Positions 1 to 64,000 of a stretch of DNA of 64,000 nucleotides are shown one piece after another. Source of the DNA: Zanthoxylum bungeanum (Eukaryota > Streptophyta > Magnoliopsida > Sapindales > Rutaceae); NCBI GenBank assembly GCA_019454045.1, contig SKCR01023795.1, positions 118,407 to 182,406 on the forward strand, read 5' to 3'. The position numbers and the translations under genes were made by a program. The notes below the pieces were generated by a model. It saw only the letters and a program-made list of their open reading frames with translations, was not told the origin of the DNA and ran no database searches. Each line of letters starts with the position of its first letter. Within the stretch, counting starts at the first letter, position 1.

Positions 1-979
1 ATTCAGAGATGGCAGTGAAAGGAGTTTTCGCTTCTAAGACGCATCTCAATATATTTCGTAACAAATTATATTTTTTCATTTCTTTTTGAATCATTTAAAT
101 TTGTGAATTCTTCATAATATTGATTAAAATTGATCTTCATATGCTCATTTGATATGTATTATCAACATACATAGTAACATATGATCATGGATTGTAAGTG
201 AAAATTTTATAATATTAACTTCTCTAGTTTGTTGGAGGTAACACCTAAAGGCAGTGGAATTTATGTTTTTATTCAAAAAAACTAGCCAAGTTTTTACTTA
301 GTAACCAAACATCTTACCTCAGCAAGCAATGATTGTTCACGTAAAATGGTAGGGCTTGAGTTGTTTTAATAAAAAAATAAAAAAGTGTGTGAATAAGTTC
401 GATTTCGTAATCTCTCTAACTCGAGCAATTAAGTCTATATGGGTGTTTTAACATTTAGTGCCCTAAAGTCAACTGGTTTGGGAGTCACTGGCCCAAAGCT
501 CGTTACATTGGTTAAAGAGAAAGCTTAAGGAAATCAGACACTTCTTCTTTTTGACATCTGAGATCCGAGCAATTAAGTATGTAGGGGTGTCTAAACACTT
601 AGTGCCCTAAAGCCAACTGGTTTGGGAGTCACTGGCCCAAAGCTCGTTATAAGGGTTAAATATGTATTATTATTAAAAAAATAAAAAAAAAAAACTATTT
701 TTGTATATAAATAAACTGCTATTGCCAAAAGGTGTGAATTCTGATATAACTTTAGGATAAAAATATTACTCTATTTTCAACAAGACCTGTGAATATTGTC
801 GGCACAATGAATTGATTGATACTTTCTCTTATGGGTGTATGGAAGAAGGGTAAAAAGTACATGAGAATTTACTTATTTGATAATTTAGAAAGAAAAAACA
901 GTTACTAACTTTGATAAGAATTTGTCTTTTTAGTTTTCGTTTAAATTACTGTGGACTAGTAATGAGCTGGTTGGGGTGT
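1..979 (+). mobile_element. Athila-like Ty3/gypsy 3' internal noncoding remnant
   Basis: No open frame is visible. The stretch matches, in reverse complement and with many substitutions, the 3' noncoding part of the Athila-like element at 60490-61300. It shares the duplicated block at 424-645 and then a run around 725-920 that mirrors 60780-60970. It ends in a purine-rich TGGTTGGGG tract just before 980, comparable to the polypurine tract at 60490-60501. The orientation is therefore + and the 5' part lies left of the window. This is inferred from visual alignment inside the window. Confidence 0.6.
424..645 (+). repeat. Two-copy conserved block (Athila-like 3' region)
   Basis: Two direct copies of a ~75-bp block lie at about 424-515 and 557-645. 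Each contains AGTGCCCTAAAG, CAACTGGTTTGGGAGTCACT and GGCCCAAAGCTCG. The same two-copy block occurs in reverse complement at 61073-61270. No open frame crosses it. Its function is unknown. Confidence 0.8.
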
Positions 980-2239
980 GATAGATATTAAAAAGTGTAC
1001 ATTTAATAAAAAGAAGGTAATCATTTTATAATTATAATTTTATTAATTCCATTAATTTAGCACATTAATGAAATAATACTTAAATTTATGTTTATGTATT
1101 TTTATTGTGATTTTTATTTCTTATATAGGTGAAATATTACTTTGGATGCATAACTAGAAAAATGGACATGACATTTGGATTTTGGAGACGAAAAACTTAA
1201 AAAGGTGTTCTAATAGTGTACAATTTCGGAAATTCTAACTTTGTACAATTTTCGTATTCTGGCCATAACTTTTTACCCCAAAATCGGATTGAGGCGATTC
1301 CAATTCCAGATGAAAAAAGACTCAAATATCTACAAGTATGCGGTTTATAAGATCTAGTTCTGAAATTTTCAAAACCTAAATTAATGAAAAATCTAAAGTG
1401 TGTTATATGTAATTATTAAGGACAAAAACAAGAAGAAGAAAAAAATATGGTGGAGGGTTGCCATCCACCTTTCGGTGGATGGTTCCCTCCATATGCAATT
1501 GTCTTCAATAACTGCATTTGTAATTTTTGAATATGTTGAAGGATGCTCAGCACTCATTTCCTGAGCCTGATTCCATAGTTTTCTCTTTGAAAATTTATGG
1601 AGTTTCAGCTCTTGTGTGTTTTTATTTTTTTTCAAGCTTTGTTGTAATTTCTTTTTCTTCCAATAATAAAATTATGCATGTTTTTATTCAAATCATGAGT
1701 AGCTAAATCCATCCTGCTGGGGTAAAGGGTGAAGCTCTTAATATGAGAATATAGATTAATCGTATTTATGTTATAATATATGAATTGTAATCTAAAGATT
1801 AATATTTATTTAAATTTGGATTAATTATTGACAAACTTTGTTACCGCCTATATGACTGGCATAATTGAGTACCTAACTAGACTTGTTATAGAAAAATGTT
1901 ATCATCGCCTTTGTGGCTGATTTTATATGTTTTAGCATACTTAATTCCTGAAATAAATTAACTGGGTAATAATGACAATTTATATATTATAACAAGTAAG
2001 ATTTCTCTAAATTTGAAATATTAAAAGTGGATTCCCAACCCCATCATTTTATTTTATTCTTGCAGTCCAATTTAAAATTGTCAATCACTTTAAACAATTC
2101 AATCTTTTTTATTTTCACTCGAATTATTATTTTATTTTATTAAATCTATTTCATGTGGATCGACCCTGGACTTACCGGGTTATTTTATCACTTCGACATT
2201 CTTATACTTGAGAATAAAGAACCACTTTATTAGTGTGTC
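980..2239 (+). mobile_element. Decayed Athila-like LTR
   Basis: It begins TGTGATAG after a purine-rich tract and ends near TTAGTGTGTCA. Parts correspond to the reverse complement of the LTR at 58377-60489. The stretch around 1255-1345 (ATCGGATTGAG, CAAATATCTACAAG) matches about 60130-60220. The 1850-1920 part carries ACCGCCTATATG and ATCGCCTTTGTGGCTG, as in the repeat cluster at 59300-59530. The 2155-2215 part (GGATCGACCC) matches the GGGATCGATAC region near 58450. The boundaries are approximate. Confidence 0.5.
1445..1494 (+). repeat. Strong inverted repeat (hairpin)
   Basis: GCCATCCACC and GGTGGATGG form a 9-bp stem around a TTTC loop. A small internal loop separates this from a second 6-bp stem, GGAGGG/CCCTCC, and flanking ATAT/ATAT can also pair. 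It lies inside the decayed LTR. It could be a transcribed hairpin or a relic of a smaller insertion. Confidence 0.75.
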
Positions 2240-2265
2240 ATATATATATATATATATATATATAT
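2240..2265. repeat. (AT)n microsatellite
   Basis: An uninterrupted AT dinucleotide run of about 26 bases sits just after the presumed end of the decayed LTR. Confidence 0.95.
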
Positions 2266-2380
2266 CATTCCATAAATTTAGAAAGTAGCAATTTTTTGAA
2301 AATAAGGATGCCATTAATGAGGTAAGGATCTTTCTCTTGCGACATTATCTCATGCTGTTAGGGAAACATTAATTTTAATT

Positions 2381-2685
2381 TGGAAAATTATTATTTTTTC
2401 ACTTGAAAATTGACATATATATGGAACAATCCGAGAATTTTAAATAAGTTATACAAAAGTTTCGTCAATATACTAATTTATATTTTTTAAATTTAAATTT
2501 ACACTCAAAATTTCAATCAACGTACTAATTTACACATATAAAGTTTCATTCAGTGCACTAATTTACACCTAAAAAGTGTACATTAGTACATTGACTAAAA
2601 TTTTGGGTGTAAAATTAAACTTATTTAAATTTTTTACATTTTTCATTGATAAATCTATCTTCAAGTGTAAAAATGATAATTTCCC
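2381..2685. mobile_element. MITE-like inverted-repeat element
   Basis: The ends are imperfect inverted repeats: TGGAAAATTATTATTTTTTC at the left and, inverted, a tail ending GATAATTTCCC at the right, each including TTCAAGTG/CACTTGAA. Internal arms (CAAAATTTCAATCAACGTAC against GTACATTGACTAAAATTTTG) extend the fold. TTTTAATT flanks both sides (2373-2380 and 2686-2693) as a possible 8-bp target duplication. Because that word is low in complexity, the boundaries are tentative. Confidence 0.5.
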
Positions 2686-2831
2686 TTTTAATTATAATTG
2701 TAGAAAACATCTTGGATGGGTGCGGTGCTAGTAGTGAATGAGATGAAGATTTTTAACTCTTGATAGTGAATGAGAAGAGTGTGCGATATTTTTTGGATAT
2801 TTTGTTCTTTTCTTTTTTGTTTTCGATTACA

Positions 2832-2990
2832 GTACTTATTTATTTTTATGATTAAATTAGGAATGTATGTTGAATTTGGTGTGTATATTATACTAAAACT
2901 GCCAATTTAGAGTACTTATTTATTTTTATGATTAAATTAGGAATGTATGTTGAATTTGTGTATTTATACTAATACTGCCTATTTAGTAAT
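2832..2990. repeat. Tandem duplication, ~80-bp unit
   Basis: AGTACTTATTTATTTTTATG starts two successive copies, at 2832 and 2911, which stay alike through TGTATGTTGAATTTG and the ACTGCC(A/T)ATTTAG end. The second copy has small deletions. The sequence is noncoding. Confidence 0.85.
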
Positions 2991-3069
2991 TTATTTTTCA
3001 AACGAATGAGAGTTTAAAATGAGATCCTTATTAAAAAATGATAAAAATTATATAAAAATTATATTATAT

Positions 3070-3889
3070 TGTTGATGGTGTTTTCAGGACCTATATTATT
3101 AAAGGAGTACAGCAGGGGTAAAAAGGGTAATTACCTTCTTGGGCGAGATCATTAAAGCCGACCCGGCCACTATACAGTAAGAGACCGAGCATTTGATGAT
3201 AGGTGACCGACCACTTGAGATCGGATGACCGGGCATTATCAGATCGACAACAACATTCTCAGTTCAAATGACTATCATGACCGACCACATGAAGACCGAG
3301 CACATGACGAGGCGTGCTCAGGAAGATAAAGCATCATATTCTTGCGGAAAAGGGATAAGTTGTCCTACTTTAATGGGGTAAAGTAATAAGTTAATATCCT
3401 AATAGGATAAAGGAAGTAAATGTAGTTTTGATTAGGAATCCATATGGGAAAAGAGAATAGTTTTGACTAGGAATCCTGATAGGAAAAGGAGACCATCTCC
3501 AATTGGGAATTCTTGTATAAATAGGAATCTAATTTTTTCACCATTATAAATAGGAGGGTAGAGTGAGTGTAGAGAGACAAGTTGAAGGCATCAAAAAATT
3601 AGTGATCAGAATCATCAAGCTCTGATTTGTAAACAAAAAAAGAAGAGACCCGAGAAAGGCATTTGAGTAATAAAGAGTATCATCCTGTTCTTGTCCGTGG
3701 ACGTAGGTCGGATCCAAAATCCACTGAACCACGTTAAATCACCTTGTCTGATTGGCGTATTTTCTTGTTTTCTTGTTTTCCGCTAAGTTTGCTTTTGGTT
3801 CCCTATAACCAAACAATTCACCGTTGAAGGAGGATTCCCTCGGAGGTGATATTCCTATATTACCCTGAGACCAAAATCCACCGTCAACA
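3070..3889 (+). repeat. 5' LTR of TR-GAG copy 1
   Basis: Direct repeat of 8107-8914, 820 bp, bounded by TG and CA with inverted ends TGTTGA/TCAACA. It contains phrases such as GACCGACCACATGAAGACCG, two TATA-like boxes and the conserved CGTGGACGTAGGTCGGATCC stretch. Confidence 0.95.
3516..3553 (+). promoter_or_regulatory. Twin TATA boxes in the LTR
   Basis: TATAAATAG occurs twice, at 3516-3524 and 3545-3553, about 29 bp apart. This fits a core promoter at the U3/R border. The same pair recurs in the 3' LTR near 8550-8590. Inferred from sequence only. Confidence 0.6.
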
Positions 3890-3891
3890 GT

Positions 3892-3908
3892 TGGCGCCGT
3901 CTGTGGGG
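3892..3908 (+). other. Primer-binding site of TR-GAG copy 1
   Basis: TGGCGCCGTCTGTGGGG starts two bases after the 5' LTR. The TGG start and the position are those of a tRNA 3'-end complement. The same site occurs in reverse complement at 16387-16403 in copy 2. I cannot assign the tRNA with confidence. Confidence 0.85.
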
Positions 3909-3942
3909 AACTTCACAAAAAGCAGTTCACGTGATAAGACAA

Positions 3943-5445
3943 ATGGCGGAAGGCGGAAATCACCAATCAGGAGGTCTGGCAGTGGACTGGATGAAAAAGA
4001 TGGAAGATAACATGAGGTCTATGATGGATCGACTAGAAAGAATGGAAGGAGCCAACAACGAGGAACCTGAAACCGGGGCCGACCAGAAGAGGAAAGAGAA
4101 GGAAAAAGGGAAAAGAGTAGTAGATATAAGCGAAGACGAGGGACCCAGAAAGAGAGGCCCTTATGGGATAAGATCTGAAGTGGTAGGAAGAGAGCCACGA
4201 TCAGAAGACGCATGGGAAGAGGAGGAACAATCACCCGACCCTTCCTCCGACAGTTTTTACAACTCCGAGAGGGAGAATAGAAAATACAACGAAGACGTAC
4301 AGGAGACCTCCGAGCTCAAGGAACGCCACAGGAGAACAGAAGGACACAGAAGGCGACACGGGGGCACAGCCCGTGAAATAAAGTCTTGGTTGAGAAAAGA
4401 GATGACTAGATGGGAAGAAGGCCTCAAGATCGGCGCGGGAGACACCCGAGGCGAGGAAGAGGGTCTCCCCTTACAGAGAGATAAGGTCAGCACAGTTCCC
4501 GAAGCGATTTAACATGCCGACCATGACACCGTACAAGGGACATACCGACCCAAAGACCCACATTGAAAGTTTCACCCTGTTGATGGAAGTGCAAGGGGTA
4601 ACAGGGGACGCCATCTGCAAAGTGTTCCCCTAACTCTGGCCGGACCAGCCATTCTATGGTACATGAGCTTAGCCCCAAGAAGCATCAGCAGCTTCACGCA
4701 ACTGAAGAAGTCATTTATACGACACTTTAAGGGGGCTTGTGTCCCCAGAAAGACGATTGGAGAACTCCGGCTCATGAAGCAAGGAGACGATGAACCTCTG
4801 AAGATATTTATTGAAAGGTACCATAATATGGTACTCGAAGTTGGAGGGTACGAGTCCCCTGAAGCTCTAGAAAGCTTGAAAGGAGCCTTGAGGGTCGGAA
4901 GACTATGGACCCACCTAAGGATCCAGGACACCCCGGACTACGCCACCGCTCTGGAGGTGGCTCGGAAGTTCGTTTCGTTAGAGAACGAAGAGAAAGTGTC
5001 CCGGAAAGGGAACAACATCAGGGATAGAACCACAAGGGAGGGCGCCCAACGCCGAACAGAAAAAGAATCCAGAAGACCACCCCCGAAACACAAAGAATTC
5101 AAGCCACTGCACCGGGACAATCAGGAGAGAAGAGCGCCGACCCAAGTAAACCACGTGGTCAGGGAAGATGCATACATTCCCCTAAAAAAACCACTGGGAC
5201 AAATTGTCATGGAGATACAGGGGAAAGGCCTCTTAGTGGAACCCGACCAAAGGAGGTTCCCCCCGGACAGAAGGAACCAAAAGGCTTATTGCATACACCA
5301 CAACTCCAGAGGACATGCAACGGACGGATGTAAAGATCTGCGAGAACAAATGGAGGATCTAGCACGAAACGGGTATCTGAATAAATACATTGACCACGAG
5401 GTTATGACGACCAGAAAAATGGCATGTGGCCGCCAATTCAACTGA
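3943..5445 (+). pseudogene. Broken Ty3/gypsy-type gag
   Basis: The likely start is the ATG at 3943 (MAEGGNHQSGG), which matches MAECGNHQSSG in copy 2. The N-terminal third is charged and lysine/glutamate rich. The downstream part (from about 4510) is a retrotransposon gag capsid: FTQLKKSFIRHFKGACVP, then LRLMKQGDDEPLKIFIERY, then a variant knuckle-like CIHHNSRGHATDGC near the C-terminus. The frame leaves the reading phase near 4500 (stop at 4510-4512) and returns near 4630, where one base appears to be missing in a C run. The ends are in one phase and the middle ~130 bp in another. No protease motif follows, and the stop at 5443-5445 is followed by repeats. Confidence 0.85.
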
Positions 5446-5599
5446 AAGAGGGCAGTTTGTCCCCAAAAATAAATAAAACTTTCTCCTTTCAAAAGAAGGT
5501 TCTCGGCCACTTTCTTAAAACATAAATAGAAAGACCTACTCAAAAACCGGGGACAAACTTAGCACCTAAATACAAAAAGAAACGACCAAGCAATAAAGA

Positions 5600-5995
5600 C
5601 TTAGGCAGCTCGGGGCTTGACCTTGCCCCACCGAGGTCATTCAGTTATTCGGCTCGGGATCGGGCTACGTCCCACCGAGTCATGCACGTTGGTCTGAGGA
5701 CAGAACACTCCCTCAGAGCCAAGTACGTCTTTCGGCTCGGGGCTGGATTGCGTTCCGCCGAGGCCCCTTCATTAATCAGCTCGGGGCTGGATTTCGTTCC
5801 GCCGAGGCCATATTCAGCTCGGGGTCGGGTTACGTCCCACCGAGTCATGCATATTGGTCTGGGGACGGGACATTCCCCCAGAGCCAAGTACCTCTTTCAG
5901 CTCGGGGTCGGGTTACGTCCCACCGAGACATGCTCATTAGTCTGGGGACGGAACATTCCCCCAGAGCCAAGTATCTCTCTAGCTCGGGGTCCTCA
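5600..5995 (+). repeat. Mixed hairpin-module repeats, first block
   Basis: Divergent copies of modules that recur elsewhere in the element. One is CTCGGGGTCGGGTTACGTCC followed by CACCGAG, with CTCGG/CCGAG arms. The second is TTGGTCTGGGG paired with CCCCCAGAGCCAA. The third is a shorter CTCGGGGCTGGATTTCGTTC module closing with CCGCCGAGGCC. No plausible coding frame is present. The 5446-5600 spacer shows nothing recognisable. Confidence 0.85.
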
Positions 5996-6005
5996 GGGAC
6001 ATACC

Positions 6006-6430
6006 CGATGTAACGGATCCGTGAGAAGCATAGCACAGGGAGGGATGATACCCCTGTGGCGATTGCTTACTCCAGTGTTACCGAACATAAGGAGGAACAT
6101 GCCCTTAATGTGTCGAACACTCTTCTGATCCTCACCTGCCCGATGTAATGGATCCGTGGGAAAGCATAGCACGGGGGATAATGACACCCCCGTGACGATT
6201 GCTAACTCCAGTGATACCGGGCCTAAGGAGGAACATACCCTTAGTATCCCGGACACTCTTTGATCCATTCATCATCCGGATCCGCGGGAGGCACAGCACG
6301 GGGAGGCGTATACCCCTGTGGCGTGTGCCTACTCCAGCGTGGTAAGGAGGAGCCCTCATACAATACACAGGCTCCCGAGCGAACCGACGTGTAGAGGATG
6401 TGCCCTTACCGTTCATACGCTCTTCTGATC
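6006..6430 (+). repeat. Three ~135-bp tandem units with paired-stem structure
   Basis: Units start near 6006, 6141 and 6272; the third is longer. Each has two nested or adjacent inverted repeats. Stem I: CACAGGG/CCCTGTG (6034-6040, 6052-6058), CACGGGGG/CCCCCGTG (6170-6177, 6187-6194) and CACGGGG/CCCCTGTG (6297-6303, 6313-6320). It is enclosed by AAGCA/TGCTT, AGCA/TGCT and AGGCACA/TGTGCCT. Stem II: TAAGG/CCTTA, CTAAGG/CCTTAG and GGTAAGG/CCTTACC. The base changes preserve pairing, which suggests selection on RNA or single-strand structure. There is no coding frame. Confidence 0.8.
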
Positions 6431-6699
6431 CGAATCCTGGTTCGCCGGGACACTGAATTGAAAGATTCAGAATTGTGTTTTGGAGGCCTCGGGCAGGACG
6501 CGGTTTCGAGGCATCCGTGCTGTTGTTTACACTTGTGAAAAGTTTTACTTTGGGACAAGTGCTAAGTCACCCCCACCTTTTGATTTTACCTTCAAAGGTT
6601 TTGTTTTTTTATTTTTTCGCCGGTCTGGCAGAGGGACGCCCATGCCAGATTCGGTAGGGCTTCAAAGGTTGATTCACTTCCCTTCTGAATAAGTCCCAG

Positions 6700-7735
6700 G
6701 GGATTAATCGGCTCGGGTCTGGATTTCGTTCCGCCGAGGCCACTTTTTCTTCTGTTCGGGGCTGGATTTCGTTCCGCCGAGGCCGCTTGGTTATTTAGCT
6801 CGGGTCGGGATACGTCCCACCGAGTCAGCCTTTCGGACTGGGGACGTAACATTCCCCCAGGTCCAAATGCCTTTCTCAGCTCGGGGTCGGGGTACGTCCC
6901 ACCGAGTCAGCCCTTCGGACTGGGGACGTAACATTCCCCCAGGTCCAAGTGCCTTTCTCAGCTCGGGGTCGGGGTACGTCCCACCGAGTCAGCCCTTCGG
7001 ACTGGGGACGTAACATTCCCCCAGGTCCAAGTGCCTTTCTCAGCTCGGGGTCGGGGTACGTCCCACCGAGTCAGCCCTTCGGACTGGGGACGTAACATTC
7101 CCCCAGGTCCAAGTGCCTTTCTCAGCTCGGGGTCGGGGTACGTCCCACCGAGTCAGCCCTTCGGACTGGGGACGTAACATTCCCCCAGGACCAAGTGATT
7201 CTTACAGCTCGGGGTTGGGCGATGTCCCACCGAGTCTGCCCTTTGGACTGGGGACGTAACATTCCCCCAGGTCCAAGTGCCTTTTACAGCTCGGGGTTGG
7301 GCCATGTCCCACCGAGTCTGCCCTTTGGACTGGGGACGTAACATTCCCCAAGGACTAAGTGATTCTTACAGCTCGGGGTGGGGCCATGTCCCACCGAGTC
7401 AGCCATTCGGACTGGGGACGTAACATTCCCCCAGGTCCAAATGCCTTTCTCAGCTCGGGGTCGGGCGATGTCCCACCGAGTCAGCCCTTCGGACTGGGGA
7501 CGTAACATTCCCCTAGGTCCAAGTATCTTTCTCAGCTCGGGGTCGGGGTACGTCCCACCGAGTCAGCCATTCGGACTGGGGACGTAACATTCCCTCAGGT
7601 CCAAGTGTCGTTCTCAGCTCGGGGTCGGGTTGCGTCCCACCGAGTCAGTCCTTCGGACTGGGGACGTAACATTCCCCCAGGTCCGAGCATCTCTCACAGC
7701 TCGAGACAGGATCACATGCCACCGAGCACATCATC
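6700..7735 (+). repeat. 83-bp tandem array of TR-GAG copy 1
   Basis: About eleven units of roughly 82-84 bp. Each has CAGCTCGGGGTCGGGGTACG then TCCCACCGAGTCAGCC, followed by GGACTGGGGACGTAACATTC and CCCCAGGTCC. The first two ~45-bp units (6705-6790) are the shorter CTCGGG..TTCCGCCGAGG module. Both halves of the long unit are inverted repeats: CTCGG/CCGAG, and GGAC-TGGGG/CCCCA-GTCC. Open frames seen here are by-products of the repeat. The 6431-6700 spacer contains no recognisable gene. Confidence 0.95.
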
Positions 7736-8091
7736 GTTAGCTCAGAGGAAAAATTTTCTTCTCACAATCGAGATTGGATCAGTCAGGGGTCATGACCTCT
7801 AAGTCTCTGGTACAAATATTACAGAGGAGGAGTCATTTTTAGTTTGGACAACAAGAGGAACTTCATCTCCTGATGGAACGACCCAAGTAAGCAATTTGCT
7901 TTGAGGTAGAGAATCATTCTGAATAGAGTCAGCATCTCCAATAAACCGAGAATATGAAGATAGAAACAGAAGAATTAGTTGATGGAGAAGACAATTTCTC
8001 TGTGATTTCTGGAACGACCACCAGCTAGGCGATCAGCACACCATCTATTTTTATAGTTCCCGGCAACAACTAACAAACTCATTGTTACCGA

Positions 8092-8106
8092 GAACTAGGG
8101 GACAGA
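8092..8106 (+). other. Polypurine tract of TR-GAG copy 1
   Basis: The purine-rich AACTAGGGGACAGA tract directly precedes the 3' LTR. Copy 2 has the same tract in reverse complement after 12378, which supports the assignment. Confidence 0.75.
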
Positions 8107-8914
8107 TGTTGATGGTGTTTTCAGGACCTATATTATTAAAGGAGTACAGCAGGGGTAAAAAGGGTAATTACCTTCTTGGGCGAGATCATTAAAGCCGACC
8201 CGGCCACTATACAGTAAGAGACCGAGCATTTGATGATAGGTGACCGACCACTTGAGATCGGATGACCGGGCATTATCAGATCGACAACAACATTCTCAGT
8301 TCAAATGACTATCATGACCGACCACATGAAGACCGAGCACATGACGAGGCGTGCTCAGGAAGATAAAGCATCATATTCTTGCGGAAAAGGATAAGTTGTC
8401 CTACTTTAATGGGGTAAAGTAATAAGTTAATATCCTAATAGGATAAAGGAAGTAAATGTAGTTTTGATTAGGAATCCATATGGGAAAAAGAATAGTTTTG
8501 ACTAGGAATCCTGATAGGAAAAGGAGACCATCTCCAATTGGGAATTCTTGTATAAATAGGAATCTAATTTTTTCACCATTATAAATAGGAGGGTAGAGTG
8601 AGTGTAGAGACAAGTTGAAGGCATCAAAAATTAGTGATCAGAATCATCAAGCTCTGATTTGTAAACAAAAAAAGAAGAGACCCGAGAAAGGCATTTGAGT
8701 AATAAAGAGTATCATCCTGTTCTTGTCCGTGGACGTAGGTCGGATCCAAAATCCACTGAACCACGTTAAATCACCTTGTCTGATTGGCGTATTTTCTTGT
8801 TTTCCGCTAAGTTTGCTTTTGGTTCCCTATAACCAAACAAATTCACCGTTGAAGGAGGATTCCCTCGGAGGTGATATTCCTATATTACCCTGAGACCAAA
8901 ATCCACCGTCAACA
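8107..8914 (+). repeat. 3' LTR of TR-GAG copy 1
   Basis: 808-bp direct repeat of 3070-3889 with a few short deletions, for example within the AGAGACAAG stretch and a TTTTCTTG repeat. It is followed by the target duplicate TATAT. Confidence 0.95.
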
Positions 8915-9253
8915 TATATATTTAAAAATTAATTAATTTTTTCAGATTTAAGATCCTAATTTGAGTCCAATTTTAAAATTTCAGTCGGCTTACAAAATAA
9001 TAGTAAACTAGTTGTAACTACCGGTTTAGCCCAATTCAATAAATTTATTGCAGTCATTGATTTGTCACTTTCATCAAACAAAATATATATAGCTTCTGGA
9101 AATTTTTTCCCCATCTCATTATTATTATTATTATTATTTCAACAGCAGGTCTTGAGATTTAATTCGGTTTCATCCAAGTTATGCGCCGTTTTGGTAAGGG
9201 TTGTTGAAAAGTCAGGAAAAAAGAAAAATTAATGTTAAAAAGAAAAGGAATTA
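8915..9253. other. Spacer between LTR elements, no gene seen
   Basis: AT-rich sequence with an (ATT)n microsatellite at about 9118-9138. I see no coding frame, terminal repeats or RNA gene. Confidence 0.7.
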
Positions 9254-10368
9254 TGTTGACCGCTCTTTTTGGTTCAAAGGGCAAAATAACAAATTTATCC
9301 CTCAAATAAACCTCACTTGAATAGTGAATTTGTTTGGTTAGTAGAGAATTATATAAATTTGACAAGCATACAAAATCAACGCAGAGAGTTTACGTTGTTC
9401 GACGGAGAATAACTTCTACCTACATCAACGAGAGAAATATGGTATTGTATTACGCCTCGGGGTCAAAATCGACCCGAACTATAAGCTGGTGGGATCAAAT
9501 ACAATGATAAAAATACCTTGGGTATTGACAAGTCCGGTACAACTCGCACAAGTGGTCGGATAAATGACCAACTTTCTCTCTCTATCTCTACCTCTTAAGC
9601 TCTTGATCTTACGAGTTGTGAAATGTAGAATTTGCTAACCCCTGAAATAGTGACTTGAACCCCTTTATATAGACTCCCAAAGATACTTTCCCATCGACCA
9701 TTATGTCAGTCAACGTCACTTGGTCATCATTACAAACTCTGCATTCTTCAATCACCCTCAATCCAGCCAATCAAATTGGCTAATTCCTCTGCCACTGCAA
9801 CGGCCTATGGCAGCCTCTAGCGATCAACAACGACTATACGCTGCCACTACCCTACCACTATATCGGCCTATGTATAGTTGGCAGGGGCTACTTCCAATGA
9901 GAACTGTTGCTTTGCTTCCCTCATCATTAGCCTTCTGAAGCACACCTTCACAGTTAGGGCATATGTGATATGGCTTTAATACTGGTCGGTCTGTGATCCC
10001 ATATTCGTTCCTCGGGTCAAGATACCGAGACAAATGATACTAATCAAAGTCATGCCTTTAAACTCTTCAACTGGGTCAAGGCTATATGTATGGACCTCAT
10101 CGGGTTGGGCCTTACAAACTCTCACACAATCCCAAATCATTATTTTTCATGTGGTCAGGTCGGTATCAATTATTTCATCATCTCTAATATGTTCTACCAT
10201 TAGGAAAACTTCTTTGCACCATGTGATCAGGTCACTTTTCGTTCCATTTCTCACATTGGGTCCTTGGGCATTTACCATCTATCTCGGCTAAGTATAATTT
10301 CTCTTCTACCATTCCTAGGTCCTTGGACCTTCCTCGGGGTAATAGTATTCAAAAAACCACCATCAACA
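9254..10368 (-). mobile_element. LTR of a third, related element
   Basis: It begins TGTTGACC and ends ACCACCATCAACA. It aligns in part with the minus-oriented LTR at 11562-12378: the AATAGTGAATTTGTTTGGTT stretch is shared, as is a degraded GTTGTTCGACGGAG counterpart of GTGGTTCGGCGGATC. At ~1115 bp it is longer and clearly diverged, so it represents a distinct subfamily. No partner LTR is visible. Confidence 0.7.
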
Positions 10369-10620
10369 TTTATCTCATAGTTCTCAATATCAATGAGTTT
10401 GCGAGTTGATGCCAAAAACTTTACAAAAGATAGTGGTGCATGTAGATAAAGACCGCTCTGGTATCATCGGGTTGAAACCTCTCGTGAGTATGCCATACAA
10501 AAACTCTCCTAGGTCCAACCACCTCGGGATCAATTGTACCTTCTTCACAATTTCCTTGCAAGCTTGTATAGTTAGATACATAAGATTTTCAAGTTTCGAC
10601 TCTAACAATAAGTGAATTGA
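10369..10620 (-). mobile_element. Internal fragment of the third related element
   Basis: Directly after the LTR comes the counterpart of the family's polypurine region (TCTCATAGTTCTCAATATCA) and GTTTGCGAGTTGATGCC, matching 12379-12450 of copy 2. Similarity fades after about 10440. The remainder has no recognised gene and the element appears truncated. Confidence 0.55.
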
Positions 10621-11556
10621 TTAGATTGTTGCTCGGAAGCTTATCTTAGTTAGGAAGTTCATTTAAAAATGGAACTTGCTATAGAAAATTATCTGTTAAT
10701 TAATCATCTTTATAGGTTTATTTTCTTTATTTTATAAAGTTTATCAAAAAGAGTCTCATCGATCCTTATCCTTTGTAGATCGCCAGCCAGACCTACCATC
10801 CGCTTCCCAATAACCATCATTTTTTCGATTCTCTGTGAGTGGATACTTATGCTTTTTGTTTTTATGATACTTTCGATTTAATATTTTCAATGATACTTTT
10901 GTTCTATGACTTTTTAAATATTTTTGAGAAAAGGATTCAGATACATGTTTTATATGTTTTGTTGGATGTGATTTAATGTGTGATTCGCCACTGTTCTTGT
11001 GACGTTTTTTTTTATGGATATTTAACCCTCTGTGACGCCTGTTCTGGAGTCCAAACCTTCAGAAAATGGATGACCCACTACCCTCTGTCGACATGGTCAT
11101 ATTCGGACCTTGTCCAGTCTTTGCGCGCGACTCGAGTAATGGACGCATGTATGGTTTTCTAACTAATTATTTTAAAGGAAAAAGTTTTGAGCTTGATTCT
11201 ACAGATCTGTTATATATATTTGATCTAAATTTGTTTTGATTTGTTTTCTTTGGTATTCACTCACTGAGTCCCCAAGACTCACTCCCCATAGTTTTTGAGT
11301 CTGTTTTGCATGATCCTCCATAGCTTTCTTTCAGACTTTCTTTAGATTTCGTGTGGAGACTTTGGCTCGAATGCTGGATATTATGTATTTGTAAGTCACC
11401 TAGGGGTCCTATTTGTATTATAAATAGATTAGTTTTGCTCTTTTGTATATTTTGTGTCTTGAGCACATATAACTCACTTGTATATATGCATTGTATAGAT
11501 TTGTGGATATATATTTATTATAATATGATGTGGGCACATAACCCTTTTCAGGCATA
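10621..11556. other. Unassigned TE-like flank of TR-GAG copy 2 (left part)
   Basis: Noncoding. It continues across the copy 2 insertion into 17794-17937, which ends CTCGGGGTGTTACA, an ending common in Ty3/gypsy chromovirus LTRs. The two flanks may be the halves of an older LTR split by copy 2. I could not find a matching TG start or target duplication, so this is a weak inference. Confidence 0.3.
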
Positions 11557-11561
11557 AGTGG

Positions 11562-12378
11562 TGTTGACGGCGGATTTTGGTCTCAGGAGCAATATGTGAA
11601 TATTACTCCCGAGACAATCCTCCCTCAATAGTGAATTTGTTTGGTTATGGGGGACCAAAAGCAAACTTAGCAAAAGACAGATAAATACGCCAATTGACAA
11701 GGAGATTTAACGTGGTTCGGCGGATCTTGGTCCGACCTACATCCACGGGCACAAAAAGGATGATACTTTTATTACTCAAACACGCTTCTCAGCTCTGCTT
11801 CTTGTTTTTTACAAGTCTGATGGTAATGATTCTGATGATGATTCTTAATGCTCTCCCCTTCCTCTCTTTTTATGCACACTCTACCCTTCTATTTATAATA
11901 GTGTAGAAATCAGATTCATTTTCCTATAAGAATTTCCTAGTTGAAACTATTCCCTTTTCCCATAAGGATTCCTAGTCAAAACTATTCCCTTTTCCCATAA
12001 GGATTCCTAATCAAAACTACATTTACTTTCTCTATCCTACTAGGACTCTGTCTCACCAGTTTTTCCCCATGAAAATAGGATAACTTGTTGTTTTATCCGA
12101 AAGAATATGGTGTCATCTTCTGGAGCATATCTCGCTATCTGGTCGGTCTTCATGAGGTCGGTCATGATGGTCCTTTGAACTGAGAATGCTTCCGCCGATC
12201 TGATAATGCCCGGTCATCCGAACCGAAGTGGTCGGTCACCTACCATTAAGTGCTCGACCCTCACTTATGTGGTCGGTCATGATGGTCATTTTTAATGATT
12301 TTGACCAAGGAGAGAATTTACCATTTTACCCCTGCTGTGCTGCTTAAATATCATAGTGCCTAAAAAACACCATCAACA
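11562..12378 (-). repeat. 3' LTR of TR-GAG copy 2
   Basis: 817-bp direct repeat of 16406-17788 after removal of the hAT insert. It starts TGTTGACGGCGGATTTTGG and ends AACACCATCAACA. Around 11650 it has the intact site GTTATGGGGGACC, the empty-site control for the insertion at 16496. Confidence 0.95.
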
Positions 12379-12395
12379 TCTATCCCCTAGTTCTC
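12379..12395 (-). other. Polypurine tract of TR-GAG copy 2
   Basis: TCTATCCCCTAGTTCTC on the + strand is, on the minus strand, a GAACTAGGGGATAGA purine tract directly before the 3' LTR. It matches the tract of copy 1. Confidence 0.75.
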
Positions 12396-12599
12396 GGTAA
12401 CAACGAGTTTGTGAGTTGATGCCGGGAACTATAAAAAAAAGATGGTGTGCCGATGAATCCGTCAGTGGTCACTCTAGGAACCGTAGAGAAAAATGTCTTG
12501 GCTGCAAATCTGGTCATTCATGCCATCTTCATGAGCTCAGTTAACGAGGATCCCGATATCTACCTGTGGAAAAAATGCTTTGCCCTTATGCTGATGACG

Positions 12600-13675
12600 A
12601 TCGACTCGGTGGGATGTAACCCGACCCCGAGCTGAGAAGAACATTTGGCTCTGGAGGAATGTCACCTCCCCAGACCAATAGAGGGCCGACCATGGGGGAG
12701 ATGCTCCGATCCCATGTCGATGATAAGTCTCTCGGTGGGACGTATCCCGACCCCGAGCAGAAAGAAAGACTTGGCTCTGAAGGAATATTACATCCCTAGT
12801 CCAAAGAAGCCGACTCGGTGGGACGTAACCCAACCCCAAGCTAAAAGAAAGACTTGGCTCTGGAAGAATGTTACATACCCAGTCCAAAGAAGCAGACTCG
12901 GTGGGACGTAACCCGACCCCGAGCTAAAAGAAAGACTTGGTTCTGGGAGAATGTTACATCCTCAGTCCAAAGAAGCCGACTCGGTGGGACATAACCCGAC
13001 CCCGAGCTAAAAGAAAGACTTGGCTCTGGGGGAATGTTACATCCTCAGTCCAAAGAAGCCGACTCGGTGGGACGTAACCCGACCCCGAGCTGAAAGAAAT
13101 ACTTGCCTCTGGGGGAATGTTACATCCCCAGTCCAAAGAAGCCGACTCGGTGGGACGTAACCCGACCCCGAGCTGAAAGAAAGACTTGGCTCTGGGGGAA
13201 TGTTACATCCCCAGTCCAAAGAAGCTGACTCGGTGGGACGTAACCCGACACCGAGCTGAAAGAAAGACTTGGCTCTGGGGGAATGTTACATCCCCAGTCC
13301 AAAGAAGCCGACTCGGTGGGACGTAACCCGACCCCGAGCTGAAAGAAAGACTTGGCTCTGGGGGAATGTTACATCCCCAGTCCAAAGAAGCCGACTCGGT
13401 GGGACGTTACCCGACCCCGAGCTAAAAGAAAGACTTGGCTCTGGGGGAATGTTACATCCCCAGTCCAAAGAAGCCGACTCGGTGGGACGTAACCCGACCC
13501 CGAGCTGAAAGAAAGACTTGGCTCTGGGGGAATGTTACATCCCCAGTCCAAAGAAGCCGACTCGGTGGGACGTTACCCGACCCCGAGCTAAAAGAAAGAC
13601 TTGGCTCTGGGGGAATGTTACATCCCCAGTCCAAAGAAGCCGACTCGGTGGGACGTAACCCGACCCCGAGCTGAA
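12600..13675 (-). repeat. 83-bp tandem array of TR-GAG copy 2
   Basis: About twelve units. The central nine repeat at exactly 83 bp (equivalent points at 12954, 13037, 13120 and so on to 13618). Each unit on the + strand has GACTCGGTGGGACGTAACCC with GACCCCGAGCTG, then TTGGCTCTGGGGGAATG with TTACATCCCCAGTCCAA. It is the reverse complement of the array in copy 1, so the array is an inherited part of the family. Because 83 is not a multiple of three, open frames appear in all phases; these are artefacts. Confidence 0.95.
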
Positions 13676-14035
13676 TAAACCATAAGGCCTTGGCGGAACA
13701 AAATCCAGCCCCGAGTCGAATAACCAAGCGGCCTCGGCGGAACGAAATCCAGCCCTGAGCCGAATAAAAAAGTGGTCTCGGCGGAACAAAATCCAGCCCC
13801 GAGCCGAATAAACAAGTGGCCTTGGCGGAACGAAGTCCAGCCCCGAGCCGAATAAACAAGTGGCCTCGGCGGAACGAAGTCCAGCCCCGAGCCGAATAAA
13901 CAAGTGGCCTCGGCGGAACGAAGTCCAGCCCCGAGCCGAATAAACAAGTGGCCTCGGCAGAACGAAGTCCAACCCCGAGTCGAATAAACAAGTGGCCTCG
14001 GCGGAACGAAATCCAGCCCCGAGACGAATAAACAT
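13676..14035 (-). repeat. ~45-bp tandem array, module B
   Basis: About eight units of CCTCGGCGGAACGAAGTCCA plus GCCCCGAGCCGAATAAACAA. On the minus strand it reads CTCGGGGCTGGA..TCCGCCGAGG. The same module appears singly in copy 1 near 5730-5815 and 6705-6790. CTCGG/CCGAG arms are present in every unit. Confidence 0.9.
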
Positions 14036-14600
14036 CGGTCTCGGCGGTACAAGAGCAGACCCGAGCCGGAAAGAAACATCGGTCTCGGCGGTACAAGAGC
14101 AGACCCGAGCCGGAAAGTAACATCGGTCTCGGCGGTACAAGAGCAGACCCGAGCCGGAAAGAAACATCGGTCTTCGACGGTACAAGAGCAGACCCGAGCC
14201 GGAAAAAAACATCGGTCTCGGCGGTACAAGAGCAGACCCGAGCCGGAAGAAAACATCGGTCTCGGCGGTACAAGAGCAGACCCGAGCCGGAAGAAACATC
14301 GGTCTCGGCGGTACAAGAGCAGACCCGAGCCGGAAGAAAACATCGGTCTCGGCGGTACAAGAGCAGACCCGAGCCTGAAAGAAACATCAGTCTCGGCGGT
14401 ACAAGAGCATACCCGAGCCGGAAAAAGACATTGGTCTCGGCGGTACAAGAGCAGACCCGAGCCGGAAAAAAACATCGGTCTCGGCGGTACAAGAGCAGAC
14501 CCGAGCCGGAAAGAAACATTGGTCTCGGCGGTACAAGAGCAGACCCGAGCCGTAAAACATATATCAACAAAACGGACTCGGCGATACAAGAGCAGACCCG
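14036..14600 (-). repeat. 44-bp tandem array, module C
   Basis: About twelve units of ACATCGGTCTCGGCGGTACA plus AGAGCAGACCCGAGCCGGAA, with small A-run length differences. CTCGG/CCGAG arms again bracket a short loop. This module was not seen in copy 1, so the two copies differ in which arrays they expanded. 14601-14824 is a spacer with nothing recognised. Confidence 0.9.
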
Positions 14601-14824
14601 AGCCGTAAAACAAATACCAAAAACATTGTGTGAGCCATATCAAAAAAGCATAATCAAATGTCAACCTAAGACAGAAAAGGTCTTACTCACCTTTTTGGGA
14701 TCCGTTGCCTTTCTTGCAACTCTACAAGGGTCACTACAAGCAAGGATCTTCTTAATACATCCTCTCTGCATCTCAGCATTCCACGCATCCGACCGGATGA
14801 CTTCCGCTATCAACTTGGTAGACC

Positions 14825-16353
14825 TCAAAAAATCGAATGGTCTATGTACACACTGAGATAGCCTTCTTTCACCAAGTCTTCCACCTGCTCCCGCAGGTCT
14901 CTGCACCCATTCGTGGCATGTCCCCTTACGTTATGGTAGATACAGTATGCCCTACTATTTCCCTCCTCAATCGGGAACCTTTTCAAATTAGGCTCGGCCA
15001 ACAGACCTTTATCCTGGATTTCCCGAACTATCTGGGCCATAGGTTTGTTCAGGGGGGTGTATACTGTTCTCCCCGCGACACGGTTGACTTGGACATATGA
15101 CTTTATCTTTTGAACATGACTACTCGGAGGTGTCGGTCTGAGTTTCTTCTGCTCCGGGATTGGTCTCCTCAAATTTCTAATCGAATCCCACTGATTGTCT
15201 GACCTGAGTATCTTAGCCTTTCGGGTGTCTACTCCCCGGGCAATTTTTTTCTTCTCCTCTATTAAGACAAACTTCCTGGCCAACTCCAGGGCAGTGGCAT
15301 AATCCGATACGTCTTGAATCCTCAGGTGAGTCCACAACTTCCCGACCTTCAAACCTCCCTTGAGACTTTCTAGCGCTTCCGATGACTCGTACGCTCCGAC
15401 CTCGAGCACCAAATTGTGGTATCTTTCCATAAAATTCCTCAGGGGCTCATCATTCCCCTGCTTCATCAGTCTCAATTCTCCCACCATTTCCTTGGGGACG
15501 CAGGCCCCTTTGAAGTGTCGAACAAATGACCTTCTAAGTTTAGCGAAGCTACTGATGCTTCCCGGGGCAAGATTTCTGAACCACAGAATGGCAGACCCGC
15601 CCAAGGTTAGGGGGAATACTTTGCAAATGGCATCCCCTACTACTCCTTGGACCTCCATTAATAGGACGAAACTTTCAATATGGGACTTTGGATCTGAATG
15701 GCCTTTGTAGGGCGTCATGGATGGCATGTTGAAATGTCTTGGGAATTTTTCCGACCTTATTTCTTATGTGAAGGGAGATTCAACCTCACCGTCCCGAGCA
15801 TCTGCTGTATCAATTTTGGGGTTTACTCCCCACTTGGCCATTTCTTTTCTTAACCAAGACTTTATACTGCCATCTGTGTCACTATGCCGCCTTCCGCAGC
15901 CTCCTTCGCGTCTGTCACCAAGGGTGCGGCGTTCCTCATGACTTGAGACTTCCGGTCCAGTTTCACCATGCTTCATATTTCCCCTTCTGGTGTCGCGGGG
16001 GCTATCATAGGAAGAATATGGTGATTGTCTCCCATCTTCTTCTTCCCACGTATCCTACGTTTGTAAATCTTTTTCTACCACTACGGGCCTCATCCCGCAG
16101 GACCGTTCCTCATCGATTCCTCGTCATCACTCACATCGGCGACCCTTTTTCCATATGCTATCTCTTCTCTTCTTTGATTAGCTCTGGTTTCAGGCTTCTC
16201 GCGGTTCCCCCCTTCCATTTTCTCCAGTCGGTCCATCATGGTTTTTAGGAGGGTCTGGCTATCCTCCCTGTCCTTCCTTATGCTTTCTTCTATCTTCTTC
16301 ATCCAATCTGTAGCCGGATTCCCCGACGATTGGTGATTTCCACATTCTGCCAT
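14825..16353 (-). pseudogene. Broken Ty3/gypsy-type gag (copy 2)
   Basis: The frame starts at the minus-strand ATG at 16353 (MAECGNHQSSG) and ends with the stop at 14825. The capsid part is open from 15727: MPSMTPYKGHSDP, FAKLRRSFVRHFKGACVP, LRLMKQGNDEPLRNFMERY, and a knuckle-like CIYHNVRGHATNGC near the end. Frameshifts near 16080 and between 15764 and 15727 break the N-terminal charged region. The 300-residue C-terminal part is more intact than in copy 1. No protease or pol follows. Confidence 0.87.
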
Positions 16354-16386
16354 CGTCTTACTACGCGAGTCGCTTTTTGTTGAGTT

Positions 16387-16403
16387 CCCCACAGACGGCG
16401 CCA
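16387..16403 (-). other. Primer-binding site of TR-GAG copy 2
   Basis: CCCCACAGACGGCGCCA is the exact complement of the site at 3892-3908 and sits two bases inside the right LTR. Confidence 0.85.
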
Positions 16404-16405
16404 AC

Positions 16406-17788
16406 TGTTGACGGCTGATTTTGGTCTCATGGGCAATATGGGAATATTACTCCCGAGACAATCCTCCCTCAATAGTGAATTTGTTTGGTTATGGGTAGAC
16501 CCGGCCAAGGTTCCGGTTCGGAACCAGACCGAACAAGGAACCGAACCGGTTGGAACCGGACGGTTCCGGTTCCGGTTCCTGTTCCGGAACCGAACCGGAA
16601 CCTAACCGGTTCGGTTAGGGTTCCTCTCCTAGCCGAACCGGTCGGAACCGTTGGAACAATTTGGTTCCAACCGGAACCGTACGGTTCCGGTTGGAACCGG
16701 TTTGTATATATATAATAATATATTTTTTTAATTTTTTAATTAAGATTTTTCTTTGTAATTTAGTGTAATTATGTAATGTAATTTAACTTAATTTGTAATT
16801 TACATAATTTTATTTGTAATTATGTAATTTTATTTGTAATTATTTTCAAAAATAATAATTTAATATAATTATTTGTAATTTGAGTTTTATTTTCAAAAAA
16901 GTAAAAAAAGAAAAAAAGAAAAAAAACCGAATGGAACCGAACGGTTCCGGTTCGGTTCCGGTTCCGGTTCCATTTTAGTGTGGAACCGGAACCGAACCGG
17001 AATTAACCGGTTCGATTTCGGTTTGGAACCGAACCGAACCGCCGGCCCGGTCTAGTTATGGGGGACCAAAAGCAAACTTAGCAAAAGACAGATAAATACG
17101 CCAATTGACAAGGAGATTTAACGTGGTTCGGCGGATCTTGGTCCGACCTACGTCCACGGGCACAAAAAGGATGATACTTTTATTACTCAAACACGCTTCT
17201 CAGCTCTGCTTCTTGTTTTTTACAAGTCTGATGGTAATGATTCTGATGATGATTCTTAATGCTCTCCCCTTCCTCTCTTTTTATGCACACTCTACCCTTC
17301 TATTTATAATAGTGTAGAAATCAGATTCATTTTCCTATAAGAATTTCCTAGTTGAAACTATTTCATTTTCCCATAAGGATTCCTAGTCAAAACTATTCCA
17401 TTTTCCCATAAGGATTCATAATCAAAACTACATTTACTTTCTCTATCCTACTAGGACTCTGTCTCACCAGTTTTTCCCCATGAAAATAGGATAACTTGTT
17501 GTTTTATCCGAAAGAATATGGTGTCATCTTCTGGAGCATATCTCGCTATCTGGTCGGTCTTCATGAGGTCGGTCATGATGGTCCTTTGAACTGAGAATGC
17601 TTCCGCCGATCTGATAATGCCCGGTCATCCGAACCGAAGTGGTCGGTCACCTACCATTAAGTGCTCGACCCTCACTTATGTGGTCGGTCATGATGGTCAT
17701 TTTTAATGATTTTGACCAAGGAGGGAATTACCATTTTACCCCTGCCGTACTGCTTAATTATCATAGTGCCTAAAAAACACCATCAACA
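16406..17788 (-). repeat. 5' LTR of TR-GAG copy 2, split by an hAT-type insert
   Basis: It aligns with 11562-12378 except for the insert and duplicated site at 16496-17062. It begins TGTTGACGGCTGATTTTGG and ends CACCATCAACA. Confidence 0.93.
16496..17054. mobile_element. hAT-type non-autonomous element A (GGTTCC repeats)
   Basis: 559 bp with ends TAGACCCGGCC and GGCCCGGTCTA and a perfect 8-bp target duplication GTTATGGG (16488-16495 and 17055-17062). The uninterrupted site is present in the sister LTR near 11650, so the insertion is proven within the window. Both ends are packed with GGTTCCGG/CCGGAACC words in inverted arrangement around an AT-rich core. There is no open frame of note. The 8-bp duplication points to the hAT superfamily. 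Confidence 0.92.
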
Positions 17789-17937
17789 AGTGGGAATATT
17801 TGCATTAGCGTGCAGGTCATGCATCACATGTGTTTTGTTATGAATATGGATCTTGGTCTGTTAGGCTGAGGGAAGTTGCTTACGCCAGTCTCATGCTGGT
17901 AACACTTTGATCTTCTCGGGGTGTTACAAATATATTA

Positions 17938-18840
17938 ATTAAAAATCATATTATAAAAAAAATACATATTATAATTTTATAAGAATTATATTATAACAAT
18001 AAAACATATTAAACTATCTTATTAAAATTAAAAAATACTGTTAAATTATCTACAATTAACCTAATTTTTATAATTAATTTTTTATTATTAAATTATAAAA
18101 TTAAAATATCTCTACATTTATTTTTTATTATTAAATTAAAATAATAAATTATTAACATAAGAAACCTATTACAATATAAAAACATAATATAGTATTAAAG
18201 AAAGAAACCTATTAATTTAATTAATTAAATAATTAATATTTTAATATATCATTATTAAGTTATAAAATTAAAATAAAGAAACATATTATAATAAAAATAT
18301 ATATTATAATCTCTCATTAAAATAAAAAATATATGTGACATTTAATCTTTACAATTAACCTATAAATAATTTTGTATTAAATAAAAAATCTATTACAATA
18401 AAAGTACATATTACATTTTATAAGAACTGTATTATAATAAGAAAACATATTATATTATCCTATTACAATTAAAAAAATATTATTAAATTAATAAATCAAT
18501 TAAATAAGAACTATATTATATAAAGAAAATATATTATACCATCCAAATAATTTTTGAATAATATATATATATATAAGTTAAATATTTTTAAGCTTTTCAA
18601 TAGCGTCATATGACACCTAATTTTTACAATTAATTTTTTGATTACCTATTATAATAAAAAGATATAGTATAATCTTCTATTAAAATAAAAAATATATGTG
18701 TCATCTAATCTCTACAATTAATATTTTTATTATTAAATTATAAAATTAAAATAAAAAATTATTAAAATAAAAAACTTATTACAATATAAAAATATAATAT
18801 GCTTTAAAATTAAGAAACCTAAATAGTAGCTGTCACAAAA
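17938..18840. repeat. AT-rich degenerate repeat block
   Basis: Very AT-rich sequence in which related phrases recur with drift, such as AAACCTATTACAATATAAAA and ATATGTG(A/T)CAT(T/C)TAATC followed by TACAATTAA. The period is irregular. No gene is seen. 18841-19412 is unremarkable AT-rich spacer. Confidence 0.6.
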
Positions 18841-19412
18841 CCTATCCATTTTTTTTTGAATTTTGGGTATATTATTATTTGTTATTTTATTTTGGATTAT
18901 TTTTTTAAGTTTTTTTATTTCATGAATTTTTTATTATTTAATGTGCTTCAAGATGTAGACTTTGATTATTATCTCTTGTATGGTGAATTAGAAATATTAT
19001 TTGAGAACCGAAAGATAAACGAATGAGAGACATAAATATTATATGTAAGTAAATCAATTGTCTCATTTAGATTATAAAATCGACAAGATCCAGAATATTT
19101 ACAAGATCAATACCTAAAATATATGTTTAACTCACACAAAATGCGAATCCCGTACTAATTATAAAAAATATTTAAACTTTACTTAACCCACGACAAATAA
19201 TGAACCCCACACCAGTTTTAATAAAATTTGAATGTGTTTTATAGATGTATCTTTAATATATATCTATTGTTATTTATTGTTTTAAAAACATATTTTCATT
19301 TACTCACCAACTTACTTATCTTAATAAAACCAACCACGACTAATAAAATAAAACCCCAACGGCCAAAATTAGGGGTCGACAATTTCAGATACGGGACGGA
19401 TAAAGGAGTTCC

Positions 19413-19922
19413 TGTGGTTCTAGTAGTCGTTAAACAGTAAACTAACATGCAATTAAAACAGATCAAACCAGAAAATAGATCTAACATGCACAAACCCTAA
19501 AAAATTGAAAAACTGTAGAAAACCTGGAAAATGAAATGACGAATCCAAGTCGATATTTCTCTATCCTTAAGAACTTATTAGCCTCCATCACAGGTGCTTC
19601 ACGGATTCGAATTGGCCAACGTTCTCCTAGGATAACTTGGATGCTTCTTGTTCAATGAGCACTACTTAACAAGTATTTGAACTAGGAATTGGTGGAACCC
19701 TCTCTCAAAACAAAGGAAAGAAAAAATGATTCTCAAAACGGATTTGTTCTATACTCTTCTTATGGATATGATGCCTCTTTTATAAGGCATGGAAGGGTGC
19801 CAATAGGGCACCCCTTGGGGTGGGGTGCAACCCTCCAAAGGATTACAACCTTCCCATGCACCCCTTGCATCCAAGAGACATATACATACATCCTTAAATG
19901 AATATTACAAGAATTTCCAACA
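19413..19922 (-). repeat. 3' LTR of the copia element
   Basis: 510 bp, beginning TGTGGTTCTAGTAGTCG and ending AAGAATTTCCAACA. About 95% identical by eye to 29951-30461. Confidence 0.95.
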
Positions 19923-20183
19923 ATCCCCCACAATTCTTCTAATATTCATGTAGACACTTGAGAGAGTTACCATGAGCTAAAGCTGCATCGAAATAGGTAG
20001 CTTTCGCATTGAACCTTTCCTAGTGAATGACAATCGGATTTATTAGGCAAACCAGTGACCCATAGTCTTGAACTGTTCTGTCGTTGGTGTAAACCAAGAC
20101 AATTGCCAACACACAGCTTTAATTCGACCATTTTCCCGTTCTACGGTTGTGTTCATTTTGGCCCTGAACAACGGTCCTGGATT

Positions 20184-20855
20184 TAGGGGTGAACACGGTT
20201 TCGGGTCAAACCGCGAACCGCACCGAACTGCACCGAACCGAACCGCACGGTATGAAAAAATATTAAAAATGATTTAAAACCGCACCGAATCGAACCGAAA
20301 ATTTCGGGTCGGTGCGCGGTTTTGACCCACACCGAACCGCCCAAACCACAAATTAGAATATGATTGATTGAATATGTGTATAATTTTATATAGATTGCTT
20401 CAGCTACTTCAAGAAATTTAATATAAGGGTAATAAAATGATTAAGAAATTATAAGCTTCTCATTCAGATACAATTAAAAATTTAAAGATTAATTACAATC
20501 AACTTGGCTTTCTTAGAAGATGTTTGAATTGAAACGTGAATGGCTTATGAAATTGGTCAAATGTTATTAAAGTCGTAAATTTTTAGGTTCAGATGAAGAT
20601 TATTATTATTATTTTTATGAATTGATTCAACTTTAAAGATTAATTATAATGTGAAAACGCATAAAATTTTCTTAAAAATTCTATAATCCAAACCGCCGAC
20701 CCGAACCGCCGAAATCGCTAAACCACCAACCCGAACCGCCGCGGTTTTCCTTATCAAATTTACGGTTTCGGTTTCTAATTTCCCAAACCGCCAACCCGCG
20801 CGGTTTGAAGGAAAAAATGAAAAAACCGACCCGAACCGCACCGTGAACACCCCTA
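20184..20855. mobile_element. hAT-type non-autonomous element B (AACCGCACCG repeats)
   Basis: 672 bp with inverted ends TAGGGGTGAACACGG and CCGTGAACACCCCTA (15 bp, perfect) and a perfect 8-bp duplication CCTGGATT (20176-20183 and 20856-20863). Both ends are rich in ACCGAACCGCACCG or its complement, and the centre is AT-rich. It is inserted in the 3' noncoding part of the copia element. No transposase is encoded. Confidence 0.93.
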
Positions 20856-21180
20856 CCTGGATTCATCGAGTACTTTAGGGTAACCCACCTTTAAAGGTTC
20901 CCATGGAAGCGGCATCACTTCTTACTTGAAATAGGTGATCTACTATCAAGAGGTAATCTGTCTTTACCCCCATTAGGACTCATCTCCTAATATAGTGATC
21001 ATTAAAAGCATTAGCTTATCCTAACCAATGACAGACAGCACTCAACGTCATTATCGGAATGAGAAAGAGTACAAAACTTCTCAGTGCTTGTTTTGAATTG
21101 CACAAAGTTTCAGTTGTCCCTTTTGAACCTAGATCTTGGGATCTCCAGTCATCTAGGTTGGGTTTCCACAGTGACAATTC

Positions 21181-24100
21181 TTAATTTATAGGCTTCAAGC
21201 CCATTCCCCTCGATGACTTCTCAACTTGCTCTCGAGGTAAACCTTTAGTTAGTGAATCCGTTAGGTTTTCCTTCGACTTAACATAATCGATCGTTATTAT
21301 GCCACTTGAGAGCAATTGACGTATGGTATTATGTCTCCGACGTATGTGTTGAGACTTACCATTATACATTGTATTTTGGGCTCTCCCAATAGCCGATTGG
21401 CTATCACAATGTATGCTAATCGCTGGCACCGGTTTGGACCAACTAGAAATATCCTCCAAGAAGTTTCTAAGCCATTCTGCTTCTTCCGCTGTTTTGTCTA
21501 ACGCTATGAACTCTGATTCCATAGTAAATGGGGCAATACATGTTTGCCTCGAGGATTTCCATGACACGGCTGCATTACCAAGTGTGAAAACAAATCCACT
21601 CGTAGATTTGGAATCCACCATATCAGATATCCAGTTAGCATCGCTGTATCCCTCTAGTACAACAGGATATCTCTCGTAATGTAGCCAATATTTTGAAGTT
21701 TCTCTCAGATATCTCAAAACTCTTACTATAGCTTTCCAGTGGTTATGTCATGGATTGCTCGTATATCTGCTAAGCCGGTTCATAGCTTGAGCGATATCAG
21801 ATCGTGTGCAATTCGTGAGATACATCAGACTTCCGATGATTCTCGAATACTCTAATTGCGATACGCTTGAGCCAGTATTCTTTGATAGATGAAGAGTTAG
21901 GTCTACAGGGGTTCTAGCCACATTTAGATCTCATTTGATATATTTATCAAGTATCTTCTCAATATAATGAGTCTGAGATAATATATATCCGTCTGATGTC
22001 TTAAAAATTTTAATTCCTAGGATCACATCAGCTATTCCCATATCTTTCATATCAAATCTGCTGGATAACACATTTTTGGTAGACTGAATCATTTCATGAT
22101 TACTACCAATTATCAGCATATCGTCTACATAGAGACACACAATGACATATCCTCTTTGAGTTGATTTGGTGTACACACACTTATCACACTCGTTGGTTTT
22201 GAACCCACGTGACAACATTTCTTTGTCAAATTTCTCATGCCATTGTTTAGGTGCTTATTTTAATCCGTACAAGGATTTTACAAGTTTGCACACCTTCCGT
22301 TCTTGTCCAGGAACACTAAACCCTTCTGGTTGTTCCATGTAAATCTCTTCATCCAATTCACCATTCAAGAATGTCGTCTTTACATCCATTTGATGTATTT
22401 CAAGACTAAATATAGCTGCTATAGCTATAAGCATTCTTATTGATGTGATACGAGTCACTGGTGAATAGGTGTCAAAGTAATCAATGCCTTCCTTTTGTCT
22501 ATAACCTTTTATGACAAGTCTTGCCTTGTACTTATCTATTGATCCATCTGTTTTCATCTTCCTTTTGAATATCCATTTGTAGCCCAGTGGCTTACAACCT
22601 GGTGGAAGATCAACCAACTCCCAAGTATGGTTCTTTAGGATTGAATCAATCTCACTGTTAATAGCCTCTTTCCGAAGAGGTGCCTCCGGAGAAGACATAG
22701 ATTCTTTATAGCTTTGAGGCTCATTTTCTAACAAGTATGTCAGAAAATTGGGACCAAACGACTTAGATGTTCTAGCTCTTTTGCTACGTCTAGGCTCGAT
22801 TATCTCAATATTTACACGTTGATCTGATTCTTGGTCAACCTGATCACTGTCCTTGACAGTGTTAGCTATTCTTTTGAGAGTCTATGTTCTTTGTCTTTCC
22901 TTACAAGGAAACGTCTCTTCAAAAAATATCGCATTCATTGACTCAATTATCATATTCGGATTGATGTCAGGAATCTCAGACTTGTGTACTAAGAATCGAT
23001 ACGCACTACTGTTGCGAGCATATCCAATGAATATATAATCAACAGTTTTGGGTCCTATTCTAACCTTCTTAGGTTTAGGAACCATTACTTTGGCAAGACA
23101 CCCCCACACTTTTAGGTATTTGTAGGAAGGTACGAAACCTTTCCACAACTCATATGGTGTCTTGTCAAATCTTCTGTGAGGAAGCTTGTTTAGAACGTAG
23201 TTCGCGGAAAGCAAGGCTTCCCCCCACAAGTTCTGGGGTAAACCCGAACTCGTCAACATAACGTTCATTATTTCCTTCAACGTTCGGTTTTTGCGTTCGA
23301 CAATTTCGTTCTGTTCAGGAGAATAAGGAGTAGCGGTTTCGTGAATAATTTCGTGCACATAACAATATTCACCGAATGGTGAAACGTATTCACCACATCT
23401 ATCACTCCTGATTCTTTTGATTTTCTTGCCAAGTTGATTTTCAACTTCGTTCTTATAGTGTACAAAGCTCTCAATTGCTTCAGCTTTGCTCCTCAGTAAG
23501 TACACATAACATAATCTTGTGTTGTTATCAATAAAAGTGACAAAGTACTTTTTACCGCCTCGTATTTGCACAATATTCATGTCACACACGTCAATGTGTA
23601 CAAGTTCTAAAGGTACAGAACTACGTTCTATAGAATGAAATGATGTTCTATACATTTTTGCTTTAACGCATGTCTCACACTTATGTTGGCTATCAATTGC
23701 AAATTTATGTATAAGGTCCATGTTAATTAATTTACGCATGGTATTATAATTAACATGTCCTAACCTCTCATGCCATACATTTTGTGACTCAATAATATAA
23801 GCAGAAGTACTAGGGGTGGCAAAACGAATCAACGAATCGAATTCGTATCGAATCCTAAACGAATCGAATCAAAATGTGATGGATTCGTATTCGATTCGTT
23901 TATTAAACGAATCCTAATATCAGGATTCGTATTCGATTCGTTTGTTAAACGAATCGAATACGAATATTCGTTTATTCGTTTAGTCAATGATATTATTTAA
24001 TAAAATAATTTAACACACTTGATTTATATTAATTCTTCATAAATATATACATATGAAATATGTAATTAATATATTTACTAAAAATATCTCACCAAATATC

Positions 24101-25652
24101 AAAAATATTACTTTTTTCTATGATAATTAGCTATAATTACTTGAATCTTAATTGAAATTTAACAAGAACTAGTAAATAAAAATAATAAAACGAATCCTAA
24201 ACGAATAAACGAATCAATAAGCTTAAATTCGTATTCGATTCGTTTAATAAACGAATCGAATTGACCCATTTATTAAACAAATCCATTTTTTCAAACCCGT
24301 ATTCGCTTTAAAGCGAATCGAATCGAACGAATAAATGAATCCTGACCCAAATTGCCACCCCTAAGAAGTACTAGCTTTATTAATAGCACGATTGACCGTC
24401 ATTACATTTAGCTTGAAAAGGCCCTCAGTTATGTATCATTTTCCTACATACATATTATTCTTAGTCATTACAAACTTATCGGAAACAAAGACAAACTTAA
24501 AACCAGCCTTACTAAGAAGATAGCCCGAGACCAAGTTCTTCTGAATATCTGGAACATGCAGTACATTAGTCAATGTTAGCTCATTTCCAGATGTCATCTT
24601 CAGAACCACTGGGCCTTGTCCAACCATCTGAGAGGTAGACGAGTTTCCCATTGTCAGATGATCGCCACCATCGACCTTCTGATACAAGGAAAATATTTTG
24701 CTATCTACACATATATGACGAGTAGCCCCAGTGTCTACCCACAATTCTCTCGGATTCCCAACTATGTTGGCTTCTGTTACCACTGCTGATAGTTCCATCT
24801 CTGAGATCTCATCAGTCACCTGCTCACCTTCAGTGACATGGGCCACATTTTTCTTTTTCTTGCCCTTGTCCTGAGACTTCTTGTTTCTGTAGTCATTTGA
24901 CATATGACCGCTCTTTCCACAGTTGTAGCATTTCCCCTTGAACTTCTTGTTCGAAGAAACAGCTCCACTGTTCTTTCTCTTTTTGCTACCCTTTACACCC
25001 TCAATGATGTTGGCATTAGACTCCATAGTCTTGTAGCTAGCCTTCTCAGACATCTTGTTGTCCTCATCGATTCTCAATCGAACACTAAGGTCTTCAAGGC
25101 TCATCTGCTTCTTTTTGTGTTTCAGATAGCTCCTGAAGTCATTCCATGATGGATGCAACTTTTCAATTATGACGGCAACTTGAAACATCTCACAGAGTTT
25201 CATTCCCTTATCCAGTATTTCATGAATGATCAACTGCAGTTCACCCAACTGAGATATCATCGTCCTTGAATCTACCATCTTGTAGTCCAGGAACCTACCC
25301 ACGAAAAATTTCTTAAGTCCGACATCTTCGGTTTTGTATTTCTTCTCGAGAGATTCCCAGAGAATCTTCGCGGAAGTCATGCCTTGGTACACATTGTACA
25401 TGGTATTGTCAAGACCACCCAAAAGGTAGTTCTTGCATAGGAAGTCTCCAGACATCCACGTTTGTTCTCGCTCTTCCTTGGCTATTTCCGATTCACCCTC
25501 TACAGGACCCGGAGGATCTTTGAGAAATTTAACAAACTGGAGAGTTGTCAGGTAGAACATCATTTTGCTATGCCACTGCTTGAAATTTGCCCACCAAACT
25601 TCTCCGGCTTTTCTCAATGAGAGACCGGTACTGTGATGTTTCCGCTAGCCAT
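21181..25652 (-). pseudogene. Ty1/copia gag-pol polyprotein, degenerate
   Basis: Order on the minus strand: probable ATG at 25652 (MASGNITVPV) with a frame slip near 25620; gag to about 24850, including CYNCGKSGHMSNDY, where the last knuckle Cys is Tyr; protease ELWVDTGATRHICVDS; GAG-pre-integrase WHERLGHVNY; zinc residues in CETCVKAK; integrase core with ERKNRTLKEI; reverse transcriptase KWIFKRKMKTDGSIDKYKAR, MDVKTTFLNGELDEEIY and YVDDMLIIGSN; RNase H GYSDANW. The 21181-21717, 21931-22218, 22255-22734, 22882-23832 and 24436-25617 segments share one reading phase, as in copia single-ORF elements. Damage is mainly nonsense: TGA at 24436, TAA after YGLK at 22252-22254, others near 22880 and 21928. 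hAT element C interrupts it after the protease. Confidence 0.92.
23811..24363. mobile_element. hAT-type non-autonomous element C (AACGAATCG repeats)
   Basis: 553 bp with inverted ends TAGGGGTGGCAA and TTGCCACCCCTA (12 bp, perfect) and a perfect 8-bp duplication AGAAGTAC (23803-23810 and 24364-24371). Both ends carry many CGAATCGAAT/ATTCGATTCG words and the core is AT-rich. It interrupts the copia polyprotein between protease and pre-integrase. There is no coding capacity. Confidence 0.94.
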
Positions 25653-26207
25653 TTGTAACTGGAAAAACCAACAAGGGCCAATTAGTCTACAAAAGACGAA
25701 TTGCACAACGATCAACGAATGATCAACTGCAGTTCACCCAACTGAGATATCATCGTCCTTGAATCTACCATCTTGTAGTCCAGGAACCTACCCACGACAA
25801 ATTTCTTAAGTCCGACATCCTCGATTTTGTATTTCTTCTCGAGAGATTCCCAGAGAATCTTCGCGGAAGTCATGCCTTGGTACACATTGTACATGGTATT
25901 GTCAAGACCACCCAAAAGGTAGTTCTTGCATAGGAAGTCTCCAGACATCCACGTTTGTTCTCGCTCTTCCTGGCTATTTCTGATTCACCCTCTACAGGAC
26001 CGGAGGATCTTTGAGAAATTTAACAAACTGGAGAGTTGTCAGGTAGAACATCATTTTGCTCTGCCACTGCTTGAAATTTGCCCACCAAACTTCTCCGGCT
26101 TTTCTCAATGAGAGACCGGAACTGTGATGTTTCCGCTAGCCATTTGTAACTGGAAAAACCAACAAGGGCCAATTAGTCTACAAAAGACGAATTGCACAAC
26201 GATCAAC
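25224..26207. repeat. ~490-bp tandem duplication across the gag start
   Basis: Unit 1 is 25224-25716 and unit 2 is 25717-26207. They differ at a handful of bases. GAATGATC stands at the start of each unit and again at the end of unit 2, so unequal exchange or slippage at this 8-bp word could have made the duplication. The second copy repeats part of gag and its leader (MSGDFLCKNYLLGGLDNTMY). Confidence 0.93.
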
Positions 26208-26215
26208 GAATGATC

Positions 26216-26639
26216 TTGTTCAAAGTGATATACTAGGTAACCATTTGTTGTTCTATTGGACGGTGGTTCCAATAAACACAAGTCCTTGAATTTCAACTAA
26301 AGATTCTTTAGAAAAATGAATAAACGAATATTCCCAGAGGACGAGGGGGGTCCGAAGTAACCACTTAGGCTCTTATCGCCTTTTTGACAGAATATTCTTT
26401 AAACACTTTTTCAATAGGATCTTTTAGCAATTCAAACCCAGAATTACACTTCTTCAATTGCACAAATAATATACGATATGTGTAGATATATGTGTAAGTG
26501 TCAATCAAGATTGGATGAAATTTCTTGTGTATGATTACTGTAGGCACTGCATTTTTACACATAAGTCCCTATGATGAGTCTCATTTTGGAGACACTACCT
26601 TTTAAGTCACGGAGGTCACGGAAAACGGACATCGGAAGA
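26216..26639 (-). other. Copia 5' leader-like sequence, no gene
   Basis: Noncoding sequence upstream of the duplicated gag start in element orientation. I see no recognisable motif. Confidence 0.4.
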
Positions 26640-27754
26640 GGAAATTCAGAATAAACAAGGTTCACTGTTTTCGTTCGTGCTGCGTTCGTGTATGCGTTCG
26701 AACGGTAAACAGATTGCAGGCGTTCGTGCCGCGTTCGAGGAGGCGTTCGAACGGTGTCGGTAATTCTGGTTTTGCTGCTAGCCTCACATCAAGCCCAATT
26801 CGCCCAAGCCTTGGCCCACACGCCCAAGCCCACTTAAAACACATATTTAACACATGGTGAAATCAAAACAAATCTAAAAATCACATACCAATTAAATAAA
26901 ACATAAAATATAATCATACCTAATCTAAACCAATCAAATATAATCATACCAAGTTAAAATCAATCAACCAATATATTATTCCCAAACTTAAAATATTGTA
27001 TGCCTAATCAACATAAACTAAATATTCAACCTTCCCTATCTAGCCAAGATTTGTCCCCCCCCTCAATCTTTGACTTCCCTTATCCAACACCAAATCAAAT
27101 CCCTCTTTAATTAGCCAAATCCCTTTCCTTGTCAAGCCTAACCCTTTGCCTATAAAAAGAACCCTTCACCAACCTTCTCAACTCTAGCTAGCTCATACAC
27201 ATAAGATACAGAACACACAGGAAAATTACAGGAAGAACCACCCAAAAACAGTAAGCAAGAGATACAGAGGAAACGGCAACGAAACCACAAGGAAACAGCA
27301 GCAAAACGGACTCGAAACAGTAGCTTGAGCGGCAAAACAGCGAAGGAAAAGGCAAACCAGTGAACCAGAAAAGTTGCGAAGCTTTACCCCTTCCGATCTT
27401 CATGAAACGCGAGTCCGAGAGACTGCTTAAAAGGTTAGACCTGAGGGTACTTTTCACACTCATCTCTACGTGATTTTTGTTATTTATTTTGATTATATTT
27501 TACTTATTCGTTGAATCTTGTTTGTGTATGATGTGTGTTGTGGGTATTGGATGAATGAGAAATGTGTTAACTCTCGCGGTATATCGGATGGAAACCCGGA
27601 CATAAATTTCATAGCCGATTCCGAATGGACGGTAATATGATCTGTACTCGGGACACAACTCCACGTACCGCTTGAGTAAACGGAACTATCTTTTGCCTTG
27701 TGTTGCTTTGGTTTGTTTATTTTTTCGTCACTTGAATTCTGTATGTTGTTTATT

Positions 27755-28230
27755 TATGCATGATTCAATCGAGCGCATGGGCTTAGTGAGTTAGTCCAAA
27801 GGTCCTCTATTTGAGAGACGAAGAGCCTAAAAGGCCACCTTTGTGATACTACTTCGCCGCGCCGGTTGATGTGTGTTCGGTTGGATGCAAGATACGTTCA
27901 ATCGGGCATACTTAGTTTGATATTATTGTCATTATCTTTTTATGCATGGTTCAATCAAGCGCATGGGCTTAGTAAGTGGAATGAAAGATCCCTTATGGGG
28001 AGGGGTTAAAACCCTTTACCACGATGCTTTGCCGCGCCGGTTGATGCGTGTTCGGATTGGATGTAAGATGTGTTCAATCGGGCATACTTGGTTTTGATAT
28101 GATTGTCTTTATGTTTGTATGCATGATGCGATCGAGCACATGGGCTTAGTAAGTGGAATGAAAGATCCCCTATGGGGAAGGGTTAAAGCCCTTTACCACG
28201 ATGCTTTGCCGCGCCTCGCATTGTACTATT
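27755..28230 (+). repeat. ~180-bp unit, three tandem copies
   Basis: GCATG then TCGAGCGCATGGGCTTAGT-type starts occur near 27758, 27944 and 28121, each followed by a CTTTGCCGCGCCGGTTGATG-like segment. The copies have drifted. The sequence is noncoding. Confidence 0.8.
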
Positions 28231-28269
28231 CACCATTTATTTATTGCATCCCATTTCATGCATCGGATC

Positions 28270-28545
28270 TGTCCCCGTTCGAACGCGTCTACGAACGCAA
28301 CTCGAACGCGTATGCATTTTGCCTTATCATGCATCAGGTCTCATTTCTGTTCGAATGTGTTCACGAACGCCATACGAACGTGAGCATTCTGTTTCATTTA
28401 CGTTCGAACGCGTTAACAAACGCCATACGAATGTGAGCATTCTGTTTTATTTCCGTTGGAACGCGTTAACAAACGCCATACGAACGTGAGCATTCTGTTT
28501 CATTTCCGTTCGAACGCGTTTACGAACCTACACGAACGCGAACAC
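28270..28545 (+). repeat. ~60-bp tandem units with CGTTCGAACGCG
   Basis: About four to five units. Each has CGTTCGAACGCGTT, a second half such as ACGAACGCCATACGAACG, and GAGCATTCTGTTT. The self-complementary CGTTCGAACG core recurs in each unit with occasional mutation. Confidence 0.85.
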
Positions 28546-29509
28546 ACTGAACTGAGACATATTCATCACATTCCATGTATAATTGTTTCTTAGGTGATTT
28601 CTTATGGAACCACACATAGTCATTCTTATCTTTGTGCACATAATAATGAAAAGCATGTTTATTCCATTAGTTGCGTCATTGCCTTAGTCTTGATTTAACG
28701 CATTACGATTCATATACCTATGCCATGATGACTTTGGAGTATTATTTCTTGTGATATATCGGATGGAAACCCAAACATAAATTCCGTAGCCGATTCCGAA
28801 TGGACGGTAATGCGGTCTGTACTTGGGATACAATTCCACGTATCAATTGGAAAAGTGCTCACATGTATGCTTGCGCGATTATTATGTATGCTTGTGTTTT
28901 TCATGAATATGATATGCTGAATGAAGTTGTATGTTCATTGTTACTTTGAGGTATTTTCAGGCATGTGTTCTTAGATATGAGATATATGCGAAATGTATGT
29001 ATAAGTGTTATTTTGTACCCGTGAATATAGAAGCATGATATTCTTAGGAATAAGTGTTACTTAAGCCTGATTAAATTATTATATAAATCCTTTCATTACA
29101 AATGGCATAAGTAAGGGACCATTCCGAACCCAACGGTTTGAGGTCTTCCCTTGCGAGGGGTGAGTGCGGCCTTAAATCTCATTTTCCCGGTTCACACCGG
29201 GTGGCGACTCCATTATTCTCCGGTTTAGTCCCCCGTGGCTACTCCGTACTTCCGACCGGGCCGCGAGCCCGGGACAGCATGCGTCGCCCAGATTTCTGTG
29301 TTCCCATAATTACACTTTAAATTCTCACCCAAGTATGCAACACACAATCAATTTCAACTTTATCACTATGTGTATGCTTGTGATAATTGAACAACCTAAT
29401 AATAACTTAAATCTATACTACCAAGATTAATGTGTTACAGTATATGATTTACTAAGTTAATATTAATTTAAGTTTGCAGTTTATAACAATTCCAGGACTA
29501 TTTCGTTAG

Positions 29510-29850
29510 TGTCGCGTTCGTATCTACGTTCGAACGAGACTGTCCAGTGTGTGTACGTTCGTGTTGCGTTTGATAACGCGTTCGAACGAAGTGTTTCCAG
29601 AGAGTTCACGTTCGTATAGCGTTCGAAAACGCGTTCGAACGAAATAATTCCAGAGAGTTTGCGTTCGAGTTGCGTTTAGGACGCGTTTGAACGAACTAAG
29701 TCAGAAGGTCTACGTTCGAGTTGCGTTTGGAGACGCGTTCGAATGTTCTTAGGCAGAAGGCTTGCGTTCGAGTTGCGTTTGAAGACGCGTTCGAATGTTC
29801 TTAGGAAATTTCAGATTTAAGCCTTTGCGTTCGTCGGGCATTCGAACGCC
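29510..29850 (+). repeat. ~62-bp tandem units with GCGTTCGAACG
   Basis: Five to six units built of CGTTCGAGTTGCGTTTG, ACGCGTTCGAACG and a GTTTCCAGAGAG or TCTTAGGCAGAAGG spacer. They share the CGTTCGAACG core with the cluster at 28270 and with single copies near 26690-26750. Confidence 0.85.
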
Positions 29851-29950
29851 CTACGGGTTTTTCATGCACAGTTCGTATTTTTCCAGAAAATTTCTAACCT
29901 AGCATGCGAATTACTATCTAACAACACTAGTGTTAATAAGTTCTTAAGAT

Positions 29951-30461
29951 TGTGGTTCTAGTAGTCGTTAAACAGTAAACTAACATGCAATCAAAACAGA
30001 TCAAACCAGAAAATAGATCTAACATGCATAAACCCTAAAAAATTGATAAACTGTAGAAAACCTGGAAAATGAAATGACGAATCCAAGTCGAGATTTCTCT
30101 GTCCTTAAGAACTTATTAGCCTCCGTCACAGGTGCTTCACAGATTCGAATTGGCCAACGTTCTCCCAGGATAACTTGGATGCTTCTTGTTCAATGAACAC
30201 TCCTTAACAAGTATTTGAACTAGGAATTGGTGGAACTCTCTCTCAAAACAAAGGAAAGAAAAAATGATTCTCAAAATGGATTTGTTCTATACTCTTCTTA
30301 TGGATATGATGCCTCTTTTATAAGACATGGAAGAGTGCCGATAGGGCACCCCTTGGGGTCGGGTGCAACCCTCCAAAGGATTGCAACCTTCCCATGCACC
30401 CCCTTGCATCCAAGAAACATATACATATATCCTTAAATGAATATTACAAGAATTTCCAACA
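29951..30461 (-). repeat. 5' LTR of the copia element
   Basis: 511-bp partner of 19413-19922, followed by the target duplicate GTTCC. Confidence 0.95.
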
Positions 30462-30466
30462 GTTCC

Positions 30467-31195
30467 CATTTAAAAATTGAGAATTTTGAGTATTGGAAAT
30501 TAATTCGTAAAAGTTCTCGAAGTAGTATCCATATCCCGTCTCATCCCTTACTTATTTAGGACGGGCCAAAAAAATGGTTGCACTATCACATTTGCACTCG
30601 CAATATATGATTGGTTTTAGCTCACATGTTGTTTGATATGGTTTCATTTTTACAGAGTCATGCAGTCAACATGAACTTTGAAGAAAGGCACAAACTAGTT
30701 TTGAAGGTGTATGAGTGATGCAGGAAACTAAGCTCATTGATCTCGAGCAATCATAATAAAGTTTCAGTTATGATTAATGATATAGGTCTTGGACACCATA
30801 TTAACCTACTGCATTTAGAGACAGAGAAGAGAGAAGACAAACCTCTCTACGCCCAAATCAGCCACACAAGAGAATAAATTTTTTTAACGGTTCGGGCAAC
30901 CCGACCCGGAAATTCCTGAACCCATAATACTCGATCAGATACATTCAATTTATACCCAATTAATATTAAATAATATTCCATATCCATCCTGATTTCGGGA
31001 ATATTCAAAAATTTCCGATAATACGAGAAATTTACCCATCCCTGTCCAAAACTAATAAGTTAACAAAAACTAGTAAGTTAACACTTTGGTTTTCCGAAAA
31101 ATCTAGGAAACAAACAAGTCGTTCTCAAAACTTTTTAACTCAGTTTGAACGCCTTAATTACCATTCTGCCACCCTCTTAATTACCGCCTGCACCT
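30467..31195. other. Spacer upstream of the ORP gene
   Basis: AT-rich, with a short degraded stretch around 30875-31010 (GGTTCGGGCAACCCGACCCG) like the ends of the GC-word repeat elements. No gene is seen. Confidence 0.5.
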
Positions 31196-31199
31196 CCAA

Positions 31200-31206
31200 T
31201 ATAAAT
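31200..31206 (+). promoter_or_regulatory. Candidate TATA box of the ORP gene
   Basis: TATAAAT lies 171 bp upstream of the start codon in a context of CTTAATTACC repeats. It would place transcription start near 31230. The leader then contains GCCATCAATTG twice. Inferred from position only. Confidence 0.4.
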
Positions 31207-31376
31207 TCACACACTGCGGCAACAACCAAAACAAATATCAAAATCTTATATTGCTAAAATAAAAATAATTTATAATTGTTTTGCCATCAATTGAAGCCAA
31301 GACAGACACTCTCTCAGCCATCAATTGGATGGAAAAGGAGTAAATTTATCCATTTTTTGGTTTGAGGATCCTGAAA

Positions 31377-34300
31377 ATGCGGGTGAAAGCAATGCATCCG
31401 TTATGTTGCGTATCACTGGAAAGCCCGGAGGAGATAGGTGATCACCGGTCGCTGGATATGTCGTTGACGAGGGCAAGGAGTTTACCGGCGGCGGCGACAT
31501 GTTTTTGCGGATCTGAGGGAAATGTGATGAAAGGATCGGAGGCCACGGTGACGGTAGCTGGGGTTTTGTACAAGTGGACTAATTACGGTAAAGGATGGAG
31601 ATCCAGGTGGTTTATGTTGAAAAACGGAGTGCTTTCTTACTCTAAGATTCGGACAGAGGAGTTTTTCAATTTACTTCCGTCGAGTGATGACGTCAGATTG
31701 ATCGGTGATATTTCCACCAATCGGCTTCCGAGAATCGACAGTGGCGGCTTTAGACGGAAGCAACAGAAAGAAGTTGCCATTGTTCATTTGAAGGTATTTA
31801 ATAATAAATAAATAAATTATATTATAAAAAAATAAAATGAATTATTAGAAGTTTATTTTATACCAACAGATAAAAAAGCTGTTTTGGCGGTACATGAGAA
31901 TATTTGCTAAATTTGGTAAAACAATAGATTCAAAAATTACTCTTTTTTGAGTTTTACCAAATCGGTCAATTTTTTTTTTCAATAATTAAATTCTTGTTTT
32001 GAAAAAATAAAAAGCTTTGATATCTGAGCAAAAGCTAATAATTAGTGAAGAACTGACGGTTTTTGCTATTCTTTATCATTTAATTTATGTGATTTGTGAA
32101 TTTTGATTTTGAAGTTCATCTTTGTCCTTTAAAGCCTTGATTTTTTTTTTTTTTTATTTAACAGTTTCAAGTTTAACTGGTTGTTAATTAAAGTGGGTCA
32201 CATCAGCAGGTGGTCTCGACGGGTTCTGATAGGCTGCGGTGTAGGTCTAGGTATTCCTCCGTGGTGAGTCACACCATCGCTTCATCGGCATTGGTTGTAT
32301 TCATTATCCGATTTTATCTTCATCGTCCATTTCTTTTGAATTTTAATTTTGGATTATATTTCAAAATCTCATCGTCAGAATCTCACGTCCCATCCCTCCT
32401 TTCTGTCCCTCATTCGTCTACTTACTCTCTTTTCTCTATTATTATATTGAAAATGCTTACGATTATTTTTTATTATGAATTTATTTTAGAAAAATTTTAA
32501 TATAAAAAAAATTATTAATATTTTGATAATTTTTTTCATTTTTTATAAAAATAATATTAAATTTTTTCTAAAATGAATTCTTAATTAATACCGTGAGAAC
32601 ATTCGGTAGCACAATCCATATCATATTACCGTTTCTCTAAACTTTTCAAAGAAAATAAATGATGAAACGGTTCACATTTTTTTCCCTTGTTAAATGATAG
32701 CCGTGGCCATTTGTTTGTAGCCGTCATTTGTGTTCTTTGATGGGTTACTTTATTTTAAACTATCTGGTCTATAAGTGAGAGGTTTTGATGTTCTAGTGAC
32801 ATAAAAAAGTAACGCAAAAAAAAAATAAAAAATTGTTGGTACTTTATTACGTGTGCTTCTTCCACTAGATCCGGTAATATAGTCTTCGGGTTATTGAGTT
32901 TTAGTGGTCTCTTTGTTAATTAGTAGTAATTTGCTCAGTTGGGTCATTGGCTTTTGGTGACCTGGAGGAGGATGGACTGATTTTGAGTTACTGGGTTCAC
33001 ATCTGGGTACAATTTTGTTTTATTGTTGAACTTTGTGCATTTGTTCTGTTAATGAAATATTATTATGGAAACGATGTTAAATGAATATTATTATGGAAAC
33101 GATATTAAAAGAATATTATTTTTTATTATGAAATCAATCTTAAGATATCTTTAGATTTATTATTTTATTATATTTTCTTATTATATGAAGATTTCTTATC
33201 TTCATTATTATTGTACATAATTATAAGATTTTTTTTTTCTATTTTGATTTTCTATGTAGTCTATATAAAGACATCTACCATTGTAAATACAATATAGAGT
33301 GAATTCAAGATTTTCTTTCATTATTTAAATAGTATCAGACACTAGGTTTTGATTTTTTTTTTCTAATTTCACTCTCTCTGATTCTCATCGGCACGTATCA
33401 TCATTGTGTGACCCTCACGCGCCACCTTCACTATGCTGCCTTCACTGCGCCCCCTTCACTCCACCATATTATCTCTATTGCCAAAATTTCCCAATTCACA
33501 AAACCCTTACCTTGCTAAGTTTTCTTAGAATTATTTTTCTTCACATGCGGCTTGCTTCACTCGAATAACACCATGTGATTCTTCTAGATTGTGTTTCGTG
33601 TTATATAGGCATTGCTTGATTTTCTTATGCGAGAATTTTCTTCTGAATTTTCAATATGGGTTCCTTATTTGGAATAATTCAACATCCTTTAATTGAAGCG
33701 GCTGCTCTAGCTGTTGCTTCCGCTTCTGTTGATATTTCTGATAAGTTCCAGTCTTTTACGTCATCCGGGGCTAAAGCGTTTTCTACCTCAGAACAAATTT
33801 ATTCTTCTATTTCAAATTCACTTCAAGAATTTACATCATCATTGGTGTCTCATATATCTGTTTCCAAGCTTTCAAACGTGCACTTTGTGACTATGATTCG
33901 AGTGCCGGTCCCTAACATCAGTTTTCAGGTTCCCAATTCAGGCAATAATTTTGTTCCAAATAGTTTATGTTCTTCTTTTGTAGCGTCTTCTGCTCTTCTT
34001 GTCAATGTATATCAGCCTCTTGGGATTTCACTCCCGGATTTCGACTGGGCTTCGGCTCCTTCTCTGGATTTCACTATCTCTCGGGCTTTGGCTCTATGTC
34101 ATGATTTTACTCCCTCTCGGACTTCAGCTCTCTCTCGGGCATTAGCTCTTTATCGGGCTTTGGCTCCCTCTCAAGATTTCACTCTCTCTCGGGCTTCGGC
34201 TCTCTGTAAGGATTTCACTTCATCTCGGACTTTGGCTCTCTCTTGGGCTTCAGTTCTCTGTGGGGATTTCACTCTCTCTCAAACATCGGCTCTCTCTCGG

Positions 34301-37300
34301 GATTTCACTCCTCTCGGATTTCAGCTCTCTCTCAGGATTTCACTCCCTCTCGGGCATCAACTCTCTATTGGGCTTCGGCCCTCTCTCATGCTTCGGCTTT
34401 CTCAGGCTTCGGCACCCTCTCGGAATTTCACTCCCTCTCGGTTTTGGCTCTCTCGGGCTTCAACTCTCTCAGACTTCAGCACCTTATCGAGATTTCACTC
34501 CCTCTCGGGCATCGGCTCCCCCTTCGGGCTTTGTAGGTTAAAGCTCATCAATTATCTCACAGTTTCTAGCCTCCAAGTTTCAAGATTTCTAGTTTCAGGA
34601 CTATGATCTCCGATTTCAAGAGGCAACCTCAAGCTTGTTCCTTCGTCACCAGCTTGTGTTTGAGGGAGGTGTTAAGGAAATATTATTATGGAAATGGTGT
34701 TAAAGGAATATTATTAAGGAAATAATATTAAGAAAATATTACCTTTTTATTATGGAATCAATCTCCAAGATAAAATTCTTAGTATCCTTAGAATTTGTGA
34801 TTTTATTATATTTCTCTATTATATGAAGATTCTCTATATTCATTATTATTGTACATAATTACAGGATTCCTTTCATATTTTGGTTTTCTATGTAGCCTAT
34901 ATAAATGTCCATACCATTGTAAATACAATATAAAGTGAATTCAAGACTTTCTTTCATTATCTAACATGTTCTCTTGTTTTATGTTGTTATGATGAGCATA
35001 TCTTATGGATTTTTATTGAACAATGTGATGATGCCACAGTTACTAAAATTATCACATTGTTTATAGAGATTTTATTTGAATTTTTGTAGCAGATCTCATC
35101 ATTTCGAGAGAGCAAGTCTGATGATCGGCGGTTTTACATTTTTACTGCTACAAAGACCCTACATTTGAGGACTAATTCAAGGAGAGACCGGGTTGCTTGG
35201 ATACAAGCTTTGGTCTCAACTAGGAGCCTGTTCCCACTGAGAACACTGAATGATAGTCTCTCCAATATTGTACTGAAAGATTTATCTATTTCAACTGAGA
35301 GGCTTAAAAAGCGATTAGTTGAAGAGGGAGTCAATGAAAACCTTGTTAAGGATTGTGAACAGATCATGCTTTCAGAGTTCAGTGATATTCAAGGACAATT
35401 CAAAGTTCTTTGTGAAGAACGATCCAATTTACTCGACACCATAAGGCAATTGGAGGTAATCAACTTAATTATGAATATGCTTGGTTAATGCAAATGCTTG
35501 TAGAAATGTTGCACCATTGTTTTTGTCTATAACTACAATTTTTAATTTGATGTAAACTAAATTTAGTATTTGCTGAATTTTATGTTTATTTGGATGGTGC
35601 ATTTAATTTAATATTTGCATTTTCTAGATTATAGTTTAATATAGCTGGGAGGATGTGATAATTTCAGTAATTTATTCTGTTTGTTGTGCTTGAGTGGATT
35701 GTGGTCACAATTACTTGAAAATTTTCAGCTTCTTGTTATTTACATTAAGGTTTCTTGGGAAGTTAATTAACCTCTCAGCCTAGAATTACCTTCTATTTCT
35801 TCCCTCCTCACACCATCTCCCATATTTATTTAAAATCAAGTTGTTTAAATATTTCCACTTCATTAGTGCAACTTTTGTTATTTGTTTATTAGGACCAATC
35901 ATCTTGACCATTATTTAATGATGTATTCAGTTGATTGTTTGGTGGAACATAGTATGTGGACCGATCTACCATTTATAAATATTCGGTTCAACAAAAACAA
36001 TATCGACCATATTCGAAAATGGTAAGATAAACACTTTCCTTGAGTTATTTTGATGCATCAAAGGCATAGAGCTTTCAACGTCATGTCGATAACTAATGGT
36101 ATTTGCCTATATCAAAAAATTAATTAATTGAAATATCTTGAGATGGGTCGGCTTCCAAGAGATTGATTCTTGTTATATATTTTGTTGAAATCTCAATATA
36201 CTACCTCTAGGTTCCAGGTTTTACATCTACTTCATTCTCAAAATATAAACCCTTCAGCCTGCCATTTGAGGGATTGAAATATTTTACGTCCTCAACCAAT
36301 TCTTATTTCATGTTTCTGATATCTGACCATGGTCTAGTCCAGCAACATTCCCATGCAAAATATATTTTCTTTCCCCGTGGGCTATTTGAGTTCTTCATAG
36401 ATTCTTGCTTTAGATTTTATTTCTCAGTCCACAAATCACTAGAGGTTAGTTGGAGTTGCATGAAACTTTCTTGTCAAATAAACGCGGGAAATCAGTTCCA
36501 CTATGACGGTTAAATAGATATAAAATTTAGCCATGTTTGCTAAGTGCACATCCAGGAAAATGACACTTAACCTGCCTTCATTTGACACATGCAAACTCGA
36601 TCTCAGCTTCATTAGATAAGTCTACGAATTACGAAAGACTGGTTGTGCTTCTTGACTAAACCCCTTGAGGCTTTTTTGATCTCTACTATGCCGAGCTATT
36701 ACAGCTTCTAGATTTGATTGTAATATTCTGACCTGACTTGCTATTTTGGTTTCCTTGCATTTATGAGTCTTACCATTCAGCCAAAGTTTCCAGATAAATT
36801 GTCTTATTATTTCCCATGCACAAGGAGTTCCATAGTACTCTTCCAGGGATGTCTTAGTTTAGTGAGAACATTTTTTTTCAATTTTGAAACCATGTAGGAA
36901 CTAGAATGAGAGCCTACAACATAAGTGAAACTAATTTAAGAAACTAGTAATTTTGAACCAACATGATGTTTTCTGTTATATGTGTGTGTGTGTAAATGAA
37001 ATTTAAGCTATATTTCCTTTGCTTTTGCTAAAGGACCCAACAAGTTGGTGCAACCTCCAGTGATCTTGTTATGGGGTTGACAGAGAATTCATGTCATGTC
37101 ATATTTCAAACTGTTTTCGTTTATTTTCAGATTGAATTATCCGATTTTAATTGATGGGTGTAGTTGTCGTGAATTAGTCACCATGATGACGTAATTGAAT
37201 GGAACCAAGAACTTGCTTATTTTTCCAATGTAAGGCCATCATATGTGTGCGCGCACCTATATTTATGTAGATAGATGGATATATGGATATTGAAACTCGG

Positions 37301-40300
37301 AGACTGAAAAGAATACACTTCGCCTTTGTACTTGTAATTTGCAATTAGTGATATGGGTTATTTGTCACGACATACAAGTGGTTAGTTTGGTATTTTGTCA
37401 AATTTTCATATCGAAAGGTGTAGATTGAATATTTATGGCTGCCTTCTGTTTTTGTCAGTTTTCTGCATGCAATTGCCACAAAGTCTGTGATATTTAAATT
37501 TGGCTTCCTTCTATAAAATTGCAAGTGTGACACATATGGTTAGATCATATATTTATGAAACAAGCTTTGTTTATCTAATGTATATATCAAAAACCTTTTT
37601 TTTTCTTATGCAGGCTGCTAATATTGAAGCTGATGCCTCTGGAATTCCTGATGGTGAATACCAAATGACCAAGGACGAATTTTCTAGTCTAGGACGTGGA
37701 AAATATAGTGGTACTGGAAATATCCATCATTTAAGCTTCTCTCTGTATAGAAAAGTTTAATATTTATTTATATGTAATGATGTTCTTGACATCTTTTTTC
37801 GATTTCCAGAATGCAGCACAACCGAGTCATCTGATGATATTGAGAAACAAGAGCTTGAGGAGGTATCAGATGGGGATGAAACTTTCTTTTATGATACAAG
37901 AGAGTCTTTTACCGAACCCTCTGTTAGTTGTGGGCCTGTAAAAGGAGTTGCAGATCAAGCCAATCAGCAAAAAGAACCAGGAAACAAGTTTGATAATGTG
38001 GAGAAGATGTATGATGAGAAGGAAAAATGTGATTCTAGATATCCAAATATTGAAAGGAGAAAGAATCTTCCTGATCCAGTTGAGAAAGAGAAAGGTGTCA
38101 GTCTATGGTCTATGATTAAAGATAATGTGGGAAAGGATCTCACACGAGTTTGTCTGCCTGTTTATTTCAATGAACCAATATCTTCCCTTCAAAAATGTTT
38201 TGAGGACTTCGAATACTCTTATCTTCTGGATCGAGCATACGAGTATGGAAAAGCGGTAAGACTGAAATTTATTAATTCTTGGTGTAGTCAGACATGCTCT
38301 AGAATTTTATGTACTTACATAGGTAACACGAGGGTGTGCGTTCACATAGGATGAGTCCAGTTCATTGTTATCATAGAGGTTACATATACAAGGGTCTACT
38401 AATTGTCTTATAAATTCCGTGGCATTTGGGCTAAGTATTTACAACTAATATATTGTCTGGTAGGCTTGAGATTTTTCTTTTTCTTTTAATTATTGTCTTG
38501 TATATCCGTTTGAAAGAGTATACCTGTCACAAATGGATGATATATCGGCCTATGTAGGAAACTGCAATGCACTTGTTGGGCCTTGTGGATAGGGGGTTTT
38601 GGAGAAGAGAGAGGGCTTCTCCCATTGTGTAGTCTACTTTCAATTGTTTTTCTGGGAGCTGATGGGAGGAGCAGGGTATCTACCATTTTCTGCAGCTTAC
38701 TATCATTAGCCGTAAAAGAAAAGCAAAATAATGTTCTAGTGTTTGTTGCGTTCTAATGTTTAAAAATCTGCCTCTATTTCTGGACTCCTTAGCTTGTTTA
38801 ATGCTATTAATTTTTTCATGAGCATCAAAGAATGTTATTGTTTTATATCTGTTAAATCTTACATTTCGCTTCCTTGGGCCATGTAATACAATATCAGGGA
38901 AACAGTATCCTAAGGGTTCTAAATGTTGCTGCTTTCGCTGTCTCTGGATATGCTTCCTCTGAAGGCCGGCACTGTAAACCCTTCAATCCTTTACTGGGAG
39001 AAACATATGAAGCCGAGTATCCTGACAAAGGAGTTCAATTTTTTTCTGAAAAGGTCAGTGTCTGGGATTTTATAGTGCAGATTTGTACCTAAGATGGTGA
39101 AAAAGATAGTGCATACAGCTTTGATAATAGGTATCTCAATACCTTTATGGATTGTAATTATGGAATTTCAATTCCCCTGTAAACGGAAGTAAAAAGGAAG
39201 TGCTGCCTTTTTCTTTCTTTCTTTTCCTTTCAACCATCCAATGGCTCTCAACAAAAGTCCCATCCTTTTCAATCTCTGTCAGTTTTCATTAGCAGAAGTC
39301 TCTGCCTAAAAAGTGTTATCAAAGCTGTATGCAACCTTGGACAAGTGAATTTTTTTTAAGTCTGTTTAGGAGGAATTTTTTCCCGAAGTATTCCTTTGCT
39401 GTTCTTGAGTGTATGTAATAGATTAACAAATAATCAATAATTGTGATTACATTCTCTAGAAATGTAGGAAGTGGATGGATGTAGGAAATATTCTTTATCT
39501 TTTACATCATGCTGTTGGATTCAAGGACATGTTGATCACTTTGTCAAGTACAGGCTTCTGATGATTTAAATACAAATGCCCGTGTTATATATTAAATTCA
39601 CAGATATTAATATTTTGAGTTGGAACAGGTCAGTCACCACCCAACTGTTATTGCCTGCCATTGTGAAGGGAAAGGGTGGAAATTCTGGGGTGAAAGCAAC
39701 CTCCGCGCTAAATTTTGGGGGCGGTCAATTCAGCTTGATCCAGTTGGAGTTCTGACATTAGAGTTTGATGATGGTGAAGTGTTCCAATGGAGCAAGGTGA
39801 GAGCTGCTGCATGATCGTTTTTGGGCTGCATTTTGAAACTCCATTTTTTTAATCATCTTCTGGCTTCTTTTTCTAATTTTGTGGGTCAAATTACATCGAA
39901 TACTTTCATGTCGTGTTAGGTCACAACATCTATTTATAATCTTATCCTTGGTAAAATATACTGTGATCACCATGGGACAATGCAAATACATGGTAATCGT
40001 CAGTATTCTTGCAAACTCAAGTTCGAACAGCAGTCTATTCTTGACCGAAACCCTCACCAGGTTAGAAATGTGTTTTTAGCAAATTCTGCTTCATTTTTTA
40101 ACTTGGAATTACTAGAACCCTCTAATCAAGCATAGTACTGTACTGGCTTAATTGCTTTACATCTTTGTGGCAGATGTTGAGTTCGGATATTATCAGACTT
40201 GAAACACAATTATGTTGTTTTTTTGAAAACGAAACACAATTATGTTAATTCATCTAACATCCAACTTCGACGCAGGTCAATGGGTTTGTTGAAGATGTTT

Positions 40301-41126
40301 CGGGGAAAAAAGTAGCTACATTATTTGGGAAATGGGATGACAGCCTGTATTATATTAGTGGGAATGGGACTGGTAAACCAAAGGATTGCAATTTCTCTTC
40401 TAATGCCTCCTTGGTGTGGAAAAGTAATAAGGCCCCACCTAATCTCACTCGGTACAACTTAACATCGTTTGCAATCACACTGAATGAGCTGACTCCTGGA
40501 CTGCAGGTAGAGATAGTGTATTATATCTATCTCACATGCGATTTCTTTTTTCTTCTTATACATAGCTAATTGTTTCTTATAGCTTTGTCTGATCCCGGGT
40601 ATTTGATCACGGATTAAGGAGAAGCTTCCACCAACGGATTCCAGGCGTAGACCAGACCAGCGGCATCTGGAGAATGGTGAATATGAGAAGGCAAACGCGG
40701 AGAAACAACGGTTGGAAAAGAGGCAAAGAATGGTATGTTTGGTACCTTCCCTTTATCGTCTTGACATTCTTTATATATTCAACATTTATATGATATTGAA
40801 TATCAAGCTGTATCCTGATAATTTTAATACTTCTCAGCAAGAGTCGTTACATTTAAGTGTCGGGTGGTTATTATTAAGCTCCACATTTATGAAGCATTTA
40901 CAATAATTCTCAATTCATTTTATATCATACTTCCTCTTATTTTGCACAGTCGAGAAAATTACAAGAAAATGGATGGAAGCCTAGATGGTTCCAGAGGGAA
41001 GGTGAAAATGGATCCTTCCGCTATGCAGGTGGGTATTGGGAAGCCCGAGAGCAGAGCAAGTGGGATGATTGTCTAAATATATTTGGAGAATTTAATGAAG
41101 ATGTTCATAACTCTGGGGACTCTTGA
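31377..41126 (+). CDS. ORP: Oxysterol-binding-protein-related protein (PH + ORD)
   Basis: Ten exons: 31377-31793, 35093-35455, 37614-37710, 37810-38255, 38898-39053, 39629-39796, 39920-40060, 40276-40506, 40619-40732 and 40950-41126. They total 2310 nt (769 residues), all introns are GT-AG and the frame stays open. Residues ~58-185 form a PH domain ([18 protein letters not shown], split by intron 1). An acidic linker follows with FFAT-like [10 protein letters not shown], which could bind VAP proteins at the ER. From ~385 is the sterol/lipid-transfer domain, with [14 protein letters not shown] and EKVSHHPTV (joined over intron 5). The end has [13 protein letters not shown] and WKPRWF. It matches plant ORP1/ORP2-type proteins, lipid carriers at membrane contacts. 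The start is the ATG at 31377; MHPLCC begins five codons later. The exon 9 acceptor (ATTAAG) lacks a good pyrimidine tract and is the least certain junction. Confidence 0.93.
32210..32263 (+). other. Possible cryptic 54-nt exon in ORP intron 1
   Basis: The stretch lies between a CAGCAG acceptor and a GTG|GTGAGT donor. It is 18 codons without a stop in the phase of exon 1 and would insert into the PH domain. The direct exon 1-exon 2 join already gives the expected family sequence, so inclusion is probably absent or rare. Confidence 0.2.
33047..33329 (+). repeat. 5' LTR of the intronic element
   Basis: It starts TGTTAATGAAATATTATTAT and contains a TATATAAAG box near 33263. The partner is 34670-34966. 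An extra GAATATTATTATGGAAACGA repeat lies at its start. Confidence 0.88.
33656..34606 (+). CDS. Repetitive 316-residue ORF in the intronic element
   Basis: Open from the ATG at 33656. Residues 1-125 are non-repetitive and Ser-rich ([20 protein letters not shown]). The rest repeats a short phrase of the type SRASAL..DFTPSR, encoded by CTCTCTCGGGCTTCGGCT-like units of ~21-30 nt; overlapping frames are also open there. It has no recognised domain. [12 protein letters not shown] may be a relic of a copia gag N-terminus. Translation is doubtful; the length may only reflect a stop-poor repeat. Confidence 0.35.
   Translation: MGSLFGIIQHPLIEAAALAVASASVDISDKFQSFTSSGAKAFSTSEQIYSSISNSLQEFTSSLVSHISVSKLSNVHFVTMIRVPVPNISFQVPNSGNNFVPNSLCSSFVASSALLVNVYQPLGISLPDFDWASAPSLDFTISRALALCHDFTPSRTSALSRALALYRALAPSQDFTLSRASALCKDFTSSRTLALSWASVLCGDFTLSQTSALSRDFTPLGFQLSLRISLPLGHQLSIGLRPSLMLRLSQASAPSRNFTPSRFWLSRASTLSDFSTLSRFHSLSGIGSPFGLCRLKLINYLTVSSLQVSRFLVSGL
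34670..34966 (+). repeat. 3' LTR of the intronic element
   Basis: 297-bp partner of 33047-33329, ending TTATCTAACA before TGTTC. Confidence 0.9.
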
Positions 41127-41526
41127 TGTTAGGAAGGTTCGTACTTTCTTGAAAACCTCATTTATGTATTTATGTTAGGAAGCTTTTTCTTCAGCAGCTG
41201 CAGCGGCAATCCACATTTATATGGTCAATATTAATCATAGAGTCTGTTTATGTTTATCCTAGTCAAAGACTATAGTTATGATTGTCTCATGGAAGCATGA
41301 GAGTTGAGACACTACTCATCATTTACATTAACAATCGCCTATTTCTGCTCTTAGTTTCTTAATGGCTTTATAATGACCATGTGTTTCCATAAATTTTAAG
41401 TCTCTGATGGATCTCAGGAATGAGTATTAGACAAGGGAAGTTATTGAATCATTTAAAATTTCTTCAATATTCCTTTTATTTCATCGATTCTTTCTGAGAT
41501 CCAAATAAGAGAATACTCGCCTAGGG
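41127..41526 (+). other. ORP 3' UTR and spacer
   Basis: Starts right after the ORP stop codon. No further coding frame is seen. I could not place the polyadenylation site. Confidence 0.4.
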
Positions 41527-42315
41527 TGTTAATAATTAAATGATATATTTATTATTATTAATTATCGCACTTTTCGGTGCAATAATTAACAATTCTCCCA
41601 CTTAGAAAATGATTGGCTCTCAATCAAGTTTCTAAGTGAAAGAAGTGTTAATTATTGCACCGAAAGGTGCAATAATTAATAATAATAAAATATATTAATT
41701 ATGTGGGTGAGTCCCACATGTATAAAAAGAAAATAATAAAAAATTTAAATTCACTATTTACACAGTGAATCTCATGCCTATAAATAGAGGCTTAATTTTA
41801 TTATTTTTTACATTTCATTCTTAACCAAATCATTTGTATTATAAGAGAGAATATATTATTTTTTCTTAAGAGTTTGTGAGAAAATTGTAATTCTATTAGA
41901 GTAATGATATACATACTTAAACTTTTACTTAAAGTTTCTACACCTCTCTCACCGAAGCTACAGTGAGAGGGGTGTAGAAACTTTAAGAGAAAATTTAAGT
42001 ATGTTTATCATTTTTTATTCTCTTATTCTAAGAGAGTGTGAGATTGTTCACTCCTTGTGTTTAGAGAGAAATTGTAAAATTATTTCCTCTATTGTGAAAC
42101 CCTTCTACATTTGTTTGTGGATGTTTCTCTCACATAGAGGGTTTAACCACGTTAAATCCGTGTCTCATTATTTTATTTTATTATTAATATTTATGGTATG
42201 GTAAACCTCCTAATTATTATTGTATTGTTATATGGTAGACAACGCCTCATAAACTAACAAATGTTCTCAATTTCACTTTACTTGCGTGCCAGTTTTAGCC
42301 AACGATCCCCTAAAA
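41527..42315 (+). repeat. 5' LTR of the deleted copia element
   Basis: It starts TGTTAATAATTAAATG and has a TATAAATAGAGG box near 41780. Its last ~110 bp recur at 44183-44287. The exact end is uncertain by a few bases. Confidence 0.7.
41648..41679 (+). repeat. Perfect 14-bp hairpin with GAAA loop in the LTR
   Basis: TTAATTATTGCACC and GGTGCAATAATTAA flank GAAA, a GNRA-type tetraloop. An imperfect inverted relative (ATTATCGCACTTTTCGGTGC) lies at 41561-41585, so the two hairpins can also pair with each other. Confidence 0.85.
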
Positions 42316-42531
42316 GTGATATCAGCGCTTCAGGTTCAGGGTTACTATTCACGTAGACTGTTCACATATACAGTATAATACTATTCAAGTATACAATACT
42401 ATTCATATATATAGTACTATTCACTTATACAATACTATTCACATATACAGTACTGTATAAGTGTATATGATACCATTCACGGTGAAATAGTAAAAGCTGG
42501 TTCAAGTGAGAAACTGATCATCATCAGAAAC

Positions 42532-43164
42532 ATGACAAGAAAGTACGAAATTGAGAAGTTCAACGGGAGCAACTTTTCCCTATGGAAACTTAAAATTAAA
42601 ACAAACTTGAGAAAAGACATTTGCTTAGCGGCAATTGGTGAGAGATCAGATGAAATGACTGATGAAAAATGGAAGGATACGAATGACAATGCTATGGGCA
42701 ACTTGTATCTAGCCTTAGCAAATTATGTGTTATCCATCGTTGCAGAGAAGATGACTGTAAAAGAGATTTGGGATGAACTTACCAAATTGTACGAGGTCAA
42801 GTCACTACACAACAAGATCTTCTTGAAGTGGGGACTTGACACTCTTCGTATGAGTGAGTCTACATCCATGGCAGATCACATCAATAACTTGAATACACTA
42901 TTTTCCCAACTCACTATGTTGGATTATAGTATATCTACAAATAAACGTGCGAAGATTCTACTTCAGAGTCTACCTGATTCGTATGATCAACTTATCATCA
43001 ACTTGACAAGTAATGTTATCACTGGTAATCGAGTCTTTGACGAAGTTGCAGCTGCTGCTCTGGAAGATGAGTATAGGCACAAAAATAAGGAAGACAGATC
43101 ATTTGGTTCACAACAAGCAGAAACATTATCGATGACAAGAGGGAGATCAACGGAATGTGGCTGA
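42532..43164 (+). pseudogene. Ty1/copia gag (UBN2-type), truncated
   Basis: 210 residues from MTRKYEIEKFNGSNFSLWKL. It has typical copia gag features: NFSLWKLKIKTNL, VKEIWDELTKLYEVKS, LLQSLPDSYDQLI and the AALEDEYRHK end. It stops before the zinc knuckle, which follows in another phase as CYNYSKKGHVKKDYW with two cysteines changed. The protein is therefore inactive. Confidence 0.88.
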
Positions 43165-44165
43165 AGTACGAGTCAAAACCATGGTAGATCGAAATCAAAG
43201 AGTTGAAGAATGTCAAATGCTACAATTATAGCAAGAAAGGACACGTCAAGAAAGATTATTGGAATATGAAGAATGACGTAGAAAAGCTATTGTTGCAACA
43301 AAATCTCAGAGATATGTTGCAAGTACTTCTGAAAAAGGTGGCGCACTTTACAGTGAAGTAGCAATGGTGTCCAATGATAGCAAAAAACAGCTAAATGATG
43401 CATGGTTTTATGGCACATGACCTCTAAGAGAGAATGGTTATGCTATTATGAATATGTCTTTGGAGGATCGGTTTTTCTAGGCAATGATCATGCCTTAAAA
43501 ATTACTGGGATTGGAGCCATCAAAATAAATATGTAAGATGGTACTATTCGCACTGTATAAGATATTCGACATGTTGTAGGAATAAAGAAAAATTTTCTGT
43601 CAGTTGGACAGTTAGATGACCTTGGATACAAGACCGTTGTTGAAAACATGGTATTAAAGATGGTGAAAGGAGCACTTACAGTCTTGAAAGCTGAAATGAT
43701 CTCAACAAACTTGTATATGCTCTTGGGAGACTCAATTCAAGAAGCAACTGCATTGGTGACATCACTGGATTCTGGAGAGGAAGCTTCTATGTTGTGGCAT
43801 TAGAAACTATGCCACATGTCAGAACAGAGAATGTAAATTTTTATCAATCAAAAGTTACTCACAGGCTTGAAAGCGGTTAGTCTACCATTTTGTGAGCATT
43901 ATGTTACAAGTAAGCAAAACAGATTAAAATTCAGCAAGTCAAGTGTTCGGAGTAAAATCATATTAGAATTGATTCACTCTGATGTTTGAGAAGCAACAGT
44001 TCAATCTCTGGGGAAAATAAAATATTTTGTATCATTTATTGACGACTTTTCTAGAAGATGTTGGGTGTACCCAATAAAAAATAAGTCAGATGTGATGTCA
44101 GTTTTCAAAAATTTCAAAGCACAAATTGAAGTAGAATCTAGAAAGAGAATCAAGTGTTCTCAAGT
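43165..44165 (+). pseudogene. Copia protease and integrase remnants
   Basis: Short pieces in shifting frames: a protease-to-pre-integrase stretch around 43380-43800 with a stop-broken copy of the histidine motif (CATTAGAAACTATGCCACAT near 43800), and the integrase start around 43975-44110 (IKYFVSFIDDFSRRCWVYPI). The integrase breaks off before its last catalytic residue. Confidence 0.75.
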
Positions 44166-44287
44166 AGAAACTTCTAAGCCTCATAATTATTATTATATTG
44201 TTATATAATAGGTAACGTCTCCTGAACTAACAATTGTTTTTAATTTCACTTTACTTACGTACCAGCTTCAGCCCACGATCCTCTAAC

Positions 44288-46080
44288 ATGAGAGACAATA
44301 GAAAATAATATGCTTATTTCCCATCTTAGCTTAAATTTACTGTTTTGTGGCCTGGATTGTTTTGTTGAGACCTAACTCCGCTTAACTTTCTGATCATACA
44401 GAAGGAGCCAGTTCTCATAACTATTTTCCGAGCAGGCTGTAAATGTAAGTGGTCCGGTTGCTCCTGATTCTCCAGGATTCTGAAGTAAACGAAGTCATTC
44501 CTGGTAACATTTGAATGAATATAAAGATCATCGGTAGGTCTGCCGATTATTTCCTTTGAAGTTTTAACATTATTAATTTCAAGTTTCTGGGAGAGGGGAA
44601 GGGGTTGGCGGGAATTGTTTGTGAAATGTAGTCCGTTCGTTTGTAATAGTTCCTTCAACGCTAGTAGCCTCTGGCTGGCAATTTCGTTTTGATATTTTTT
44701 GTATCTTTGTTAGGAATTAGTAACAAAAATGTGTATTCTTAACGGATCCAACTGTTATGTGATTTTTATACTCTTACCATATAGGCATATATTATAATAT
44801 ATGCAATTACGAATCATGAAATAACATTTGGGTCACCAAGTTTTTATGTTTTCTAATAATGACATAGCTTTTTTTTTTTTTTTCTTTTCCATTTTAACTA
44901 AATAGGTCCTGGTGAATCGACCAAAGTTATGGTATTGAATTTTGACCATCAAAATGTGACAATATGTAGCTTAACAATCAAGGGTATTTCAGTTATTTCA
45001 ATATATAGATTGGGAACTATTTAATACCAATGTGCAAAAGAAAAAAATGAGTACTCAGGAAGAAAAATACACTAAGTGTTAAGGGATCAAAGTAATTGTG
45101 ACCATTGTCCATGTAAGATGAATGATTAACGTTTATTCATGCATTATTTACATAACAAATTATCAAATTTTGGCCATGTAAGATATTCATGTTTTCTTTA
45201 GATAGTAAATTATCAAAATTTAATTCTTTATCACTGTACCAGTTGGAAGCACCAAATTTAACTCATTTAGGTATTTCTAAAAATTCATATTTAAAAATCG
45301 GTTTATAAAGAGAAGGAGCACATGAGGTTATATTATCATTTATATTGTTCAGCCCTTCTCAAGTCGTCTTGTTCGCAACAACGGTTACAAAATCGCTACT
45401 ATACCGATTCCATGATCGGCATGGTGTGTCTAATTCCATACTTTTCATGGTGTCTATTCTTATACAAATTATTACAAATTCATAAGTAGAACTCATTCTT
45501 AAAAATCGATTTATAAAAAGATGGAGCCCATATACTTATATTCTCATTTATATTATATTTAACCAACATGAAATTTGAGATCTTTAACACCACCCATCAA
45601 TACTTTCTTAATATTCTACTCAACCCTAAAGATAAAAGTAAAACTCTAGGCCTGATAAGTTAGGGGGCGGTAAATGGACAATTTTCTATACTCGTTGGTT
45701 GGACGGGTCAGATACAAAGGTATTGATATCTCCATTCAAATGGAGATAAAATTCCAATTTGGACGGGAACCGCACGAAGGTTCACGGGGTTCGAAATATT
45801 AGAGGCAAATAAGGGGGCACTTTTCATACTCGGTGATTGAACGAGACAAATAAAAATATTAATATCCTCATATCATACCTGGCTTGTTGCTATCCGTACC
45901 TACTAGCCATAAAATAACCTTATCTTTTGAGCTTGTTGAAGACATGTAGACAAAATTGGTGGGTAGCCGTAGCTAGCTATTTTATTAGGGGCCATCTATA
46001 ATGCCCATGTGTATACAATACCCATGGGTTTCCAATCGTTATATCAATTTTAATAAGATCCAACGATTGGGAATTAAGAG
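44288..46080. other. Intergenic, mostly unassigned
   Basis: AT-rich. An AAAATCGGTTTATAAAGAGA block at 45293-45356 is repeated, diverged, at 45499-45562. Around 45660-45870, paired phrases (TACTCGTTGGTTGGACGGG, TACTCGGTGATTGAACGAG) look like a decayed inverted or direct repeat element. A 110-residue minus-strand frame at 44326-44658 has no family resemblance and is not called. Confidence 0.5.
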
Positions 46081-46167
46081 CTTTTAGAATAAATAATAAA
46101 CATGTTACCTTTTTAATTGATTAACATATAATTTTAACCATTAAATATGCAACTTTGACCATTAAAT
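46080..46167. repeat. Degenerate AACCATTAAATATGCAAC repeats (left part)
   Basis: Short A-rich phrases repeat up to the LARD insertion and resume at 56279-56760. The element therefore landed inside this repeat block. Confidence 0.7.
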
Positions 46168-48779
46168 TATTGGGGTTTTGGCGCGGGCGCAGCAGAAACT
46201 CGCGGTTCGGGTGAAATCGTAATTTTAAAACTTTTTAAATTACCGAATAAATTATTCAATATCCAATATGAATAATTCATTCATATTTCACCTAAACATA
46301 TTTATTCGATATCAAATAACGACATAAATAGTTAAGAAACATCGCGAAACTTTTACGAAAATATTTTTCCACAAAATGGCATAAAACACGTTTTTGACCG
46401 AACCGACCACCCAATGCACATGAGGGCTGCCTAGGTCAGCCCCAACAGTACTAGAGAAGTTCATGGGCTGCCCGAACAGTGACCAATTCACTGTTTTGGC
46501 AGCCGTCACCCGGTTGGCTCAAAAGTCACCCGGTAACACCGTTTTCACTTATTTCAATTCTGAAACAATTTCCGGCAATTGTTCCAACACCCAAAACACA
46601 TCCAATACATTTATATGACATAATTTTCATCACAATAAACCCAGTTTTTCAAGATCTGATTTTGTAACAAAAATTATCAATATTTCATGCTTTGATCCAA
46701 TTTTCTTAACATTAATCCATTTAATCACAACACCGATCCAAGCCACCACCAATGAAGCACCCAAGAACAATTCTAGGCATTACAAGAGTGGTCATAACAC
46801 TCTAGAATGTTGCAATGGCAACATATCATCAAATGATCAAATTGAACAAATATTACAATAATATCTTTCAATTCAACTTTACACATGCATAACCCCTCCA
46901 TTCCATCTTCCAAATCCAAAACACCCAAATTCTTAGGAAAAGAAGAAACCCTAGAATCAATCTAGACGATCAAGAACAAGAAATATGCTTTCTAAGCTTA
47001 GGGATATTGAGGATTACCTTTAATTCTCTTAATTTCCTAAAGCTTTTTCTTGATTTTCTTCTTTTTCTTCCTTGAATCATCAAGCAAAATTTAGAAGGTA
47101 TTTGGAAGATCAAGTTTCGGCCATGGCAAGCCTTTTTTTTTTGAAAAGAATTTTTTTTCCTTTTAAAATGGCATTGCTGACTTTAGAAGGGCATTTTTGT
47201 CATTTTAGAAAAAATTAATTTGATCCAAAATCAAATTAATAAATCATGCCACATGTTACCAATTAATAATAAGCATGTGTGATAACAATTATCACAAATG
47301 AAAATTATCTAATTAAATTAAATATAAAGTTAAAGTAGTCAAAAATCAAATTTAACACTTTAACCTTAAATTTAATGCCAAGTGTAACCAATAATAATTA
47401 AACATATATTCCATAACAATTATGAATATATATATCAATTAATCATTTAAATATTTAACATTTAAATATCTAAATAATTAATTAATATAATTATTAATCC
47501 ATATGTATTTTATTTACATTAAATAAAATATGTATAGAAGTGACATGTGTCAAAATCTCATTTGAAAATTAATTAATGTGTATCTAATCAAATTATGTAT
47601 CAAATACAAATACACAATAATTACGATTGACCAAAAAAATACCTTTATGCATGCGTTTTCGTTTAACCGATTAAACGATTCGAATTAACTCATTTAATTT
47701 TATGAAGTATTATGAATAATCTATATTATTCATAACGCGTTGCCCAAGTGCTCAACGAGTACACTTCATATTGTGGGACTCTCTAAGTTTAGGTTTATCC
47801 GTCACGAAATCCAATTTCGTGTCCATAATTATCCACTCATGAATTATGACGACCACAAATAATCTCGCTAACTATGCAAGTCGAGGTCATTATATACGTA
47901 TAATCCCTCCGTCACAGGCTATCCATATTATACCTGGGATATAGATAAGAACATCAAATCCTTATGGTATAATATAGTCGACTTTCAAATTTACGATCTC
48001 TAAATAACACTCGGAACTCGCTTCCGAAGTTATATCACGGCCATGGATTTACTAGATCGCAAACACGTGTAGGATACCTATGCCCTGTACACAGGACTGA
48101 CAGATTCTATCTTGATACACACTGGATATCATGAGCATCAGTCCACACCCAACGAACAGGTAGAGGTCTGATCTAAATAGATCGGTGACGTACTGCCATC
48201 AAAGTGTGAATGATAACTCATATATCCACTGTGGTATCTCAAGTCGAAGGACCACTATGCTCGCTCAACTCGAGAAGATTCCTATTGACGTTGGTGTACC
48301 ATCTATTAGGAAATTTTCAGTGAGTCATTCAGTGTTTATCAAATAAACACCTACATGTCTATACGAGTCTCCCGAGACTCATGGTTCATTGGGATAAACC
48401 ATCGAACCAAGTCACGATATACGACATATATGTACTGGTCTCAACAGATTTTACTAACCAACCCGTGTTAGTAAATCTTGACCATGAACTTTATTTAAGG
48501 ATATACAACTTATAGTGACGCTTCCCAATGTCAATTACAAACTACGTTGTAACTGTGCACTACTCCTAGGGTCTTTGTCTAATATACACGTATCACTAAA
48601 TCAGATTTAGTTTCAATCTAATCATAATCAGATATCTAATCGTAACTAGATCAATATTTATATAAAAGACAAGAGGTGCTACCATTAAATAAGTAATATT
48701 ATGGAAAACGGTATTGTTCGTATTCATGAATCGGACATAAATACGATCCGGATTGGCACTCCAAGCACCAACCTTAATA
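46168..48779 (-). repeat. 3' LTR of the LARD
   Basis: It starts TATTGGGGTTTTGGCG (TG mutated to TA at the end) and ends CACCAACCTTAATA. Direct repeat of 53656-56278. Confidence 0.92.
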
Positions 48780-51700
48780 ATTTCTCCCACTTGCTCTAGT
48801 GCCAATCCACGATATCATATACACATCTCAATGTATATTACATACTCATGGCCCTCAAGAGCTCACCTAGCACTCAAGAGGTAGACAACAACAAGTAAGC
48901 CCGCTATTACAAATTGAATCTGTCAAACAAAGCCAATTGTTTTCCTTAGCCAACATCATTCATATTTTGTAGAATCCAATTTCTACATCAATATATCAAT
49001 ATTGTGCTATAGTTATTAAGTTGTCTATGTATTTAGAGATCAAATCAAAAATACTATGTAGACAACAACAAACACAACACTAATATCAAAACATCTAATC
49101 TATAAGATCACTATGCAACTTCATAAGTCAATACTTCATAAGTTGCAACGAATTCCACTAATACAGTAGAATCAACCGTGACATTCCCACTGCATCTTTT
49201 CTGACTTTATATGACATAGACCATCTAATGTCATAATTAGACTCAAAACTAATCTGACCCTAATGATTGGAATTATATTCTCCATGAATAAGAAACTTGT
49301 TCTTAATATCTCAAAGATAACAAAGAACATGTTTCAAGACACATCATATGGTCTATAACATATCAAAATAACTCGTAACATTTACAATTAAATTAATATC
49401 TTTAATCGCACATAATATAGTATTCATTATACTATCATCATATGATGCATCAGATTGACTAGACATTCTAATCAATTTCTCTTTCGATAAAAGGAATCAT
49501 CCTTTACGAAAGATTAATACTATATACAAGAGACACATTAAATGTCAAACAATTATACTAACTGTCACACAGATAGTCTTGTTGTGTCCTTTATAAGATC
49601 ATATCCAATGTACGACTAATGGGAGTTTCTCACAAGTCTCTTAGTTTTATATCATATATGAAACTTTATATCAAATATAACAGAGACTACTCCCACTGCT
49701 ATCACGGAGAAAAGAAGACTTAGGTAAATCCTTTACCTTACAAACATCTCATTATTACATTAATAATGACAATGTCGTTAGGATATATAACACTAGAAAG
49801 AAATTTGTACGCTCCTACTGACCCTATTATCATATATGTATTCTCTATGCTTTGATAAAATCAAACAATCTGACTGTATCAAAATTAGAGAACACAGATT
49901 TTCAGAAAACTTATCTGAGTCTACAATAGGCTCTATAAGCTAGTACACCAAACTGTGATCTCAGCAGAATACATCTCCGAGGTCATTCTAGAATGAACTA
50001 TTCAAACAAAGAAATCGCAATGGATCTCTTATTCGAAGAAACCACTCAAGAACATCACTTTGCTAAATACACAGTTTAATATCAACATTAACCAACAGAT
50101 CTTTAATTGTTCAATTAGTGCAACCAGAGACAAGTTTTCTCAGAATTTACAATAGATCACTGAGTATAACTTTTCTCACTGTCATACTATAAAGGTCAAA
50201 CCTTTAACAAGCTCACTTTGCTTTTGCTGCGCAAATAATTTGCACATTTTATGAGCGATTCATAATGAAAGCTTAATCAAGTTCAAAACTTGATCGTAGT
50301 AAGCTATGAACAATCTTAGATTTATGGTTCAATGGTAATTTCCGAAATCGATATCAAATATCGCTTCCACTATAAGTTATAGGATAATTTGCTTTAATAA
50401 GAAAACAACAGAATCATTAAGTATCAAATACTTTGTAAATGATTCTGACATCCTATTGGACTTATATGAAAGCTATCTAAGGGTCTTTTCATCCTATTAA
50501 TTACGTAGTTCCATTTTAGTTTATCACTCTCATATTTGACTTCAATAAGTCAAGTCTTTTCTATAATCATTAACATCTGATGTTACTTACCAAGTAATAA
50601 AATAATTTTATTACTCGGGATCATAGAAAAGATATTCTATCAAATAGAATACAATATTCTATTAAATAGAATAAATGATAAACTTTTACTTGTACCTCCG
50701 AGGCGCAAGTACTTTCGATTATATAACCAATATACAAAAGAAAGATTCAAATCTCAAACTTTTCAAGATTCAAATTTTCTACCTATACATATCATATACG
50801 TAACTGTAGAAACTAATGGAACACTAATTAAAATGATGAATTAGTGTTACTGGAGCACAACCCCAAGAGTATTGAAAATCTAATTCGGTAACACTCAATA
50901 CAAACGAATCAGATCATAAAAGATTCGATTTCTCCCACTGATCAATTCCATCACGATGGAATCGTAGAAGAATCATATTGAGTAAGAATCAAATTCATTA
51001 AATAACTTTAGAACTAATTTCCATAAATTCATATGTTTGATCATATCAAACATCCTTGAACAATTCAAAGACTCACGACGAATTTTAAAATATAGTTTTC
51101 ACACTTCAAATAGAATATTTTTGAACCATTCAAAATATTCTATCCGCATTTCATCAGAAACATATTGAAAGTTCTCAAACTATTCAAAACGATCAATGTG
51201 TATTCTTATAGAAACACACAACTAAGTAATGACAACTCATTAACTAAGTTACGAAGTAAAGAAAACTATCCAAGGTAATTTATAATTCATTAAACTACAT
51301 ACATCCAATGTATTAGTTTAATAAATCTATAGTTGTCGTATTGTGAGAATCGAAATTCTCAACACACAACTATACACATCTTATTTCTTAAGCTCTATAA
51401 TTTGCCTTCAATTAATCACAACAATTGTAAATAATTGATTAGCAAACTGTGTCAAACACATGACTTCTAAAAGTCACTAAAGCCAATAAACGTCATTATA
51501 AGATAAACAAATACCTAATAGGGTTTTTGAATGTCAGTCAAGAATATCGAGACATGAACTAATTCACGTCAATTCTTACCTCATAAGAAACTATTCTCTC
51601 TAGATAATTATATCCTAAAACAAATATCTATTTAGATTACTTATCGTGACTTAGTAACTAAGTCACTAACCATCTTGATTTTCAAGAAAATCGGAACAAC

Positions 51701-52369
51701 AGTTCTCGATGGTTTTGACTAATCTAACAATATCAAAGTCTACTAACATTCTAGAACTTATTCTAAAAAAACGCAACCATAAGTGAAGTCAACAAAAAAT
51801 ATTCAAATAATATGCATGTAGTGGATTAGAAGTATAATTCTATTAACAATATAGAATAAATGAAAACAAAAGCAGCAATTTTCATAAAATTACACACTGC
51901 TTTAGTTATGGATTTTTAACCCAACATTATATCTCACTACTTTACGTAATATCGTAATCCCCAACGGAAAACGGGAATTCAATAATTAAATTGAATTCCA
52001 TAGTGAGAAGTGGACCCCATGACTATATTCCGACTAACAGCTTTGACACGATCTCGCCTACATATATTCATTAGGTAGACAACTCATTGTCAATCACACT
52101 CACTGTGACTCCTAATTTTGGTCCTGACCGTTTCTCGTTATGACAGCTTTGGCACGTTCACAGGAAGGCGTATCAAGGCTTCACTTGCCAATGACAAACT
52201 CAAGCTATTGATGTAGTCATGACAGCTTTGGCACGTTCAGGATTTCCACTTTCACTTGAATTTGTCTAGTATCAAATATACACCCGGCATGGATAAAATT
52301 CTATCAACTACACCCCACTGCTTTGGCACTTTCTCGGATGCAGCCATAGAAAGATACCCATAAACCGTA
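48780..52369 (-). other. LARD internal region, noncoding
   Basis: About 3.6 kb, AT-rich, with no recognisable coding motif in any frame. Confidence 0.8.
52039..52330 (-). repeat. Four copies of a GCTTTGGCAC phrase near the LARD leader
   Basis: GACAGCTTTGGCACGTTCA occurs twice (near 52142 and 52215). Looser versions lie near 52039 (CAGCTTTGACACGATCTCG) and 52316 (CTGCTTTGGCACTTTCTCGG). Spacing is 75-105 bp. It lies in the element's 5' leader (minus strand). Function is unknown; a packaging-type signal is one possibility. Confidence 0.6.
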
Positions 52370-52377
52370 TTGACAAG

Positions 52378-53330
52378 TAGGGGTGTACACGTCGGTACGG
52401 GTCGGGTTCCGGCAAATTCTAATCGACCCGATCGGGTCGGGTCATCTGCAAATCAAAACCCGAACCCGAAATTATGGATGGTGACCCGATCGGGTCGGGT
52501 CGTTCGGGTCGGGTCGGTTGACTCGGGTTCAGTTGGGTCAACAGATTCTGAAAATATGTAGTTATAATTTTTAATGGTACAAAATTGATGAATCGATGCA
52601 CCAGTTCCAGTGGATAATTGTTGAGATAAAATGCAAGGAGTCACAAGTTCGAGTTCATTCTTTGCAGATTTTTTTTTTCCTTATTTGTTTTACTCATTTT
52701 AGCATCACAGTTTCAATTTGTCTTTGTCATCACAGTTTTTATTTTCAAAACCACCTTATTAATACCTTTGCATAAAATCATGTTCCTAATTAATCAGTTC
52801 ATTAACAGTGATGACAAATCCTCCCTCTTCCTGTCACAAAGCAAATAAATCCAAAACCTTAATCAAAATATGTTTTGATTGAATGCTTACAAAACAAAAT
52901 AAAAATTGTAGAAATCGTAGATACTAGATTGGAAACTCACCGAGAAAGAAAGTTTGGAAAGAGAGAGATAGAGGGTAGAGGCTAATGGCTATAGGGCGAG
53001 ATCGAGAGAGAGAGAGAGAGAGTCACTGGTTTGAGTGGTTTCTTCGTGAGAGAGAGGGGCTTGCTGCTGTGTGTTGAGTGAGGGGTGAAGAACAATGTAA
53101 AGTTGTAACTTGTAAACCTAATATTTTTATTTTTATTTTTTATATTGACGGTAGTCGGGTCGGGTTCGACCCGACTTTTTAAATGAAACCCGTGACCCGA
53201 CCCGAATATCTCGGGTCGGGTCATGACAACCCGATTTTTTTCTACTATTTATGAAACCCGCCCCGGGTCGGGTCGGGTTTCCTCGGGTCGGGTCGGGTCG
53301 TCTTCTAAACCGCAAATTTGTTCACCCCTA
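52378..53330. mobile_element. hAT-type non-autonomous element D (GGGTCGGGTC repeats)
   Basis: 953 bp with ends TAGGGGTGTACACG and TTTGTTCACCCCTA and a perfect 8-bp duplication TTGACAAG (52370-52377 and 53331-53338). Both ends are dense with GGGTCGGGTC/GACCCGACCC. The middle (about 52570-53130) is not AT filler but has an (AG)n run at 53003-53024 and apparent splice signals on the minus strand. This suggests a captured gene fragment. It is inserted in the LARD interior. Confidence 0.92.
52766..53100 (-). other. Possible captured gene fragment in hAT element D
   Basis: On the minus strand a CT-rich leader with (CT)n ends at TTTCTCG|GTGAGT (donor at 52939-52940). A ~105-nt AT-rich stretch follows, ending GTGACAG (acceptor at 52831-52832). 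A 65-nt piece, GAAGAGGGAGG..., ends GCAAAG|GTATTA (52766). This exon-intron-exon look is typical of a gene 5' end. No coding frame can be identified. Confidence 0.35.
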
Positions 53331-53639
53331 TTGACAAGACGGACCAGGAAACATGCATCCAATACATGTCACTCTAATGCCTTATTTAAACGGGGATATT
53401 CCTCAAGAAAGCTTTGCTCTACATCAAATTCAGAATATAATCTAGATCAACTTCTAAACAATTCAATTCTACCTTAGAAAACATAACTTAACTTAACCAT
53501 TAAATTTCCGTTACATTTCTCGTTAGCGTAGAACCGAAAAGTAAAGAAATATCTAAATTACATGCATGTGCAAACATCAAAATTAGATTATATATCGTAT
53601 ATAAAGCATGAAAAATGTAATGGATGAAGGAACAGACCT

Positions 53640-53651
53640 GCTCTGATACCA
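53640..53651 (-). other. Primer-binding site of the LARD (tRNA-Met type)
   Basis: The complement of TGGTATCAGAGC lies five bases outside the right LTR. This is the usual copia-type initiator-tRNA primer site. Confidence 0.92.
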
Positions 53652-53655
53652 TTTT

Positions 53656-56278
53656 TGTTGGGGTTTTGGCGCGGGCGCAGCGGAAGCTCGCGGTTCGGGT
53701 GAAATCATAATTTTAAAACTTTTTAAATTACCGAATAAATTATTCAATATCCAATATGAATAATTCATTCACATTTCACCTAAATATATTTATTCGATAT
53801 CAAATAATGACATAAATAGTTAAGAAACATCGCGAAAATTTTACGAAAATATATTTTTCCGTAAAATGGCATAAAACACGTTTTTGACCGAACTGACCAA
53901 CCAATGCACATGAAGGATGCCCAGGTCAGCCCCAATAGTACTAGGGCAGTTCATGGGCTGCCCGAACAATGACCAATCACTGTTTTGGCAGCCCACCACG
54001 GTTGGCTCAAAATCCCCGGTAACGCCGTTTTTCGGTCACCCTTTTTCACCGTTGTTTCACTTATTTCAACTCCGAAACAATTTCCGGCAATTGTTCCAAC
54101 ACCCCAAACACATCCAATACATTTATATGACATAATTTTCATCACAATAAACCCAGGTTTTCCAGATCTGATTTTGTAACAAAAATTATCAATATTCATG
54201 CTTTAATAATTTTCTTAATATTAATCCAATTAATCACAACACCAATCCAAGCCACCACCAATAAAGCACCCAAGAACAATTATAGACATTAAAAGAGTGG
54301 TAATAACACTCTAGAATGGAAAATATCATCAAATGATCAAATTGAACAAATATTACAATAATATCTTTCAATTCAACTTTACACATGCAATAAGCCCTTC
54401 ATTCCAGCTTCCAAATCCAAAACACCCAAATTCTTAAGAAAATAAGAAACTCTAGAATCTATCTAGATTATCAAGAACAAGAAACATGCTTTCCAAGATT
54501 TGGGATATTGGGGATTACCTTTAATTCTCTAAATTTTCCTAAAGCTTTTTCTTGATTTTCTTCATTTTCTTCCTTGAATCATCAAGCAAATTTTGAGAGG
54601 TATTTGGAAGATTAAAAAAGGCTTTTTTTTTTTTCCTTTTAAAATGGCATTGCCGACTTTAGAAGGGCATTTTTGTCATTTTAGAAAAAAATAATTTGAT
54701 CCAAAATCAAATTAATAAATCATGCCACATGTTACCAATTAATATAAGCATGTGTGATAACAATTATCACAAATGAAAATTATCTAATTAAATTAAATAT
54801 AGTTAAAGTAGTCAAAAATCAATTTAACACTTTAACCTTAAATTTAATGCCAAGTGTAACCAATAATAATTAAACATATATTCCATAACAATTATGAAAT
54901 ATATATATATATATATATATATATATCAATTAATCATTTAAATATTTAACATTCAAATATCTAAATAATTAATTAATATAATTATTAATCCATATGTATT
55001 TTATTTACATTAAATAAAATATGTATAGAAGTGACATGTGTCAAAATCTCATTTAAAATTAATTAATATGTATCTAATCAAATTATGTATCAAATACAAA
55101 TACACAATATTACGATTGACCAAAAAAATACCCTTATTCATGCGTTTTCGTTTAACCGATTAAACGATTCGAATTAACTCATTTAATTTTATGAAGTATT
55201 ATGAATAATCTATATTATTCATAACGCGTTGCCCAAGTGCTCAACGAGTACACTTCATATTGTGGGACTCTCTAAGTTTAGGTTTATCCGTCACGAAATC
55301 CAATTTTAGTGTCCATAATTCACCCACTCATGAATTATGACGACCACAGATAATCTCTCTAAACTATGCAAGTCGAGGTCATTGCATACGTATAATCCCT
55401 CCGTCACAGGCTATCCATATTATACCTGAGATATAGATAAGAACATCAAATCCTTATTGTATAATATAGTCGACTTTCAAATTTACGATCTCTAAATAAC
55501 ACTCGGAGCTCGCTTCCGAAGTTATACCACGACCATAGATTTACTAGATCCCAAACACGTGTAGGATACCTATGCCCTGTACACATGACTGACAGATTCT
55601 ATCTTAATACGCACTGGATATCATGAGCATCAGTCCACACCCAACGAACAGGCGGAGGTCTGATCTAAATAGATCGGTGACGTGACTACCATCAAAGTAT
55701 GAAGGATAACTCATATATCCACTGTGGTATCTCAAGTCGAAAGACCACTATGCTCTCTCAACTCGAGAAGATTCATATTGACGTTGGTGTACCATCTTTT
55801 AGGAAATCTTTAATGAGTCGTTCAGTGTTTATCAAATAAACACCTACATGTCTATACGAGTCTCCCAAGACTCATGGTTCATTGGGATAAACCATCGAAC
55901 CAAGTCACGATATACGACATGTACTGGTCTCAGCGGATTTTACTAACCGACCCGTGTTAGTAAATCTTAACCATGAACTTTATTAAAGGATATACAACTT
56001 ATTGTGACGATTCCCAATGTCAATTACAAACTACGTTGTAACTGCGCACTACATTGTAAATCTACTAGGTCTTTGTCTAATATACACGTATCACTAAATC
56101 AGATTTAGTTTCAATATAATCATAATAAGATATCTAATCGTAATTAGATCGAATATATATATAAAAGACAAGAGGTGCTACTATTAAATAAGTAATATTA
56201 TGGAAAAATGTATTGTTCGTATTCATGAATCGGACATAAATACGATCCGGATTGGCACTCTGAGCACCAACCATAACA
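53656..56278 (-). repeat. 5' LTR of the LARD
   Basis: It starts TGTTGGGGTTTTGGCGCGGG and ends CACCAACCATAACA. Compared with the other LTR, an (AT)n run near 54897-54925 is expanded. Confidence 0.93.
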
Positions 56279-56760
56279 TAAATATGCAACCAAACTAATA
56301 AATATGAAATTGCTAATATGAAACTTCTAACCATTAACATGCAATTATCACAATCAATACATATGAAACCTTCTAGAACATTAAACTTATAACCATTAAA
56401 TATGCAACCTTAATAATTAAAATGCAACTAATACCAATAAATATGGAACTTTTACTAATATGAAACTTTCAACTATTATTATGCTAATTTGACCATTGAC
56501 TAACAATTAGCGAGCATTAACACGTAATTGTCCAATGCTTTGTAAATCGAACACACAATTTTAACCATTAAACATGCAATTGAAATCAATAAATATGAAA
56601 TATTCTCGAACATGAAACTTCTAACTGTTAACATGTAACTTTAACCATTGATATACTATTATTGAGCAATAACAAGCTACCAAAATAATGTTTTGTAAAA
56701 CGACGATAACAAGCTACCAAAATAATGTTTTGAACATGCAACTTTGACTGTTACATATGC
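56279..56760. repeat. Degenerate AACCATTAAATATGCAAC repeats (right part)
   Basis: Recurring phrases such as AATATGAAACTTTCAAC and AACCATTAACATGCAATT with drift. An exact 30-bp type duplication, ATAACAAGCTACCAAAATAA, lies near 56669 and 56706. Confidence 0.7.
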
Positions 56761-56953
56761 AATCAAATCAATAAATATGAAACCTTCCAAATCACGGGTA
56801 ATGACCCGTAGGATCATAACCGGCTTTAATTTGATTTTTCTGGGTGGATCCAGTATCAACGAAAATTGTCTCCGAATCAATTAAGATTATTAATTAAATA
56901 CTAGTACTAAAAATTTTGTGGTTAGAAACCCTTTATAGTTTGTTGTTGTTGTT

Positions 56954-56989
<36 letters not shown>

Positions 56990-58004
56990 AACGAGTGGGG
57001 TGGTTCTATTATGTCCTAATAAGGAAATCTCTACATCCATATATATATGATTATGTATCTAGATTTTTTTTGTTATTTTCTTTTAAACAAAAGGCAATAT
57101 TTAAGTTAATCTTCTCTCTCTCCCCATGGCCCACGAAAATCCTTTTCTTCTTTCTCCTTCATTTTCATGCCATTGTAGACAGCAAAACAAGCTTATTTTT
57201 TTTTTAAAATTTTGGCTTCCTTTGTTCTTTCTAATTCCTAACTAAGACTTGGTGTCCCATGACACAAAATGATAAAGGATGAAAATCCCCTTTGCTTCCC
57301 TCTTGGCCAACCTGTCACTGTTTGAGGGATTCTTGTTTTCTGATTTTACAAGATAATAATTTTCCCTCTCTTGCTTTCTTGAGACCATTTAGCTTAATAA
57401 TTAATTATTTTGGTTAGATTTCCTTTGGTATTTCAAGAATGGGTTTATTAGATTATTTTGGATGTCTTGGATTAATTGAGAATAATTGATTCTAGGGTGT
57501 TAGTTTGTGGTTCATGGGGAATATTGTGTGTGGTATTTATGAATAGATGAGGATATTTTGGAAGCTTGATGGATGATGAGGCTTTCGGCCATATGAGAGA
57601 TTCTTGGAAGATTGATTAAATTAGGGGTGTTTCAGGTTTTGTGTTGGAGAGTATTATTGGTGATTAAGTGAAGAAAAATGTTGAACCTAGGAAAGAGATA
57701 GTAATTTTCCCCGCCTTGGTCATTTTTATAGGAGAGTATGGGTCTTTTGGATGCTTATGATATAGCAATACTTAGTAGTGATATATTGTTGGAATGGTGG
57801 AATATATAATTCGGATTGTTAAAAGAGATGAAATCTTAGAGTGTGTCTAGGTGTGCTTTGAATCGGCTATGGTGATGTTGAGAGTTAATCTTAGAGGGGA
57901 GGATTTAGGTTTCATCTTGTTAAAGTGGAGAATGAGAATTTGATGTGTTACGTGGTTCAGCAACAAGGTGGGTTGTGAAGTGGTGTCGAATTAAGGAAAA
58001 TACT
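56761..58004. other. Intergenic, no gene seen
   Basis: Contains a 30-base T run (56956-56985) preceded by (GTT)n. The rest has no open frame above ~70 codons and no terminal repeats that I recognise. Confidence 0.6.
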
Positions 58005-58376
58005 TGTTGATGGTGACTTTCTGTTCCGAGAAACTCTGAATCCCGAAGATGAGTATAATAAGATTTGCACTTAGACATATAGAGATCCAAAGATCATGTA
58101 AGGATGAGAGGTCATATGAAGGGGCTTGAGCCCGATGCTCAGAAGGACATGAGGGAAGAACCATACTCGACCTGATATAAAGACATCAGATTCGACAACA
58201 CTTGAACACCCGTAAAGGATGGTCCGACTTAGTAAAGTGAGGAAAGTAAAGGTCTCAGAACCGATCATCTCACTTTGCTGACCAGGAAGGCATTATGTTC
58301 AAGTCTGGACGACGTAAGCCCTAAACGGACATTTGGGTCTCCCAAGCATTGATGAAGATAGAAGTAGGCCAGTGGT
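58005..58376 (+). mobile_element. Possible truncated LTR of the TR-GAG superfamily
   Basis: It begins TGTTGATGGTG like the LTR at 3070 and has GGTCCGAC and GACCAGGAAGG phrases of similar flavour. It is cut off by the Athila-like LTR at 58377. The similarity is short, so this is tentative. Confidence 0.3.
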
Positions 58377-60489
58377 TGATGGGACAGGTGACCGGCGTAA
58401 TCACACACGTATAACGCAAGCGCCGTATCGTTCAAGTAGTATAAAAAGTATCGATCCCACGAGGACTTAAAACCTTTTTGTTATTAATTTATGGGGCCAA
58501 CTGATTACCAGTATCTAACAGGTTGTTTGATTGATTGATTTGAAATGACAATGATTCTAAATTTAAAACAAGTAAATAAAATTGCTTAAAAGTAGGTTGA
58601 GAAAAAATCCAAATTTATAAAAACTATCCAGGGTTGTGATTAATTCCAATATTATTAGAAGATGAAGTGATTATCTTAAAGTTGAGTAATATATTGATTT
58701 ATTAACCTGGAACACTAATTTATGTAAAAACCTCTTCCGATGGTCAATTTCAATACCTAGTATAATCCAATTGAACCATATGTCTATGTCAACCAAATTA
58801 CCTAGATTCATTAAGATTAAGTCCAATTATGGCTACCCCCGCCCGACAGGTATATTCCTATCCTGTAAGGAAATCTATTAAAAGGGTTATCTATCCTCAA
58901 GGAAGATCGTGGGTTATTGAGTCTAAGGTCTTAAACTTAAAATCCATATGTCTAGTTCATTTTAAGTTTACCTAATCAATTTTATTAATGGCCAGTTAAT
59001 AAAAAGCATAAGAATTAAGACTTTCAATAAATAAATCTTTAAATTACCCAACCTATAATCTAACCCCTTATAAACCGGTTATATTGAAATTCATCACAAC
59101 CCTAGATACTAACTTAGTTACAAACATAGCTATGGCTAATGAAAACTTAAAAGACATAAAATAAAAATGCTAAAAAGTAACTGCGAGAAAGTAAAAGCGG
59201 GAAAGTAAATGAAAATAAACTGCCAAGATAAAAGGAATTACTTTTACTAATTACTAACTTAGATATCTCCCTTAGTATAACATAATCACTTGTGAGATTA
59301 AAACCAACCGACCATATAGGCGGTACCTGATTAAGTCAAGTTAAGTCCGACCAGCCATAAATGCGGTAAAATTTGTCCATGAACCTGCCATGTAGGCGAT
59401 AAAGAATAACCAGCCATAAAGGCGGAACCAAAATTAAATTACCAACCGACCAATCTGGCGGTATCCTTGCTTAGTCAGGTTTAACAGTTTAAATTAAATA
59501 GCCCACCGACCAATATAGCGGTATTCCTTTTTAAGTCAAATTTTAGAATAGTGAATATGTTGTGTCTAAGGGAGATTAATCTAAGATAGTAACAGTAAAA
59601 GAATTACCTTTCACCTCGACAGAGGGAAGTTACCTCCTCATGGTTGAAAAATAAAAACTGAAAAAGTAAAGAAAGGAAAGTGTTATGCGTAAAAGTAAAT
59701 TACGGAAAGTAAAACTGAAAAAGTAAAGAAAAGAAAGTGCGAAATTGAAAATTAATTACTGAAAACTAAAAATAAACAAACTAGATACAATCTTTTTATT
59801 TTTTCATTAAGGATTTCAAAGAAGAAAGTATGAATTTTACAAATGAAATGGTTGGTATTTATAGGCAAAATTTTGCCACCATCAAATCATCAATCAATTT
59901 CTCCACCAAATCCATTATTAATTTCTCCACTAATTACTCCACCAAATCCATAATTGCTCCACTAATTTCTTATCTTGTTTGGTGGTGATTTGATAATTTT
60001 TATTATTATTTATTAATTAATATTTTGCTTTGAAAATGATTGATAATGACTTTTAATAATTACACTCCACACACTTCTGGATGGTTCATCAATTTCGGTC
60101 ATGAAATCATCAGAATTTGAAAATATGTTCTCTTTCAAAGTTGTAGATCTTTGAGTCTTCTTTAATCTGGAACTTGAATCAGCTCAATCCGATATCTGAG
60201 TAAACAGTTTTGCCCAACATACGACAGATGCGCAAAACTGGAATTTCCAAAACTGCACTTCGTCAAAAACGCCATTTCAAGTTTCCAATCTCCAAAATTA
60301 ATATATCAAGTCCAATAATTGCCCTTATTTGATCCACATTTCGTCATAAATGATTTCATTGAGTCCCGATATTATTTTATCTGCAAAATAAAATAAAACA
60401 TATCAAAACGTTCATCAAACCCGAGAAACTAAACAAAATATTATATAAGTAAAAGGGGCGGTAAATATTGATATATTTTCCGCTCATCA
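58377..60489 (-). repeat. 3' LTR of the Athila-like element
   Basis: 2113 bp, bounded by TGATG at the left and CATCA at the right, with a polypurine tract directly outside the right end. It contains the GTATCGTTCAAGTAG and GTATCGATCCCACGAGGAC phrases often seen near Athila LTR ends. The partner LTR is outside the window, so the left end rests on the inverted terminal bases only. Confidence 0.72.
59300..59530 (-). repeat. Six-fold ACCGCC-type short repeats in the LTR
   Basis: Phrases such as CCGACCATATAGGCGGTACC, CCAGCCATAAATGCGGT, CTGCCATGTAGGCGAT and CCGACCAATCTGGCGGTATC occur at 30-60 bp spacing. Relatives in the opposite orientation lie near 1850-1920 in the other Athila-like LTR. Confidence 0.75.
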
Positions 60490-60501
60490 CACCCCCAAAC
60501 C
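60490..60501 (-). other. Polypurine tract of the Athila-like element
   Basis: CACCCCCAAACC on the + strand, that is GGTTTGGGGGTG on the element strand, ends exactly at the LTR. Confidence 0.8.
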
Positions 60502-61072
60502 TAACATTTTGCTAGTCCTCGAGCAAAACAACAAAATAAAAATTAAAATTAAACTAAGCCAATTTCGTAGGGATCACGGTTGCATTTAGCGTATGCAACA
60601 AGCCTTTAAACCCCTAGGTGTCCCTAGTGGACGAGTTGTAGTCTCGTGAGGGTTTACAACAACGATACCCACAAACGTTTTATAAAAGTAAAAAGTTAGT
60701 TAAAACTAATGCACACAAAAGCAAAAAGACAAGAGAAAATAGAATAAAGAAGTTAATGACTAATCAAGTGAAACTTCTACTCCAAGTTACTAGTTGTTTT
60801 GTTTCTTTCTAAACTACCGAATAAGTAAATTCTCCGATTATATTTACCATTCTCCATATACACAGCCAGCAAAATATTAATCAACTCATTTTTGCCCACA
60901 ACAGTCACAAGTGCAATTGATAAGAGAATAATATTTTTGTCCTAAGGTTCTATTAGATTTCACACCTTTTTATAGTAATGGAGTAAATTTTTTTTTTTTT
61001 TCTGATTTTTTTCATTTTTTCTTTCTTTTTTCTCTATTTTTTATTTATATACAATATCTTCTGTCTATGTAG

Positions 61073-61270
61073 CGAGCTTTGGGTCGGTGGCTCCCAAACC
61101 AATTGGCTTTAGGGCACCAGGTGTTAAGACACCCCTACGGACTTAATTACCCAGACATTAGATATAATATTTTTGCAACATCCTTGATCCATGTAGCGAG
61201 CTTTGGGCCAGTGACTCCCAAACCAGTTGGCTTTAGGGCACTAGGTGTTAAAACACCCTTACAGACTTAA
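61073..61270 (-). repeat. Two-copy conserved block (reverse complement of 424-645)
   Basis: Copies at about 61073-61145 and 61195-61270, each with CGAGCTTTGGGYCRGTGRCT, CCCAAACCARTTGGC and TTTAGGGCACYAGGTGTTA. It lies in the 3' noncoding region of the Athila-like element. Confidence 0.85.
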
Positions 61271-61823
61271 TAACACGGATCTTAGATGCTTTATTTTTTA
61301 TTATTTTTTTTTACTCCATCACTTTTTGAGATGCTTCCTCCAATTAAACTATAGCACTGAATATTACAATCCTGTTAGTTACAGCTCATGTCCGTATGTT
61401 ACTATACATGTTGATAATACCTGCCAACAAAGCATATGAAGATCCATTTTAGTCAGTTTTATGGAGAATCTACAAATTAAATAATTCAAAAGGAAATAAA
61501 CAAAAATTAACTTGTTTCGAAATAGGTTTGAAATACGTCTCAGGAGTGGAAACTCCTTACTCAGCTATCTCTTACCAATTTCACCTTTTTAGTCAAAATA
61601 AAAACACAAAAACACAAATTTTTTGTAATTTTTGAAAATTTTTCAATTTTTTTTGTATTTTTTTCGAAATTTTGGACTAAAATAAAAACAACACACAAAC
61701 TAAAAACAAGGTACTAATCAACTAATTCCCTCCCCCAAACCTAAATGAGACATTGTCCCCAATGTCTTAAACAGTAAAAGGAGAGTTAAGAAGGTCATAC
61801 CTGGTTAGCTGAATCTACAGAAA

Positions 61824-62477
61824 TTAAAGGTTAAGATCTAGATTAATCCGACGCCTCTTACCACGATCGTCCCCAGACCAATTTATCTTTGAAAGGATAG
61901 GGTCAACTTGAGGTTCATAGGCTATGAGTTGGTCTATTAGATCCGGAGCAGTTCTGGCAGTAAAGAGGAGTTCTTTCAAAGGTTTTGACACGAACCCATT
62001 TCTCGAGCTCGAGCATCACAGAAACACACAAGAAAATCATAAAATCCATCAACGTTGAGCAGTCCAAGCGTTTTTGGTGTATGTTCAGGTTCGCCCAAGA
62101 TAATACTATAAATATTTCCTCCAATGTACCTAAGCCACCTGGCAAAGCGATAAAAGCATTAGCACGGTTAATCATTTCTACCAGTCGTTCAGACATACCT
62201 GGCACGATCAGTTCCTCTCCGTTTGATGATCCAATAAGATTTGCCTCTGCCAAGGGTTTTGGGATGATTCCCAAGACATGACTGCCTCCTTCCGTACAGT
62301 CTTTGAAACGATCCCCATTAATTCAAGATTGCCTCCGCCATATATTAAGTGCATATTCCTTGCAGCTAAGACTCGACCCAATTCCTGTGCTGCTTCTATG
62401 TATTGTGGTTTAGTACCAACACTACTACCGCAAAACACACAAATGTTTTCAACTCGTCTTCTTGAAGTGGCTTCCAT
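61824..62477 (-). pseudogene. LOG: Intronless LOG-like cytokinin-activating enzyme, cargo of retroelement
   Basis: The minus-strand ATG is at 62475-62477 and the stop at 61824-61826, about 217 codons, the usual length of LONELY GUY proteins. These hydrolyse cytokinin riboside monophosphates to free cytokinin and ribose phosphate. Visible family features: VENICVFCGSSVGTKPQYIE, HLIYGGGNLELMG, the active-site stretch SERLVEMINRANAFIALPGG followed by LGTLEEIF (PGGxGTxxE), and LDCSTLMDF/VDGFYDFL in the next phase. Three frameshifts (near 62270, 62070 and 61995) break it. Host LOG genes have several introns; this one has none, which suggests capture through RNA. It follows the cysteine-rich ORF by ~265 bp in the same orientation. 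The last residues contain LDLNL. Confidence 0.88.
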
Positions 62478-62742
62478 GTTTTTATGTATTTCTTTCTCAA
62501 ATCAGGATGCCTTCAAAAGTGCATTGACGAGCTGAATTTATAGTACCTGAAAAGGGTGAGTAAAAATAGCACAAGTATCTTCCAGAGGACGATTAGTAGC
62601 AAAATAGTAAAATAAATCGTGATAGTAAAAAAATCTGGATCCTGTCGGAGAAAATAAAAGAAAACAACAAAACAAATCAGAATTATTAGAAAAAGACAAA
62701 GAGATATAATATGTACAAGAAAAGTAACGGCTTGATTGACAT

Positions 62743-63292
62743 CTATGCGTCAGGGACAAGCTTCCCATCCAATTTTCTTATAAATTGGCAAACAGGGTCT
62801 TTTTGAGTCAGATTCCCAAGACTTAACTGTTGTCTTTCTTTTAGAAATTGTGTATGTAATTGGCGAATGGCTATATGAACATATCCACTGGGATGCGTCT
62901 CAAGAGTCGAAGATAGATCATCTAAAGACTCCTTACTCAAGCCATCCCTAATGAATTTAATTTTGTCTTCTCGATTATCAGACACCATTCCTAAAGAACG
63001 ACAACGAGTATTACACATTCCAACGTGCACATTTGAAACAAACACCCATTTTCTTAGCTATACGTTTCTTTGCATAGGTGCTTCTTCCAAATCCAGGTAA
63101 ATAAGAATTACAAGACTCAGAATACTCACCTGCTAAACGAATTCGTGCTTCGATTACCCAACAAATATCAGTAGGAATACCTTTGTTCATCAATAGTCTC
63201 ATCCGTTCCAAGCGAGCTTTGTAAACTTTCATCAGAGATTTTTGAGGGAGAGAAGGAAATTGCTTGTGAAGATTTACGAGAGCTTCTTCCAT
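62743..63292 (-). pseudogene. Cysteine-rich basic ORF, plant-virus CRP/NABP-like
   Basis: The minus-strand ATG is at 63290-63292 and the stop at 62743. It is about 183 codons with one frameshift near 63015. The N-terminal ~70 residues are helical-looking (KVYKARLERMRLLMNKG, WVIEARIRLAGEY). Then comes a basic patch, GRSTYAKKRIAKK, immediately followed by a compact cysteine cluster (CFKC, then CNTRC in the next phase), NREDKIKFIRDGL and a Gln/Leu-rich tail. The order GRSxYAxxR, CxxC, CxxxC resembles the cysteine-rich nucleic-acid-binding proteins of carla- and vitivirus-type plant viruses, several of which suppress RNA silencing. This is recognition by motif, not a database result. It could instead be an unrelated zinc-binding protein. 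Confidence 0.6.
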
Positions 63293-63398
63293 CTTAATTT
63301 GCAAAAACTAAACACACAAAATAAATCACACAAAATCACAATATATACACAAATTGCATGGGTTGCCTCCCTGCGAGCGCTAAGTTTAAAGTCGTCAG

Positions 63399-64000
63399 CT
63401 AGACGTGACTTTTCGAACGTTTAGGCTGGATCTGAAAGTGTGACAGTTTCTTTTTGACGCTCCAACGGTTCTCCCCAATAATGCTTAACCCGCTGACTGT
63501 TAACTTTGAATGTGTTTTGGTATTGGGATCCAGTAACTCAACAGCTCCATGTGGTAAAACCTGAGTGATCACAAATGGACCTGACCACCTTGATTTCAAC
63601 TTTCCAGGGAAAAGTTTCAACCTCGAGTTGTACAACAACACCTGTTGCCTTGGTTCCAACTGTCTGTGCACTATTTTTCGGTCATGCCATCTCTTGGTCT
63701 TTTCTTTGTATAGTCTGGCATTCTCATAAGCCTGTAGGCGAAATTCCTCAAATTCATTGAGTTGGTGAAGTCTTTTCTCTCCTGCAGCTTATGGATCAAA
63801 ATTCAACTTCTTCAGTGCCCAGTACGCCTTATGTTCAAGCTCAACTGGTAGATGGCATGCTTTCCCAAACACCAATCGATATGGTGACATACCAATGAGT
63901 GTCTTGTAAGCTGTACGGTAGGCCCATAATGCATCGTCCAGTTTTTGTAGACCAATCCCTCCTTGTTGATCCAACGGTTCTTTCCAAGATTCTTTTGATT
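63399..64000 (-). pseudogene. Athila-type integrase C-terminal region
   Basis: It enters from the right edge in frame: [20 protein letters not shown] and [17 protein letters not shown], a TAA stop at 63789-63791, then the same phase continues through [12 protein letters not shown] and [20 protein letters not shown] to the stop at 63399-63401. Only one nonsense change breaks this stretch. These segments cover the end of the integrase core and the GPFVIT-type C-terminal domain. The catalytic residues lie outside the window. Ty3/gypsy of the Athila lineage by these phrases. Confidence 0.9.

What the first reader, a model, noticed from the sequence alone, without database searches (positions are those of the whole stretch)
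62743..63292. Virus-like cysteine-rich ORF carried by an Athila-type retrotransposon
The ORF between integrase and LOG has a GRSTYAKKR basic patch directly before a CxxC...CxxxC cluster and a NREDKIKFIRDGL stretch. That order is the hallmark of small nucleic-acid-binding/silencing-suppressor proteins of flexiviruses (Pfam Viral_NABP and Carla_C4 types). An LTR retrotransposon carrying such a gene would have a ready means to resist small-RNA silencing. Here it is extended by a ~70-residue N-terminal region and has one frameshift.
Basis: partly seen in the sequence, partly recalled or inferred. Interest (0 to 1): 0.92.

Follow-up and report, generated by a model that had tools for sequence, protein, structure and literature searches.

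The report
Virus-like zinc-finger gene in a retrotransposon
A plant LTR retrotransposon carries, just after its integrase gene, a small zinc-finger gene that resembles one plant RNA viruses use against their hosts' RNA-silencing defence; the copy here is broken, but intact copies under selection are common in this genome.

Summary
Minus strand 63292-62743 holds two frames of one broken ORF with the basic patch, CxxCx4Cx3C cluster and NREDKIKFIRDGL. The N frame alone passes Pfam's Carla_C4 cut-off. Of 85 diverse intact relatives, 75 match Carla_C4 and 74 Viral_NABP at E<=1e-3.

It is a gene of an LTR retrotransposon. In 28 of 28 copies chosen by CRP similarity an integrase lies beside the CRP; in 27 a LOG-type gene follows, the other being cut by its contig end. 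One copy has both LTRs (98.4% identical), an Athila-type PBS and a 5-bp target duplication. Selection is purifying: pooled dN/dS 0.16, and 0.255 in 17 copies chosen through LOG, broken ones included. A contig from another source has integrase and an intact CRP but no LOG (L002).

LOG in Gypsy elements is already in print (PMC9289625). Ten paper searches listed no report of the flexivirus-type CRP in a retrotransposon. Silencing suppression or transcriptional control is inferred, not tested; structure comparison was not significant; direction of gene transfer is open.

The parts
63399..63998 (-). C-terminal part of the integrase (two ORF pieces, 63998-63789 and 63788-63399), cut by the contig end
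   Evidence: tblastx to the L002 integrase ORF (59% over 159 codons), which has rve 2.4e-16 and Integrase_H2C2 1.4e-12. The window's own two pieces reach no Pfam cut-off (best SH3_11, 13.4 bits against 25).
63011..63292 (-). CRP, N-terminal frame: ATG, helical N part, basic patch, first CxxC
   Evidence: Carla_C4 24.2 bits against cut-off 20.9; Viral_NABP 15.5 against 23
62743..63057 (-). CRP, C-terminal frame: CxxxC, NREDKIKFIRDGL, C-terminal domain
   Evidence: no Pfam match; 284 protein relatives
61824..62477 (-). broken LOG-like gene (TIGR00730 family), read in pieces in several frames
   Evidence: Lysine_decarbox 1.7e-20 on 62322-61915; L004 holds a 217-aa open reading frame in the same place
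61751..61764 (-). conserved motif CATTGGGGACAATG followed by a G-rich tract
   Evidence: exact in the window; found in 7 of 8 loci (L006 is cut short); a one-base variant is in L002
60490..60505 (-). polypurine tract (GGTTTGGGGGTG) next to the 3' LTR; coordinates approximate
   Evidence: read
58389..60489 (-). 3' LTR, TGATGAGCGG...GGTCA
   Evidence: three copies share this end and diverge just after it; ends checked; in copy L004/L019/L023 the matching 5' LTR, PBS and target duplication were found

Best explanation
A high-copy Athila-type LTR retrotransposon carries, as a regular element gene between integrase and the 3' LTR, a 182-aa protein related to the nucleic-acid-binding cysteine-rich proteins (CRPs) of flexiviruses. 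The window holds a broken copy. Shown: profile similarity, position inside a complete LTR element, many open copies, purifying selection, occurrence in several eudicot genera. Inferred: the protein is made from the element's RNA, binds nucleic acid through its basic patch and Cys4 cluster, and blunts small-RNA silencing of the element or changes host transcription, as flexiviral CRPs do. In this genome it is paired with a LOG-type enzyme gene that might raise active cytokinin. I put about 0.45 on silencing suppression, about 0.25 on transcriptional control without suppression, and the rest on RNA packaging or another role.
For: N frame passes the Carla_C4 cut-off; 75 and 74 of 85 diverse members match the two viral families at E<=1e-3, best 3.7e-8 and 1.1e-8; the match spans about residues 38-120, not the cysteines alone. 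CxxCx4Cx3C in 90 of 100 relatives of 175-206 aa. Integrase beside the CRP in 28 of 28 copies, LOG after it in 27; L002 shows integrase + intact CRP from another source. LTR pair, PBS, target duplication. dN/dS 0.21 among 28 intact copies, 0.16 and 0.255 pooled. L002 against this genome: median dN 0.228, dS 0.845; the same DNA read one base off gives pN 0.245, pS 0.309 against pN 0.196, pS 0.507 in frame. Flexiviral CRPs act as silencing suppressors, and one also as a transcription factor (PMC12172455 passages).
Against: No activity was tested. Five reversed CRPs gave no viral family, but all five matched Stress-antifung at up to 22.5 bits (E 1.9e-4; cut-off 25; one also UPF0236 at 15.6 bits), so Cys spacing can give E near 1e-4 by itself. 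10 and 11 of 85 members miss the E<=1e-3 line. L002's CRP is below the Carla_C4 cut-off, 19.8 against 20.9, though above that of Viral_NABP. Foldseek matches are not significant (best E 0.051; 0.32) and the model is middling (pLDDT 70.6, pTM 0.34). No viral CRP sequence was at hand for direct comparison (one search found none). Of 27 distinct copies chosen by LOG, 10 have no CRP in the fetched stretch and only 3 an open one, so the CRP is dispensable for copying in trans or is lost afterwards.
Confidence: 0.65

Rival explanations
1. Reverse direction: the gene is old in plant Athila-type elements, and flexiviruses took theirs from an element.
For: One length and one layout across genera of Sapindales, Malpighiales, Rosales and Lamiales (names; orders recalled); L002 and this genome's copies fall in different parts of the tree.
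Against: No viral sequences were at hand, so the tree is not rooted against viral CRPs; direction is untested.
Confidence: 0.25
2. Convergence: a zinc-knuckle or other element protein that resembles viral CRPs only by cysteine spacing and basic charge, with a role in packaging element RNA.
For: Reversed proteins also get sub-threshold hits from Cys spacing; structure matches are not significant; C-x2-C-x4-C-x3-C is close in spacing to a zinc knuckle (recalled).
Against: No zinc-knuckle family is among the families listed for the 85 members; the viral match reaches well beyond the cysteines and 1e-8.
Confidence: 0.2
3. A plant host gene family caught by chance next to an element in this window.
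For: Some relatives are annotated as hypothetical proteins of plant chromosomes.
Against: 28 of 28 copies have the integrase beside the CRP; complete element with target duplication; clusters of up to 566 sequences.
Confidence: 0.02

Closest known systems
Flexivirus cysteine-rich / nucleic-acid-binding proteins (Pfam Carla_C4 PF01623, Viral_NABP PF05515)
   Same: Basic patch then Cys4 cluster; profile matches above cut-off for both families in P0001
   Different: 182 aa with its own C-terminal part; carried by an LTR retrotransposon, not by an RNA virus; activity untested
Athila lineage of Ty3/gypsy elements with 3' extra ORFs
   Same: Extra ORFs between pol and the 3' LTR; PBS, LTRs, integrase
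   Different: Published Athila extra ORFs seen in passages are Athila ORF-1, transposase-like or env-like (PMC6317226, PMC11728184, PMC7264820); none is described there as a flexivirus-type CRP
Gypsy elements with a YgdH/LOG domain (Citrus, Populus; PMC9289625 section 12)
   Same: LOG-type cargo in a Gypsy element
   Different: That section does not mention a CRP beside it
Phalaenopsis Gypsy elements with AlkB (PMC9289625)
   Same: A domain type also used by flexiviruses, carried as an extra ORF of an LTR retrotransposon
   Different: Different domain; demethylase activity was shown there
Anti-silencing proteins of VANDAL transposons (mentioned in PMC11728184)
   Same: Same strategy, if the CRP counters silencing
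   Different: DNA transposon; sequence relation not tested

Membership tests
Flexivirus CRP (Carla_C4 / Viral_NABP) | Profile match above the curated cut-off | tested here: met
   Window N frame: Carla_C4 24.2 against 20.9, but Viral_NABP 15.5 against 23. P0001 above both. L002 above Viral_NABP only.
Flexivirus CRP (Carla_C4 / Viral_NABP) | Basic patch followed by a Cys4 cluster | tested here: met
   CxxCx4Cx3C in 90 of 100 relatives; KKRR near-invariant in 85
Flexivirus CRP (Carla_C4 / Viral_NABP) | Encoded in an RNA virus genome | tested here: not met
   Inside an LTR retrotransposon; hence not filed as a viral CRP, only as related to it
Flexivirus CRP (Carla_C4 / Viral_NABP) | Similar fold | tested here: inconclusive
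   Flexiviral proteins rank first but no match is significant
Flexivirus CRP (Carla_C4 / Viral_NABP) | Suppresses RNA silencing or binds nucleic acid | not testable with these tools
   Needs an assay
Athila-type LTR retrotransposon | LTR pair, TG...CA ends, PBS, PPT, 5-bp target duplication | tested here: met
   on one complete copy; a second copy has an LTR pair and PBS, but the first 236 bases of its 5' LTR were not matched. The PBS type as Athila-like is recalled.
Athila-type LTR retrotransposon | RT/RH/INT place the element in the Athila clade | not tested
   Only integrase was seen (rve in L002); no tree with reference elements was made, the lineage name is recalled from motifs
LOG cytokinin phosphoribohydrolase | TIGR00730 / Lysine_decarbox match and PGGxGTxxE | tested here: met
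   L004: TIGR00730 172.8 bits against 96.35, PF03641 120.9 against 27; motif. The window copy is broken.
LOG cytokinin phosphoribohydrolase | NCBI LOG equivalog cut-off (NF058542) | tested here: not met
   113.4 bits against 300; the stretch MSERLLEM differs from that of two Arabidopsis chains. Filed as LOG-like only.

The most novel reading that the evidence does not exclude
Athila-type retrotransposons of flowering plants carry a working host-manipulation cassette shared with RNA viruses: a flexivirus-type CRP that counters small-RNA silencing or reprograms transcription, joined in some lineages by a LOG-type enzyme with a basic and LxLxL (EAR-like, recalled) tail, together favouring proliferating cells in which the element is less silenced. 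The CRP gene passed between RNA viruses and retrotransposons, possibly from element to virus.
Probability: 0.3. Interest if true: 0.93.

Novelty: new variant of a known kind. Interest (0 to 1): 0.8.

Why it matters
How plant LTR retrotransposons persist against RNA-directed silencing is an old question, and few element-coded counter-defences are known (recalled). A conserved, selected, element-borne relative of viral silencing suppressors is a specific protein to test. It would also document gene exchange between RNA viruses and retrotransposons. The 2019 survey of plant LTR elements counted extra ORFs from 250 codons up (PMC6317226), so genes of this size were outside its count.

Tried and rejected
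Viral contigs with the CRP alignment: the one locus, L001, is a phage-like contig (ORFs) and the match is a chance hit; rejected. Viral contigs with the zinc-finger stretch: 49 pattern matches, no relative. PDB sequence search with the N frame: none up to E 10. First AlphaFold model (20 rows, pLDDT 56) was poor; the second (85 rows, pLDDT 70.6) gave no significant viral match. Host gene unlinked to elements: rejected. LOG as a neighbour outside the element: rejected.

Rows dropped: of 173 listed CRP relatives, 100 have 175-206 aa; of these 87 remained after thinning; 84 of the 87 plus L002 made alignment A2. Of 120 listed LOG relatives, 98 have 205-255 aa. Set B held one copy twice (L015 and L045); one search gives the counts without it. 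Five of the ten reversed proteins printed were scanned.

Literature: ten searches, of which I saw listings of at most 20 papers each (title, start of abstract). Passages only were read of PMC7264820, PMC11728184, PMC11963269, PMC6317226, PMC13317346, PMC3136472 and PMC12172455; passages and section 12 of PMC9289625. No supplements were read. An identifier guessed for Steinbauerova 2011 is not held; its content is known here only through PMC9289625 and recall.

Full report
What is there. On the minus strand an element ends inside the window. From the contig end at 64000 downwards run the last part of an integrase (to 63399), the ORF of the finding (63292-62743), a broken LOG-like gene (62477-61824), a conserved motif (61764-61751), about 1.3 kb without a recognised gene, a polypurine tract and a 3' LTR (60489-58389). 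The contig ends with the window, so the 5' half of this copy cannot be seen. The window's own integrase pieces reach no Pfam cut-off; they are called integrase by their similarity to the ORF in L002, which has rve and H2C2 domains.

The ORF. It is read in two frames, which align to residues 1-92 and 93-182 of the intact relative P0001. The first frame alone matches Carla_C4 above its cut-off (24.2 bits against 20.9) and Viral_NABP below it (15.5 against 23); the second has no Pfam match. The second frame finds 284 proteins, 120 of them listed, many of 182 aa. Some clusters stand for many sequences (566, 126, 109), which fits mobile copies.

Is the viral resemblance real? The 20 members of a first alignment match both viral families at E<=0.01. 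Of 85 diverse members, 75 match Carla_C4 and 74 Viral_NABP at E<=1e-3. For P0001 the match covers residues 38-120. Against this: five reversed proteins gave no viral family, but all five matched Stress-antifung below its cut-off, the best at 22.5 bits and E 1.9e-4. L002's CRP is just under the Carla_C4 cut-off and above that of Viral_NABP. Structures are of low to middling confidence. In one search, 13 of the first 16 Foldseek matches are named nucleic-acid-binding proteins, RNA-binding proteins or silencing suppressors of flexiviruses, but the best E is 0.051 and TM-scores are low; the first three of 16 are such suppressors, best E 0.32. I take homology as likely, not proven.

Is it a gene of the element? 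In 28 copies chosen by CRP similarity, 28 have the integrase beside the CRP and 27 have integrase, CRP and LOG in that order on one strand; the last, L006, is cut by its contig end. Of 27 distinct copies chosen by the window's LOG N piece (the window's own and a twin among them), 15 have all three, 17 have a CRP, and 10 show none in the fetched stretch, so shortened or decayed derivatives exist. An independent contig filed in a bacterial assembly (L002, DAIEQH010000041.1) has a 496-aa ORF with integrase domains, then an intact 182-aa CRP, then a variant of the conserved motif, and no LOG. Two copies were followed to their 5' side. In the first the LTRs are 98.4% identical over 2043 columns (17 mismatches); in the second 97.2% over 1866 columns (19 mismatches), the first 236 bases of the 5' LTR not being matched. 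Both are followed within a few bases by TGGCGCCGTTGCCGG or a one-base variant. The first copy is flanked by AAGCA on both sides. With a recalled rate of 1.3e-8 per site and year the mismatches give roughly 0.3-0.4 million years.

Copy number and selection. The 150 scored places in the 3.96-Gb genome match nearly the whole protein at 90-99% identity; 122 have no stop by my count of the table; the first look had 46,456 candidates, of which 150 were scored. Among 28 intact copies (27 chosen by CRP, one by LOG) dN/dS is 0.21 as a ratio of sums. Choice by protein similarity lowers dN, so I counted copies chosen by LOG, broken ones included: 17 copies, pooled 0.255, against 0.160 in 27 copies chosen by CRP. 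L002 against this genome gives median dN 0.228 and dS 0.845; the same DNA read one base off shows a much weaker contrast. The window's copy and L012 share the same break.

LOG. The open copy in L004 is 217 aa and matches TIGR00730 well above its cut-off but not the LOG equivalog. Of 98 listed relatives of 205-255 aa, 78 end in LxLxL, 93 have a basic cluster in the last 20 residues and 88 keep PGGxGTxxE. LxLxL as an EAR motif is recalled. Host LOG tails were not compared, so I do not claim the tail is special to elements; whether these relatives lie in elements was not tested either. Six open LOGs give dN/dS 0.18; 6 of 28 copies chosen by CRP, and 0 of 27 chosen by the broken window piece, have an open LOG. 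LOG in Gypsy elements of Citrus and Populus is in print (PMC9289625 section 12).

How it may work. Flexiviral CRPs suppress silencing with varying strength, and one, of chrysanthemum virus B, also acts as a transcription factor that induces hyperplasia (PMC12172455 passages). The element protein keeps a basic patch and a Cys4 cluster and adds its own C-terminal part. The simplest reading is that the element makes its own counter-defence or host-reprogramming protein. How it is translated is not shown.

Novelty. The ten paper searches listed no flexivirus-type CRP in a retrotransposon; only open-licence papers are held and no supplements were read. I rate it a new variant of a known kind: an element with extra ORFs, one of them of viral type.

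Noticed in passing
window 5-1419 (+): A second, related element end: alignable pieces at 71-85% identity to 61572-60053 on the minus strand.
   Followed up: partly
window 46167-48777 and 53655-56276: Direct repeat of about 2.6 kb, 91% identical, 7.5 kb apart: perhaps the LTR pair of another element.
   Followed up: no
window 5.6-7.7 kb and 12.6-14.6 kb: Arrays of about 82-base tandem units in opposite orientation, up to about 82% identical to each other.
   Followed up: no
L012 (G000:C31675): LOG N piece identical in protein to the window's, with the CRP broken at the same residue: a duplicate locus, an assembly duplicate or a copy mobilised in trans.
   Followed up: partly
L002 (DAIEQH010000041.1): A plant retrotransposon contig filed as part of a Nomurabacteria metagenome assembly.
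   Followed up: yes
L004:2309-2959 and relatives: LOG-like proteins with a conserved C-terminal basic cluster and LxLxL tail, in 78 of 98 listed relatives of 205-255 aa.
   Followed up: partly
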